A stretch of DNA of 52,689 nucleotides from Pseudomonadota bacterium. GTDB lineage: Bacteria; Desulfobacterota; Syntrophorhabdia; Syntrophorhabdales; Syntrophorhabdaceae. Every line of letters begins with the position of its first letter. Position 1 is the first letter of the stretch. Location of the stretch: positions 1 to 52,689 of the forward strand of contig JAPLKB010000040.1 in NCBI GenBank assembly GCA_026388275.1. Direction: 5' to 3'. Below, piece by piece: positions 1 through 52,689 of this stretch. The translations under genes and the position numbers were made by a program. Under the pieces are notes generated by a model, which saw only the letters and a program-made list of their open reading frames with translations, had not been told where the DNA came from and ran no database searches.

Positions 1-123
1 ACATTGAGGTCTTTTATAATCGGCAACGTCGGCAGAAAAGGCTTGGATATTTATCCCCCGTTGTTTATGAACGGCAATTTTATGCAGGAAGGAAGGCAGC
101 ATGAATATGATTGGTGTCCACTA

Positions 124-353
124 TTGACATCAGGGGTCAGTAAATGCATTTACTTGCGTCCCAGCGCAAGCGGACGTCCAAGCGAACATAAGTGAGCGGA
201 CATCCTTCGTGCATACGGAAAGGTGGAGGGGGCGACGTGAGCCCCATTAAATGATCTTTTCTTAGCCCGTTCTCGGGCGAGAAGGGGAGGCTCCGACGGC
301 TTGGCCGGTGGAGGGGGCGACGTGAGCCCCATTAAATAGTGAGCCCCATTAAA
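124..353. repeat. Repeat-rich leader upstream of cooS
   Basis: This stretch holds no convincing gene. A 31-bp unit starting GGTGGAGGGGG and ending CCCCATTAAAT occurs at 222-252 and again, identical, at 307-337. A truncated third copy (GTGAGCCCCATTAAA) is at 339-353. Before them lie a perfect 14-bp palindrome GTAAATGCATTTAC (140-153) and, overlapping it, a CTTGCG/CGCAAG hairpin (153-170). TTGACA at 124-129 could be a -35 box, but no good -10 follows. The repeats carry an in-frame GTG that would wrongly extend cooS upstream. The leader could be regulatory or simply decayed repeat DNA. Confidence 0.6.
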
Positions 354-368
354 ATAATAGAGGGTAAT

Positions 369-2315
369 ATGTCCGATAATAAGTTGAGAAGTGCAGACGG
401 AGCAACTATTGAACTTCTGGACAAGGCTCAGAAGGAAGGGATAAGCACAGCCTTTTCCCGTGCAGATGAAATAAAGCCGTGTCCTATAGGCATGGAGGAA
501 AGCTGCTGTAAGGTTTGTGCAATGGGACCGTGCAGGCTCCCCAGGTCTAAAAAGGATGAGCATAAGGAACGCAGGGGAGTATGCGGCGCTACAATCGACA
601 CGGTTGTTGCAAGGAACTTTGCCAGGAAGATTGCTGCAGGCTCTGCCTCTCATTCCGACCATGCGAGAGAAGTTGCGGAGACATTTATAAAAACAGCACG
701 AGGCGAAGCCCAGGGGTTTGCGATCAAAGATGAAGTAAAGCTCCTTGAAGTTGCCCTTGATTTTGGTATTGAAATTGAAAATAGAGAGTTGAAGGACATA
801 GCCGTTGAGCTTGGCAACAAGGCTTTGGAAGAATTTGGAAAACAACATGGTGAACTTGTTTACACAAAGAAAGCCCCCCTGAGAAGGCAGGAAATCTGGA
901 GAAAATATGGAATTATGCCAAGAGGCATCGACAGGGAGGTTGTGGAGGTCATGCACAGGACACATATGGGCGTTGACCAGGATTACCGGCACATACTTCT
1001 TCAGGCAACAAGATGCGCTCTTGCAGACGGTTGGGGCGGTTCAATGATATCCACCGATTTACAGGATATTATGTTTGGTACGCCGGTGCCTGTTCTTGGC
1101 AGTATAAATCTTGGTGTTTTAAAAGAAGATCAGGTAAACGTGATAGTTCACGGCCATGAGCCTTTGTTGCCGGAACTTCTTGTTACTGCAAGCAGGGATC
1201 CCGAGATCAAAGGACTTGTCGAGAAGGTTGGTGCAAAAGGTCTGAACCTTGCAGGTATGTGCTGTTCTGCCAATGAAGTGCTAATGAGACATGGCATTCC
1301 ATGCGCAGGTAATTTTCTTCAGCAGGAGCTTGCACTCGTTACCGGTGCCGTGGAACTGATGACTGTTGATGTGCAGTGCCAGATGCAAGGTCTCCAGAGT
1401 GTGGCAGAATGCTTCCACACAAGGCTTGTCAGCACATCCGACAGGGCGAAGATAGAAGGCGCAACCCATATGGAATTCCATCCTGAAAATGGTCTTGATA
1501 CCGCAAAGAACATCCTGAAAATGGCGATAGAAAATTTTCCGAATAGAAAACACCAGGTATATATCCCTGCTTATTCACAGGACATTGTGGCAGGTTTCAG
1601 TCATGAAACAATCAATTACCTCCTTGGCGGACTTTTCAGGGCAAGCTATAGACCTTTGAACGATAATATCATAAACGGAAGGATCAGAGGGGTGGCTGGC
1701 GTTGTGGGATGCAATAATGTAAGGACGCCACATGATTCAGCGCACCTTGCAATGATAAATGAATTGATAAAAAACGATGTCCTTGTATTGACAACAGGTT
1801 GTGCGGCAATGGCATGCGGAAAGGCAGGACTCCTGACGCCGGAAGCAGCCCGTGAGTATGCAGGTGCCGGACTGGCCGAGGTTTGTGAAACAGTGGGCAT
1901 CCCGCCTGTGCTCCACATGGGTGCATGCGTTGACAATTCGAGGATTCTCATAGCTGCAACTGCCATGGTGAAGGAAGGGGGACTTGGCGACGATATCAGT
2001 GATCTGCCTGCTGCCGGTGCTGCACCGGAATGGATGAGTGAAAAGGCACTTGCCATCGGACAGTATTTTGTAGCCTCAGGCGTATTTACGGTCTTTGGAA
2101 CAACCTGGCCGACAACAGGGAGCGACAATGTTACCCGCCATCTTTTTGAAGAATACGAGGATATGTTTGGCGGTACATGGGCATTTGAGAACGATCCTGT
2201 GAAGGCGGCCCATCTTATGATCGAACATATTGATAAAAAGAGAAAGGCCCTGGGGATTGACAAGGCAAGAGAACGGGTGCTTTTCGATATGGCCATGCGC
2301 AGAGCACTGGTATAA
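369..2315 (+). CDS. cooS: Ni-Fe carbon monoxide dehydrogenase catalytic subunit
   Basis: This is the anaerobic nickel-iron CO dehydrogenase (beta subunit of the bacterial CODH/ACS complex, also called AcsA). It interconverts CO2 and CO, which feeds acetyl-CoA synthase in the Wood-Ljungdahl pathway. The N-terminus has the Fe-S cysteine cluster (C38, then CCKVCAMGPC at 46-55). The C-cluster region shows HGHEPLLPE, AGMCCSANE, VQCQMQ, VGCNN, TGCAAMACGKAG and GACVDNSR. I chose the ATG at 369 because AGAGGG sits five bases ahead of it. A GTG thirty bases upstream belongs to a repeat and would add ten unlikely residues. The protein is about 648 residues, full length for the family. acsB follows 154 bp downstream on the same strand, so the two are probably co-transcribed. 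Cytoplasmic. Confidence 0.96.
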   Translation: MSDNKLRSADGATIELLDKAQKEGISTAFSRADEIKPCPIGMEESCCKVCAMGPCRLPRSKKDEHKERRGVCGATIDTVVARNFARKIAAGSASHSDHAREVAETFIKTARGEAQGFAIKDEVKLLEVALDFGIEIENRELKDIAVELGNKALEEFGKQHGELVYTKKAPLRRQEIWRKYGIMPRGIDREVVEVMHRTHMGVDQDYRHILLQATRCALADGWGGSMISTDLQDIMFGTPVPVLGSINLGVLKEDQVNVIVHGHEPLLPELLVTASRDPEIKGLVEKVGAKGLNLAGMCCSANEVLMRHGIPCAGNFLQQELALVTGAVELMTVDVQCQMQGLQSVAECFHTRLVSTSDRAKIEGATHMEFHPENGLDTAKNILKMAIENFPNRKHQVYIPAYSQDIVAGFSHETINYLLGGLFRASYRPLNDNIINGRIRGVAGVVGCNNVRTPHDSAHLAMINELIKNDVLVLTTGCAAMACGKAGLLTPEAAREYAGAGLAEVCETVGIPPVLHMGACVDNSRILIAATAMVKEGGLGDDISDLPAAGAAPEWMSEKALAIGQYFVASGVFTVFGTTWPTTGSDNVTRHLFEEYEDMFGGTWAFENDPVKAAHLMIEHIDKKRKALGIDKARERVLFDMAMRRALV

Positions 2316-2320
2316 AGGCA

Positions 2321-2348
2321 GTGAATAGTGAATAGTGAATAGTGAAAA
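2321..2348. repeat. Heptamer tandem repeat between cooS and acsB
   Basis: GTGAATA is repeated three times in a row (2321-2341), followed by a near copy GTGAAAA. It lies six bases after the cooS stop codon. Short tandem repeats of this kind can change copy number by slippage. I see no hairpin terminator between the two genes, so read-through into acsB is likely. Confidence 0.7.
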
Positions 2349-2469
2349 AGGCAAACAAAATACTCAAGAACCGGAACAATACAATAGTAACTTTTGACAA
2401 TACCAGGTAAGAGGCAAGAGATGAAAAGCAAAAATATTAGAAAATCGATTTTACGGTGTGGGGGCTAAA

Positions 2470-4677
2470 ATGTCCAAGATTATCGCATCTGCGGCTATAA
2501 GAGGAGCGCAGAAAATCTATCAAAAGGCGGAGGAGAAATATAAGAAGGTGCTGGAAAAATACGGTCCGGGACATGAAGTCGGGTTTCCGAATACGGCCTA
2601 CTATCTGCCAATCATTTATGCAATAACAGGTATCGGTGTTTCCAGAATAGGGGACATGAGGCAGATTCTCGATATCTGCAAAAGACTTATTCCGCCTCCG
2701 GTAAAAGAAAAAACACCTCTGCCGTACCTTGCACCTGCCCTTGATGCAGGCATGGCCACTTTTTTTGCAGAAGAGATTATTGAAGCTATAAGATATCTTG
2801 AAGAGCCGGACTTTTACCTGTCGGACAGCGAAGAGACAACTGACAGCAATATATGGCTTGGCGCAGCAAATGATATAGTTTTCAGAAAAAGAGGGGTAGA
2901 GTTTGTAGACGGCACAGCGCCCGGTTTTGCCGCCATTGTCGGTGCTGTACCTGACCCGAAGACTGCTGCGAGGATTGCCCTTGAGCTTCAGGAAAAGAAC
3001 CTCTATGTTTTTATGTGTGCCGAACATGAAGGCAAGAAATTCTCAGAGCAGCTTGTTGAATCGGGCACGCAGATCGGCTGGCCCACGAGGCTTGTATCCT
3101 TTGGTCCGGATGTATCAGCGGCCGTATTTGCCATAGGTTTTGCATGTCGTGTTGCCATGGCTTTCGGAGGTATAAAGCCGGGTGATTTCAGAAAAAATCT
3201 TATATACAACAAAGACAGAACATACGCCTTTGTCCTTGCTCTCGGGAATGTAACAGACGAGTGGTATGCTAATGCGGCAGGGGCCATCAACTGGGGATTT
3301 CCCACGATTGCCGACACACCTATCCCGCAGGTGCTGCCAACCGGCATATGTACATATGAGCATGTGGTTTCCAATATTCCCCATGACCAGATTACGCAGA
3401 AGGCAGTTGAAGTAAGGGGATTGAAGTTGCAGGTTGCAAAGGTTCCCGTACCTGTTTCTTACGGCCCGGCGTTTGAAGGTGAAAGGGTCCGCGGTGAGGA
3501 TATCTATATCGAGATGGGCGGCGGAAAGACAATCGCTGTTGAGTGGACAACCTCGAAAAGGATGGAGGAGGTTGAAGATGGAAAGGTGGAAGTCATCGGA
3601 AGGAATGTGGCTGATGTAGCACCGGGAACGAGGTTACATTTTGCTATGGTGGCGGAAGTCGCAGGCCGTAACTTTCAGGATGATTTTGAGCCGATTCTCG
3701 AGAGGCAGAACCATCATCTTATCAATCAGGCACAGGGTGTTATGCATATCGGCCAGAGGGATATAGCATGGATACGCATATCTAAACAGGCAGTAGAAAA
3801 AGGTTTCAGTCTCGAACATATCGGTAAAATTATATATGCAAAGTATCATCAGGATTTCGGGGCAATCTTTGACAAGGTGCAGATTAAAATATATACGGAT
3901 GAGGAGAAGGTGCGGGAAATCCTTGAACTTGCCCGTGCTTCCTATCACCACAGGGATGCGAGAGTTGAAGGCATGACGGACGAGACCATCGAAACATTCT
4001 ATTCGTGTATATTGTGCCAGTCTTTTGCGCCGGATCATGTATGTATTATAAGCCCGGAGAGAACAGGGTTATGCGGCGCCTATAACTGGCTTGACTGCCG
4101 TGCTGCTTATGAGATAAACCCTGAAGGGCCGAACCAGCCTGTCCGGAAAGGTGAATGCCTTGATGAACGATATGGCCAGTTCAAGGGGTGTAATGAATAT
4201 GTAATAAAAGCGTCGAGACAGAGGGTGCAGAGCGTGAGTCTGTACAGCCTCATGAATGACCCCATGACTACCTGCGGATGTTGCGAGTGCATTGCAGCAA
4301 TTATGCCCATGTGCAACGGCATCATGACCGTTGACAGGGATTATACAGGGATGACGCCCTGTGGTATGAAGTTTACAACCCTTGCAGGTTCTGTGGGCGG
4401 CGGAGCCCAAACCCCTGGTTTTCTGGGTCACAGTAAATATAACATAGCGCAGAGGAAATTTTTACGTGGCGATGGAGGGCTTTTGCGCATTGTATGGATG
4501 CCGAAGCACTTAAAAGAAGAAATCCATGAACGCCTTAAAGCGAGGGGCGAAGAGCTTGGCTTCCCGGATTTTCCTGATATGATCGCCGACGAGACTGTGG
4601 GCACAACGGAAGATGAGGTGCTCGCCTATATCACAGAGAAAGGCCATCCGTGCCTGACAATGGAATCTCTGATGTAA
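2470..4677 (+). CDS. acsB: Acetyl-CoA synthase (CODH/ACS alpha subunit)
   Basis: Acetyl-CoA synthase joins CO (made by CooS), a methyl group from the corrinoid protein and CoA into acetyl-CoA, or runs in reverse to split acetyl-CoA in syntrophic acetate or benzoate metabolism. The nickel A-cluster is intact. The [4Fe-4S] ligands appear as C513-x2-C516-x8-C525-x9-C535, and the distal-nickel C-G-C motif is at 602-604. The protein is about 735 residues, the usual bacterial length with the N-terminal CODH-docking domain. The ATG at 2470 is preferred over a GTG twelve bases earlier. GGGGG lies five bases before the ATG, and the family starts with an MSKII-like sequence. It lies in one probable operon with cooS. 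The other subunits (acsD, acsE) are not in the window, and acsC is about 38 kb away. Confidence 0.96.
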   Translation: MSKIIASAAIRGAQKIYQKAEEKYKKVLEKYGPGHEVGFPNTAYYLPIIYAITGIGVSRIGDMRQILDICKRLIPPPVKEKTPLPYLAPALDAGMATFFAEEIIEAIRYLEEPDFYLSDSEETTDSNIWLGAANDIVFRKRGVEFVDGTAPGFAAIVGAVPDPKTAARIALELQEKNLYVFMCAEHEGKKFSEQLVESGTQIGWPTRLVSFGPDVSAAVFAIGFACRVAMAFGGIKPGDFRKNLIYNKDRTYAFVLALGNVTDEWYANAAGAINWGFPTIADTPIPQVLPTGICTYEHVVSNIPHDQITQKAVEVRGLKLQVAKVPVPVSYGPAFEGERVRGEDIYIEMGGGKTIAVEWTTSKRMEEVEDGKVEVIGRNVADVAPGTRLHFAMVAEVAGRNFQDDFEPILERQNHHLINQAQGVMHIGQRDIAWIRISKQAVEKGFSLEHIGKIIYAKYHQDFGAIFDKVQIKIYTDEEKVREILELARASYHHRDARVEGMTDETIETFYSCILCQSFAPDHVCIISPERTGLCGAYNWLDCRAAYEINPEGPNQPVRKGECLDERYGQFKGCNEYVIKASRQRVQSVSLYSLMNDPMTTCGCCECIAAIMPMCNGIMTVDRDYTGMTPCGMKFTTLAGSVGGGAQTPGFLGHSKYNIAQRKFLRGDGGLLRIVWMPKHLKEEIHERLKARGEELGFPDFPDMIADETVGTTEDEVLAYITEKGHPCLTMESLM

Positions 4678-4717
4678 TCATTACGTTTTCTATTCTTCCA
4701 GGTTTTTTCCTTTGGAC

Positions 4718-4945
4718 GGTCAACGGCATGGAAGGAATGTCCATCTGCGGCGGTCTGCTTCGCCTTGCGATCCTCCGACGTACGTTGAGTACGCCTCCGG
4801 CCTGCAAAGCTTACAGCCCATCCACATCTGAGCCATTCCTCCCATGCCGTTGACCACTCAATCCGGATTCACATAGGCCTCTACCACGCATATGTGAATC
4901 CGGAAATAAAAAGACAGATGTCTTCATTTTCAAGATTTTATTCTC
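4718..4945 (+). repeat. Dispersed structured repeat, copy 1
   Basis: A non-coding element that recurs at 15861-16110. The outer arms 4718-4739 and 4834-4855 form a 22-bp inverted repeat with one mismatch. Inside is a 77-base core (4754-4830) differing at only about six positions from copy 2, with a small CGTAC/GTACG hairpin. Two more hairpins follow: a perfect 13-bp stem (4863-4875 with 4891-4903) and AAGACA/TGTCTT (4911-4924). The arms differ in sequence between copies yet remain complementary, which suggests selection for RNA or DNA structure. It lies directly after acsB and could act in 3'-end formation or be a MITE/REP-like mobile repeat. The next 200 bases up to the following gene are AT-rich and show nothing I recognise. 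Confidence 0.7.
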
Positions 4946-5156
4946 CCTCTTTTTTTTGTATTAAGCCAAAAATTATTATATCGGTTTATAATGTTTATTA
5001 TCATCGGAAGCGAATCTTAAACAGGATAATATGAATAATATTATATATTTATTTCTTGCAATTCTTTGAAATAGTTATGTATTATTGAAAGAAAAGTGAT
5101 ATCGTATATTATATTGTTGGGGCATAAACAGGTTCACATCAAAAAGGCTGGAGAAT

Positions 5157-6258
5157 ATGTCGATACAAGAAAAGCGAAACAGGAATGATTTGCCAAACGT
5201 AGATCATTTCGTAAACCAATATAATACTAAAAAACCACTCTATGAACAATTCACGGGTAAATTGAAGGAACTTCTCAAAGACCTCCTAAAAACATGCAGT
5301 ATAGATATACACTTGATAGACGGCAGAACGAAAAATACTGAAAGCTTTAGGGAGAAAATAAACCGTTCTACCAAAAAATATGTAGATCCAACCAACGAGG
5401 TTAAAGACCTATCCGGAATCCGCATTATTGTGTACTATGAAGAAGACCTCAACATTGTGTGCCGGTTAATTGAGAAGGAATTTGAAATAGACAAATCTAA
5501 TTCATTAGATAAAAGGACTATTTTAAAGCCAGAAGAATTCGGTTATGAGTCAATTCACTTTGTGGTCAAGCTATCTATCCAATCCTCGTTGTGATCTTCC
5601 AGAATGGCACCATTTAGCTGGTCTGCAAGCGGAAATCCAGGTTAGAACTGTTCTAAAGCATGCGTGGGCTGCCATTTCACATAAGCTTCAGTATAAACGT
5701 GAAGAAGATGTACCTCAGGTATTGAGGAGAAGGTTGTTCAGATTATCCGCGTTGTTAGAATTAGCAGATGAAGAATTTATGTCTTTACGCAATAAGACTA
5801 CAGCTTTAACACAAGAAATAGAGCAACAGTTATCAAAAGGAGAGACCAACCTTGAAATAAACCTGCTTACAGTCGAAGAGTTTCTTCGTACATCTCAGGA
5901 AGTCATACAATTAATATCACACGCAGATAAGTCAGGCTTCTCTTTTGAGGATTACGAGTCTGGAGAAACAAGCAATAGTACTTCTGATATCGTGACTTTT
6001 TGTAAGAAAATAGGCCTTCCAAGCATCTCATCGCTTAAAACCGTGATACAGGAGTCACTTGAATGGTCTCAATCATATCTGCAAAACCAAAGGAAAGCAT
6101 CAAAGTTGGGGTGGGAGGTTTCTCCTGGATTTATATGCACTTTAATTTTGATTCGAAAGTTCCAGGATCAGTTTGAAGTACTTGACTTAAGTAATCTCGG
6201 TTGGGATAAAGAAGTAGCTTTACGTGTATTGAGCATAGCGAAGGCAAAGGACCATTAG
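5157..6258 (+). pseudogene. RelA/SpoT-domain (p)ppGpp synthetase, frameshifted
   Basis: A stand-alone RelA/SpoT-type nucleotide pyrophosphokinase of about 365 residues, a family that makes the alarmone (p)ppGpp from GTP/GDP and ATP. The first frame carries NEVKDLSGIRIIVYY and the substrate-binding GYESIH motif. The second frame carries LPEWHHLAGLQAEIQVRT and LKHAWAAISHKLQYK. These motifs belong to one synthetase domain, but the frame breaks at 5572-5579, where TATC is duplicated. Removing one copy reads VKLSNPRCDLPEW, restoring a typical domain. The part after the domain is helical and unrecognised. No HD hydrolase domain is present, so it is a small alarmone synthetase type. The break may be real inactivation, phase variation or a sequencing/assembly error. 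The start ATG at 5157 has a weak GGAGA before it. Confidence 0.85.
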
Positions 6259-6361
6259 ATGTGACCGAACGGAGGGGCGAAGGGGACATCTTAAGAAATC
6301 AAATAACTCTGAAAACAGAGGTATTATTGAAGACTGAGAGTAAATTGTCGACGACGGCTGG

Positions 6362-6411
6362 AATCTGCGGACACTGTGTCCGCAGATTTTTCAGCAACAG
6401 TTGCTGAAAAA
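6362..6411. repeat. Two back-to-back perfect palindromes
   Basis: Two odd-length palindromes overlap by two bases. The first (6362-6388) has 13-bp arms starting AATCTGCGGACAC around a single T. The second (6387-6411) has 12-bp arms TTTTTCAGCAAC around a single A. Together they could extrude as two cruciforms or fold as stacked RNA hairpins. They lie about 100 bases after the alarmone-synthetase stop. A similar palindrome with AATCTG ends is at 14247-14273. The rest of 6259-6700 shows no gene. Confidence 0.75.
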
Positions 6412-6700
6412 GATTAACTCTTCGCAAAGCAAGGACTGGCCGTGGTTTGGAGCATTAATACTTTTTTCATTCAATGTGAATGAAAATATGAAAATACAGT
6501 GAAAAAGGAACCCCCCCTATGGTCGGTTCTTAATTTATTAGTTCTCTATGTTAATTGATCTTTATGGCTTGCCTTACTTCATTAAAAAATATATTATGGT
6601 AAAAAATATAAAATTGCTTAGAATAGACAATGAGACAGGTATTCGATGCCGGTGAATAATTCATAATAGCCGGCGTATCACTCATAAAAAGGAGGAAGGG

Positions 6701-7150
6701 ATGGCAAGAATCGGTATTTTAACCTGCTCTAACGCTACACAGGATTTAGGCTGCTCGTCATATCTTTGCTTTCAGGACCTAAACGACGGCGCTGGTGAAT
6801 TTGCCCGTTACACAGAAAGGGGCGATAAAGCGGTAATTGCAGGAATTATAAATTGTTCCGGCTGTCCCACTGCACATGCCCCGGAGAAGCTTCTTAACCG
6901 TATAAAATCATTAACTGAATTGGGGATTAACGCCATCCATTTTGCAACATGTGTAAAACTCCTGTGTCCCTTCAAAGAGAGATACCTCACAATGCTGAAG
7001 GAAAACTTTCCTGAAATTGAATTCATAGAGGGAACTCATGGACATGCACCGGGCGTGACGCCTGAAATGTTTGCGGGCGCAATGAAACGTATGCTCACCC
7101 AGCCAAAGCCGACACTTGCAAACATAATGAGTAAGACTGTAAAAAAATAG
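6701..7150 (+). CDS. CGGC-domain metal-binding protein
   Basis: A 149-residue protein of the CGGC-domain family, small cytoplasmic proteins with conserved cysteines and histidines thought to bind a metal. Visible features are the N-terminal MARIGILTCSNATQDLGCSS, the NCSGCPTAHAP motif, FATCVKLLCPF and the HGHAPG near the C-terminus. The length fits the family. A strong AAGGAGGAAGGG precedes the ATG. No neighbour on the same strand is close enough to make an operon. The precise function is unknown for the family. Confidence 0.85.
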   Translation: MARIGILTCSNATQDLGCSSYLCFQDLNDGAGEFARYTERGDKAVIAGIINCSGCPTAHAPEKLLNRIKSLTELGINAIHFATCVKLLCPFKERYLTMLKENFPEIEFIEGTHGHAPGVTPEMFAGAMKRMLTQPKPTLANIMSKTVKK

Positions 7151-7278
7151 GATAAGCAAGGAATTTAACAACATATCTCAACATCAACTACTAAAGATCG
7201 GATTGCAGCCAATCGGCAATAAAGCCGTCTTTTGCTGATGTCTGTGCTATGTGCAAAATTAGCTTGACTATAAGTGAC

Positions 7279-7294
7279 AATTGTGTACACAATT
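7279..7294. promoter_or_regulatory. Palindromic operator candidate of the TA module
   Basis: AATTGTGTACACAATT is a perfect 16-bp palindrome 24 bases ahead of the antitoxin start. Phd/YefM antitoxins bind palindromes overlapping their own promoter, so this is the likely autoregulatory site. TTGACT at 7264-7269 is a possible -35, but a matching -10 is not clear. Confidence 0.55.
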
Positions 7295-7318
7295 AATACA
7301 CAAGTTGGAGGTTAGGTT

Positions 7319-7606
7319 ATGAAATTTATAAGTGTGCGTGATTTACGAGGGAAATCTGCCGAGGTCTGGAAGAATCTCCCGACGGAACGGGAGATAGTTG
7401 TCACCAGTAATGGTCGGCCCATTGCCATTTTGTCGACAGTCAATGAATCAAACCTGGAAGAGTCTCTCTCCGCATTTCGACAGGCACGTGCTGTAGAGGC
7501 GGTTATGAGCCTTCAACGCCGGTCAACGGCACAAGGCACAGACGGAATCACCATGGAGGAGATTGACGCTGAAATCAAGACAGTGAGGAAAAAAAGGCAA
7601 CGATGA
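7319..7606 (+). CDS. Phd/YefM-family antitoxin
   Basis: A 95-residue type II antitoxin. The N-terminal MKFISVRDLRGKSAEVW and VTSNGRPIAILST are typical of the Phd/YefM DNA-binding fold. The charged C-terminus (MEEIDAEIKTVRKKRQR) would be the toxin-neutralising tail. GGAGGTTAGG precedes the ATG. Its stop overlaps the start of the PIN toxin by four bases (ATGA), indicating translational coupling. It should repress its own promoter, helped by the toxin, at the palindrome just upstream. Confidence 0.88.
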   Translation: MKFISVRDLRGKSAEVWKNLPTEREIVVTSNGRPIAILSTVNESNLEESLSAFRQARAVEAVMSLQRRSTAQGTDGITMEEIDAEIKTVRKKRQR

Positions 7607-8025
7607 AGATCGTCCTTGATACAAATGTCCTGGTCTCAGGTCTTCTATCGCCATTTGGTCCGGGCGGCAATATAGTTCGTATGCTTTTCTCCGGTAACCT
7701 GACTTTGTGCATTGATGCCCGTATCCTGTCCGAATACCACGATGTATTGAGGCGTCCCAAGTTTCATTTTGAAGAAGATAAGGTTATTGCCGTCATTGAC
7801 TATATTGAGCATAATGGCCAAAACGTAGCAGCTTCTCCACTTTCCGCTTCTTTACCCGATCCTGACGATGAGCCGTTTCTTGAAGTAGCTCTGAAAGGTC
7901 GCGCAGAGTGCCTGATTACCGGCAATCAGGCCCATTTTCCTCCCGGCTTATGCCAGGGGGTTACGGTGATCTCACCGGCAGACTTTATAAAGTTTTTTCT
8001 GAAACGAAAAAAGACCGGGAAGTGA
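7603..8025 (+). CDS. PIN-domain ribonuclease toxin
   Basis: A 140-residue PIN-domain protein of the COG1569-like toxin group, a metal-dependent RNase that would cut RNA when freed from its antitoxin. The acidic residues expected for the active site are visible: D in VLDTNVLVSG at the N-terminus, E in ILSEYHDVL, and D residues in LPDPDDEPFLEVALKG. ITGNQAHF precedes the C-terminal strand. It overlaps the antitoxin gene by four bases and has no separate ribosome binding site in clear view. The pair looks intact. Confidence 0.87.
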   Translation: MKIVLDTNVLVSGLLSPFGPGGNIVRMLFSGNLTLCIDARILSEYHDVLRRPKFHFEEDKVIAVIDYIEHNGQNVAASPLSASLPDPDDEPFLEVALKGRAECLITGNQAHFPPGLCQGVTVISPADFIKFFLKRKKTGK

Positions 8026-8042
8026 TTGAAACGACCTTTCGG

Positions 8043-8069
8043 CTTCTTTCTCTTCTTTCTCTTCTTTCT
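8043..8069. repeat. 9-bp tandem repeat (CTTCTTTCT x3)
   Basis: Three perfect copies of CTTCTTTCT lie 17 bases after the toxin stop codon. It is a simple polypyrimidine repeat with no evident function. The stretch 8026-8270 otherwise holds no gene. Confidence 0.7.
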
Positions 8070-8273
8070 CGTGGCCTTGCTTATAAAATAGGGTATGAAA
8101 ACCCGAATTGTATTTTCAGACTAAAGAAGTAATATTCTAAACCGTTGCATAAGCAGAAGTATTAAATCAGGACACGAGTAAATGTTGCTGTCTTAAGCGT
8201 GATGAGCGTGTTTGTTTTAGGACAGCCTGATACCGATACTTATCTTAATGGAAAACATGGAATTATCAGATAA

Positions 8274-8303
8274 AAAAAGGCAGGGTCGAAACCCTGCCTT
8301 TTT
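8274..8303. terminator. Rho-independent terminator (bidirectional)
   Basis: AAAAAGGCAGGGT and ACCCTGCCTTTTT form a 13-bp stem around CGAA. A and T runs on the two sides let it work in either direction. It lies 19 bases after the PEP-CTERM gene on the minus strand and after the toxin operon on the plus strand. Confidence 0.88.
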
Positions 8304-8321
8304 GATGTTAACTAACGATGC

Positions 8322-9002
8322 TTATTTGCTGAATCTTCTTCTTAATCCTGCAATACCTATAAGGCCAGGTCCAAGAAGCCAAATCGCGCCTGGGATGGGG
8401 ACGGGAGGATTAACCGGATCAAGTGTGAATTTGAAGTTACCTCCGAAATATCCATAAAAAACATTGTCAGGGTCGAAAGGAACAATGCTCTCCGGAAAAG
8501 CAAGTGGTGTCCCCACTGTATATCCGTAAGACTGATAGGTTATATGTCCATCATCGAATTGGATCTGAGATGGCTGATTAGTCCAACCATCACCAGTGGT
8601 GGCCGCCATAATGTAGTAAGTTTGATCCTTGTACAGATGTAGACCTTGCTGACTTTGCGGATATACCATATTGGTCCAGGCCCACCAGCCAATAGGGTCT
8701 TGTTTTGTTCCTTTAGGAAACGCTGCAGGAACCGTTCCCGAAACGAGAAGAGTTCCGGCTGAGTTATAAATACCGACAGCGTGCGAAACAGCTAAGCCAT
8801 CAACATCGTAAGTCCCCAAGGCAGTCACAGTCATATTATCTGTTGGCGAAAATCCCCAGCCCATGGAATAGTCACCGACGCCAGGTGCACCAGGACCAGC
8901 AAAATTTACTGCCTGATAAGCTGTATAAGCGTGAGCGCGTATTGGGCCCATAGCAAGCATAATCAACCCGACAACTGCCAAAATAACAAAAAATCTTTTC
9001 AT
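8322..9002 (-). CDS. Secreted PEP-CTERM-type protein (DUF4082-like)
   Basis: A 226-residue exported protein with no known enzymatic activity. It has a signal peptide (residues 1-25, ending AHA) and a beta-rich middle (GWGFSPTDNMTVTALGTYD, VGIYNSAGTLLVSG) that resembles the DUF4082 type. The C-terminus has a three-part sorting signal: VPIPGAIW, a short hydrophobic helix (LLGPGLIGIAGL) and the basic RRRFSK. This is a PEP-CTERM variant with VPIP in place of VPEP. Exosortase would cut it and pass the protein to the cell surface or matrix. AAGGAGG precedes the ATG. Upstream, on the same strand, lie TGTAGGA box arrays and a GEMM-I riboswitch, so c-di-GMP control is likely. A strong terminator follows. 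Confidence 0.85.
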   Translation of the reverse strand: MKRFFVILAVVGLIMLAMGPIRAHAYTAYQAVNFAGPGAPGVGDYSMGWGFSPTDNMTVTALGTYDVDGLAVSHAVGIYNSAGTLLVSGTVPAAFPKGTKQDPIGWWAWTNMVYPQSQQGLHLYKDQTYYIMAATTGDGWTNQPSQIQFDDGHITYQSYGYTVGTPLAFPESIVPFDPDNVFYGYFGGNFKFTLDPVNPPVPIPGAIWLLGPGLIGIAGLRRRFSK

Positions 9003-9265
9003 GTAAAACCTCCTTGTTTAATGTTTTTCCAAAATATCTGATTCAACTTTACATAAAAACAAACTTCTATCCCTCCCTTGTAAAAACAAACCTTTTTCTA
9101 TTTTTCCCCTCCACCTCCTTTAAAAATGAATTATGCTTTACAAAATCCTATTATGCCTGTACATCTAAGTTCCTTACTCAATAACCATTTTTGCTCTATC
9201 ACGCACATTTATTTTGCATATCTTATCCATGATTAACATTTGTATAACATTAAAAGTTTTTTGTC

Positions 9266-9348
9266 TGTAGGATAAGTAATACAAATTGTGTAGGTAAATA
9301 TAGAATATTTTAGTAGCCTGATACTTACATTGCGTGTAGTCAGTGCCA
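9266..9348. promoter_or_regulatory. Phased array of TGTAGGA boxes (cluster 1)
   Basis: Boxes start at 9266 (TGTAGGATAAG), 9289 (TGTAGGTAAATA), 9312 (AGTAGCCTGATAC, one mismatch in the core) and 9335 (TGTAGTCAG). The spacing is exactly 23 bp each time, close to two helical turns, so a regulator would bind on one face of the DNA. The cluster lies about 265-345 bases upstream of the PEP-CTERM gene, between it and the riboswitch. The same box occurs upstream of every PEP-CTERM-type gene in this window. Confidence 0.65.
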
Positions 9349-9446
9349 CCACTTTTTTGCCCTCCTTTTTTATAGTTTTAGAATATCACGCTGTATTTCC
9401 TTAAAGTTTCCATAAAAGGTTTTCACAAAACAGCATGATGTCCATT

Positions 9447-9543
9447 TTGGCAACCCGGCTGTCTCACTTGTAAAAAATTATCTTAGTGTTTGAGACCCGT
9501 TGGCTTTCCGTCCCATCCTCACGAATGGTTTGGCTTTATCATA
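9447..9543 (-). promoter_or_regulatory. GEMM-I (cyclic-di-GMP-I) riboswitch aptamer
   Basis: On the minus strand the sequence reads AAAGCCAAACC, then CCATTC-GTGA-GGATGG (a stem with a GNRA tetraloop), then GGGACGGAAAGCC, a GGGTCTC...GAGAC helix and CCGGGTTGCC. These are the conserved blocks of the GEMM-I fold. At the position equivalent to G20 of the Vibrio Vc2 aptamer the base is G, as in c-di-GMP binders rather than the cGAMP-sensing variants. It lies 445 bases upstream of the PEP-CTERM gene at 8322-9002 on the same strand. No clear terminator follows the aptamer, so the expression platform is unknown. Confidence 0.82.
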
Positions 9544-9579
9544 ACAGTTAACAATGTAAAACAATTTGAATTTATTGTA

Positions 9580-9640
9580 TGTAGGATAAGTACTACAGTT
9601 TGTGTAGGACAAGTTGATAAAATGTTGTAATCCGGTGTCA
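9580..9640. promoter_or_regulatory. TGTAGGA box array (cluster 2)
   Basis: Boxes at 9580 (TGTAGGATAAGTAC), 9603 (TGTAGGACAAG) and 9626 (TGTAATCCGG, degenerate) again repeat every 23 bp. The cluster is immediately upstream of the riboswitch leader on the minus strand. The promoter of that transcript is therefore probably here, with the boxes as activator sites. Confidence 0.6.
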
Positions 9641-9742
9641 AATCTTTACGACCTGTTGCCCAACTTTCCCTTTGATCCTGATCCCATGTGTATTCTTGCC
9701 GACTTTAGGCATTTTAGTGAGACCTGTTTCTGCGTAGCTCAT
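9638..9742 (-). other. Possible 34-residue ORF matching array spacers
   Basis: A short frame beginning MSYAETGLTKMPKVG and ending VGQQVVKI. Its DNA (about 9655-9705, minus strand) closely matches a segment conserved in the spacers of the four-gene array at 48-51 kb: GGCAAG, then GGATCAGGATCAAA, then AGTTGGGCAACAGG. In those spacers the frame is broken by indels. It may be a decayed gene fragment, a small peptide or a non-coding motif. I do not recognise it. Confidence 0.3.
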
Positions 9743-9839
9743 GTTAGTGTGACAGGCGGAAAAAGAAGCGGGTTTATTGCCCCGCCGGGTCAATACCCCG
9801 AAGCTTGCTTAGAAATGGTTCCATATTCTTGCATTTAAT

Positions 9840-9862
9840 ACCCCGTCCGTTTGCGGCGGGGT
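9840..9862. terminator. Hairpin after the TAXI gene
   Basis: ACCCCG and CGGGGT enclose an inner CCG/CGG stem with a TTTG loop, three bases past the stop codon of the minus-strand TAXI gene. There is no T-run, so termination would be weak. A similar CCCCG...CGGGG hairpin type recurs at 14365-14385 and 14460-14480. Confidence 0.4.
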
Positions 9863-9865
9863 GAT

Positions 9866-11173
9866 TTATTTCGAAGCAACATCCAGCTTCATACGGACTA
9901 TCTGGATGTGTTCTTCCAATATGAACAGCTCATCATAAAATGCAATGGACATGTGGATATTGTTGACAGCATCTTCGATACGATTAAGCCGGGCTTCATA
10001 TGTTTCGGTATTTTTAATGGGCTGGTTCTCCAGAATCTCCTTCTCCAGCTTTCTCAATTCACGATACCAGGGATAATACTTTGATCGGTTTCGCCAGGTA
10101 TAGATCCATGGTGCAATTCCTATCAGTGGCACAATAATCATCCCCAGCGGGATAAGAATCAGGGTCAGACGTTCAGCGAAAGCTGCCACCCAAAAAGGCA
10201 TATAGGCATAGAGCCACGATCCTCCAGTTTTGTAAAACCTTCGCGCCTGTTCGCTGATCGGGTCATCCTGCTTTATAAGAGTAGGGAATTCCCCGGCTTT
10301 ATTAACCCAGCTTGCACCGCCAAAATTTTCTACAGAGGCCTTCAACAGCAGGTAAACCAGTGCCGGGTGGAGGTCTTTGTGGACTATGAGATTTGTTGTT
10401 GGAGACAAAAGGTGGACGTCAGACAGAGGATTCCGTCTGCCCGGATCAATGATGCCCCTTGGCAGCACAACATGCGAAAGGTCTAAAAATCGGCGGGTAT
10501 AAGCTTCTGCCTGGCCTATGCTCATCAGCTTGATGTTCTTCGCGTTGAGCAATTCCCAAATCAATCGGTTGTCCGGCGTACCGAAGGTCATTGCCACATC
10601 TACCTTGCCCTCAAAAAGTGCCTTATTTGCCTCGGCATACGGGAGATCAAAAAATTCGGTTGGTGGACTGGTCACATTGGCAAACTTCAATAATTCAAGG
10701 GAATATTTTCTGACGCCGCTTCCTTCCGGCCCGATGGCGATCCGCTTCCCCTGTAATTGCGTCAGATCGTCATAGGTATCTTTTCCTTTATAAAAGATCC
10801 ACAATGGCGTGTATGCCAAACCGCCGATAGATACAAGATTCGATGATTCCTCAATACTGCCCACGGTACCCTGAACGAATCCCACCTTAACCCCCTGGGA
10901 TCTGTCCTTGAGGAGTCTCAGGTTCTCTACGGCTCCGGCTGTTGGGTGCAGTATAACGTGAATACCATTCCGGGCCAATGCTTGTTGATACAACTCACCG
11001 AAAGTGGCATATGATCCACCTGCCATGCCGGTGGCCATAATCAGTGTTTTTGGCGGGAAAGGTTGGAGAAAACGATAACTCATCCAGAATAAAAACATAA
11101 CAATCAACAGGATTGAAAAAATTGTAATGGACAATGTGCTTAATGTTAATTGCTTGATTTTTTGTCGACCCAT
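9866..11173 (-). CDS. TAXI-family solute receptor, membrane anchored
   Basis: A 435-residue periplasmic solute-binding protein of the TAXI group of TRAP transporters, which bind dicarboxylates, glutamate or similar anions. After an N-terminal membrane segment (about residues 12-33) the family core appears: MATGMAGGSYATFGELYQQAL, GFVQGTVGS, LQGKRIAIGPEGSGVRK, and later SPTTNLIVHKDLHP. Unlike ordinary TAXI receptors it has a second membrane segment (about 335-362, LTLILIPLGMIIVPLIGIAPW) followed by a charged coiled-coil tail. No TRAP permease gene lies beside it. It may therefore be an orphan receptor, possibly with a sensing role, or pair with a permease elsewhere. Confidence 0.85.
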   Translation of the reverse strand: MGRQKIKQLTLSTLSITIFSILLIVMFLFWMSYRFLQPFPPKTLIMATGMAGGSYATFGELYQQALARNGIHVILHPTAGAVENLRLLKDRSQGVKVGFVQGTVGSIEESSNLVSIGGLAYTPLWIFYKGKDTYDDLTQLQGKRIAIGPEGSGVRKYSLELLKFANVTSPPTEFFDLPYAEANKALFEGKVDVAMTFGTPDNRLIWELLNAKNIKLMSIGQAEAYTRRFLDLSHVVLPRGIIDPGRRNPLSDVHLLSPTTNLIVHKDLHPALVYLLLKASVENFGGASWVNKAGEFPTLIKQDDPISEQARRFYKTGGSWLYAYMPFWVAAFAERLTLILIPLGMIIVPLIGIAPWIYTWRNRSKYYPWYRELRKLEKEILENQPIKNTETYEARLNRIEDAVNNIHMSIAFYDELFILEEHIQIVRMKLDVASK

Positions 11174-11330
11174 TTTTTATCTCTTAAAAAATTTATTTAT
11201 CACTTTCTTGCCAAAACCGATAAAGCCAGGCAATTATGATTCCCAAAACCATGATAATTCAAGTATATTATCCGATTATTTAGTCTACTTGTCAACCAGA
11301 CCCGCCTCTGCAATGAACTTTTTGACACAC

Positions 11331-11636
11331 TCAGGACAGTAGCCATTTCATTCCAGGGATAAGCCGTACGAGGATTGATATAAGGAATGATCCGGGTATT
11401 GAAAGAAACGATACTACAACAAAAAGAGTAAAAGCCCCTGCCTGCACAGGATAAAATGCGTACTGGAGCGCGACTGCTAACGGTACATGAAAGATGTACG
11501 TCCCGAATGTGTTATCCGCAAGTATTTGCATAATATATATCCAGTTCGATTAAAAAAAGTTTTGAAAAGAGCAAGAAGTCCGATACAGACCCCGACACAT
11601 CGGTCATTTGTCATATATTTTGAGACAGAAAAAAAG
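11331..11636 (-). pseudogene. Acyltransferase-3 C-terminal remnant, frameshifted
   Basis: The frame ending at 11331 reads LADNTFGTYIFHVPLAVALQY, the C-terminal signature of membrane acyltransferase-3 (OafA-like) enzymes that acylate surface sugars. The preceding transmembrane part (GLLALFKTFFNRTGYI) continues in a different frame, so there is a frameshift near 11535. The rest of a normal protein of about 350 residues is missing. This is a decayed 3' end, probably left by the insertion of the AT-rich island next to it. Confidence 0.65.
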
Positions 11637-11845
11637 TTAATCTACGTGTGTTGCGCGCGTATCATACCGGATTCAATCTTAACTTTTCATTTTAGAAATT
11701 TTCGATTTTTTATCTAATATTTTCAAATTTAATCAATACAAATATGGAATTCGTTTTCTTCAACTTTCGTGTTAATGAAATCTTTTTTTCAAAGTTATTT
11801 AATTTTTTACTTTCCTTAGTTTCCCCGATTCATCAAGCATTAAGG

Positions 11846-12085
11846 CTACAGAAAGCTGGACAGTCTATCGCCCATTTCCTCCGCCTGTTTACTAAATTCC
11901 TTCAAGCTGTATTTTAAGCCTTCGGTAGCCATCCTTGATAATTTCAGGGATTCCATATCATCAGGGATAAACTCGCTCAGAATACAAATTTGACTTGAAA
12001 GGCAGTATAATTTTTCCTGCAGCATTGACAGCTCTTCTTCACTAACAACTATCTTTTTGTTTTGAACTTTACTAACTACAAACAT
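11846..12085 (-). CDS. Small hypothetical protein
   Basis: A 79-residue cytoplasmic protein I do not recognise. It is helical and acidic (SEEELSMLQEKLYCLSSQI, then KYSLKEFSKQAEEMGDRLSSFL) and probably forms a short coiled coil. A strong AGGAGGGAAG stands six bases ahead of the ATG, which supports real translation. It lies directly downstream of the serine-recombinase fragment on the same strand and may be an accessory gene of that element. Confidence 0.55.
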   Translation of the reverse strand: MFVVSKVQNKKIVVSEEELSMLQEKLYCLSSQICILSEFIPDDMESLKLSRMATEGLKYSLKEFSKQAEEMGDRLSSFL

Positions 12086-12105
12086 ATTTCTTCCCTCCTC
12101 ATTTT

Positions 12106-12306
12106 TTATGATACAGAATGCATACCTGTATTCACCAAATTTACATTGTACTGCAAATTTGTTTTTGTGGAGAAGACCAATTTCGTGGTCAGCAGGCTGC
12201 AGGCTTCCATTTTAGCCTTTTGATTATCAAGGCTAATCCCTTCTTTCGCTTGTTCTTCTGTTGACACTTGCACATAAACAACTTTTTTCACTAATTTATA
12301 CCTCAT
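12106..12306 (-). pseudogene. Truncated serine recombinase (N-terminal fragment)
   Basis: Sixty-six residues beginning MRYKLVKKVVYVQVSTEEQ and continuing AKEGISLDNQKAKMEA. This is the N-terminal start of the large serine recombinase/resolvase catalytic domain. The conserved YVRVST arginine, needed for catalysis, reads Q here, and the remaining domain is absent. It is a broken site-specific recombinase left from a mobile element. The last twenty residues do not resemble the family. Confidence 0.7.
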
Positions 12307-12467
12307 TAAGGTAATAATACTTTGTTATCTTAGCGCTTTTTGTTTATCTTTGTTAAACAACATATTACAAATATTATTATAATTATCTACATGATGTCCT
12401 TTTGTAATTTACATTATATTATTATATGTGATATTTACTATATATTTGTCAACAATTATTATATTAT

Positions 12468-12496
12468 TTGACAAAATTACTTTTATGTTATATTAT
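12468..12496 (+). promoter_or_regulatory. Sigma-70 promoter of the small RHH-like gene
   Basis: TTGACA (12468-12473), a 17-base spacer and TATTAT (12491-12496) make a near-consensus promoter. TTGTCAA at 12446-12452 mirrors the -35 box, so a divergent promoter for the minus-strand genes may start here too. Confidence 0.75.
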
Positions 12497-12527
12497 AACA
12501 ATGTAATACGTTATGGAGGTGAACATC

Positions 12528-12713
12528 GTGGTGAAGTCCATGGATAAGATTGAAAGAATTAATTACTCAGTGAGATTAAATTCTCATCTCTTGGATCAAT
12601 TGAAGCATCTTGGTATCGATGAGAAGAAAACCGTTGGACAGTTGCTTGAAGAAGGAATCACGCTGGTCTTGAAAAGTCGGAAAAGAAGAAAACCGGCAGA
12701 ATTTGTAGAATAA
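12528..12713 (+). CDS. Small ribbon-helix-helix-like protein
   Basis: About 61 residues. The core INYSVRLNSHLLDQLKHLGI followed by KTVGQLLEEGITLVL resembles the strand-helix-helix pattern of ribbon-helix-helix DNA-binding proteins, and the tail is very basic (KSRKRRKP). GGAGGTGA at 12515-12522 places the start at the GTG at 12528 (or 12531) rather than at the ATG at 12513. It is driven by a strong promoter just upstream and faces away from the recombinase fragment. It could be an autoregulator or partition protein of the lost element. No toxin partner is adjacent. Confidence 0.6.
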   Translation: MVKSMDKIERINYSVRLNSHLLDQLKHLGIDEKKTVGQLLEEGITLVLKSRKRRKPAEFVE

Positions 12714-12840
12714 CGACCAGAAGTGTCAAATTGTCCAAACCTCGATTTTTCAAAAATAAAATTGGTCAAATAAATCAGCAATAATAAAGACATTCCTTAA
12801 AAGGTTAAATTTTAACTTATAATCGTTATTGTTTATGAAA

Positions 12841-12878
12841 GAAAAGGGGCAAAGCCGGAAATGGCTTTGCCCCTTTTC
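12841..12878. terminator. Strong terminator hairpin
   Basis: A perfect 16-bp stem (12841-12856 with 12863-12878, GGGGCAAAGCC core) around GGAAAT, with A and T runs on its flanks. It lies 21 bases after the PEP-CTERM gene on the minus strand. Confidence 0.88.
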
Positions 12879-12899
12879 TAGTGATTGGGTGAGAAGTAT

Positions 12900-13646
12900 T
12901 TAAACTTTGTTTATTCTCTTTCTTATGAATACTACTCCTATGAGACCTGCACCTAAAAGATATACTCCAGGCGGAACAGGAACGGTAGCTAGCATATCCT
13001 GTCTTAGGTAATATCCATTATCACTTAGATCTCCGGCATGGTCTTTTACCCACAAAGTTACAACCATAACGGGATATGAACGAGTTTGAGTTGACACGTC
13101 GAAATTATCCTTCTTGGCTTCTGTTGAACTTGCAAACTGTGCGATAACATTGTTTCTGAATGTATTACCAATGCCAGGGTCAGACGCTTCTCCTTCGAGC
13201 CACCATATTGTTTTTTGTAAAGCATCGGCTGAACCTGTCCGTCCGGTTGGCGCATAATTGTAACCTGTCAGAGTATTCTGTGAAAATTGATAATAAAGCC
13301 ATGCTGTGCCTTTGGACAATGGGTCACTTGGACCACCTTGTCCACCCTTAATTGCTGCGTTGCCAAGAATTACACTGTAAGTAGTACTCGGATATACATA
13401 TTCATTTTCTTCTATACAGAATGTTTGAAAAGCATTGCCATATTTTGCATTTTCGTGATAATTACTGAGAATCCAATTTAAACCTGTATCAGGTGTGAAT
13501 GTGAATTCTCCGCCTCGATCATACTGATACGGACCATAACCATTAGGGGCTCCGCCCACTGTAAGATAATCGGCTCTTGCCGTACCAGACAAAAACAATG
13601 AAATTATTAAAATCACTATCATTAAAATAAAACTCTTAAACTTCAT
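12900..13646 (-). CDS. Secreted PEP-CTERM-type protein
   Basis: A 248-residue exported protein. The signal peptide covers residues 1-26 (ending ARA). The mature part contains FCIEENEYV, KGTAWLYYQF and LQKTIWWLEGEA, a pattern seen in a class of PEP-CTERM proteins of unknown function. The C-terminus has VPVPPGVY, a hydrophobic helix LLGAGLIGVVFI and RKRINK, the exosortase-type sorting signal. AGGAGG precedes the ATG. It lies 71 bases downstream of a 47-residue secreted peptide, behind a GEMM-I riboswitch and a box array, so the two probably share one c-di-GMP-controlled transcript. Confidence 0.85.
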   Translation of the reverse strand: MKFKSFILMIVILIISLFLSGTARADYLTVGGAPNGYGPYQYDRGGEFTFTPDTGLNWILSNYHENAKYGNAFQTFCIEENEYVYPSTTYSVILGNAAIKGGQGGPSDPLSKGTAWLYYQFSQNTLTGYNYAPTGRTGSADALQKTIWWLEGEASDPGIGNTFRNNVIAQFASSTEAKKDNFDVSTQTRSYPVMVVTLWVKDHAGDLSDNGYYLRQDMLATVPVPPGVYLLGAGLIGVVFIRKRINKV

Positions 13647-13717
13647 AAAAACCTCCTATTTTTTTAATTACCCCTTTTTCATTCCATTCTTGCGGTTGGT
13701 TTGGAAGCATCAACGGC

Positions 13718-13861
13718 TTAAAACACAGTGCCGGCGCTAAGTGAGCTGAAACTTAAGAGCGTGGAAAGATCGTCGAAGTTCACGATTGCAGACTGCGCAA
13801 CGTGAGCCATGAACAGTAACGGTAAAACAAGTAATGCCAAAACCAGAACCTTTTGAAACAC
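13718..13861 (-). CDS. 47-residue secreted peptide or truncated PEP-CTERM gene
   Basis: Translation from a GTG gives 47 residues: a clear signal peptide (MFQKVLVLALLVLPLLFMAH, cleavage after VAQS), then AIVNFDDLSTLLSFSS and a stop. AGGAGGT stands five bases upstream of the GTG. AIVNFDDL is how many PEP-CTERM proteins begin after cleavage, so this may be the head of a gene cut short by a nonsense change. It could instead be a genuine small secreted peptide. It is the first gene after the riboswitch at 13938-14010. Confidence 0.55.
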   Translation of the reverse strand: MFQKVLVLALLVLPLLFMAHVAQSAIVNFDDLSTLLSFSSLSAGTVF

Positions 13862-13937
13862 AACAAACCTCCTAAATTGATTTGGTCTGTATGGGATCTT
13901 CCGGAAGAATGAAAACCTGTTACCCAGTCATTTTGTC

Positions 13938-14010
13938 ATGCCAGCCCGGTTGTCTCATGCAAGACCTGTTAGCTTTCCGTCCTACCCTAACGGATAGTTT
14001 GACTTCATCG
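13938..14010 (-). promoter_or_regulatory. GEMM-I (cyclic-di-GMP-I) riboswitch aptamer
   Basis: Minus strand: GAAGTCAAACT, a CTATCC-GTTA-GGGTAG stem, AGGACGGAAAGCT, a GTCT-TGCATG-AGAC hairpin and CCGGGCTGGC. This follows the GEMM-I architecture block by block and parallels the aptamer at 9447-9543. G is found at the position of Vc2 G20, which fits c-di-GMP. The start codon of the 47-residue peptide is 77 bases downstream. CTTCCGGAAG in that interval is the only local palindrome, and no terminator is evident, so control may act on translation. Confidence 0.78.
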
Positions 14011-14049
14011 TAATTGCCTTATCATGCTTAACAAATAAATTTATTTTCA

Positions 14050-14129
14050 TGTAGGATTATTACGACATCCAGTGTAGGACAATTACACCTCGTGTAGTAT
14101 ATTTACCACATCAAATGTAGGAAATCTAC
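14050..14129. promoter_or_regulatory. Array of four TGTAGGA boxes
   Basis: Boxes at 14050 (TGTAGGATTATTAC), 14073 (TGTAGGACAATTAC), 14093 (TGTAGTATATTTAC) and 14116 (TGTAGGAAATCTAC). The spacings are 23, 20 and 23 bp. Each box has the weak symmetry GTA-N7-TAC. The array sits just upstream of the riboswitch leader on the minus strand and is the clearest copy of the element in the window. Confidence 0.72.
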
Positions 14130-14246
14130 GATATTATTGTCAATAGTTTTTGATTTATTTTTGTTTTTGATGTATCAATAAAACCTTTGGTTTCAAAATA
14201 AATTACTTATATTAAAGATTGTCCCCTTTGTCCTTCCCAACCAAAA

Positions 14247-14273
14247 AAATCTGTGAAACAGTTTCACAGATTT
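14247..14273. repeat. 27-bp perfect palindrome
   Basis: AAATCTGTGAAAC, a single A, then GTTTCACAGATTT. It shares the AATCTG/CAGATT ends with the palindrome at 6362-6388, while the middle differs but stays symmetrical. It may be a REP-like element, or a terminator for transcripts arriving from the chemosensory operon. Confidence 0.65.
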
Positions 14274-14364
14274 CTGAAATCATTGTAAACTCAATACAGA
14301 CTATGCTTCGCACGATATCTCTTTTAAAACTTTCTCCTGAGATTCAGACTTCAATAAATTGATT

Positions 14365-14480
14365 CCTCGAAGCTCTGCTTCGGGGTTACCACATTCCCTC
14401 GCCCCTTGAGGGAGAGGGCAGGGTGAGGGGGGATAATCATGTTCCCCATTCCTCTGATACCTCGCATCTCTGCTGCGGGG
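14365..14480. repeat. Cluster of short GC-rich hairpin repeats
   Basis: CCTCGAAG/CTTCGGGG (14365-14385) and CCTCGCA/TGCGGGG (14460-14480) are related stem-loops. Between them, 14394-14432 is a GC-rich imperfect palindrome (CCTCGCCCCTTGAGGGAGAGG then GGTGAGGGG) of the REP-like type common between genes in proteobacteria. The intergenic stretch 14274-14609 holds no gene. Confidence 0.5.
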
Positions 14481-14609
14481 AGGTTCATTTGTTCCTTTGC
14501 AGCAAATTGAAATAAAAAGAGGGAGAACAGGGATTTAAAAATGAAAAAATATGTCTTTTTTTATGCTGTTGACCCGTCAAAGAACAAACCCGGGATACAT
14601 TGAAGAGCG

Positions 14610-15809
14610 CTACAGAAATTCTATCCTGAGCATGGAGAAATCATCATCAAGATCTTTCCTGCCATGCATCTCCTGGAGGGCAGAGTATAATGCGTCTATC
14701 TCGGATGCATCATCCTTTGGAGGCTTTTTAATAAATTCTTTTAACTCGGCGAAACTCCACATGGAACCATCAGGTTTGCCTATTTCGAAAGCGCCGTCTG
14801 AAAAGATGTAGAGCCTTGAGGGGGTTTCAACTTCAACAGTACCGCTTTTATACACAATATCAGGCATACCGCCGATAAACATATTCTGTGATCCCAGTTC
14901 CTTTGTTTCTATGGAGGGAGATATGAGCAGTGCCGCCGGATGTCCTGCGCTGGCATATGAAATTGTTTTGGCAGCCTTATTAAAGACCCCGTACCACATT
15001 GTAAAATAGAGATTATTCTGCTGCTCCATCTGAAAGGTTTCGTTCAGGGTGGTCAGTACCTCTTCCGGTATTCTGAAATTCGTATTCGGCAATGTCTGCG
15101 ACCGGAGCACGTTAAGCGCGGAAACCGAGAGCAGGGCTGGCCCCACGCCGTGGTCGCACACGTCCAGAAGATACATTGCAAAGTGGTCTTCATCAATCCA
15201 GTGATATCCGAGAGAGTCTCCGCCAAGCTGAGTTGAAGGCACATAACGCCAATCTGCGAGAATGCTCCCCTCCATAACAGGTTCTGGTAGAAGGGAGACG
15301 ACATATTCGGCTGCACTGGCAAGCTGGGCAGCCAATACCTGTTGGCTCCTGAAAAGTGCCTCGTATGCTTCATTTCTCTGGAGAAGGGCAATGTAACCTT
15401 TTGAGTGATAGCGTATCCTTGCAATCAATTCGATCCTGTCAGGCAGTTTGACAAGATAATCGTTTGCGCCGACTGCAAAAGCATCGGCCTTGGTTATTGC
15501 TTCTTCCTTGCTGGACAGGACTATAAGCGGCACATCCTTCAGCGTCTTATGCGCTCTGAAAAATTTTACCAGGGTCAATCCATCGATCTCCGGCATAACA
15601 AGGTCCTGGAGTATCACCGTAGGTGAGACCTGGGCCGCCATTTTTATCGCTAAAGTTGGGTCCTGGCAGTAATGAAATATAATGTCCTGTTCCGGCTCAA
15701 GCATACGTCTTACCATTTCACCCACTATAGGCTGGTCGTCTACCAGAAGCACCGTAATGTCATGCCTGGTCAAAGGTTCAATAAATTGTTTGTTTTCAGG
15801 AGTATTCAT
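14610..15809 (-). CDS. WspR-like receiver fused to PP2C/SpoIIE phosphatase
   Basis: A 399-residue response regulator and the likely output of the chemosensory operon. Residues 18-140 are a receiver with D24, D25, the phospho-acceptor D69 (ILQDLVMP) and GANDYLVKLPD. From memory of the family, this receiver and the following helix (IRYHSKGYIALLQRNEAY) match WspR unusually well. In WspR a GGDEF diguanylate cyclase follows. Here a PP2C/SpoIIE serine phosphatase follows from about residue 170, with GGDSLGYHW, DVCDHGVGPAL, YASAGHPAALL, FSDGAFE and the terminal DDDFSML. Phosphorylation by the CheA-REC kinase upstream would switch the phosphatase, which normally acts on an anti-anti-sigma factor. No such partner is in the window. 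It is separated from cheB by a dispersed repeat. Confidence 0.9.
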   Translation of the reverse strand: MNTPENKQFIEPLTRHDITVLLVDDQPIVGEMVRRMLEPEQDIIFHYCQDPTLAIKMAAQVSPTVILQDLVMPEIDGLTLVKFFRAHKTLKDVPLIVLSSKEEAITKADAFAVGANDYLVKLPDRIELIARIRYHSKGYIALLQRNEAYEALFRSQQVLAAQLASAAEYVVSLLPEPVMEGSILADWRYVPSTQLGGDSLGYHWIDEDHFAMYLLDVCDHGVGPALLSVSALNVLRSQTLPNTNFRIPEEVLTTLNETFQMEQQNNLYFTMWYGVFNKAAKTISYASAGHPAALLISPSIETKELGSQNMFIGGMPDIVYKSGTVEVETPSRLYIFSDGAFEIGKPDGSMWSFAELKEFIKKPPKDDASEIDALYSALQEMHGRKDLDDDFSMLRIEFL

Positions 15810-15860
15810 GCAGCCTTCCTTGGTTTTTAATTTCTTGCTGATCTATGTTGTTATCTTGGT

Positions 15861-16110
15861 CGGTCAGCGGCATATCGGCAATTCTGATCTGCAGCGATCT
15901 GCTTCGCCTTGCGATCCTCCGATGTACATTGAGTACGTCTACGGCCTGCAAATCTCACAGCCCATCCACATCTGCAAAATTGCTGCTCAACACTGCCTTC
16001 GCAATTAAATCTTGCCGATATGTCGCCGCCCACTCAACCCGGATTCACATATACGTTATGTGAATCCGGAAATAAAACAACATATGTTTTATTTTCAAAA
16101 TTCTTTTCTC
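15861..16110 (+). repeat. Dispersed structured repeat, copy 2
   Basis: Second copy of the element at 4718-4945, same orientation. The 77-base core (15898-15974) is about 92% identical. The outer arms (15867-15881 with 16012-16029) pair with a 3-base bulge but have a different sequence from copy 1. The 13-bp CCGGATTCACATA hairpin is perfect (16039-16051 with 16057-16069). The last hairpin reads TAAAACA/TGTTTTA where copy 1 has AAGACA/TGTCTT. It lies inside the chemosensory operon, between cheB and the phosphatase gene, and is antisense to that transcript. Confidence 0.7.
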
Positions 16111-16168
16111 ACTGCTATTTACATTTGTTCGTTTAAGCTTGTAATTGCTCAATTTTCATATCCATTTT

Positions 16169-17188
16169 TCATGTAACCATCTTGATTTGTCGCATAACGG
16201 CTTCGGCGATATTTTCAACGGGAAGGATCTCCTTTGCAGCATTTATCTGGGCGGCTGCCTTGGGCATACCGTACACAACAGAAGTCTTTTCATCCTGAGC
16301 TATCGTATACCACCCCGCCTTCCGTAATGATAGAAGGCCCTGGGCGCCATCCCTGCCCATGCCGGTTAAAAGTACGGCTACACCTTTGCCGGGCCAGTGA
16401 TGTGCAATGCTCAGGAAGAAGGCATCCACCGATGGTCTGTAAGGGTTATCCTTTGGCTCAGCAACATAATGAAAAGCAAGGTCGTCTCCCATTATCAGAT
16501 GATCATTTGTCCCTGCTATATAAATTGTATTTGCTTCAGGGCTCATACCTTCTTTTGCAAGAACAACTTTTAGTTTTGTACGGCCTGCAAGCCATTCCAC
16601 CAGACTGTTAACGAACTGAATATCCACATGCTGGATTATTACAACAGGTACATTCACCATATCCGGTATGTGCGATACAATTTCAGTAAGTGCCTTTGGG
16701 CCTCCTGTTGAAGAGCCTATTGCTATCATGGGCTGTAGGGATTTAAAAGAGCTTTTCCTCACCATCTGTTCGTTTTTTCCATTCATGCTATCCTTTCCGA
16801 TCAGCCGCTCAATTACAGCGATTTTCTTAAGCAGTTCCTCTCCTCCCCTGATATTCCCCACGGAGTCGATTACGGGCATGCTCTGGGCATCCAGAGCCCC
16901 TCTGCCCATGGCTTCGAAAACCTTTGACGCATGTTTTGAAACCTCATCTGTAACTATGAGAATAGCACACGGATTATTCTTCATAATCACCTGAATGGCC
17001 TGAATGTCCCCAGTAACAGGAAGATCCAGATCCATCAATATCAGGTCGGGTTTGTCATTAGCGGTATTTTTAACCGCTTCAGACCCATTTGCGGCAATCC
17101 ATGCAATTTCGTAACCCGGATGAGAAGAAACGACAGTACGAAGAATATCCGTTGCAGCCACATTATTGTTCGCTATTGCAATATGCAT
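16169..17188 (-). CDS. cheB: CheB-type methylesterase (WspF-like)
   Basis: Protein-glutamate methylesterase that resets the chemoreceptors, the WspF position of a Wsp system. Receiver at residues 1-120 (LILMDLDLP holds the phospho-acceptor, and VFEAMGRGALDA is WspF-like), then the esterase domain with the catalytic serine in IGSSTGGPKAL, histidine in IIQHVD and aspartate in TGMGRDGAQG. The usual N-terminal acidic pair that binds magnesium is replaced by asparagines (IAIANNNVAA), so phosphorylation may be altered. I prefer the ATG at 17188, since GGAG lies ten bases upstream and WspF homologues begin at this point. An ATG 18 bases earlier has no ribosome binding site. It follows cheA by about 73 bases. 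Confidence 0.9.
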   Translation of the reverse strand: MHIAIANNNVAATDILRTVVSSHPGYEIAWIAANGSEAVKNTANDKPDLILMDLDLPVTGDIQAIQVIMKNNPCAILIVTDEVSKHASKVFEAMGRGALDAQSMPVIDSVGNIRGGEELLKKIAVIERLIGKDSMNGKNEQMVRKSSFKSLQPMIAIGSSTGGPKALTEIVSHIPDMVNVPVVIIQHVDIQFVNSLVEWLAGRTKLKVVLAKEGMSPEANTIYIAGTNDHLIMGDDLAFHYVAEPKDNPYRPSVDAFFLSIAHHWPGKGVAVLLTGMGRDGAQGLLSLRKAGWYTIAQDEKTSVVYGMPKAAAQINAAKEILPVENIAEAVMRQIKMVT

Positions 17189-17261
17189 ATTCTTATATTG
17201 CTCCATCAGTTTACATGTATGGTTTTAAATCAAACATTCAAAATCCAACATTCAAAATTAT

Positions 17262-19586
17262 TTACGGTTCTCCGATCAGATCCAGAACCGCATTATTCAA
17301 GCTTTCATCATGGAAGCTGCTCTTCGTCAGATAATAATCGGCACCGGCCTCAAGACCCATCATTCTATCTTCCTCTCTGTCCTTGTAAGAAACTATAATT
17401 ATTGGCAAACTTCTCAGGTTGGGATCACCCTTTATCTTCTTTATGAGTTCTATGCCGTTCATACGGGGCATATCTATATCGGAGATAACCAGATCAAATC
17501 TATTCAACGCAAGGGTATTCCAGCCATCCACGCCATCTACGGCTACCGTAACATCATAGCCGCTGTTTTCAAGGAGTCTTCGTTCCACTTCACGCACCGT
17601 CAATGAATCATCCACTACAAGTATACGTTTCCTGAAACCTCCTGCCACTTCCTTTCTGTCGCCGACCTTTTGAAGTTTGCTATGGGTCAGCAGATTATCA
17701 ATAGAACGGACAAGGTCATCTACATCAAGAATAAGAACCGGAGAGCCATCCTCGAGGATTGTGCCTGCACTGATATTGGGTATGCTTCCGAGACGGGTGT
17801 CAAGGGGAATAACTACCAGTTCACGCTCACCGAGAAATCTGTCCACAACCAGACCATATTGATTTAAACGATCGCTGATAACCACAATATACAATCCGGG
17901 ATAACGCTCATCAGAAGCAGGCATTCTAAGAACCTGGTGTGCGTCTACTATGCCGATATGTTCATTTTCAAATGTGTAGAATTGTTTATCCTCTAATATC
18001 TTAAGGTTGTTCTGATCGGATTGCAGAATACGGTCAATACGGCTTAATGGAATAGCATAGGGCTCACCGCAGATATCCACCAGCAACGCCCGGAGGACAG
18101 ATAAGGTCAACGGGAGCTGTAAATAAAAAGAAGTGCCGCTGCCGGGTTTTGTCTCCACCCTCACTGAACCGCCCACCTTCTGAACCATGGATAGTACCAC
18201 ATCGAGACCTACCCCGCGGCCGGAAACCTCGGTAATTTTTTTTGCTGTTGTGAAACCGGGCAGAAAAAGGAAATCCAGAAGTTCTCCCTCAGTAAGATTA
18301 GCCGCCATTTCCTTTGATGCATGACCTTTTTCAACTACTTTCCGGCGGATCCTCTCTGCATCAATCCCCCTTCCGTCTTCAGTCAGTCTGATATTTAATG
18401 TGCCGGAACTGTGCCGTGCCTCAAGAATCAAAGTACCTTCAGGAGGTTTATTTGCTGTGATACGCTCTTCAGGCGTTTCCAGTCCATGATCTATAGCATT
18501 GCGGAGAAGATGGGTCAAAGGGGCTTCTAATTTTTCAAGGATATCCCTGTCTACTTTTGTTGACTCTCCAATAATCCGGAAGGCAACCTTTTTTCCCATA
18601 CTCTTGGCAAGATCACGGACCATGCGGGGAAATCCAGGCAAACCATCTGAAAAAGGTCTCATCCTGATTGCAACAACCTCTCCGTATAACCTGTCGGCAA
18701 GGTGCTCAAGGTTGCGTGAAAAAAGCTCAAAATCCACTATCTGTGTAACGAGAAGATCTCTTATCTGGTCAAGTTGTTTTAAAGATTCACCAAATTTTTC
18801 CTGGATTTCTTTCGGGATAGATTTGTTTTTTGTAAATTCGAATATCTCCTCTAATGCGCTGCCCAATTCAAGATGTCCATCTTTCATTTTTAGCAAGGAG
18901 GTTGAAAAAGGTTTTGTCGATCTTGCCTGTACAAGACATTCGCCGGCAAATCCCATAAGACGATTTAAACTTTCCGAAGCAACACGAACAAAACTCTCTT
19001 CGCTTTTTTCTTCAGGCCTGGCCTTTAATGTTACATCCTGGTTTACAGGGGGACCGGATACCTCGGTCGCCAATATATTTTTCTCAGGTGCTTCAGGCAG
19101 AGTCAATTCTTTCTTTCCCTGAACCTCAGACCCTGCTGCCGCCGGTTTGTTTTCAGGCGCTGCCGTGGACTGGCCTGTGAGAATCTCTCTCAGATTGAGG
19201 CTTAATAAATCTATTGCTTCTGATTGACCGGCAAGCCATTCAGGAATGGCGGCGATATCGATTGTTGTGAGATGGAGGAATAAATCGTTACCGCGCAAGA
19301 GCATGTCAATATGCTCGGCAGCAAGCTTGAGCTTGCCTTGCTGAGCTGTAGAAAGAACGTCCTCCATGGCATGAGCAATCCCGACAACAGCATCCAGACC
19401 TACAATGCGTGCTGCACCTTTGATCGAATGGGCTGCGCGCATAAGGGGCTCAATCTTTTCAGGCGTCTGGTTCTGTTCGACCCCAACAAGTCCAGCTTCC
19501 AGTATTTTTGTATAATTTTCTGCTTCTATACGGAAGAGATCGAGCATGGAAAGATCGGCCATATCGATTTGGTTTTGTGTTGTCAA
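17262..19586 (-). CDS. cheA: CheA hybrid histidine kinase with receiver (WspE-like)
   Basis: The 774-residue central kinase of the pathway. Domains in order: Hpt with phospho-histidine H53 in AAHSIKGAAR, a linker, the dimerisation and ATPase domain (LLRNAIDHGLETPEER, DGRGID, GRGVGLDVV), the CheW-like coupling domain, and a C-terminal receiver (ILVVDDSLTVREVE, phospho-acceptor in VISDIDMP). The terminal receiver is what marks WspE-type kinases. It would phosphorylate both its own receiver, CheB and the WspR-like phosphatase. Its start overlaps the WspD-like gene by four bases. Cytoplasmic, held to receptors by the two CheW proteins. Confidence 0.95.
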   Translation of the reverse strand: MTTQNQIDMADLSMLDLFRIEAENYTKILEAGLVGVEQNQTPEKIEPLMRAAHSIKGAARIVGLDAVVGIAHAMEDVLSTAQQGKLKLAAEHIDMLLRGNDLFLHLTTIDIAAIPEWLAGQSEAIDLLSLNLREILTGQSTAAPENKPAAAGSEVQGKKELTLPEAPEKNILATEVSGPPVNQDVTLKARPEEKSEESFVRVASESLNRLMGFAGECLVQARSTKPFSTSLLKMKDGHLELGSALEEIFEFTKNKSIPKEIQEKFGESLKQLDQIRDLLVTQIVDFELFSRNLEHLADRLYGEVVAIRMRPFSDGLPGFPRMVRDLAKSMGKKVAFRIIGESTKVDRDILEKLEAPLTHLLRNAIDHGLETPEERITANKPPEGTLILEARHSSGTLNIRLTEDGRGIDAERIRRKVVEKGHASKEMAANLTEGELLDFLFLPGFTTAKKITEVSGRGVGLDVVLSMVQKVGGSVRVETKPGSGTSFYLQLPLTLSVLRALLVDICGEPYAIPLSRIDRILQSDQNNLKILEDKQFYTFENEHIGIVDAHQVLRMPASDERYPGLYIVVISDRLNQYGLVVDRFLGERELVVIPLDTRLGSIPNISAGTILEDGSPVLILDVDDLVRSIDNLLTHSKLQKVGDRKEVAGGFRKRILVVDDSLTVREVERRLLENSGYDVTVAVDGVDGWNTLALNRFDLVISDIDMPRMNGIELIKKIKGDPNLRSLPIIIVSYKDREEDRMMGLEAGADYYLTKSSFHDESLNNAVLDLIGEP

Positions 19587-20260
19587 TTTCCCAGGCTCCT
19601 TTTCAAAGCATGAATCAATTTATCCTCACCCAGCAAACCGACTTTCTTTTCATTCAAATTGAAGATTCCTTCAACGAGTGTCATGGGGGATTTGGACAAT
19701 GTCACAGGGGGTTCTTTCAAATCCGATGACGGTATACGATATATGCCAAGGACTTCATCGACGGGAAAGACATATCGTTCACCGTCTTTATTTATTACCA
19801 CCATACGCTTATAGACCGCTGTGTTGTCTTCCCCTTTTTCCTCTTCCAGTGTATATTCCAACAGATCGGCTAAAGAAATGCAGAGAAGCAGTTCTCCGTT
19901 TATATTCACAATCCCCTTAAAAACATTGTTCGTTTTAAAAGGTACATGGTGAAGAACACGCAAATTAGTAGTCTCCTGTAGAAAGATTGTTTTCAGCGCA
20001 AGCCACTCATTCTTTATCCTCATGATAATTACCGATATGGTATCAAGTGCCTCAGTTTCTTTAATGCCGGTAAGGTTTTTTGTCCACTCTTCAAGAAATT
20101 CCTCTGAAACCTCACGGTCAAAAAGTGTTCTGCCGGTTTTATTGTATTCGTCGCAGTTACGGCAGTGAACGATATCAACAAGCTTCGGACAGGAAAAATC
20201 TCCAAAAACACCGATTTGTTTCCAGCACTGTAGAAGACTGATATTGTTTTTCTTATTCAT
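19583..20260 (-). CDS. CheW-like coupling protein, WspD type
   Basis: A 225-residue CheW-family scaffold. The N-terminal extension LLQCWKQIGVFGDFSCPKL followed by VDIVHCRNC is characteristic of WspD and contains four cysteines that could bind a metal. The CheW fold follows from about residue 75 (LALKTIFLQETTNLRVLHHV, VFKGIVNINGELLLCISLADLL). It couples receptors to the CheA kinase. It overlaps both neighbours (8 bases with cheR, 4 with cheA), so translation is coupled. Confidence 0.9.
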   Translation of the reverse strand: MNKKNNISLLQCWKQIGVFGDFSCPKLVDIVHCRNCDEYNKTGRTLFDREVSEEFLEEWTKNLTGIKETEALDTISVIIMRIKNEWLALKTIFLQETTNLRVLHHVPFKTNNVFKGIVNINGELLLCISLADLLEYTLEEEKGEDNTAVYKRMVVINKDGERYVFPVDEVLGIYRIPSSDLKEPPVTLSKSPMTLVEGIFNLNEKKVGLLGEDKLIHALKRSLGN

Positions 20261-21656
20261 TATTTTCCTTAGACCTTTGTATCCGTCCTTTCATAGCCGA
20301 AGCCTTCGTGCGATCGCCCTTCTTTTCATACAGAAGCTGCATATGCATCAATGCCTCATAATGATAGGGATCTAAGTACAAGGTTTTTTGAAAAAATGCC
20401 TCAGCCTTGTCGAAAACATTTAACGCAAGGTTGATAAGCCCCATAAGGTAGTATGCCTCCTTATTCTGCTTATGCTTCTTTAAAAATTGCTCGCACATAG
20501 ACAGAGCTTCATCAAGCGATCCTCCGTCAGCAAGTTTCCGGATCATAGAGATAGACAATTTATCATCACTTTTCTGTTTTTTCAGGTTTACTTCCGGAAC
20601 TATTTTATGTATTGCGGTATCAACATTAATATTAGAAGATTTTGCCTCTTCTCTTTTGTAAAAAGACTTTTTCAGTTTTTCATCTCTTTGGAGATAACCG
20701 GGAGGATTCAGCCTTCCATAAAGGAGGGAGGATGGATCCTCCCCTGCCTCAGCTTTTCTGCATGCAAATGACCTTGAATGTTTTATTGGACTGAATCCAA
20801 ATTGCAGAAAAGACATTATCTCGGCATGTCCGGTAAAAACAATACCATTCGGAAGCAGGAGATTGTTAATATTGTCAAATACCTTTTTTCTCGCATCATC
20901 GTTAAGGTATATAAGGAGATTTTTGCAGAAAATTACATGATAAGGTCCATGTTTCCACAGGGCATGAGGCTCCATAAAATTATCCCTGGAAAAATTTACC
21001 AATCCTGCTATGGCTGGATCCAGTAAAAACTCTTTTTTTAAATATGTAAAATACTTGTCCCTGTAATCTCTTTTTTCGCCTCGAAAAGCGCCTTTTCCGT
21101 AAAGTGCCAGCTTTGCCTTCCGTATTGCTTTCGTGTTTATATCTATTGCGTCTATTTCAAAATGCTCAGGCAATAAACCTGTTTCCAACAGCGTAATTGC
21201 TATTGAATAAGGTTCTTCTCCCGTAGAACAGGGTATGGAAAGGATTTTCAACATCTTTTTTTCAGGAACCTGGGATTTTATTTCATCTACGTATTTTTTT
21301 AAATAGTTATAGGATTCAATGTCACGGAAAAACCATGTTTCGGAGACGGTCAAATCCTCAATCAGTCCTTCAAATTCAGCAGGGTCTGTCTCAAGCTTTT
21401 GGAGATATTTATTCACATCATCGATCCGGGAAAGTTCCATACGTGTGTTCACTATATCTGCAATACGTTTTCTCCCTATGGACTCCGGTTCAAGCCCTAT
21501 TTTCTTTGATAGCAGTTCTTCTGCATTAAGCATCCCTGCCTCATGGGCAGCTATTCCGGCAGGAAAATGATTTGAAGCTGCGCTGCCATGCCTGACGTCG
21601 TCCGGTTCTGCATGACAGGCATTAAAAAAAGTGCCTTCATAATATGGTAATGTCAT
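20253..21656 (-). CDS. cheR: CheR methyltransferase with TPR tail (WspC-like)
   Basis: S-adenosylmethionine-dependent methyltransferase that methylates receptor glutamates. The N-terminal CheR domain (EELLSKKIGLEPESIG), the SAM-binding core (SIPCSTGEEPYSIAITLLE, DIDINTKA-type AIDINTKAIRKA) and FCKNLLIYL are intact. TPR repeats follow (AYYLMGLINLALNVFDKAEA, LDPYHYEALMHMQLLYEKKG), as in WspC. The start is uncertain. The ATG at 21656 has AGGA in place and overlaps the upstream cheW by 20 bases. The family N-terminus only becomes recognisable about 41 residues later, so the ATG at 21533 is an alternative. Confidence 0.9.
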   Translation of the reverse strand: MTLPYYEGTFFNACHAEPDDVRHGSAASNHFPAGIAAHEAGMLNAEELLSKKIGLEPESIGRKRIADIVNTRMELSRIDDVNKYLQKLETDPAEFEGLIEDLTVSETWFFRDIESYNYLKKYVDEIKSQVPEKKMLKILSIPCSTGEEPYSIAITLLETGLLPEHFEIDAIDINTKAIRKAKLALYGKGAFRGEKRDYRDKYFTYLKKEFLLDPAIAGLVNFSRDNFMEPHALWKHGPYHVIFCKNLLIYLNDDARKKVFDNINNLLLPNGIVFTGHAEIMSFLQFGFSPIKHSRSFACRKAEAGEDPSSLLYGRLNPPGYLQRDEKLKKSFYKREEAKSSNINVDTAIHKIVPEVNLKKQKSDDKLSISMIRKLADGGSLDEALSMCEQFLKKHKQNKEAYYLMGLINLALNVFDKAEAFFQKTLYLDPYHYEALMHMQLLYEKKGDRTKASAMKGRIQRSKENNE

Positions 21657-22116
21657 TGTTTTCCTGTAATGCATCAAATTCATACCCCTGTATTGTTTCA
21701 GGAGGTAGTTTTTCTATTCTTATTCTTTGGATCATACCCTTCTCGTCAAAGATAACATCGCCGAGATATTTCGCCTCATCAACTTCTATCCCTGGCGGCT
21801 GGAATGATTCTTCGTTGCAGAATATTGTTTCCGTGGCCCGCTCAGCTAAAAGTCCGAGAATATGGTGATTCTTGTCAATACCCACATAATCAACCAATAT
21901 TACGCGGGTGCTGAAAAACGGCTTTGAAGGTTTCCCGGAAATTAAAACCGAAAGATCAATTACAGGCACAATGGTTCCGCGGTAATTGAATAATCCTGAG
22001 AAGTACGCAGGGACGTGAGGAATTTTCTTAAAAACAACCATAGGCGTAACTTCAATAATGCTGGAAACTTCCAGGCAATAACGCTCATTATCTATCTCAA
22101 AAATAAGAAAAAGCAT
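21637..22116 (-). CDS. cheW: CheW coupling protein (WspB-like)
   Basis: A 159-residue CheW protein linking the receptors to CheA. The sequence shows the two-lobed fold: LFLIFEIDNERYCLEVSSII, FFKKIPHVPAYFSGLFNYRG-like text (IPHVPAYFSGLFNYRG), TIVPVIDLSVLI and later HILGLLAERA. It lies six bases after the receptor gene at 22123 and overlaps cheR, in the WspB position. Confidence 0.92.
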   Translation of the reverse strand: MLFLIFEIDNERYCLEVSSIIEVTPMVVFKKIPHVPAYFSGLFNYRGTIVPVIDLSVLISGKPSKPFFSTRVILVDYVGIDKNHHILGLLAERATETIFCNEESFQPPGIEVDEAKYLGDVIFDEKGMIQRIRIEKLPPETIQGYEFDALQENNDITIL

Positions 22117-22122
22117 ATATAC

Positions 22123-24246
22123 CTATGAGTTTATGGAAAATCGGGTTACCTCATTCTCCAGATCTTTTACTGCAGTGTTAAGTTGTTCGGTAACGCCTCT
22201 GAATTCAATCAAGGAGTCTCTGGTCTGTCTGGCAGCCTGATTGAGATGTCCCATGGACTCACTGATTTGGGAGGCGCTCTGAGATTGCATCTGCATTCCC
22301 TGGTTTACAGACTCAAATTGTGGTACCAGCTCCTGAGTATGCTCAATAGCCCTCAATAAATCTACGCTGATTTCCGCAATCCTCTCTGTGCTTGTCCGCG
22401 TCTGGTCCGTATATAGTTCGACAGCACGGGCACCGTCCCTCATTGCTTCCCTGGTTTCCATGATCATACCTTCTATATCCAGAGCAGACACGGCAGTTTG
22501 ATCTGCAAGACGCCTGATTTCCCGCGCGACTACGGAAAATCCGATGCCGTATTCTCCGGCTTTTTCTGCTTCAATAGCTGCGTTGAGAGAGAGGAGGTTA
22601 ATCTGGTTTGCCACTTTTGTAATGGTTGTGATTACCTGGGTAATATTATCCATCTTTTCATTTACCACTCTTAATTTCCCGGAGCTTTCCGTTGTATTTT
22701 CCAGAAGCTTCTTCATGGTTGTATTTATATCAGACAGACTGGACATACTGGCGCTCGCCATCTCTGCGGCTTCCGAAGCCATTTTCGATACTATATTCAT
22801 GGTTTTTGCAAATTCTTGTGAAGTAGCGGAAATTTCATTGCTTGTTGCACTTACTTCATTGATTGATGAGGCCTGCTCAGCAACAGTTGCTTCAAGCTGC
22901 CTTGCTGATGCTGCTATCTGAACAGATGATGTGCTCACCTGAATACCTGATTTGCCTACCTGTATAAGCAATGCATAAAGGCTTGAAGTCATAGTGGCTA
23001 TTGCACGAAAAAGCCGGTGGATTTCGTTTCTATGATTTTCTATATGTCCTTCAGTTTTTTCTTGTAAATGGAGGTCAATTCTCCTTGTTTTATCAAGGTC
23101 TTCCATTGCTTTTTTTAAATTTCCTTCGGCAATTTCTCCGGCAATATCTATTACCCTTCTAAGAGACCTGGTAATCCCCTGGGAGATAACAACAACTATA
23201 ACCGAAGCAAAAAACAACATGCTCAGGCTCATGAAAAGTGCTGAAAATCTCTTATTTACAAAACTTTTTTCTCTTTTATCGAGCAGTCCCTGCAACTCCA
23301 GCATAGACGTTTCCCTGAGTCTGGCGCCTGAATCAAGCACATTTTTTGCAGATTCAAAAAATTCCATAGCCGGTATTTTGAAATTAGGATCGTTGGAAAA
23401 ACGTTTCAATATAAAAAGAAAAGGGATAATAGATGTTTTGTATTCTTCCAACAAAGGAGGAATGTTTTTTTGAAGCAAAGTATCGGCATCATGTAATTTT
23501 TTACTTTCTCTAAGTATTGTTTCCACACTCTGGTTGATATGCTTAAGTTCGTCTTCAAGCATGGCAGAAAAAACAGCAAATTTTATCCTGTCTTCCTGGG
23601 ATGTATAACCCTTGTAAATCACAGATTCTGCAAAAAGCATGAATAAACCGAGTTTTTCCTGAATTTTCGGCATAGTGAGAAGCCCGATATCGATTAAATA
23701 GGTAGTATCCAAACTTGGATCAAGGACCATGTTTGATGTATCCCCAACCCTTTTGATTAACTCACAAACCGGTCTTAGTATCATTACTTCATGGGCGTCG
23801 TCATTCTCGGTGGTTCCGTTATTTTTCCAGTTAGAACGTAGTCCCTGCCATTTTTTGTATATCTCCGAAATATGACCATGCTCAATACCCGCAGCCTTCA
23901 GGTTCTTTTCACTAATCTGCAGCAGGTCTTCCGATTTTCTCCCCTCTGTTTGAAGAATGGAAAATTGTTTTTCTATATCCTGGGCGAGAAGGTTTATTTT
24001 TTCTTCCGCATTTTTATCTCCTTCAATATGGAGGCGTACCAGCAATTGATGCTTAGGGATGAGTTCAGCAATAGTTTCCAGGGGCATGAGCAGCTTATTT
24101 CCACAGGATTCGAGGCGGGCAAAACTAATGTCATGGTTAAACCCTGAAACCATATAAGAAAGGAGGACAATGATCGGCAGAGCAAAAATAATGCTTCCAA
24201 CAAAGATTTTTTCTAAAATCGTAAATCTATTAAAGTATATTTTCAT
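22123..24246 (-). CDS. Methyl-accepting chemotaxis protein
   Basis: A 707-residue receptor with an N-terminal membrane segment (about 17-37), a long helical periplasmic domain (to about residue 330, four-helix-bundle-like), a second membrane segment (FSALFMSLSMLFFASVIVVV), a HAMP region and the cytoplasmic signalling domain. The hairpin tip is present ([33 protein letters not shown]). It lies three bases after the second receptor gene. Its place at the head of a Wsp-type operon suggests it senses surface contact or envelope stress rather than steering motility, which is inference. Confidence 0.93.
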   Translation of the reverse strand: MKIYFNRFTILEKIFVGSIIFALPIIVLLSYMVSGFNHDISFARLESCGNKLLMPLETIAELIPKHQLLVRLHIEGDKNAEEKINLLAQDIEKQFSILQTEGRKSEDLLQISEKNLKAAGIEHGHISEIYKKWQGLRSNWKNNGTTENDDAHEVMILRPVCELIKRVGDTSNMVLDPSLDTTYLIDIGLLTMPKIQEKLGLFMLFAESVIYKGYTSQEDRIKFAVFSAMLEDELKHINQSVETILRESKKLHDADTLLQKNIPPLLEEYKTSIIPFLFILKRFSNDPNFKIPAMEFFESAKNVLDSGARLRETSMLELQGLLDKREKSFVNKRFSALFMSLSMLFFASVIVVVISQGITRSLRRVIDIAGEIAEGNLKKAMEDLDKTRRIDLHLQEKTEGHIENHRNEIHRLFRAIATMTSSLYALLIQVGKSGIQVSTSSVQIAASARQLEATVAEQASSINEVSATSNEISATSQEFAKTMNIVSKMASEAAEMASASMSSLSDINTTMKKLLENTTESSGKLRVVNEKMDNITQVITTITKVANQINLLSLNAAIEAEKAGEYGIGFSVVAREIRRLADQTAVSALDIEGMIMETREAMRDGARAVELYTDQTRTSTERIAEISVDLLRAIEHTQELVPQFESVNQGMQMQSQSASQISESMGHLNQAARQTRDSLIEFRGVTEQLNTAVKDLENEVTRFSINS

Positions 24247-24249
24247 AAA

Positions 24250-25902
24250 TTATCCGCGATTCAATTTAAAGCGTGATACTTCATTCTGTAAAACCTGCAC
24301 TGCAGAATTGAGTTGTTCTGTAACCCGTTTGTACTCCAGGAGAGAATCCCTCGTTTGATCTGCTGCTGTCGACAACTGGTTCATAGCCTCACTTATATGT
24401 TGTGCTCCCTCAACCTGCATGTGCATCCCTTCATTTACCACCTCGAATTGTGGACCAAGCTTCCTTGCCTGATCAATAATATCGCCAAGCTGATCGCCGA
24501 TAATTTCAACGGCTTCGACATTCCGTCGTACCCCCTCGGCAAATTTATCCATTTCCATAACACCGGATGAGACTGAAGACTGCATTTCCTTAACCATATA
24601 TTCTATATCTTTTGTAGCTATCGCTGTTTGATCGGAAAGTCGGGTGATCTCACGGGCGACAACCGAAAACCCCTTCCCGTATTCTCCTGCCTTTTCTGCT
24701 TCAATAGCAGCATTAAGAGAGAGGAGATTGGTCTGGTCTGAAATCTTGTTGATTGTGGTAACAACACCGGAAATCTTGTTTGCTTTCTCATTAATAATGC
24801 CCAGTTTTGAAGATATGTAACCGGTAGCCTCTATAAATGCTCGCATTGACAATTGCATACGGTTAAGGGAATTACGCCCTTCTTCGGCCATACCGGCAGT
24901 ATCTGAGGCTGTTTCACTCACGCCACCCATAGTCTGCATCAAATCTTCAGATGTACCGGATATCTTATTTGTTATTGCTGTAACTTCCCGAATTGATGCA
25001 GCCTGTTCTGCAACTGTTGACTCAAGCTGTCTTGCCGATGCGGCTATTTGTGTTGTAGATGACGTTACCTGTATGCCTGAGAGCTGTACCTGTCCTATAA
25101 GTGAATCGAGATTTCTCCTCATGTGATTGAGGGCGTTTAAAAGCTGACTGATTTCATCGGTCCCTCTGGCTTGCATCTCTTCCACAGCATTATTTATCCG
25201 CAAATCGCCTTCAGCAACCTGCTGTAAACTTTCCTTCATAACTGATAACGGTTGTGTGATGCTTTTCGCAATGAGCCAGGATACCGTCACAACAACAAAG
25301 GTTAATATAACCATTATCAGCGCCAGTTTCAGAGCTTTATTCAGGAATATCCTGTCGACATCATCTGTATAGACTCCTGAGCCTATTACCCAACCCCATG
25401 GTTCAAATCCTTTAACATAGGTAATTTTTTGGGTATGTTTTTCAGTACCGGGCTTTTTCCACAAATATTCAACAAAACCGGCTTTTTGAGCCCTTACCTT
25501 TTCAACAAATGCAACCACAATCTTTTTACCTGTAACATCTTTCAGGTCTGTTTGGTCTTTTCCTTCCAATTCAAAGTATGGATGAGCAACCATAAATGCC
25601 TTCATGTCGTTTATCCAGAAATATTCATTTCCTTCATAGCGCAAAGATCTTACAATATCTTTTGATTTTTGCTGAGCTTCTTCTTCGGTGATTTTCCCGT
25701 CTTTGGCAGAATTGTAATAGAACTGAACGACATCATATACTGTTTCTACAACGTTTCTTGTTCGCGTTTTTTTTTCTTCAAGGAGATCTTCTTTTAAAGA
25801 GACAAGGAATATGAACTCTGTTAAAAAGAGGCTGAACAATGCTATGCCTACAATAATCCAGAACTTGTACTTAATCTTTAATTTACCCATAAAATTAGCC
25901 AT
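24250..25902 (-). CDS. Methyl-accepting chemotaxis protein with Cache sensor
   Basis: A 550-residue receptor. An N-terminal membrane segment (about 12-33) is followed by a single-Cache-type periplasmic domain ([46 protein letters not shown]), a second membrane segment (about 193-215), HAMP and the signalling domain ([20 protein letters not shown]). Such Cache domains bind small organic acids and similar ligands. First gene of the chemosensory operon, 121 bases from livF, which ends upstream on the same strand. The gap shows no clear terminator. Confidence 0.93.
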
Positions 25903-26023
25903 TTAATACCCCCATGCATAGCCCTTGAGACATATTATCATAATAAATCATAATAAATCATGAAAAATTGGTACATACGGAATACTATAGTATCACGGCT
26001 TGCATCACATTTTAACACATTTT

Positions 26024-26743
26024 TCAGCATCCGAGATAGGCTTCCTTGACTCTTGGATCGCCGATGAGTTCAGCCCCTGAACCGGAAATGGTAATCCTTC
26101 CGGTCTCAAGCACATAAGCCCGCGAGGCAATGGATAGAGCCATAAGCGCATTCTGTTCAACAAGGAGGATCGTGACGCCTGCCCGGTTTATCTCAGCAAG
26201 GACTTGAAAGATATTACGTACCAGGAACGGAGCAAGACCCATTGAAGGCTCATCCAACAGCATCATACTGCCTCTGCTCATAATTGCACGGGATAAAGCA
26301 AGCATCTGCTGCTCGCCTCCAGAAAGTGTTCCTCCAGGCTGTTTCCTTCTCTTATAAAGCTGGGGAAAAAGGGTAAAGATGCGGTTATAATCTTTTGAAA
26401 CTTCTGCTTTATCCTTGCGCTGCCATGTAGCAAGCTTCAAATTTTCCATAATCGTGAGGTTTCCGAAAATGCCGCGGCCTTCCGGTACATGAGCAATGCC
26501 CATGGCCACAATCTGATGGGCTGGTACGTTGTGCAGATCCAGATGATTGTAATATATACTGCCCTTGTAAGGAGACATGCCTGAAACAGCACGCAGCGTG
26601 GAAGACTTGCCTGCACCGTTTGCCCCGATGAGCGTAACAATTTCACCTTCATATACATGGAATGATATGTTATCTACAGCCTTGATATTTCCATACGTAA
26701 TGGTAAGGTCTTTTACCTCAAGTATAATCCCACTTTCGCTCAT
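26024..26743 (-). CDS. livF: Branched-chain amino acid ABC transporter ATPase LivF
   Basis: A 239-residue ATP-binding protein. Walker A GANGAGKSST, signature LSGGEQQMLALSRA and Walker B MMLLDEPSMGLAP are intact. LivF with LivG powers uptake of branched-chain amino acids or related acids. The start overlaps the livG stop by four bases. Last gene of the liv operon. Confidence 0.95.
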   Translation of the reverse strand: MSESGIILEVKDLTITYGNIKAVDNISFHVYEGEIVTLIGANGAGKSSTLRAVSGMSPYKGSIYYNHLDLHNVPAHQIVAMGIAHVPEGRGIFGNLTIMENLKLATWQRKDKAEVSKDYNRIFTLFPQLYKRRKQPGGTLSGGEQQMLALSRAIMSRGSMMLLDEPSMGLAPFLVRNIFQVLAEINRAGVTILLVEQNALMALSIASRAYVLETGRITISGSGAELIGDPRVKEAYLGC

Positions 26744-27510
26744 CCCTGCGTCTCCTTACCCAGGTATGCTTCAAGTACTAAAGGGTTATTCTGTATATCA
26801 TAGGGTTTGCCCTGGGCTATAGTTTCACCAAAATCAAGCACTATAAGGCGTTCACAAATATTCATAACAAGGTGCATCTGATGCTCAATGAGCAGTATGG
26901 TAAGGTTAAAATCATTCTTTATCCTTCGGATCAGCTCCATAAGCCGGTCAACTTCGTTGGGATTCATACCCGCGGCAGGTTCATCAAGGAGTAGAAGCTT
27001 CGGTTCTGTGGCAAGAGCTCTGGCAATTTCCAGTCTCCGTTGCAACCCGTAAGGAAGATTTTTTGACAGTTCATCGGCGTTAGCTTCCAGGTTCAGATGG
27101 GCAAGCAAGTCCATGGAACGGGATATTATCTTTTCCTCCTCCCTGCAGAAACGTCCTGTATGAAGGAGCGCTTCAACAGGGTTGTATTTTACTCTCGCAT
27201 AGTATGCAGTTCTCACATTATCAAGGACAGTCATCTCCTTGAAAAGGCGTATATTTTGAAAAGTACGCGCAATGCCGAGGGCAGCAACCTGGTTAGGCTG
27301 TTTTCCAACAATCCGAGTGCCTTCAAAGATAATGCTTCCCTCTGTTGCACTGTATACACCTGTTATGAGATTAAAAACCGTAGTTTTCCCTGCACCGTTC
27401 GGTCCGATAATCCCGACAAGCTCATGTGCTTTCAGATCCAGGTTGAAATTTGATACTGCTGCCAGACCGCCGAAATTGTGAGTTACCCCTTGGGCACTGA
27501 GGATGGTCAT
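26740..27510 (-). CDS. livG: Branched-chain amino acid ABC transporter ATPase LivG
   Basis: A 256-residue ATPase with Walker A GPNGAGKTTVFNLI, a LivG-type GIARTFQNIRLF, a variant signature (LPYGLQRRLEIARAL, as in this subfamily) and Walker B LLLLDEPAAGMNP. It overlaps livM and livF by four bases each, indicating tight translational coupling. Confidence 0.95.
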   Translation of the reverse strand: MTILSAQGVTHNFGGLAAVSNFNLDLKAHELVGIIGPNGAGKTTVFNLITGVYSATEGSIIFEGTRIVGKQPNQVAALGIARTFQNIRLFKEMTVLDNVRTAYYARVKYNPVEALLHTGRFCREEEKIISRSMDLLAHLNLEANADELSKNLPYGLQRRLEIARALATEPKLLLLDEPAAGMNPNEVDRLMELIRRIKNDFNLTILLIEHQMHLVMNICERLIVLDFGETIAQGKPYDIQNNPLVLEAYLGKETQG

Positions 27511-28538
27511 TGACTATCCCCATTTTTTTCACGCCACCGCATGCTTGCAAAAACATCGCGCACAGGGATAAACCAACGGAATTCCTTGAGGCCCATAATG
27601 CCCTTTGGCCGGAAAAGCATGAGCATTACCAGCATAAGCGGCATAAAAACCATACGCCATATGCCCATGGGTCTCAAAACCTCAAGCAGTACTGTGTAAA
27701 TCGTTGCTCCAAGAATTGATCCGGCAATGGACCCGATACCGCCAAGGTATACCATAATAAGTATGTCCGTCGATTTAATAATATCAAAAGCACGGGGATT
27801 GATAAATTGCAAAACATGCGCAAAGAGGGCTCCCGCAACCCCTGCAAAGAAAGAGGATACAACAAATGCGATGATTTTTACCTCTTTTGTATTAACGCTC
27901 ATCAAATCGCTTGCAATCTCGTCTTCACGTATTGAGAGTACTCCTCTCCCGAAATTTGAATAAACAAGGTTCCTTATTGCCCATACGGACATTGCTACCC
28001 AGAAGAATACCCATGGCAGCGTGGACAGTTTCTCCATCCCTAAAAAACCTCTGGGTCCGCCGAGGGCTTCAATATTTTCTATGGCTGACTTGACAATCAT
28101 ACCAAAGGCGAGGGTAACGATGGCAAGGTAATCGCCTCTTGTTTTGAATGACGGAAAGGCTACTATCAATCCGACCATGGCTGCCCCGAGACCTCCTGCA
28201 AAAACTGCAAGAGGAAAAAGCCATGCCGCTAAGTGAATCGGAAAAACTCTAACTGTAAGCCAGGAAGCAATATATGCGCCTACAGCCATGAAACCTGCAT
28301 GGCCTACGGAGAATTCTCCCATATAACCGTTTATCAGGTTAAGGCTCAATGTAAGGATGATATTTATGCCCACATACATCAGGATAAGTTGTACATAAAG
28401 ATCAAGGAGATCAAAACGATGGATGGCAAGAGCGGCAAGGAAAAAAAAGGCCAGAAGCGCCGGCAGGAGCCAGCGTGCACGCATCAACCTTCCCCGGAGT
28501 TGTTTAATTGTTTGAGCTATGCCTTCACGGTTTTCCAC
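27507..28538 (-). CDS. livM: Branched-chain amino acid ABC transporter permease LivM
   Basis: A 343-residue inner-membrane permease with about eight to ten hydrophobic helices and the family signatures NLINGYMGEFSVGHAGFMAVG and the GGIGSIAGSILGA loop. It pairs with LivH to form the channel. It starts three bases after livH. Confidence 0.95.
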   Translation of the reverse strand: MENREGIAQTIKQLRGRLMRARWLLPALLAFFFLAALAIHRFDLLDLYVQLILMYVGINIILTLSLNLINGYMGEFSVGHAGFMAVGAYIASWLTVRVFPIHLAAWLFPLAVFAGGLGAAMVGLIVAFPSFKTRGDYLAIVTLAFGMIVKSAIENIEALGGPRGFLGMEKLSTLPWVFFWVAMSVWAIRNLVYSNFGRGVLSIREDEIASDLMSVNTKEVKIIAFVVSSFFAGVAGALFAHVLQFINPRAFDIIKSTDILIMVYLGGIGSIAGSILGATIYTVLLEVLRPMGIWRMVFMPLMLVMLMLFRPKGIMGLKEFRWFIPVRDVFASMRWREKNGDSQ

Positions 28539-28541
28539 AAT

Positions 28542-29417
28542 CTATACCTTTTGGGGATGTGGTTTGCCGAGTATGCCGTAAGGCCGGAATATAAGCAGTA
28601 CGAGCAGGAGCGCAAAAGCAACAAAGTCTCGGTATGTAGAAGGGAAAAAAGCAACTACCAGGATTTCCACCATGCCGAGAATATAGCCGCCGATCATGGC
28701 ACCCCTGATATTGCCGATACCGCCCACCACGGCTGATATGAAAGCTTTCCATCCTATCATGATACCCATATACGGGTCGATTACCGGATATGCCAGACCG
28801 TACATTACACCTGCTGCTCCGCCAAGACTGGCGCCGATGGCAAAGGTTGCAGAAATTATAAGGTTCATAGGCACCCCCATGAGAGGCACCGTTGCCTTGT
28901 CCCAGGAAATGGCGCGCATGGCTATGCCAACCATGGTCTTCCTTACAATAAGGTCCAGTATCAGCATCAACAATAACGAAAGCACAATTATAAACACCTG
29001 GAGAGAAGATATTGATAACCCGAGGATAGTCCATGTCGTATTTGACATAAGCTGGGGTATTTGTTTGGGGTAAGGGTTAAGAGCAAGTGTAAAATTTTCC
29101 AGAAAAAGCCCTACTCCCAATGCTGTAATAATTGCGGATACACGTGGTGCCTGCCTTAAGGGCTTATAGGCAAGACGTTCAATTAAAACCCCGAGCAGGG
29201 CCACGCCGAACATGGATATCAACATCACCGGCACAAAGGAGAGTTTCAGAAAGACCGCAGCGACAAAACAAAGAAAAGCTCCCACCATGAAAAGATCGCC
29301 ATGGGCAAAATTTATCATAGTTAGAATTCCATAGACCATTGTATAGCCCAGAGCAATCAATGCATAGATGCTGCCGAGCTGAAATGCATTGATTAATTGC
29401 TGGAGAATATAGGACAT
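28542..29417 (-). CDS. livH: Branched-chain amino acid ABC transporter permease LivH
   Basis: A 291-residue inner-membrane permease. It begins LQQLINAFQLGSIYALIALG and has YGILTMINFAHGDLFMVGA, both LivH signatures, and VVGGIGNIRGAMIGG near the C-terminus. It lies 181 bases after livK. That gap contains only a short CCCGGAGCTTGCTTCG stem and an A-run, and could tune expression so that the binding protein is made in excess. Confidence 0.95.
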   Translation of the reverse strand: MSYILQQLINAFQLGSIYALIALGYTMVYGILTMINFAHGDLFMVGAFLCFVAAVFLKLSFVPVMLISMFGVALLGVLIERLAYKPLRQAPRVSAIITALGVGLFLENFTLALNPYPKQIPQLMSNTTWTILGLSISSLQVFIIVLSLLLMLILDLIVRKTMVGIAMRAISWDKATVPLMGVPMNLIISATFAIGASLGGAAGVMYGLAYPVIDPYMGIMIGWKAFISAVVGGIGNIRGAMIGGYILGMVEILVVAFFPSTYRDFVAFALLLVLLIFRPYGILGKPHPQKV

Positions 29418-29598
29418 TAAATCACCGCAATCCGAAAATGTATTTTGAATTTTTTAATTGCCCATCGGGTTTTATATCCCGGAGCTTGCTTCGAAAAAAA
29501 AATATGTTCACAATTCCTTATCGATCCCTCATTGAGGTTTGCCTCATGATGATTCGTTCTGTGTTTAAAAAACTGCAATCGAAAATCCTAGATCATTA

Positions 29599-30765
29599 TT
29601 ATGGGTTTGCGCTCACAAAATAAACAAATTTTCCATCCTTAATCCGGAGGATTACCGCGCTCTTTATGGGATCACCCGATCCTTCCTTAAACTGCATATT
29701 TCCTGTTACACCCTCGTACCTGGGTATTCCGGCTAATGCGTCGCGAATTGCCTGCCGGTCGATCCGGTTGGCTCCTTTAATAGCCTGCCAGAGCAGCCCG
29801 AAGGAATCATATGTAAGTGCTGCTACATCGTCAGGCATAACCTTATATTTTGCCTTAAAAACTTCAATAAATTTTGCCGCTACAGGGGTTGCAGCATCGG
29901 CAGCATAATGGGTGCTGAAATAACAACCCTCACAATCCTTGCCGCATAGCTTAAGCAGTTCCTGGCTGCCCCATGAATCGCTTCCAACAATCGGTACTTC
30001 AATGCCAAGGCGTTTTGCCTGTTGAATCTGCAAAGGTATCTCGCTGTAATAATTGGGCAAAAATATTATATCAGGGGAAGCCTTCCTGATCTTTGTCAAC
30101 TGTCCTGAAAAATCCTTGTCGTTCGTGGTGTAAGTCTCAAAAGCTACGACATTACCTCCGCTCTTTTCAAAGGTCTCTTTAAAAAACTCGGCAATGCCTT
30201 TATTGTAATCAGAGGCCACATCATAGAGCACTGCAGCCTTTTTTGCCTTCAGACTTTCCATGGCAAACTTTGCAACAACCCGGCCCTGAAAAGGATCAAT
30301 GAAGCAGGCCCGAAATACATATTTTTTTGGGGCACTTGTTTTGGCATCAAGGGTAGTTTTAGGATTCGTAGACCATGGACTTATAAGGACAACCTTTGAA
30401 CTCTCGGCAATCTCCGACGCAGGGATGGCATAGCGGGTTGCATTCGGACCGACTATAGCATGGACCTTTTTCTGTGTAATCAGCTTCTGGGTTGCAGAGG
30501 CAGACTGGTCGGCTTTGCCGGCATTATCTTCAATAAAAAGTTCTACTTTATATTTTTTCCCGTCAATATCGAGTCCGCCTGCATCATTCAATTCCTGGGC
30601 AGCCATTTCTGCCGCCTTCTTGCACGACTCGCCTACCGCAGGCATATCGCCGGTCAATTCAGCGATTACGCCTATTCTGATGGTAGAACCCTTGTCGCCG
30701 CTGCAGGAAGTTAGAAAAACAGATACAATCATGCATAAAGCCATAAAGAAAAATGCCTTTTTCAT
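29599..30765 (-). CDS. livK: ABC transporter substrate-binding lipoprotein (LivK-like)
   Basis: A periplasmic branched-chain amino acid-type binding protein of about 388 residues, anchored as a lipoprotein: MKKAFFFMALCMIVSVFLTS precedes the lipobox cysteine. RIGVIAELTGDMPAVGESCK and ALTYDSFGLLWQAIKGAN are typical of the family. I set the start at 30765, where AAGGAGA stands ahead of the ATG. A GTG/ATG further upstream adds seven residues with no ribosome binding site. Relatives of this family bind aromatic acids. The position between a MarR regulator and a hydroxybenzoyl-CoA reductase-like enzyme makes an aromatic or fatty-acid substrate worth testing. Confidence 0.92.
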   Translation of the reverse strand: MKKAFFFMALCMIVSVFLTSCSGDKGSTIRIGVIAELTGDMPAVGESCKKAAEMAAQELNDAGGLDIDGKKYKVELFIEDNAGKADQSASATQKLITQKKVHAIVGPNATRYAIPASEIAESSKVVLISPWSTNPKTTLDAKTSAPKKYVFRACFIDPFQGRVVAKFAMESLKAKKAAVLYDVASDYNKGIAEFFKETFEKSGGNVVAFETYTTNDKDFSGQLTKIRKASPDIIFLPNYYSEIPLQIQQAKRLGIEVPIVGSDSWGSQELLKLCGKDCEGCYFSTHYAADAATPVAAKFIEVFKAKYKVMPDDVAALTYDSFGLLWQAIKGANRIDRQAIRDALAGIPRYEGVTGNMQFKEGSGDPIKSAVILRIKDGKFVYFVSANP

Positions 30766-30961
30766 AAAATCTCCTTGCGATAACATTTGTTAAGAATAGC
30801 AAAGCCGGAGGATAGTTGCCTCAAAGCTTATGTTGTTTCTTGTATCATAGAACAGTTAATGTGTAGTTAGCATAACAAAGATGGGACTTGATTGTCCACG
30901 ATAAGTTAACGGATGATGTGATCATCCGGTCTTAAGGGATGGTTGAAACAATAATATGTTT

Positions 30962-31423
30962 TTATCCAATCTCCAAACTGTTTTTGATCAGTTTTTTAAC
31001 TTCAGAGAGAAGTTCTCCCTTTTCTTTTTCAGAAAAACCCTTTAGCATTTTTTCCTGACATTTATCCCGATCTTTTTCTATATTTGCCAGGGTAACTTTT
31101 CCCTTTTGTGTAATTTCAAGTATCGTTACACGCTCATCTCTGGGATCTGATTTTCTTATAATAAAGCCATTCTTTTCAAGCCTCTTGGCAATGCCGGTCA
31201 TGTTGGCGCCAGGGACAAGCATAATTTGGCTCACATGCGTAATCCTGCTCTGGCCGTTTTTTGAAGCATCCAACACCCTGAGGACATTGTATTGCGGAAA
31301 AGAAAGGTCGTAGTTTCTGAAAATAGCAGATATAGCCCTCTTAAAGGTTTCTGCCGCTCTCACCACAGACATAAGGACTTTTTCTTCAGTGCACATATCG
31401 TTTTTGTAGTTAGTAATTACCAT
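30962..31423 (-). CDS. MarR-family transcriptional regulator
   Basis: A 153-residue winged-helix regulator. The DNA-binding part shows LSFPQYNVLRVLDASKNGQS, SQIMLVPGANMTGIAKRLEKN and the wing SDPRDERVTILEITQKG, with helical dimerisation ends. MarR proteins commonly respond to aromatic ligands or their CoA esters. It precedes livK by about 200 bases on the same strand, and its 5' side faces the molybdenum hydroxylase operon, so it could control either. The start may instead be the second methionine (MCTEEK, ten codons in). Confidence 0.9.
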   Translation of the reverse strand: MVITNYKNDMCTEEKVLMSVVRAAETFKRAISAIFRNYDLSFPQYNVLRVLDASKNGQSRITHVSQIMLVPGANMTGIAKRLEKNGFIIRKSDPRDERVTILEITQKGKVTLANIEKDRDKCQEKMLKGFSEKEKGELLSEVKKLIKNSLEIG

Positions 31424-31499
31424 AATATTTTATTCCCTTAATAACCGATATTTTATTTATATTAACTTTAACGTATTATATCAGAATACCTGGCGAATA

Positions 31500-31826
31500 G
31501 AAATACCTAATGTTATTAAGTATCAAGGACAATACAGGTTTTTCACCAGAGGAATTGCATATTATGGCTCATCTTAGAAAACCTATATGGCTGGTGGTAG
31601 CTATGGGTATGTAATAACAGGATGAGCCCATATTCATATATTTTTCACAATTAAATACGGTTTTCTTGAAGATAGCCCCATAATAAGCTATTTCACACTT
31701 ACTGATGGTTATATAGGTATAACCAACCTTACAGTAACAAATCCCGTTCCCCATCCGCCTTCACTTCTCCTTCTCGCTCCGGGGTTTCTCGGTCTTGCAG
31801 ATTTGAGAAAAAGATTCAGCAAATAG
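31500..31826 (+). pseudogene. Decayed PEP-CTERM-type secreted protein
   Basis: One reading frame encodes a beta-rich segment (YGFLEDSPIISYFTLTDG, YIGITNLTVTN) and ends in a full sorting signal: PVPHPPS, the helix LLLLAPGFLGLA and DLRKRFSK before the TAG at 31824. The same frame upstream continues with plausible protein (KTYMAGGSYGYVITG) but is broken by stops at 31575 and 31623, and no start codon or signal peptide remains. The 5' limit is a guess. The terminator behind it is of the type that follows the PEP-CTERM gene at 8322-9002. Confidence 0.7.
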
Positions 31827-31847
31827 TTATCTTTAATATTCATAAGG

Positions 31848-31876
31848 CAGGGTTTTTCAAACCCTGACTTTTTTTA
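31848..31876 (+). terminator. Terminator of the decayed PEP-CTERM gene
   Basis: CAGGGTTT and AAACCCTG form an 8-bp stem around TTC, followed within three bases by a run of eight T. Confidence 0.8.
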
Positions 31877-31943
31877 TTTCCCATATTGGTTTTATATGAT
31901 AATATTATCCGTTGAATTAATAACAGAAGCACTGTAGGCAGGC

Positions 31944-32477
31944 ATGTCAGGAAAAAATAGAAAAAAGTCCCCTGAAACACACCACATCAGCCTCTTGGTC
32001 AATGGGCATATCTATGAACTGGACGTGGGGAGCGGCCCGGGTCAGATTGAGCCTTCACATACACTTGCTCATACGCTAAGAGAAACGCTCGGCCTTACAG
32101 GTACCAAGATATCGTGCGACAACGGGGCCTGCGGGGCCTGCACCGTTCTCATGGATGGAAAGGCAGTGCTTTCCTGCATGACTCTTGCTATTGAATGCGA
32201 CAAAAAGATAATAACAACAATTGAAGGGTTGAAAGACCCTATCACGGGAATGCTCGATCCTATTCAGCAGGCTTTTATTGACCATACAGCCTTTCAATGC
32301 GGATTTTGCACACCGGGCATAATCATGAGTGCAAAGGCACTCCTGACCCAAACACCTTCCCCCACAGAAGAAGAAGTAAAGGAAGCCCTTTCTGGCAATT
32401 TTTGCCGTTGCATAAGCCATTATCAGGTTATTGATGCTGTTATGGCAGTATCAAAACAGACAGGGCAGGAAAAATGA
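31944..32477 (+). CDS. Molybdenum hydroxylase [2Fe-2S] subunit
   Basis: Small iron-sulfur subunit (177 residues) of a xanthine-oxidase-family enzyme. The plant-type cluster motif CDNGACGACTVLMDG and the second cluster CGFCTPGIIMS with GNFCRC are complete. It passes electrons between the molybdenum and FAD subunits. It has an N-terminal extension of about 15 polar residues. The stop overlaps the large-subunit start by four bases. By subunit order and the FAD partner it corresponds to HcrC-type proteins. Confidence 0.92.
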   Translation: MSGKNRKKSPETHHISLLVNGHIYELDVGSGPGQIEPSHTLAHTLRETLGLTGTKISCDNGACGACTVLMDGKAVLSCMTLAIECDKKIITTIEGLKDPITGMLDPIQQAFIDHTAFQCGFCTPGIIMSAKALLTQTPSPTEEEVKEALSGNFCRCISHYQVIDAVMAVSKQTGQEK

Positions 32478-34765
32478 CCGGAGCATACCGGTTTATCGGC
32501 AAGGCTACTCCCCGCAAAGACGCAACCGATATTGTCACAGGCAATACGCGGTTTTTAAACGATATAAAAGTCGCGGATTTGCTCTATGGAAAGGTACTGA
32601 GAAGCCCTTACCCCCATGCCATAATTGCAAACATTGACAAAACGAGGGCGCTGAAACTGACTGGTGTAAAGGCAGTCCTTACCTGGGAAGATACCCCTGA
32701 CTGGAAGGGCGGCACGCCGCGCAGCACGCGTGTTCTTGATCGTAAAGTCCGGTTTGTCGGTGATGCTGTGGCCCTTGTTGCTGCAACCAGCGAAGAAATA
32801 GCACAGGAAGCGCTCAGTCTGATAGATGTCAAATATGAAGTTTTACCTGCTGTTTTTGAAATGGAAGAGGCTCTTAAGCCTGATGCGCCCCAATTGTATG
32901 ATGAGTTCCCCGGCAACATTGTAACCCCGGGTGTTCCCTTTTTCGGGCCAAAGAACCTGAAAGAAGTTGTTATGGGAGATGTAGAGAAAGGCTTCAAAGA
33001 TGCTGACGTGATAACAGAAGGCACTTTCGGTTATGAGAACATACCCAACCCTATGCCACCTGAATCGCCAGGGGTTATAGCCCTGTGGGAAGATCCTGAC
33101 AGTGTAACTCTGTGGGTATCAAATCAGGCGTCATACATGGACAAAATCACTCTTTTTCATGTCTTCGACAGAAAGGTGCAGGTGAGAACCATTGGCGGCC
33201 CTTGCGGCGGCAGTTACGGATCGAAATTCATGTCCTGGCAGGTACAGGCTCACGCCGTACTTCTCAGCAGGGCAACAGGTAAACCGGTAAAGGTCGTTTT
33301 TACCAAAGAAGAACACCTCGCAGCATTTACGCTTAGACCCGGATCGCGCATGCAAGCCAAAGTGGGCATGAAAAAGGATGGAACAGTCACAGCAATATCC
33401 GGCAGGTGGTTAATCGACACCGGTTACTATTCCATGACCACACAGTCACAGGTTGCTGTAGGCTGCGGCGAGGTGCAGATCATGGTACGTTGTCCTAACT
33501 GGGACTTAAGGCCCACCATTGTCTGCACAAACAGAAACGCCTCCGGTATTGTAAGGGGCTTCGGCGGCCAGGAGTTGAAATGTGCTCTTATACCGCTTGT
33601 AAGCCTTGCCATGGAAAAGGCAGGACTTGATCCCCTGGAATTTTTCAAAAAGAATTATGTTAAACCTGGTGACGGGTACTACTGGCGGGACGGTATCTGG
33701 TATACATATCGTGGCGTAGATTATACAAAGACAATGGATAAGGGTGCCGACGTATTCGGATGGAAAAAAAAGTGGAAGGGCTGGCTGAAGCCAACCAAAG
33801 TAAACGGTGCAAAAAGAACAGGCATAGGCGTTGGCGTACATGGAAACGCCGATATCGGAGAGGATGCATCGGAGGCATATGTGCGGTTGCACCCAAATGG
33901 AACTGCTATACTTTTTTCCTGTATAACAGAACACGGGACCGGACAGAGGACGAACTTTGTCAAGATGGTGGCTGAGGTACTGCAACTACCCATGGAACGG
34001 GTTTCCGTTGCACCTTCCGATTCGCTTATCAACCCCTATGAGTTCGGACCTGCAGGGTCACGGGGAACTTATGCCATTGGAAGCGCCGTCATAGCAGCAG
34101 CACAGGATGCAAAACAAAAGCTCTTTGAACTCATATCCCCCAGGATTGGCGCAGATCCATCCGACCTGGATACAATAGACGGAATGATCTTTATCAAGGA
34201 CAATCCGGAAAAGCGGATACCCTGGAAAGCCATGAGCATAGACCGTACCATTACTGGCTATGGGCGTTTCGAACCGGATTATACACTGTCCAATTGTATG
34301 ATGACATTTGTCGAGGTAGAGGTTGATACGGAAACAGGGAAAGTAAACCTGCTGCGTGTTGTAAACGCTACAGATGCCGGTCAGATCATAGACCCTCCGG
34401 GGCTCGAAGGCCAGCTTAACGGATGCCTCGGCTCAGGGGGCATTGACAGTGCCCTCTTTGAGGAAACCGTGATCGATTATAAAACAGGTCATATACTCAA
34501 TGCCAACATGATTGAATACAAATGGCGGACCTTTTCCGAACTGCCAATAATAGACAACGTGGTGCTCGAAACACCTTTCCCCAGTCACCGTTTCCATGCA
34601 GTAGGGGTAGGGGAAATAGCCACATCTCCCGGCCCATCGGCAGTGCTGATGGCTGTATCCAATGCTTTAGGAGTATGGCTGCATGAATATCCGGTCACAC
34701 CGGAGAAGGTGCTCGCTGCTCTGGGCAAGGTGACTCAAAAAGTCAAAAAACCGGGTACAATATGA
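32474..34765 (+). CDS. Molybdenum hydroxylase large (Mo-cofactor) subunit
   Basis: A 763-residue catalytic subunit of the xanthine oxidase/aldehyde oxidase family. It begins with the a/b hammerhead domain (VTGNTRFLNDI, LYGKVLRSPYPHA, RFVGDAVALVAA). The cofactor domain follows, with IGGPCGGSYGSK, ASGIVRGFGGQE, ITEHGTGQRTN and the catalytic glutamate motif GVGEIATSPGPSAV. Together with the other two subunits it resembles 4-hydroxybenzoyl-CoA reductase, which removes a phenolic hydroxyl during anaerobic aromatic breakdown. The substrate is inferred from the FAD subunit, and related aldehyde or hydroxypyridine enzymes cannot be excluded. It overlaps both neighbours by four bases. Confidence 0.9.
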   Translation: MTGAYRFIGKATPRKDATDIVTGNTRFLNDIKVADLLYGKVLRSPYPHAIIANIDKTRALKLTGVKAVLTWEDTPDWKGGTPRSTRVLDRKVRFVGDAVALVAATSEEIAQEALSLIDVKYEVLPAVFEMEEALKPDAPQLYDEFPGNIVTPGVPFFGPKNLKEVVMGDVEKGFKDADVITEGTFGYENIPNPMPPESPGVIALWEDPDSVTLWVSNQASYMDKITLFHVFDRKVQVRTIGGPCGGSYGSKFMSWQVQAHAVLLSRATGKPVKVVFTKEEHLAAFTLRPGSRMQAKVGMKKDGTVTAISGRWLIDTGYYSMTTQSQVAVGCGEVQIMVRCPNWDLRPTIVCTNRNASGIVRGFGGQELKCALIPLVSLAMEKAGLDPLEFFKKNYVKPGDGYYWRDGIWYTYRGVDYTKTMDKGADVFGWKKKWKGWLKPTKVNGAKRTGIGVGVHGNADIGEDASEAYVRLHPNGTAILFSCITEHGTGQRTNFVKMVAEVLQLPMERVSVAPSDSLINPYEFGPAGSRGTYAIGSAVIAAAQDAKQKLFELISPRIGADPSDLDTIDGMIFIKDNPEKRIPWKAMSIDRTITGYGRFEPDYTLSNCMMTFVEVEVDTETGKVNLLRVVNATDAGQIIDPPGLEGQLNGCLGSGGIDSALFEETVIDYKTGHILNANMIEYKWRTFSELPIIDNVVLETPFPSHRFHAVGVGEIATSPGPSAVLMAVSNALGVWLHEYPVTPEKVLAALGKVTQKVKKPGTI

Positions 34766-35739
34766 TGAGATCTTTCAAACATATCATCGCAGGATCAACT
34801 GAAGAAGCATGCACACTTCTTTTAAATTATAACGGTAAGGCCGTACTTAATGCAGGCGGGACAGACCTGCTCCTCACCCTTAAAGGAGAAAATCTCTTCG
34901 AATACCCCAAAGCTGTTATTGATATCAAAACCATATCAGGCCTCGATTATATCAAAGAGGATGACAAAACGCTGAAAATAGGGGCATTAACAAAGCTTTC
35001 CCGTATTGCAGAACATCCCCTCCTTCAGAACAGTTATCGGGTTCTTACAGAGGCAGCCCGGTCTGTTGCCACGCCCCAGATACGCAATTCTGCCACAATA
35101 GGAGGAAACCTCTGTCAGGATGTGCGCTGCTGGTATTACCGATATCCGCGCCATATCGGAGGACCAATCCTCTGCCTGCGGAAAGGGAAGGGCTCCTGTC
35201 TTGCTGTTGCAGGCGACAACCGCTACCATGCAATCATGGGAGGAAAGAAATGCTTTGCTGTTTGCCCTTCCGATACCGCCGTAGCCCTCGCTGCCCTTGA
35301 TGCACAGATACTCATTGTTGGAACAAAAGGAGAAAGGAGGGTTCCGGTTACGGACTTTTTCAGCCCTCTGGGGAATGCAATTGCGCAGGATGAAATGGTC
35401 AGAGAAATAGAGATTCAAAAAGCCTTATTACCGACTCGACAAAGATTCCTCAAATTTACTCTGAGAAGCCCTGTGGATTTTGCAATAGTCAGTGTTGCAT
35501 CAATTATAACCGCTAAAGAAGGCATATGCATTGATGCGCGTATTGCCCTCGGGGCAGTTGCCCCCGGACCTGTTCGTGCAAAAAAGGCCGAAGAAATCCT
35601 CAAAGGGCAGCCCAATAATAAAGATATTGCTGTACTTGCAGCAGAAAAAGCCCTTGCAGATGCGCGACCGCTCAGCAGGAATGCATACAAGGTTGAAATT
35701 GCAAAAACCCTTGTAAAAAGGGCAATATCAGGAGAGTGA
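34762..35739 (+). CDS. Molybdenum hydroxylase FAD subunit with extra Fe-S loop
   Basis: A 325-residue FAD-binding subunit. FAD motifs: LNAGGTDLL near the N-terminus and ATPQIRNSATIGGNLCQDVR. It has a cysteine-rich insertion with C118, C123, C138, C146, C164 and C168. The beta subunit of 4-hydroxybenzoyl-CoA reductase is known to carry an additional [4Fe-4S] cluster in such a loop, and most xanthine-oxidase-family FAD subunits lack it. This is the main reason to assign the operon to that kind of low-potential reductase. The gene ends overlapping the convergent parB by 12 bases. Confidence 0.9.
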   Translation: MMRSFKHIIAGSTEEACTLLLNYNGKAVLNAGGTDLLLTLKGENLFEYPKAVIDIKTISGLDYIKEDDKTLKIGALTKLSRIAEHPLLQNSYRVLTEAARSVATPQIRNSATIGGNLCQDVRCWYYRYPRHIGGPILCLRKGKGSCLAVAGDNRYHAIMGGKKCFAVCPSDTAVALAALDAQILIVGTKGERRVPVTDFFSPLGNAIAQDEMVREIEIQKALLPTRQRFLKFTLRSPVDFAIVSVASIITAKEGICIDARIALGAVAPGPVRAKKAEEILKGQPNNKDIAVLAAEKALADARPLSRNAYKVEIAKTLVKRAISGE

Positions 35740-36540
35740 TATTGCTTCTGTAATCCTTTCGAGGTCTTCCTGTGAGTAAAACTCTATGATAATTTTACCT
35801 TTGTTTTTCCTGTATGTAATATCTACTTTTGTTCCCAGCATTTCTCTGAGAGACTCTTCCAGGTATGGGAAGGGAGATGTCTTTCCGACTGATTTCTTTT
35901 TAACTTCCCTTTCAAGTTCCCTTACAGAAACACCTTCTTTTAAAACCTTATCAACGAATCTTCTCTGCTCGTTTTCGCTGTTAAGTGTAATCAGCACCCT
36001 TGCATGGCCCTGAGAGATTTTCCCTTCAACAATCAGCTTTTTTGTCCATTCCGGGAGCTTGAGAAGCCTGATAAAATTGGTGACTGAGCTCCTGTTGATA
36101 CCTGTCTTCTTTGCAATATCTTCATGGGTATAACCGAACTCTTCAACAAACCTGTCGTATACCACGGCAATTTCGACAGCATTAAGGTCCACCCTCTGGA
36201 GATTTTCGATCAAGGCTATCTCAAGAGCCTCTTTATCGTCAACATCTTTTATAACAGCAGGCACCTCATTAAGCCCTGCCATAATAGATGCCCGGTATCT
36301 TCTTTCCCCTGCAATGATCTCGTAGCCCTTACCTTTTTTTCTCAGTATAACAGGCTGGAGAAGCCCTTTTTCCCTGATAGATGCGGCAAGCTCGACAATA
36401 GAATCGTCCTTTATTTCAAATCGTGGCTGGGACTTGCCGGCAACAATTTCGCTTATAGGTACAACCCTTGTTACTCCTTTTTCTTCAATGTCCTTGAGTA
36501 TGGCCGATAAACCTTTTCCTAACGGGTCTTTTTTCAGCAT
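35728..36540 (-). CDS. parB: Chromosome partitioning protein ParB
   Basis: A 270-residue ParB/Spo0J. The CTP-binding region holds GERRYRAS and ALIENLQRVDLN. The helix-turn-helix for parS binding is YTHEDIAKKTGINRSSVTNF followed by HARVLI. A C-terminal dimerisation domain follows. It is slightly short but complete. It starts one base into the parA stop codon, so the two are translated together. It is convergent with, and overlaps, the hydroxylase operon. I found no parS sequence nearby. Confidence 0.95.
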   Translation of the reverse strand: MLKKDPLGKGLSAILKDIEEKGVTRVVPISEIVAGKSQPRFEIKDDSIVELAASIREKGLLQPVILRKKGKGYEIIAGERRYRASIMAGLNEVPAVIKDVDDKEALEIALIENLQRVDLNAVEIAVVYDRFVEEFGYTHEDIAKKTGINRSSVTNFIRLLKLPEWTKKLIVEGKISQGHARVLITLNSENEQRRFVDKVLKEGVSVRELEREVKKKSVGKTSPFPYLEESLREMLGTKVDITYRKNKGKIIIEFYSQEDLERITEAISLS

Positions 36541-37298
36541 TAGGCCCCCTTTTCAAGTATTTCCGAAGCAAGTTCAAGATAACTCTCCGCACCCCTTGAA
36601 CATATATCATATAGTATGGCAGGTTTTCCGTAACTTGGTGCCTCGCTCAGTTTTACATTTCTCGGTATAACCGTTTTGAATACACTATCGTTAAAGTAAC
36701 TTTTTACTTCATCCATAACCCTGAAGGAAAGATTATTCCTCTTATCAAACATTGTAAGAAGCACCCCCATGGTATCCAGCTTCGGGTTCAGTCTCCTCTT
36801 AATAATAGTTATTGTTCTCAGAAGCATTGCTAGTCCCTCAAGTGCAAAGTATTCACACTGCAAGGGTATAATGACAAAATCAGATGCCACAAGCGCATTT
36901 ATTGTCAGCAGGCCAAGAGAGGGTGGACAATCTATAATGGTGTACTTGTAGGTATTGTTTAGCTGTTCCAGGATATTCTTTAATATAAATTCTCTGCTTT
37001 CCGCATCGAGAAGCTCGACCTCGGCACCGATCAGATCAGGATGTGCCGGAACAATATCCAGATAGGGCACCGCTGTTTTCTTGATCACCTCTTTTATATC
37101 TTTATTGCCGATAAGCATATGGTACAGATGTGCATAAAGACCGCTGTATGTAATACCAAAACTTGTTGTTGCATTGCACTGAGGGTCTATGTCGATAATA
37201 AGAGTTTTTCTTTCGGATATGGCAAGGGATGCTGCCAAATTTACTGCTGTCGTTGTTTTCCCGACGCCTCCCTTCTGGTTTGCAATAGAAATGATCAT
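36540..37298 (-). CDS. parA: Chromosome partitioning ATPase ParA (Soj)
   Basis: A 252-residue Walker-type ATPase that moves ParB-bound origins. The deviant Walker A KGGVGKTT is at 9-16, followed by IIDIDPQCNATTS and YTIIDCPPSLGLLT. Length and absence of a long N-terminus fit chromosomal Soj rather than plasmid ParA, suggesting that the chromosome origin may not be far, though no oriC genes are in view. Confidence 0.95.
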   Translation of the reverse strand: MIISIANQKGGVGKTTTAVNLAASLAISERKTLIIDIDPQCNATTSFGITYSGLYAHLYHMLIGNKDIKEVIKKTAVPYLDIVPAHPDLIGAEVELLDAESREFILKNILEQLNNTYKYTIIDCPPSLGLLTINALVASDFVIIPLQCEYFALEGLAMLLRTITIIKRRLNPKLDTMGVLLTMFDKRNNLSFRVMDEVKSYFNDSVFKTVIPRNVKLSEAPSYGKPAILYDICSRGAESYLELASEILEKGA

Positions 37299-37416
37299 GT
37301 GTCCAATAGATTATCACAAACAGTTTAAGTTGTAAAAGATTATAATAATTCAGCAAATAAATGTGCAGGGAATAAAAGGCGGGAAGCTGGTTGGGAACCA
37401 TTCTTTGGAATCGGAA

Positions 37417-39267
37417 TTACTTCCCGGTTAAACAAACCGAGACCTTGTTAACCTGATTGTTCTTAGTCCACCAGTACTTTTCCCAGAAAAGTTTATCTGT
37501 TTTTTGTTGGGTATTATTTTTTGTCCTTGCAAGGAATTTCTTGAATTGTCCCGGCCCGCCATTATACATGGCGTATACTGCCATTGCAAGTAAATCGTTA
37601 CTGATATTTCGAGACTCAGGTTTGCGAAGGGCATATTTCCGCATATATAAATCTAGAATTTCTGAGCCTGCACGTATATTATATCGGGCATTCCATTGCA
37701 GGCTCTCGGGTTGGTATATACCGCGCCAAACCCTTTCATTTATCTGCATCATACCTACTGAGCTTTTATTATAAGAATAGATGGGAGATACCTTTCCTTG
37801 TTTTTCAACAAACTGCCTCCAACAGCTTTCCTGCCATGCCGTAGCCTGCATAATGAGCGGAAAAAGGGACTGGTATTTTGCGTCAAGCTTAGCTTTAGAC
37901 AATATCTCACTACTTTGCCACTCCAGTTCAAGCCTTATTCTGCTCAAATATGGAACGACATTTTCCTTCTTAAATATCCATGCCTTAGCCTGTTCGAGTC
38001 CTGAATCAGACTCATCAGCATAGTAAGGCGCCTCACTATCCCCCTTCAAAAGACTGATTGCTGATATGTTCATGGAAAGCTCCGGATCATCAAGACTCTG
38101 GCCGAGGCCAAAGAATGTCTGTAAAGAACGATTGACCCCGGGGGAATAATGCAAATCAGTCTCTGCCTTTGTTCCGCCAAGAAGCTTCATCAATTTCAAC
38201 AACCCGTCATGGTTGACATTGAGTCCTGAACCCAATCCTGTTTTGCTGAGAGCAACCAGAGCATCGGAAGTTGCAATAAAAGACAGATAATCTGCCGGCG
38301 AATTCGATAGCGTTTGAGCCAGGTGTTTCCTGTAGAAATCACTGAGTTTTTGCCAGTTTTCAGTAAATTGCCTGAGAATTAAATCCTGGCTCAATGCTCC
38401 ATCTTCCAACGCCTGTACAAATTCATAACGTCTATCCAGGAGCGCCTCCAAGACATTATCTTTTTCATCATCTGTGACAGGCTGTCCCATGACAGCCTGG
38501 AGCTGATAAACAGAGAAAGCATCCCATTCTTCCCAGGTTTTTATAAGACGTTGTATTTCCGTTTTCGATTCGGGAGTCTTACTCACATCTCCCGATGGTT
38601 GCGCAGCATCCACGTCAATAATTACATCAAGGACAATTCCCTCCGGTTTTAACTGGGTTCCATTAATTCGTATGGATGAAAGCCACGCCCCAAGGCCGGA
38701 TTGATAAGAGGTTGAAAAAAAATTTGGCAATTGATCCTGTAAACCCTTAAATGTCCCTGTCAAATCTATACTCATCTTGCCAAAATATGAGCTTAAAGAG
38801 GACTGTATAAGGTCTGTAAGCATTTTATTGACGCTGGCGTTTGTTTTATCCAAGCCCATGGGCTTGAATTCCATAGCTTGCATTGCCATTTTCGTGCCTT
38901 TTTCATCAACAACAATACGCTGCAAAATATCTATGGGGCCTTGCCATTCAGCCAACTGCATGCAATTCCCGGCAATGGGAAAACCGGTCTTTATTTTCAT
39001 TGTACTGCTCAGTTTGAGAGACGACTTCTCCGGTCCGGCTTTTGGATCCCAGAGATCTATTTGTGTACATCCATCTTTTGTATTCAGGGGGGTAGCCCGA
39101 CCACCAGGCTGGGTAAAAGCCTGTTGTATAAAGGCTGAGCGAATAAAGGAATAATCAATCACGACAGGGAAATGAATTATCTGTGTTGTACTCTGGCTGT
39201 CCATAGGCCAGCACAATAAGCCCATACACCATATCACAAATACTATAATCCATTTTGTGATTACCAA
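37417..39267 (-). CDS. Lytic transglycosylase-domain protein
   Basis: A 616-residue exported protein. The N-terminus is a signal peptide (WIIVFVIWCMGLLCW). The long middle, about residues 30-440, is unrecognised. The C-terminal part is an SLT lysozyme-like domain: ATAWQESCWRQF with the catalytic glutamate, SYNKSSVGMMQIN, YNIRAGSEIL and AMYNGGPGQ. It would cleave peptidoglycan between the sugars in the periplasm. The large unrecognised region may target it to a cell-wall machine. It is divergent from the ferredoxin-nitroreductase gene across 68 AT-rich bases that must hold both promoters. Confidence 0.85.
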   Translation of the reverse strand: MVITKWIIVFVIWCMGLLCWPMDSQSTTQIIHFPVVIDYSFIRSAFIQQAFTQPGGRATPLNTKDGCTQIDLWDPKAGPEKSSLKLSSTMKIKTGFPIAGNCMQLAEWQGPIDILQRIVVDEKGTKMAMQAMEFKPMGLDKTNASVNKMLTDLIQSSLSSYFGKMSIDLTGTFKGLQDQLPNFFSTSYQSGLGAWLSSIRINGTQLKPEGIVLDVIIDVDAAQPSGDVSKTPESKTEIQRLIKTWEEWDAFSVYQLQAVMGQPVTDDEKDNVLEALLDRRYEFVQALEDGALSQDLILRQFTENWQKLSDFYRKHLAQTLSNSPADYLSFIATSDALVALSKTGLGSGLNVNHDGLLKLMKLLGGTKAETDLHYSPGVNRSLQTFFGLGQSLDDPELSMNISAISLLKGDSEAPYYADESDSGLEQAKAWIFKKENVVPYLSRIRLELEWQSSEILSKAKLDAKYQSLFPLIMQATAWQESCWRQFVEKQGKVSPIYSYNKSSVGMMQINERVWRGIYQPESLQWNARYNIRAGSEILDLYMRKYALRKPESRNISNDLLAMAVYAMYNGGPGQFKKFLARTKNNTQQKTDKLFWEKYWWTKNNQVNKVSVCLTGK

Positions 39268-39335
39268 GACATCTCCATAATAATACGTTATATTATATCA
39301 CAATTTTATTCCGGTAAAATAATAAAGGAGGAAAT

Positions 39336-40205
39336 ATGCCCATAGTTACTATTAACCCGGAGCTCTGCCGGAAGGATGGTCTCTGCGTCAGTATCTGTCC
39401 GAAGGTTTTATCCTGGGAGGGCAAAGGTTCAATACCTGTGGTAGCCCATGAAGGATCGTGCAACTCCTGTGGTCATTGTGTTTTAATATGCCCCTCAGGG
39501 GCGATCCGTCAGATCGACTGTCCGCCGGCAAGCATACATCCTGTGCAAAATAACCTTATGCCTTCATATGAACAGGTACATGAAATGATTGTGTCAAGGC
39601 GTTCCACAAGGACTTTTCAGGATAGACCGGTTGAAAAGGAGATGATCGAGAAGGTAATTGACGGTGCAAGATTTGCTCCGAGTGCCAAAAATGCTCAGAG
39701 CACCAGATTCATGGTAATTCAGGATAAAACGCTTCTTCACAACGTAGCCTCCAGCACGGCAGAATGGCTTGGCACGGCAGCAAAAAAATTGAAAAACCCT
39801 ATCTTGAAAAAACTTTACCTCTTGCGTGAGGCACAGGATGTCGGAACAATTGCAAAATGGGTAGGTCAGTTCGAGCTTATTTTAGAAAAGATGCACCAGG
39901 ATACGGATCTGGTTCTCTTTGGAGCGCCTGTACTGTTATTGTTTTATGCAGACAGTACAATTCGTTTTGCCAATGAAAATGCCAACCTTGCTATTCAGAA
40001 TGCCACATTTGTTGCGTGCTCTCTGGGGCTCGGCAATTTTTATACAGGTTACGTTGTACTGGCCTGTAATAACGACAAAATCATACCAAAGCTCCTTGGG
40101 ATACAAGGGAAACACAAAATATATGGCGGGCTGACTCTTGGATACCCTGAAATAACATTCTCGCAATGGATTGATCGAAGCCCCGCGAAAGTTACATGGA
40201 TGTAA
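39336..40205 (+). CDS. Ferredoxin-nitroreductase fusion protein
   Basis: A 289-residue redox protein. Residues 1-65 form a 2x[4Fe-4S] ferredoxin (CRKDGLCVSICPKVL and CNSCGHCVLICPSGAI). From residue 80 a nitroreductase-family FMN domain follows (IVSRRSTRTFQDRPVEKEMI, GARFAPSAKNAQ, FGAPVLLLFYAD). Such fusions take electrons from ferredoxin to reduce an unknown substrate and are common in anaerobes. AAAGGAGGAAAT precedes the ATG. Single gene. Confidence 0.9.
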   Translation: MPIVTINPELCRKDGLCVSICPKVLSWEGKGSIPVVAHEGSCNSCGHCVLICPSGAIRQIDCPPASIHPVQNNLMPSYEQVHEMIVSRRSTRTFQDRPVEKEMIEKVIDGARFAPSAKNAQSTRFMVIQDKTLLHNVASSTAEWLGTAAKKLKNPILKKLYLLREAQDVGTIAKWVGQFELILEKMHQDTDLVLFGAPVLLLFYADSTIRFANENANLAIQNATFVACSLGLGNFYTGYVVLACNNDKIIPKLLGIQGKHKIYGGLTLGYPEITFSQWIDRSPAKVTWM

Positions 40206-40209
40206 ATAT

Positions 40210-40557
40210 CTACAACTTCTGACCTGCTGGAAAATGAATTGCCAGCCAAATGGTTTTTTCATGGCTGGTTGTCCATTCAACTCTGTGTATAGTATGCGCA
40301 GGGATAAAAAGATGGTCTCCCGGCTTCATCACTCTTATTTCTCTATCTCCTTTGAAAGACAAACCGGTGCTCCCTGTAAGAACGATAACCCATTCATCCC
40401 TTTCCTGATCATACCACTCCCCGGCAGGCGTTGTCTGACCCATAGAGACAATCCTTTCTATTTTAAAATTGCCATTATCCAATAAGGTTTCAAAGACTTC
40501 TTTGGAAGTACAGTCTGGAATATTGGTAAAAATGTTTTTTATCTCTACTAAGGTCAT
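40210..40557 (-). CDS. Cupin-domain protein
   Basis: A 115-residue single-domain cupin. GEWYDQERDEWVIVLTG and MKPGDHLFIPAHTIHRVEWT carry the two cupin motifs, with metal-ligand candidates in DEW and H residues of the second motif. Its ATG is directly adjacent to the stop of the histidine kinase gene (no gap), so it is in the same transcript. A sensing or small-molecule-binding role is possible, but the reaction is unknown. Confidence 0.85.
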   Translation of the reverse strand: MTLVEIKNIFTNIPDCTSKEVFETLLDNGNFKIERIVSMGQTTPAGEWYDQERDEWVIVLTGSTGLSFKGDREIRVMKPGDHLFIPAHTIHRVEWTTSHEKTIWLAIHFPAGQKL

Positions 40558-42861
40558 CTACGAATGAGGAATCAACATTTTTAAAGCCCCATCCAATGCT
40601 TCTATTTTATAGGGCTTGATTACGGCGCCTTTAAATCCATAATCCCTAAAATTATCTATAATAGGGTCATCTGTGTAACCTGACGCAATGAGCGCATTCA
40701 CATACGGGTCTATAGAAAGCAACTCTGAAATTGTATCTTTTCCTCCCATACCCCCTTGAATGGTAAGATCAAGTATCACTGCATTAAAAGGAGAACCAAT
40801 TTCTCCGGCCTGTTTATAAAGTTCTACTGCCTCTCTGCCGTCTTCTGCACATACTACTTCATATCCCAGTTCAATAAGCATATTGCTTGTAACAAGCCTC
40901 ACTTCCTCAACATCATCCATTACGAGTATTTTTCCCTTTGCAGAAATAAATTTGTCTGTGTCAACGCCTTCTGCTTCTTTTTTAAAGGCGGGCAGGTATA
41001 TATGGACGGTTGTTCCTACCCCCAGGGTAGATTCCAACAAAATATATCCATTATGTTTCTTTATTATAGAATACGAAACTGAAAGGCCAAGTCCCATGCC
41101 CTTCTGAACTCCCAGACCTTTTGTACTAAAATAAGGGTCAAATATCTTCCCGAGGTGTTCCTCTTTAATCCCTATACCTTTGTCCTCTATGGATATTTTT
41201 ACATAATCTCCATAAGTCAGAGGAATATTGTCCTTTTGATTAATCTCAACATTATCAGCACGTATTGTAATTATTCCCCCTGTAGCCATGGACTCTCTTG
41301 CGTTATTCATGATATTGTGAATTACTTGGCGAAGTTGAACTTCATCGGCATGTATCGGATGGATATTTTCGGATAAAAAATATTTACATTTAATGCGGGA
41401 GCCGCTCAGTACAAACCGGGCAGTACTCTTTATCAAAGGAGCAACCCCTATTACTTTTTTCCAGGGTTCTCCGCCTCTGGAAAACGTAATAAGCTGCTGG
41501 GTTAAATCTTTTGCTGCGATTGAAGCATTTTCAGCATCTGACAACCTTTCTATAACTTTATTATCAGGGCTCAAATGCATCTTCGCAAGAGAAATGTTGC
41601 CCATTATAACCATGAGGAGATTATTGAAATCGTGCGCTATGCCGCCTGCAAGTGTACCTATGGACTCAAGATTCTTCGATTTGATAAGCTCTTCTTCCAT
41701 GCGTTTGCGGTAAGTAACATCACGGACTATGCATTGCGTGAAAAAAATATCTTTCAACTTAAACAGGCTGAGACTTACTTCCGCATCAAAAACCGTACCG
41801 TTGTGCCTTAAATGTTTCCAATCAAAAAATTGGGATTCGCCAGAAATTGCATTGTTTATTTTTTCAATGGACTTTTCTTTGGAATCCCTTCCGTCCGCTT
41901 GTAAAGGAGGCGAAAGGTCATACATCGTCTTTCCGATAACCTGCTGCTCGTTTGTGTACCCGAACATCTCAAGTGTTTTATTATTGCAGTCTGCAATCTT
42001 TTCGTCATCCAACAAAAATATCGCATCACTTGCCAGATCGAACAATGTACGGAATTTAGCTTCATTCTCTTTTAACAATTCTTCAGCATTTTTGCGTTTT
42101 GTAATGTCACGGGCATACTCTATTACTCCGCTCATTTCACCTGTACCCATATCGATGAGCGGAAAAGTAAACAAATCGAGCCATCTCATCGACTCTCCTT
42201 CGATGCCATGCTTCAACATTATCTCATGGGCGGGTTTACCGGTCTCGAATGTCTTTATACTGGGACATTCCTCGCAGGGTACTTCCTGGCCATGGTAGAC
42301 CTCGTAACATTTTTTTCCAATAAGGGGCAATTTGTTTGAATAATAACGATTCATTGTCGGGTTAACACGAACGATGTTAAACTCTTTGTCAATAACACTT
42401 ATGCCGTCCTGTACACTTGAAAATATATTAGATAGAAAACGTTCGCCTTCTTTAAGCCTGTCTTCCATCAGCTTCCGTTCTGTTATATCCACAATGATTG
42501 ACTGATAAAGGGCAGCATCTTCATATTCATCTGTTAGAGCCGATGTATGGTCTTCAAACCAGCGGTATTCGCCTGATTTTATTTTTAGCCGGTACTGTTG
42601 AGTAAACTCTTGTATGCCCTGTTGTCTGTATAATGCATATTCGGCTTCGAGACCCGGAATGTCCTCCGGGTGCATTATATCAGGCAATAGGATGTGCCCT
42701 GAGATAAAATCTTCAACCGTATAACCGAGGATTTTTTGGACATTGTCTGAAACAAACTCAACTGAACGATCCGGAGCAAAACGCCATAAAAACACCACAA
42801 CAGGTGTACGGTTAAATATTTGTTTGTAATCATTGAGTTTATTAATAAGTTTTTGCGGCAT
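40558..42861 (-). CDS. Hybrid sensor histidine kinase with three PAS domains
   Basis: A 767-residue cytoplasmic kinase. Three PAS domains lie in order at about 15-130 (FAPDRSVEFVSDNVQKILGY), 145-260 (IFSSVQDGISVIDKEFNIVR, with CEECPS cysteines) and 270-385 (LFDLASDAIFLLDDEK). The histidine box is GGIAHDFNNLLMVIMGN, the ATPase part has ESMATGG and DKGIGI, and a C-terminal receiver (ILVMDDVEEVRLV, phospho-acceptor in VILDLTIQGG) closes the protein. No membrane segments. The cysteines in PAS2 could sense redox state. Operon with the cupin gene. No separate response regulator is beside it. Confidence 0.92.
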   Translation of the reverse strand: MPQKLINKLNDYKQIFNRTPVVVFLWRFAPDRSVEFVSDNVQKILGYTVEDFISGHILLPDIMHPEDIPGLEAEYALYRQQGIQEFTQQYRLKIKSGEYRWFEDHTSALTDEYEDAALYQSIIVDITERKLMEDRLKEGERFLSNIFSSVQDGISVIDKEFNIVRVNPTMNRYYSNKLPLIGKKCYEVYHGQEVPCEECPSIKTFETGKPAHEIMLKHGIEGESMRWLDLFTFPLIDMGTGEMSGVIEYARDITKRKNAEELLKENEAKFRTLFDLASDAIFLLDDEKIADCNNKTLEMFGYTNEQQVIGKTMYDLSPPLQADGRDSKEKSIEKINNAISGESQFFDWKHLRHNGTVFDAEVSLSLFKLKDIFFTQCIVRDVTYRKRMEEELIKSKNLESIGTLAGGIAHDFNNLLMVIMGNISLAKMHLSPDNKVIERLSDAENASIAAKDLTQQLITFSRGGEPWKKVIGVAPLIKSTARFVLSGSRIKCKYFLSENIHPIHADEVQLRQVIHNIMNNARESMATGGIITIRADNVEINQKDNIPLTYGDYVKISIEDKGIGIKEEHLGKIFDPYFSTKGLGVQKGMGLGLSVSYSIIKKHNGYILLESTLGVGTTVHIYLPAFKKEAEGVDTDKFISAKGKILVMDDVEEVRLVTSNMLIELGYEVVCAEDGREAVELYKQAGEIGSPFNAVILDLTIQGGMGGKDTISELLSIDPYVNALIASGYTDDPIIDNFRDYGFKGAVIKPYKIEALDGALKMLIPHS

Positions 42862-42927
42862 TTATCCTGCTTATAATTAAATATTATTACAGTCCAAGCC
42901 GGAAATAAAAATACAGAAATGTTAACC

Positions 42928-44268
42928 TTACATTTTCTGAGTCTTAAAATAAGCCGGTATATGTGCTGCTTCTCTCGGCCCTACAAGGATTTCCCATCCC
43001 TGAAGCTCTTCTTCAAGGTCGCCGAGGATCATTGCAGCATAACCCGGGATAATAAGCTTTCTATGTTTTACCTTATCAGAAATACCGGATTTTTTTATAA
43101 ACATGCCTACAATATCACCGGAAAACTTACCTGCAGCCCATGCCGTCATTACCGACAGACCTTCTGTATCCATCACACAAAGCCAGCTTGGGACCCTCGA
43201 ATTTTCTATCTCGCCACTTACAATAAAATAAGAAAGGGTAAAATTGCATGTAACCAGCACCGGTGAATTTTCATCCGGATTATTTACAGGATAGATGCCT
43301 TCCTGAGTTGTCATGGGTCTTTGTGGGTCTGTATATATATTCAGCCTCTGGAGAAGAAGTGGAAATATGCTTTCACCTTCAAAATCGCTCATAACTATAA
43401 TCCCTGCATATTTAGCAATAAAACATGAGGCAATAAGTGTTTCCTTCATAAAGTTGCCAGTCATTTCTGCAGGGAAAACGATGGTCGGAAATCCAAACGG
43501 TTTATATTTACTCACGATAGCCGCACGCCTTATAATCAGCTGTTCCTGAAAACTCTCTCTTATTGTTCGGGTTGAGGTGTCAATTACAAGGTCTTTAAGC
43601 CCCATATCGGTAAGTTTTTCAGTCAGGTCAGCTACTTCTTCCATGCCTTGCCCGGCCACGGCAAGAGGGCAGGTATATTCTTTTGCAAGCTTGCCAAAGG
43701 CCTCATAGTTGTCTTTAGTTGCAGCATATATAAGGGGTTTTTTGTCTTTTGCAATTTCAAGGGCAGCTTTCATAACAGATTGATCAAAAGAAATGATAAT
43801 TATACTGTAAGGCTTCTGGCAGGCCTTTTGTACAAGGTTAATGAATCTTTCTTTATTGCCCGTTTCTTTTAATGCAACAAGTTCGGGTCTTAGTGTCAGG
43901 CCGACCCTTTCATACTGAAGGGAGGCTATTTTTGCGAACCTGCTTTCAACTTCTCCATCATCCATACTGTCTGTAATTATAACTGCAAGACCTGGTTTAT
44001 TGAAAAAGGTCCTCTCATGCCTGAATAGAACCGTTTCACCACCAATCTTTACCTCATAATCCCCTGTTCCTATTGTCAACTGCCTTATCGGGGGGGCGCT
44101 TGCATCAGACAACCGTTCCTTTGCATCATCAGACACATAAGGACATGCGTCGAGTTCAGCCTTGGCGGATGCCAGCGCCATTGCAAAGGCAAGACAGGTA
44201 GGGAACTTGCACTCTCCGCAATTTGTCTTGGGAAGAAGCTTAAAAATCTGTATTCCCGTAAGTGCCAT
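42928..44268 (-). CDS. acsC: Corrinoid iron-sulfur protein large subunit (CODH/ACS gamma)
   Basis: A 446-residue large subunit of the corrinoid Fe-S protein, which carries the methyl group from methyltetrahydrofolate to acetyl-CoA synthase. The N-terminal [4Fe-4S] motif C17-x2-C20-x4-C25-x16-C42 is intact. It is followed by the TIM-barrel domain (VIDTSTRTIRESFQEQLIIR) and the C-terminal corrinoid-binding part (LVTCNFTLSYFIVSGEIENS, VLTAWAAGKF-like SVMTAWAAGKFSG). It stands alone here. The small subunit acsD and methyltransferase acsE are not adjacent, and cooS-acsB is at the other end of the window. Confidence 0.94.
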   Translation of the reverse strand: MALTGIQIFKLLPKTNCGECKFPTCLAFAMALASAKAELDACPYVSDDAKERLSDASAPPIRQLTIGTGDYEVKIGGETVLFRHERTFFNKPGLAVIITDSMDDGEVESRFAKIASLQYERVGLTLRPELVALKETGNKERFINLVQKACQKPYSIIIISFDQSVMKAALEIAKDKKPLIYAATKDNYEAFGKLAKEYTCPLAVAGQGMEEVADLTEKLTDMGLKDLVIDTSTRTIRESFQEQLIIRRAAIVSKYKPFGFPTIVFPAEMTGNFMKETLIASCFIAKYAGIIVMSDFEGESIFPLLLQRLNIYTDPQRPMTTQEGIYPVNNPDENSPVLVTCNFTLSYFIVSGEIENSRVPSWLCVMDTEGLSVMTAWAAGKFSGDIVGMFIKKSGISDKVKHRKLIIPGYAAMILGDLEEELQGWEILVGPREAAHIPAYFKTQKM

Positions 44269-44453
44269 TCTATTCTCCTTAATAGTATAATTTTCGACGT
44301 TTCTACATTATAGGATACTACAATTCATGAAGCAAGCTCATTTATATGACTCATCCGGTTCTTGCGTACTTTTTCTTTATGTCGTTCATTACTTTGGAGC
44401 TTAATATTTCTTCCATTCACAATACTTCATTCCCGATAATCCGATTTATTGTT

Positions 44454-45248
44454 TTATAGTCTTTTTATAAACTTTTCGATAATTTCCATATATTCATTTG
44501 CAGCCAGCATCATCAGGTCGTTATGACCGGCATGAGGCACAAAGAACGAGACCTTCTCCGAAGCCCCGGATAGCGCATAGAGCATCCTTCCCTCTGTGGA
44601 GGGGATAATATCGTCATCTTCCCCGTGAATAATCAAAGTCGGAATGGTTATTTCCTTTATTTTCAGGTCATTACCGAAACCTACAGGCTCTTCTCCTTCA
44701 TTAAGGAGGTGGATGGCCCCCAGTCGTTTAAACTGGTTCCGGGCGACCGCAAAACCACTTTCCACGATTAATCCTTTTAACTTTTTATGATAATGATATG
44801 CTATTTCAAGTGCAGGGGCACTTCCAAGAGACCGACCCATAATAAAAAGACTTCCGGTAAAACCCCGTTCATGAAGCAAGTTAGTAAAACCTTGAAATAT
44901 CGGATGGGCATCATTAATCATATTGCTGCATGTGGGGATTCCACCGCTATATCCGTATCCACGATAATCAGCTACAAAAAGATTAAGTCCCTGCTTCCCG
45001 TAAAGAGGGGCCACATAATCATAATCGAGGCAGGTTTCACCGTTGCCATGAAAAAATAAAATATTGGGTCCATCCATTTGAACCGGATAAAACCGGCAAC
45101 CGACAGAAACACCTTTCTCTACCTCGAATAGGGGGCTTACCATATCAGGCAGCCCCAAACCTTCCACAGATTCCTTTTGCGGGAAAAACAACCGGTAAAG
45201 AATCTCCGGGCGATCCATCTGTTCCGTACCCTTTTTAAAATCTATCAT
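44454..45248 (-). CDS. Alpha/beta hydrolase
   Basis: A 264-residue alpha/beta-fold hydrolase. ILFFHGNGETCLDY gives the oxyanion region, IMGRSLGSAPALEIAYH the nucleophile serine, and HGEDDDIIP plus HAGHNDL the acid and histidine. This BEM46/YpfH-like class acts on esters or is of unknown substrate. No signal peptide, so it is cytoplasmic. It precedes nothing on the same strand closely and follows the MATE gene by 33 bases, so they may be co-transcribed. Confidence 0.88.
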   Translation of the reverse strand: MIDFKKGTEQMDRPEILYRLFFPQKESVEGLGLPDMVSPLFEVEKGVSVGCRFYPVQMDGPNILFFHGNGETCLDYDYVAPLYGKQGLNLFVADYRGYGYSGGIPTCSNMINDAHPIFQGFTNLLHERGFTGSLFIMGRSLGSAPALEIAYHYHKKLKGLIVESGFAVARNQFKRLGAIHLLNEGEEPVGFGNDLKIKEITIPTLIIHGEDDDIIPSTEGRMLYALSGASEKVSFFVPHAGHNDLMMLAANEYMEIIEKFIKRL

Positions 45249-45281
45249 ACGCTTTCTCTCCTAAACAGATTATGATACAGT

Positions 45282-46673
45282 TCAAAGTTTTTTAGCCAAT
45301 CCGGAAGTTTTTACAATAAACGACTTCTTCCACCTTCCGGAAAAGTAATAAATAAGGCTGACAATCATTGTTATTGCAAAGCTCAGCGACATGGCAATCC
45401 ATATCCCTGTGAGGCCAAGGCTTGTCTTCGATAAAAACCATGCTAACGGTACTCTTATTGCCCACAGCGACAGAAAAGCAAAAAACATCGTTATCATTGT
45501 ATGGCCTGCACCGTTTATAACACCGCTTGATATGGACATTATCGAAAAAAATACATAGCAGGAACCTACGATGCGCATATAGTCGATACCTATATCCATG
45601 ACTTTTACGTCATTCCCGAGACCAAACATAATAAGTATAGGCCTGGCGAGGAAGACAACAATAAGCGATATAAAAACAGTTATAGATGAGGTCATTACAT
45701 TTCCCCATATAAATACGTCTTTTATCCTTTCGGGTTTGCCAGCGCCGATGTTTTGCCCTGTAAGTGTGGAAACCGCCATACCCATAGACATTGCAGGCAA
45801 AAAAACAAACATATCTATCCGCCCGACAGCGCCGAAGGCATTTGTGGCCGCACTGCCGAAGGCATTAACAAAAGTTGTTATGAACATTACGCTGAGGGAA
45901 ACGAGGGATTGCTGAGCCACTGACGGAAGGCCTATTTTAACAATCAGAGAGGTTATGTGCTTGTCGAAGATGAGTTTTTTCGGATTGAATGCTACCATTT
46001 TATCTTTTTTGTTGAGATAAATAATGCTTATTATCAATGATACAGCTTGTGATAATAATGTAGCATAGGCAGCTCCGTTAAGGCCATTTGAGGGGAAAGG
46101 GCCGAAACCTCCGATGAAAAAGGGATCAATAATAGCATTCATCCCCATGCTTATGCATGAAAATACCAGGGGGATCATTGTATTGCCAATACCCCTGAGT
46201 ATTGAATGTATGAGAAAATCCATGTAAAGAAGGGTAAAACCGGCAAGGTTTATTTTGAGGTAGCTTGACGCCATGGCAAAATTCTCCGGCGGTGTTTCCA
46301 TAAGTCTTAGAAGAAAATCGCTTGAGAGTATACCTGTAATTGTAAAAAATCCTCCAATTATCAATGATAATAAGAATGAATTGTTTACCACCTTTTCAAC
46401 CATGTCGTATTTCTTTGCTCCGTAATACTGTGCAACAAGTATGGTTGTTGCCAGACACATGCCGATAAAAATCCCTATTAATGTGAAAATAATTGGAAAG
46501 CTGACGCCAACCGCTCCAACAGCATCTTTTCCTACAAGATGCCCGACCCATATGATATTTATAATGTGGTAACTTGTTCTTGCCAGATTACCGATAAGCA
46601 TAGGGATTGAAAAAATCAAAAGATGTCTGGGAATGCTCCCCACCGTAAAATCTTTTCCAATTTTTAGGCTCAA
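45282..46673 (-). CDS. MATE-family efflux transporter
   Basis: A 463-residue inner-membrane exporter with about twelve hydrophobic helices. Family marks are PRHLLIFSIPMLIGNLARTS, IIWVGHLVGKDAVGAVGVSF and the matching second half (AVGRIDMFVFLPAMSMGMAV, LTGQNIGAGKPERI). Such proteins export cationic drugs or metabolites using sodium or protons. First gene of a likely two-gene transcript with the hydrolase. Confidence 0.93.
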   Translation of the reverse strand: MSLKIGKDFTVGSIPRHLLIFSIPMLIGNLARTSYHIINIIWVGHLVGKDAVGAVGVSFPIIFTLIGIFIGMCLATTILVAQYYGAKKYDMVEKVVNNSFLLSLIIGGFFTITGILSSDFLLRLMETPPENFAMASSYLKINLAGFTLLYMDFLIHSILRGIGNTMIPLVFSCISMGMNAIIDPFFIGGFGPFPSNGLNGAAYATLLSQAVSLIISIIYLNKKDKMVAFNPKKLIFDKHITSLIVKIGLPSVAQQSLVSLSVMFITTFVNAFGSAATNAFGAVGRIDMFVFLPAMSMGMAVSTLTGQNIGAGKPERIKDVFIWGNVMTSSITVFISLIVVFLARPILIMFGLGNDVKVMDIGIDYMRIVGSCYVFFSIMSISSGVINGAGHTMITMFFAFLSLWAIRVPLAWFLSKTSLGLTGIWIAMSLSFAITMIVSLIYYFSGRWKKSFIVKTSGLAKKL

Positions 46674-46681
46674 ATTTTTAT

Positions 46682-47322
46682 CCTTGACTTAATCGGTTTT
46701 TTATTCTGTCCATAATGGTCAGGGCATTACTGTCCAATTCCAGTAATGTACGTAGCCTTTTCCTTGCAACACTGATGGCGCTATAATCAATCCCTGTACT
46801 ATTCTCTGTTGCATGCAAATTGGTTTAGAATTTCATGGAGGGAGAAGAAGGACCAGCGCTTTTTCTCTGTAATATAATCAATAAAACTACTCCACCGATA
46901 ACCTCTCAGGTATGTTATGCTCGCTTCCATTGAAAAATCGGATCGCTCCTTGATGCAAACGGGATTTAAATGGACACAACGTGATACTCCCGGAATATAG
47001 CTGTCAGCGTCAACAATAAAGGATTTATACCTGCCCTGATAGAGATGTCCTGTTCTATTATGTCTTTTGTCAAAAGATAATATATTAGGAAATATTAAAA
47101 TGACGCATGAACTCCTGAAGATTTTACTTTGAAGTGAAAATGATTGTTTATCAGAACAAAGACCAGAATGTCTACCCGGTATACTTCACCTGATCGCCCA
47201 AGTAGGTCCATAGAAGTCTTCCGGTTTGAATTATTTAAAAATATCTTCCCCTGGGCATTCTTTCCTATGCATGTGACATGGTAATCAGCATCTTCATATT
47301 GACCACGAGGAGGACAAGCCAT
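46682..47322 (-). pseudogene. REP-associated tyrosine (Y1) transposase, decayed
   Basis: The first frame (ATG at 47322) gives MACPPRGQYEDADYHVTCIG and FVLINNHFHFKVKS, the start and HxH metal motif of a Y1/RAYT transposase. The rest is spread over other frames: LQEFMRHFNIS, then NRTGHLYQGRYKSFIVDADS with SRCVHLNPVCIK and RGYRWSSF, then a C-terminal helix (GIDYSAISVARKRLRTLLEL) ending near 46682. At least two frameshifts and several stops make it inactive. Such enzymes mobilise REP palindromes, of which this window has several candidates. Confidence 0.8.
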
Positions 47323-47418
47323 AATAAATTATGGTAAAGGGGAAAGGTGATAATGTCAAGGATAATTGCTGACCACTGTATCCTTACTGGCTTCTGCCTT
47401 TTTTTAATTTTAATTCGA

Positions 47419-47453
47419 ATAAACCCCCAGTGGGTTTTCCATTAGGGGTTTAT
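47419..47453. terminator. Array hairpin 1
   Basis: ATAAACCCCCAGTGG and CCATTAGGGGTTTAT pair imperfectly around GTTTT, 90 bases after the first paralogue. It is followed by a T-rich stretch on the plus side. Confidence 0.7.
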
Positions 47454-47542
47454 GTTATTTCTTCTATATGTATTGTTTGAAAATTAGTAAAAAAAGAGTT
47501 TCGGAATTTTATTCTCCAGCACATTCTCCTGAAACATTTGTT

Positions 47543-48223
47543 TTAAACTACTTTTTTTCTTATAAACCCTACACCCATTAATCCGGCACCGAGAAGAAGA
47601 ATCGTAGGTGGAATAGGGACGGGGGTATTATATACATCACCACTATTGGCTCTCATACTATTAAAAAAATCTGGTTCAGCAACGCTCAATGAAGTCTCAA
47701 AGCTTATATTTAAATTGCCAACCCAAGCACTTTTTGTATCAAAACCGAAATACGAAACTAAAGTAGGGTCCTTTGTATCTGATAAATCTGATATGGCAGC
47801 TTTAAAAGTTGAAGAAGTTACAGGAGAAACCATTGCATTGCCAAGAATTCCGCTCATCAATACAGTACCTTCAGGTAATAGTTCAGAACCATCAGGTTTG
47901 TTGACACCGCCAGTTATCGTAATCGATCCGCCCGGTCCCCAACTCCATCCGGAAATATGATCGCCCGATGTAAAATTTAACATACCATTTATAATTACCA
48001 ATGATATGCTTGGACCAACATCAGGAATTGCAGTGATTCTATCAACCCCTAAAGATGTTCCGATTAAACGATTTGTTTCCATTAAATAATTAATTTTTCC
48101 GGAACTATTGACATGATTGACATCAAAATCAAGCATCGTATATGTCGTATTTACTGCACTGGCAATCAATGGAACAAACATTAGGCTGATAATAGCCAGA
48201 ATCGTTAAAAATCCTTTTTTCAT
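47543..48223 (-). CDS. Secreted PEP-CTERM-type protein, array paralogue 1
   Basis: A 226-residue exported protein of unknown function. Signal peptide MKKGFLTILAIISLMFVPLIASA, then a beta-rich body (GISGWSWGPGG-like HISGWSWGPGGSITITGGV, VSYFGFDTKSAWVGNLNISF) and the sorting signal VPIPPTIL-LLGAGLMGVGF-IRKKVV. It has diverged most from the other three (its middle carries NHVNSSGKINYLMETNRLIG). AGGGGTGA precedes the ATG. Expected at the outer surface or in matrix after exosortase processing. Confidence 0.83.
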   Translation of the reverse strand: MKKGFLTILAIISLMFVPLIASAVNTTYTMLDFDVNHVNSSGKINYLMETNRLIGTSLGVDRITAIPDVGPSISLVIINGMLNFTSGDHISGWSWGPGGSITITGGVNKPDGSELLPEGTVLMSGILGNAMVSPVTSSTFKAAISDLSDTKDPTLVSYFGFDTKSAWVGNLNISFETSLSVAEPDFFNSMRANSGDVYNTPVPIPPTILLLGAGLMGVGFIRKKVV

Positions 48224-48297
48224 ACTTTGTTCACCCCTTTCGAATATTATTTCTAAACTATAGAGACTTTATCTTAATACTTTTTTATCAGTAGCAT

Positions 48298-48412
48298 GTG
48301 TAATTTACACTTTATGCATTCGGTTGTATGTAGGAAAAGTACAGAATGTTGTGTAGGACATGTTATACAATGTTAAGCTATGTAAGATTACATTATTGGA
48401 TAAGTTGTGTAG
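48298..48412. promoter_or_regulatory. Operator and TGTAGGA boxes of paralogue 1
   Basis: A perfect GTGTAATTTACAC palindrome (48298-48310) is followed 25 bases on (centre to box) by TGTAGGAAAAGTAC at 48329 and TGTAGGACATGTTATAC at 48352, 23 bp apart. Weaker relatives are at 48381 (TGTAAGATTAC) and 48408 (TGTAGTCATGG). The set begins 75 bases upstream of the start codon, so the promoter of the gene overlaps it. Confidence 0.65.
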
Positions 48413-48420
48413 TCATGGGT

Positions 48421-48764
48421 ATTTACCCTGGCCGCGAGAACCCTGGAGGATGGATATTCAGTGATATCTTATCTCGGCTATCCAGAGTACCCAGACGTTA
48501 ATTCGATACATGTAAACATACAAAAGGGGTGCTTGTATTATTCCAGATAAGATCAATAATAGTGAGTTAAGTCGCAAGATGTATTCCTGTCCCGGATATC
48601 TCTTTTATAAAACGGTGGAAGTCCGGCAGACACAAATATTTATGATGAAAATGCAGTAAGGATGAACATAGGTAGGGTCAGGATTAAAGGGAGTTGGGCA
48701 ACAGGCCCTCAATTGGTGATCCCTATACCCTTACTGACCTCTGCCTTTTTTTATTTTAATTCGA
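48421..48764 (+). repeat. Conserved array spacer A
   Basis: About 340 bases with close copies at 49730-50072 and 51049-51404. Indels between copies are not multiples of three (for example at AAAACGGTGG/AAAAACGGTGG and a 4-base insertion near 48680), so it is not a conserved protein gene. It runs from the box region to the next hairpin and could be a divergent non-coding transcript or a decayed gene. Confidence 0.6.
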
Positions 48765-48799
48765 ATAAACCCCAAATGGGTTTTCCATTTGGGGTTTAT
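48765..48799. terminator. Array hairpin 2
   Basis: A perfect 15-bp stem (ATAAACCCCAAATGG with its complement) around GTTTT, followed on the plus side by TATATTTTTTATTT. It lies 94 bases after paralogue 2 on the minus strand and also ends spacer A on the plus strand. Confidence 0.8.
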
Positions 48800-48892
48800 A
48801 TTTTTTATTTCTATGTATTACTCTTTATGTATATTTTTTGAAAAAGGGGTTCTTGAATTTATTCTCCAGCTCATTCTCCTGAAACATTTGTT

Positions 48893-49564
48893 TTAAAATA
48901 CTCTTTTTCTTACAAATCCTATACCTATTAACCCGGCACCGAGAAGAAGAATTGGAGGTGGGATAGGGACGAGGGCGTTATATACATCACCACTCCAGAC
49001 TGAAGTGCTATTAAAAAAATCTCCTATAATAACGCCCCTTAGTGTCGAAAAGCTTATATCGAAATTGCCAGCCCAGGCACTATTTGTATCAAAACCGAAA
49101 TACGAAACCAAAGTAGGGTTCTTTGTATCTGAGAATTCTGATACGGCAACTTTAAACCTTGGACCTGAAGGAACAACCTCTGCACTGTTGAAACTTCCGC
49201 TCATCAACATAGCGCCAATAGGTAATAGTTGAGAACCATCAGGGTTTTTGACACCACCGGTTATCGTAATAGATCCGCCCGAGCCCCAGCTCCATCCGGA
49301 AATATGATTACCCGATGTAAAATTTAACATACCATTTGTAATTTCCAATGATGTGCTGTTACCATAATCATCACTTGCAGTGATTCTATCAACCCTCAAC
49401 CCTGTTCCATTTAACTTTAAGTAATACGGTCCATCTAAATTTAAATAACTAATGGTTCCGCCGTCAATGACATCAAAATCAAGTGATGTATATTCTGCAC
49501 TGGCAATCAATGGAACAAACATTAGGCTGATCATAGCCAGAATCGTTAAGAATCCTTTTTTCAT
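48893..49564 (-). CDS. Secreted PEP-CTERM-type protein, array paralogue 2
   Basis: About 223 residues. Signal peptide MKKGFLTILAMISLMFVPLI to ASA, body with HISGWSWGSGGSITITGGV and SYFGFDTNSAWAGNFDISF, and VPIPPPIL-LLGAGLIGIGF-VRKRVF at the C-terminus. The start is the ATG at 49564, which has AGGGGTGA ahead of it and matches the other paralogues. An in-frame ATG 42 bases earlier lacks a ribosome binding site and would place residues before the signal peptide. Function unknown, expected surface or matrix location. Confidence 0.83.
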   Translation of the reverse strand: MKKGFLTILAMISLMFVPLIASAEYTSLDFDVIDGGTISYLNLDGPYYLKLNGTGLRVDRITASDDYGNSTSLEITNGMLNFTSGNHISGWSWGSGGSITITGGVKNPDGSQLLPIGAMLMSGSFNSAEVVPSGPRFKVAVSEFSDTKNPTLVSYFGFDTNSAWAGNFDISFSTLRGVIIGDFFNSTSVWSGDVYNALVPIPPPILLLGAGLIGIGFVRKRVF

Positions 49565-49637
49565 ACTTTGTTCACCCCTTTCAAATATTATTTTTGTTTC
49601 TATCATGTCTAATTTACACTTTATGCGTTTGATTGTA

Positions 49638-49675
49638 TGTAGGAAAAGTACAGAATGTTGTGTAGGACATGTTAT
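49638..49675. promoter_or_regulatory. TGTAGGA boxes of paralogue 2
   Basis: TGTAGGAAAAGTAC at 49638 and TGTAGGACATGTTATAC at 49661, 23 bp apart. The upstream palindrome is damaged here (TCTAATTTACAC). Confidence 0.65.
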
Positions 49676-49729
49676 ACAATGTTATGCGTTGTAAGATTAC
49701 ATTATTGGATAAGTTGTGTAGTCATGGGT

Positions 49730-50072
49730 GTTTATACAGGCCGCGAGAACCCTGGAGGATGGATATTCAGTGATATCTTATCCCGGCTATCCAGAATATT
49801 CAGACGTTAATTCGATACATAAAAAGCCTACAAAGGGGGCGCTTGTGTTATCCCAGATAAAATAAATAATAGGGAGTTTACTCGCAAGATGTATTCCTGT
49901 CCCAGGTATCTCTTTTATAAAAACGGTGGAAGTCCGGCAGACACAAATATTTATGATGAAGATGTGGCAAGGATGAACATAGGGTCAGGATCAAATGGAG
50001 TTGGGCAACAGGCCATCAATTGCTGATTCCTATGCCCTTACTGGCTTCTGCCTTTTTTTAATTTTAATTCGA
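49730..50072 (+). repeat. Conserved array spacer B
   Basis: Copy of spacer A. It contains GGTGGAAGTCCGGCAGACAC, then GGGTCAGGATCAAATGG and AGTTGGGCAACAGGCC. The last two also occur, slightly changed, at 9655-9705 on the minus strand. Confidence 0.6.
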
Positions 50073-50107
50073 ATAAACCCCTAATGGGTTTTCCATTAGA
50101 GGTTTAT
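50073..50107. terminator. Array hairpin 3
   Basis: ATAAACCCCTAATGG pairs with CCATTAGAGGTTTAT around GTTTT with one mismatch, 94 bases after paralogue 3. Confidence 0.75.
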
Positions 50108-50200
50108 GATTTTTGCTTCTATGTATTACTCTCTATATATATTGTTTGCAAAAGGGGTTCTTAATTTTATTCTCCAGCTGATTCTCCTGAAACATTTGTT

Positions 50201-50884
50201 TTAAAATACTCTTTTTCTTATTACCCCTATACCCATTAACCCGGCACCGAGAAGAAGAACCGATGGTGGAATAGGGACAGGGACTGGGGTATTTACTACA
50301 TTACCACTTAAGACCGTAGTACTATTAAAAAAATCTCCTATAATAACGCCCCTTGGTGTCAAAAAGCTTATATTGAAATCGCCAACCCAAGCACTATTTG
50401 GATCAAAACCAAAATACGAAACCAAAGTAGGGTTCTTTGTATCTGAGAATTCTGACACGGCAACTTTAAACCTTGGACCTGAAGGAAAAACTTCTGCGCT
50501 GCTAAAACTTCCGCTCATCAATATAGTACCATTAGGTAATAGTTGAGAACCATAAGAATCTTTGACACCACCAGTTATCGTAATCGATCCACCCGGTCCC
50601 CAACTCCATCCGGATCCGGGAATATGATCACCTGATGTAAAATTTAACATACCATTTGTAATTTCCAATGATTTGCTTGGACCATTATCAGAAATTGCAG
50701 TGATTCTATCAACTACTAACCCTGTTCCCTTTAAATAATATTTTCCATTTACATCTAAATAACTAATGGTTCCACCATCAGTGACATCAAAATCAAGTGC
50801 CGTATACGTATATTCTGCACTGGCAACCAATGGAACAAACATTAGGCTGATAATAGCCAAAATCAATAAAAATCCTTTTTTCAT
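50201..50884 (-). CDS. Secreted PEP-CTERM-type protein, array paralogue 3
   Basis: A 227-residue exported protein. Signal peptide ending VASA, body with GTISYLDVNGKYYLKGTG, SGWSWGPGGSITITGGV and SYFGFDPNSAWVGDFNISF, and PVPIPPSV-LLLGAGLMGIGV-IRKRVF. It is closest to paralogue 4, sharing the extra IPGSGW and PVPVPIPP insertions, which suggests that this pair arose by the latest duplication. Confidence 0.83.
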   Translation of the reverse strand: MKKGFLLILAIISLMFVPLVASAEYTYTALDFDVTDGGTISYLDVNGKYYLKGTGLVVDRITAISDNGPSKSLEITNGMLNFTSGDHIPGSGWSWGPGGSITITGGVKDSYGSQLLPNGTILMSGSFSSAEVFPSGPRFKVAVSEFSDTKNPTLVSYFGFDPNSAWVGDFNISFLTPRGVIIGDFFNSTTVLSGNVVNTPVPVPIPPSVLLLGAGLMGIGVIRKRVF

Positions 50885-50926
50885 ACTTTATTCACCCCTT
50901 TCAAATTTTATTTTTGTTTCTAACAT

Positions 50927-50998
50927 GTGTAATTTACACTTTATGCATTTGGTTGTATGTAGGATAAGTACAGAATGTTGTGTAGGACATGTTATACA
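50927..50998. promoter_or_regulatory. Operator and TGTAGGA boxes of paralogue 3
   Basis: GTGTAATTTACAC palindrome (50927-50939), then TGTAGGATAAGTAC at 50958 and TGTAGGACATGTTATAC at 50981, 23 bp apart. Confidence 0.65.
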
Positions 50999-51048
50999 AT
51001 GTTAAGCTTTGTAAGATTACATTATTGGATAAGTTATGTAGTCATGGG

Positions 51049-51404
51049 TATTTATACAAGTAGCGAGGGCTCTGGAAGGTTGGCTATTCAGGAATACCTT
51101 ATCTCGGCTATCCAGAATATTCAGACGTTAATTCGATACATAAAAAGCCTACAAAGGGGGCGCTTGTGTTATTCCAGATAAAATAAATAATAGGGAGTTT
51201 ACTCGCAAGATGTATTCCTGTCCCGGGTATCTCTTTTATAAAAAATGGTGGAAGTCCGGCAGACACAAATATTTATGATGAAAATGCGATGAAGGTAAAT
51301 ATGGGGTCAGGATCAAATGGAGTTGGGCAACAGGCCGTCAATTGCTGATTCCTATGCCCTTGCTGGCTTCTGTCTTTTTTTAATTTTAATTCGAATAAAC
51401 CCCC
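51049..51404 (+). repeat. Conserved array spacer C
   Basis: Third copy of the spacer. Its left third has a different reading (GTAGCGAGGGCTCTGGAAGG). The right part matches spacer B closely apart from small indels. Confidence 0.6.
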
Positions 51405-51429
51405 AATGAGTTTTCCATTAGGGGTTTAT
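51405..51429. terminator. Array hairpin 4
   Basis: ATAAACCCCCAATGAG with its partial complement ending TTAGGGGTTTAT (extends to about 51429), 100 bases after paralogue 4. Less perfect than the other three. Confidence 0.65.
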
Positions 51430-51528
51430 GTTTTTTGCTTCTATGTTTTACTCTCTATATATATTGTTTGAAAAAGGGGTTCTTGAATTTATTCTCCAGC
51501 TCATTCTCCTGAAACATTTGTTTTAAAC

Positions 51529-52212
51529 TTATCTTTTTCTTACAAATCCTATACCTATTAACCCGGCACCGAGAAGAAGAACCGTAGGTGGAATAGGGAC
51601 GGGAACGGGGGTATTTACTACATTACCACTTAAGACCGTAGTACTTTTAAAAGTATTTCCTATTAAAACGTTTTTTGTCAAAAAGCTTATATTGAAATCG
51701 CCAACCCAAGCACTTTTTGGATCAAAACCGAAATACGAAACTAAATCAGGGTCCTTTGTATCTAAGAATTCTGATACGGCAACTTTAAACCTTGGGCCTG
51801 AAGGGTAAACTTCTGCGCTGTTAAAACTTCCGCTCATCAATATAGTACCATCAGGTAATAGTTGAGAACCATAAGAATCTTTGACACCACCAGTTATCGT
51901 AATCGATCCACCCGGTCCCCAGCTCCATCCGGATCCTGGAATATGATCACCCGATATAAAATTTAACATACCATTTGTAATTTCCAACGATTTGCTTGGA
52001 CCAACATCAGCAATTGCAGTGATTCTATCAACCCTTAATCCTGTTCCATTTAACTTTAAATAATATGTTCCATTTACATCTAAATAACTAATGGTTCCGC
52101 CATCAATGACATCAAAATCAAGTGATGTATATGTCGTATTTACTGCACTGGCAACCAATGGAACAAACATTAGGCTGATCATAACCAGAATCGTTAAAAA
52201 TCCTTTTTTCAT
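51529..52212 (-). CDS. Secreted PEP-CTERM-type protein, array paralogue 4
   Basis: A 227-residue exported protein: signal peptide to VASA, body with YLDVNGTYYLKLNGTGLRVD, SGWSWGPGGSITITGGV and SYFGFDPKSAWVGDFNISF, and the C-terminal PVPIPPTV-LLLGAGLIGIGF-VRKR. It ends right after the basic residues, two or three residues shorter than its siblings. AGGGGTGA precedes the ATG. Unknown function, expected surface location. Confidence 0.83.
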   Translation of the reverse strand: MKKGFLTILVMISLMFVPLVASAVNTTYTSLDFDVIDGGTISYLDVNGTYYLKLNGTGLRVDRITAIADVGPSKSLEITNGMLNFISGDHIPGSGWSWGPGGSITITGGVKDSYGSQLLPDGTILMSGSFNSAEVYPSGPRFKVAVSEFLDTKDPDLVSYFGFDPKSAWVGDFNISFLTKNVLIGNTFKSTTVLSGNVVNTPVPVPIPPTVLLLGAGLIGIGFVRKR

Positions 52213-52298
52213 ACTTTGTTCACCCCTTTCATATATTATTTCTAAACTGTAGAGATATTATCTCTCTCTTTGCCTTAATACTTTTTTATCAGTAACAT

Positions 52299-52370
52299 GT
52301 GTAATTTACACTTTATGCATTTGATTGTATGTAGGAAAAGTACAGAATGTTGTGTAGGATATGTTATACA
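52299..52370. promoter_or_regulatory. Operator and TGTAGGA boxes of paralogue 4
   Basis: GTGTAATTTACAC palindrome (52299-52311), TGTAGGAAAAGTAC at 52330 and TGTAGGATATGTTATAC at 52353, again 23 bp apart. This unit has lost the conserved spacer beyond 52430. Confidence 0.65.
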
Positions 52371-52636
52371 ATATTATGCTTTATAAAACTACATTATTGG
52401 ATAAACTGTGTAGTCACGGCCATTTATATGGATTAAAGATGAAATCGCCGAGGGAACACACATCTGCATTAGATAAATTCAGTTTGATAGAACAACTCCA
52501 AAAATACATAATTCGTGTCCAATCCGTAAAGATTTGATCACAAATTAGGCTTAATACGATTTTTTAGGGCCGAAAATAGCTCCTAAATGCTATACTATCA
52601 ACGCTTTATGCCATCAAAAATAAAAGGGGCTGTAAA

Positions 52637-52689
52637 ATGGGTAAAAAAACTGTCCCTATTGCGGATCAAAGAATACCCAGAAGAAAGGT
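52637..52689 (+). mobile_element. Start of an insertion-sequence transposase (partial)
   Basis: AGGGG, seven bases, then an ATG begins MGKK. After a run of seven A (52643-52649) the frame one base back reads NCPYCGSKNTQKKG, the N-terminal zinc-ribbon of IS1/IS1595-type transposases. The two parts join only by a -1 shift on AAAAAAC, or if one A has been lost. The rest lies outside the window. Terminal inverted repeats could not be identified in 52430-52636, and that stretch holds no other gene. Confidence 0.5.

Follow-up and report, generated by a model that had tools for sequence, protein, structure and literature searches.

Two copies of a hairpin-forming repeat in the window

The window, by which we mean the whole stretch of 52,689 nucleotides analysed here, carries two copies of an intergenic repeat. 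In copy 1, located after acsB, a rod-shaped hairpin unit made of outer arms, core and tip occupies positions 4713-4869 of the minus strand and was recognized by our covariance model R1 with 173 bits (fold z -10.6). Its outer arm on the side of the acsB stop codon (4718-4739, minus strand) pairs with the arm on the other side (4834-4855, minus strand), and the tip hairpin GACGTAC/GTACGCC (4777-4795, minus strand) is formed by pairs that covary in the family. A CCGGATTCACAT..ATGTGAATCCGG hairpin, read from the sequence, follows at 4863-4903, and a distal AT-rich hairpin (AAGACA/TGTCTT) at 4911-4924. Copy 2, detected with both nhmmer and the covariance model, has its rod at 15857-16045 of the minus strand (fold z -7.1), with one outer arm at 15862-15881 (minus strand), toward the start of the downstream gene (15809, minus strand), and the other at 16012-16030 (minus strand). 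The 3' arm of this copy is interrupted by an inserted module (..GCTCAACACTGCCTTCGCAATTAAATCTT..) at 15976-16011; a CCGGATTCACAT hairpin (16039-16069) and the distal hairpin TAAAACA/TGTTTTA (16073-16091) complete it.

The original prediction, made from the sequence alone, described two copies sharing a core about 92% identical, flanked by arms that differ and still pair. Alignment of the 76-nt cores (4755-4830 and 15899-15974) gave 92.1% identity; the outer arms do differ in sequence while keeping their pairing in both copies, the last hairpin reads AAGACA..TGTCTT in one (4911-4924) and TAAAACA..TGTTTTA in the other (16073-16091), and the tip hairpin changes from GACGTAC/GTACGCC in copy 1 to GATGTAC/GTACGTC in copy 2 with the U-G wobble that had been pointed out. 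The description of copy 2 was right as to the pairing of its arms and left out the extra module of about 36 nt in the 3' arm. Similarly, the interval proposed for the element was real but did not convey that the CCGGATTCACAT..ATGTGAATCCGG hairpin is also part of it, nor that intact relatives reach about 370 bp.

The folding of both copies is far beyond chance when compared with dinucleotide shuffles, with z values of -7.5 (copy 1) and -8.5 (copy 2) on the forward strand and of -10.6 and -7.1, respectively, on the opposite strand. Neither copy matched any Rfam 15 family at the gathering score, and a search of the copy 1 region against Rfam by E-value returned a chance-level match only; a known RNA family was therefore rejected as an explanation for the window copies.

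Two other repeats were observed in the window. Four tandem, divergent repeats of about 1.3 kb span positions 47364-52426 and contain paralogous ORFs of about 227 amino acids, of which the two that were tested had no Pfam match. A 41-nt motif, TTGTATGTAGGATAAGTAC..TGTAGGACAAGTT, is present at 9261-9301, 9575-9615, 14045-14085, 48324-48364, 49633-49673, 50953-50993 and 52325-52365; it adjoins two predicted c-di-GMP riboswitches (9445-9543 and 13937-14013), is also contained in the tandem repeats, and is a possible shared control site.

The repeat belongs to a family of MITEs

A DNA search of the 3.5-Mb genome to which the window belongs identified 40 good copies of the repeat, and the covariance model gave 86 matches, reduced to about 56 clear copies after discarding opposite-strand shadows and weak matches. 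In the sister species (genome G001) the model gave nine matches, shadows included, corresponding to some 5-7 copies. Full copies measure about 370 bp and are bounded by terminal inverted repeats (TIRs), GGTATTGTCAAAAGTT, a pattern that occurs 55 times in the genome of the window, compared with four occurrences of the reversed control pattern. In several copies these ends form facing pairs 360-376 bp apart, and shorter and longer variants exist. Several TIR pairs are flanked by 8-bp target duplications, such as aaagagat, agcccctt and gcaggata. When the flanks of two insertions were joined and compared with G001, copy L047 proved to be a 368-bp insertion flanked by GCAGGATA at a site where G001 has a single GCAAGATA, a clean 8-bp duplication; the site of L020 was also empty in G001, though less cleanly. 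Because of the TIRs, the target duplications and the two sites that are empty in the sister genome, this element family is shown to be a MITE (a non-autonomous transposon) that has multiplied in this lineage, which bears out the earlier suggestion of a non-autonomous mobile repeat. Our literature search found no MITE described in this group.

Besides the rod, the copies share a CCGG hairpin beside it, and in other genera analogous CCGG stems of different sequence correspond to the CCGGATTCACAT..ATGTGAATCCGG hairpin of copy 1. Alignments of the copies (A1 and A2) contain single-base indels, and it is on these that the argument against a reading frame is based. No TIR was recognizable within three mismatches around either window copy; the G001 orthologue of copy 1 is followed by AACTTTTTGATGACAATACC, a near match to the terminal repeat. 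Remnants of the element were also observed in the window: a solitary MITE end (..AACTTTTGACAATACC) at 2350-2404, just upstream of acsB, whose end adjoins copy 1, and an apparent deletion derivative at 14505-14600, in which the distal part is joined to GCTGTTGACCCGTCAAAGA and the core is missing. In G010, a genome of another genus, some copies (L076-L089 and L033) seem to be inverted pairs joined via their CCGG hairpins.

An autonomous transposon with the ends of the MITE was not found, and the idea that the element moves together with a transposase or another protein was rejected, as the neighbours of the copies include no recurrent family. IS1595 was discarded as a partner since its transposase (PF12762) is absent from both the genome of the window and that of the sister species. 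A resemblance was seen to the IS256 family (Pfam PF00872): in G027, a genome belonging to the order of the window, one IS256-type transposase locus (L149) has the ends GGTATATTCAAAAGTT / GGTAAAGTCAAATCTT, which are close to those of the MITE. However, no IS256-family transposase was found in the genome of the window or in the sister genome, the former being an assembly of 71 contigs from which a repeated IS could be missing. The MITE might be mobilized by an IS256-family transposase supplied from elsewhere, a step that we propose with more reserve than the others.

Possibly exchangeable modules at the tip and in the arms

Some copies of the rod carry additional segments. In L048, L049, L051, L057 and L083 a C-rich insert stands in place of the tip hairpin; it starts with CAATTATTGCCCCC (CATTGATTGCCCCC in L057) and closes with ACAATTG where its far end was seen, and it occupies the same place in the genome of the window and in G010. 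In L054, L060 and L061 that position of the tip is interrupted by another insert, TTTGCCACCCACGTGACAG.., which makes the tip look like a hot spot for insertion or a module open to exchange. In the arm beside CAT, copies L015, L048, L052 and L057 carry a small palindrome, GACCCACAAGTGGGTGCCC (GTACCC in L015), inserted next to the inner end of the arm. A further module, TTTTGCTC.ATACTG..CTCGCAAT.AAACCTTACC-like, is found in the 3' arm of window copy 2 (15976-16011), of L003/L070 and of L057; L041 carries it in the 5' arm, in inverted orientation, an arrangement that points to DNA-level exchange between the arms.

Pairing of the rod is maintained by compensatory change

The interior of the element is a rod-shaped hairpin of about 155 nt with a conserved core, which includes conserved U-G pairs and internal loops, and with arms that are variable yet paired. 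In an alignment of 58 copies from the genome of the window and six relatives, read on the minus strand, the rod has 53 pairs with 91.9% of the cells paired, and 34 of the 53 pairs show double changes; shuffles gave 83.3% and 20.9 pairs, respectively, and none of 500 reached the observed values. As the copies are related, we also applied a tree-aware test, in which substitutions are reconstructed on a tree and their positions randomized (an in-house, R-scape-like procedure and not R-scape itself). Significant covariation was detected for 7 of the 53 stem pairs and for none of the 11,728 others; 18/157, the top-ranking pair outside the list, also lies inside the stem.

Two copies, copy 1 after acsB and L026 (orthologous to L133), have orthologues in G001, as the flanking genes align across the element. 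Within predicted pairs, copy 1 and its orthologue differ by 10 double and 8 one-sided changes, and L026 and L133 by 12 double and 7 one-sided changes, with no pair broken, a comparison in which the structures were derived from the same two sequences, which favours unbroken pairs, and in which a few of the pairs fall in AT-rich flanks. Together, these results show that pairing of the rod is maintained by compensatory change, also in two copies that have stayed in place. Selection on structure had been claimed from the window copies; the compensation is real, although two copies alone are insufficient to show covariation. Further copies, both in the genome of the window and in other genera, do compensate, significantly so when phylogeny is allowed for, and the two options offered originally, a structured RNA or a mobile repeat, are both supported by the evidence at once.

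In the other genomes with a detected acsB, the element is missing from the position after this gene. Since relatives are free of it at this place, the acsB insertion is recent on the scale of the genus, and no old gene-specific role is implied; an acsB-specific role was consequently rejected. In three genomes of one family, a copy lies beside heterodisulfide-reductase-like genes in a shared neighbourhood, with differing arms.

Relatives of the rod across the Desulfobacterota

Model R1 matched 71 of 297 genomes of Desulfobacterota, belonging to 51 genera and often with several copies. These phylum-wide relatives have other arms, for instance GACGGCTTCGTAAAAAGTC with GAGCTTTTTAC..GCCGTC, which are still paired. 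The possibility that the arms come from the target site, through insertion into terminator loops, was rejected, given that arm sequences recur at unrelated sites and in unrelated genomes. No recurrent protein family was found adjoining the copies.

This distribution, extending to lineages in which the TIR of the genome studied here has not been amplified, together with the conserved core, its fixed U-G pairs and its conserved internal loops, would suit a trans-acting ncRNA, in which some copies are independent genes whose rod RNA binds a protein or another RNA and the MITE only spread it. Against this, no promoter was identified, a number of about 56 copies in one genome and some 5-7 in its sister would be unusual, and the copies have no recurrent neighbouring protein; we judge this explanation decidedly improbable.

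Where the left neighbour points at a phylum-wide copy, its stop codon falls between -13 and +9 nt from the edge of the element in 22 of 29 cases, and these copies carry an A-tract before and a T-tract after a GC-rich core. Both features would fit a 3'-end element or bidirectional terminator, a hairpin placed right after stop codons that stops or processes transcripts arriving from either side. The family of the window, however, lacks A/T tracts in its arms and is often close to gene starts, which makes it improbable that such a function accounts for the repeat.

Some members of the family had probably been noticed already in 2009. In Additional file 4 of their report, Aklujkar et al. (2009, PMC2700814) listed for Geobacter metallireducens 24 'predicted short RNA elements', one of which is situated between dapAB and dapL both in this species and in G. 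sulfurreducens. Like the repeat described here, these elements are multicopy and intergenic, and their central palindrome, GRCGTAGCGCTGCTACGCC, is also the tip of R1-matched rods in two genomes (L109 and L164); the window copies have GACGTAC-loop-GTACGCC at this place. The Geobacter elements thus probably belong to the rod family, on a match that rests on one palindrome. The portions of that report concerned with them describe a BLAST-aligned repeat, with no analysis of covariation, strand or mobility.

The minus strand is the one under pairing constraint

The structure had originally been read on the forward strand, and this proved to be wrong: the better-folding strand is the reverse complement, on which G-U exceed A-C mismatches and all 58 aligned copies fold better, by about 19 kcal/mol, into one long rod that includes the core. 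In a symmetric alignment of the arms, for which the pairing script took 62 copies, the forward strand has 114 A-C and 26 G-U mismatches, that is, 114 G-U and 26 A-C on the minus strand. Counted as events on the tree, changes on the minus strand from Watson-Crick (WC) to G-U outnumber those to A-C in the arms (36 vs 16.5, p about 0.008) and in the core (22.5 vs 6.5, p about 0.008), and distinct combinations of column and type in the outer arms, counted per genome and summed over genomes, were 40 for G-U vs 15 for A-C. As the mismatches of the forward strand are mostly A-C, these data show that the strand under pairing constraint is its reverse complement. The phylum-wide relatives show G-U and A-C in balanced numbers (64 vs 54), although it is again this strand that gives the better fold in 27 of 27.

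Such an asymmetry is at odds with quasi-palindrome correction, in which a template switch at replication would rewrite one arm from the other and generate paired changes in the absence of structural selection, as this process gives no reason for G-U to exceed A-C on one strand (p about 0.008, arms and core). The conserved U-G pairs kept at core positions and the common single-step changes from WC through G-U to WC also argue against it. Correction of this kind would fit the many double WC-to-WC changes that fall on single branches (49 in the arms), the near-perfect palindromes with balanced mismatches in the arms of the phylum-wide relatives, and the inverted position in the 5' arm of L041 of a module that several copies carry in the 3' arm. 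On balance we give it little credence as the source of the pairing, and we infer that selection, and not template-switch correction, does all the work.

The wobble asymmetry suits single-stranded DNA (ssDNA) as well as RNA, since DNA tolerates G-T wobbles. The minus strand could then fold during replication or transposition as the substrate of a recombinase or transposase, a role in keeping with the mobility of the element and with the modules swapped at the rod tip and between arms. The orientation of the copies, examined with flanking genes taken from simple ORF calls, bears on this point. In the genome of the window, 25 copies have the minus strand in the same direction as both flanking genes and 11 have it opposed to both (p 0.029), while relative to local GC skew the structured strand has no bias to the G-rich strand (17/32), so that an orientation bias of the kind expected from replication strands was rejected. 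The orientation of the copies and the lack of G-rich-strand bias favour RNA within neighbouring transcripts over an ssDNA signal, and the effect is modest: copy 1 has its structured strand antisense to the genes on either side, and among the phylum-wide relatives the orientation bias is not significant (22 vs 15 in the forward orientation). In addition, TIRs and 8-bp duplications explain mobility with no need for an internal hairpin, and the orthologous copies go on compensating after insertion. An ssDNA hairpin is thus unlikely in our opinion, and we infer that the molecule is RNA.

A mobile element carrying a proposed cis-acting RNA hairpin

We lean, with a little better than even confidence, toward a MITE whose rod is under pairing constraint on the minus strand, is transcribed with its neighbours and acts as a cis RNA hairpin in the manner of ERIC and NEMIS. 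After insertion, the repeat would be transcribed as a segment of an adjacent transcript, with a preference for the sense orientation of the rod, and would act there in cis as a stable RNA hairpin. Its role may be that of an intergenic element serving as a barrier or in processing or stability, in line with what has been reported on ERIC in Yersinia.

ERIC is, like the present repeat, a short, intergenic, MITE-like sequence that folds as one long stem-loop. Its reported action in Yersinia, regulation of adjacent genes in the form of an RNA hairpin (PMC2267715), makes it the nearest documented precedent for a cis-hairpin role. With a 127-bp consensus, ERIC has another size and inhabits other genomes; the resemblance is in kind only; unlike ERIC, the present rod is recognized across many families of another phylum. 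NEMIS (106-158 bp) and YPAL (about 130-169 bp) are also dispersed, hairpin-forming and intergenic, but shorter and from other organisms, and no homology to them was found, nor is any expected (PMC2267715).

Dispersed bacterial repeats are usually taken as debris or as DNA sites. The covariation, the strand-specific excess of wobble pairs and the compensation between orthologues indicate, for the family described here, that the fold of one strand is maintained after insertion. The rod family spans many families of Desulfobacterota, has no Rfam model and probably includes the overlooked element of Geobacter; this probable member would offer a cultured organism for functional testing. A possible, if doubtful, extension is that the rod is a phylum-wide structured RNA older than the current transposon ends, kept functional by compensatory evolution at the loci where it lands. 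If this were true, the MITEs of Desulfobacterota would disperse a ready-made cis-regulatory RNA whose outer arms are free and whose tip modules can be exchanged.
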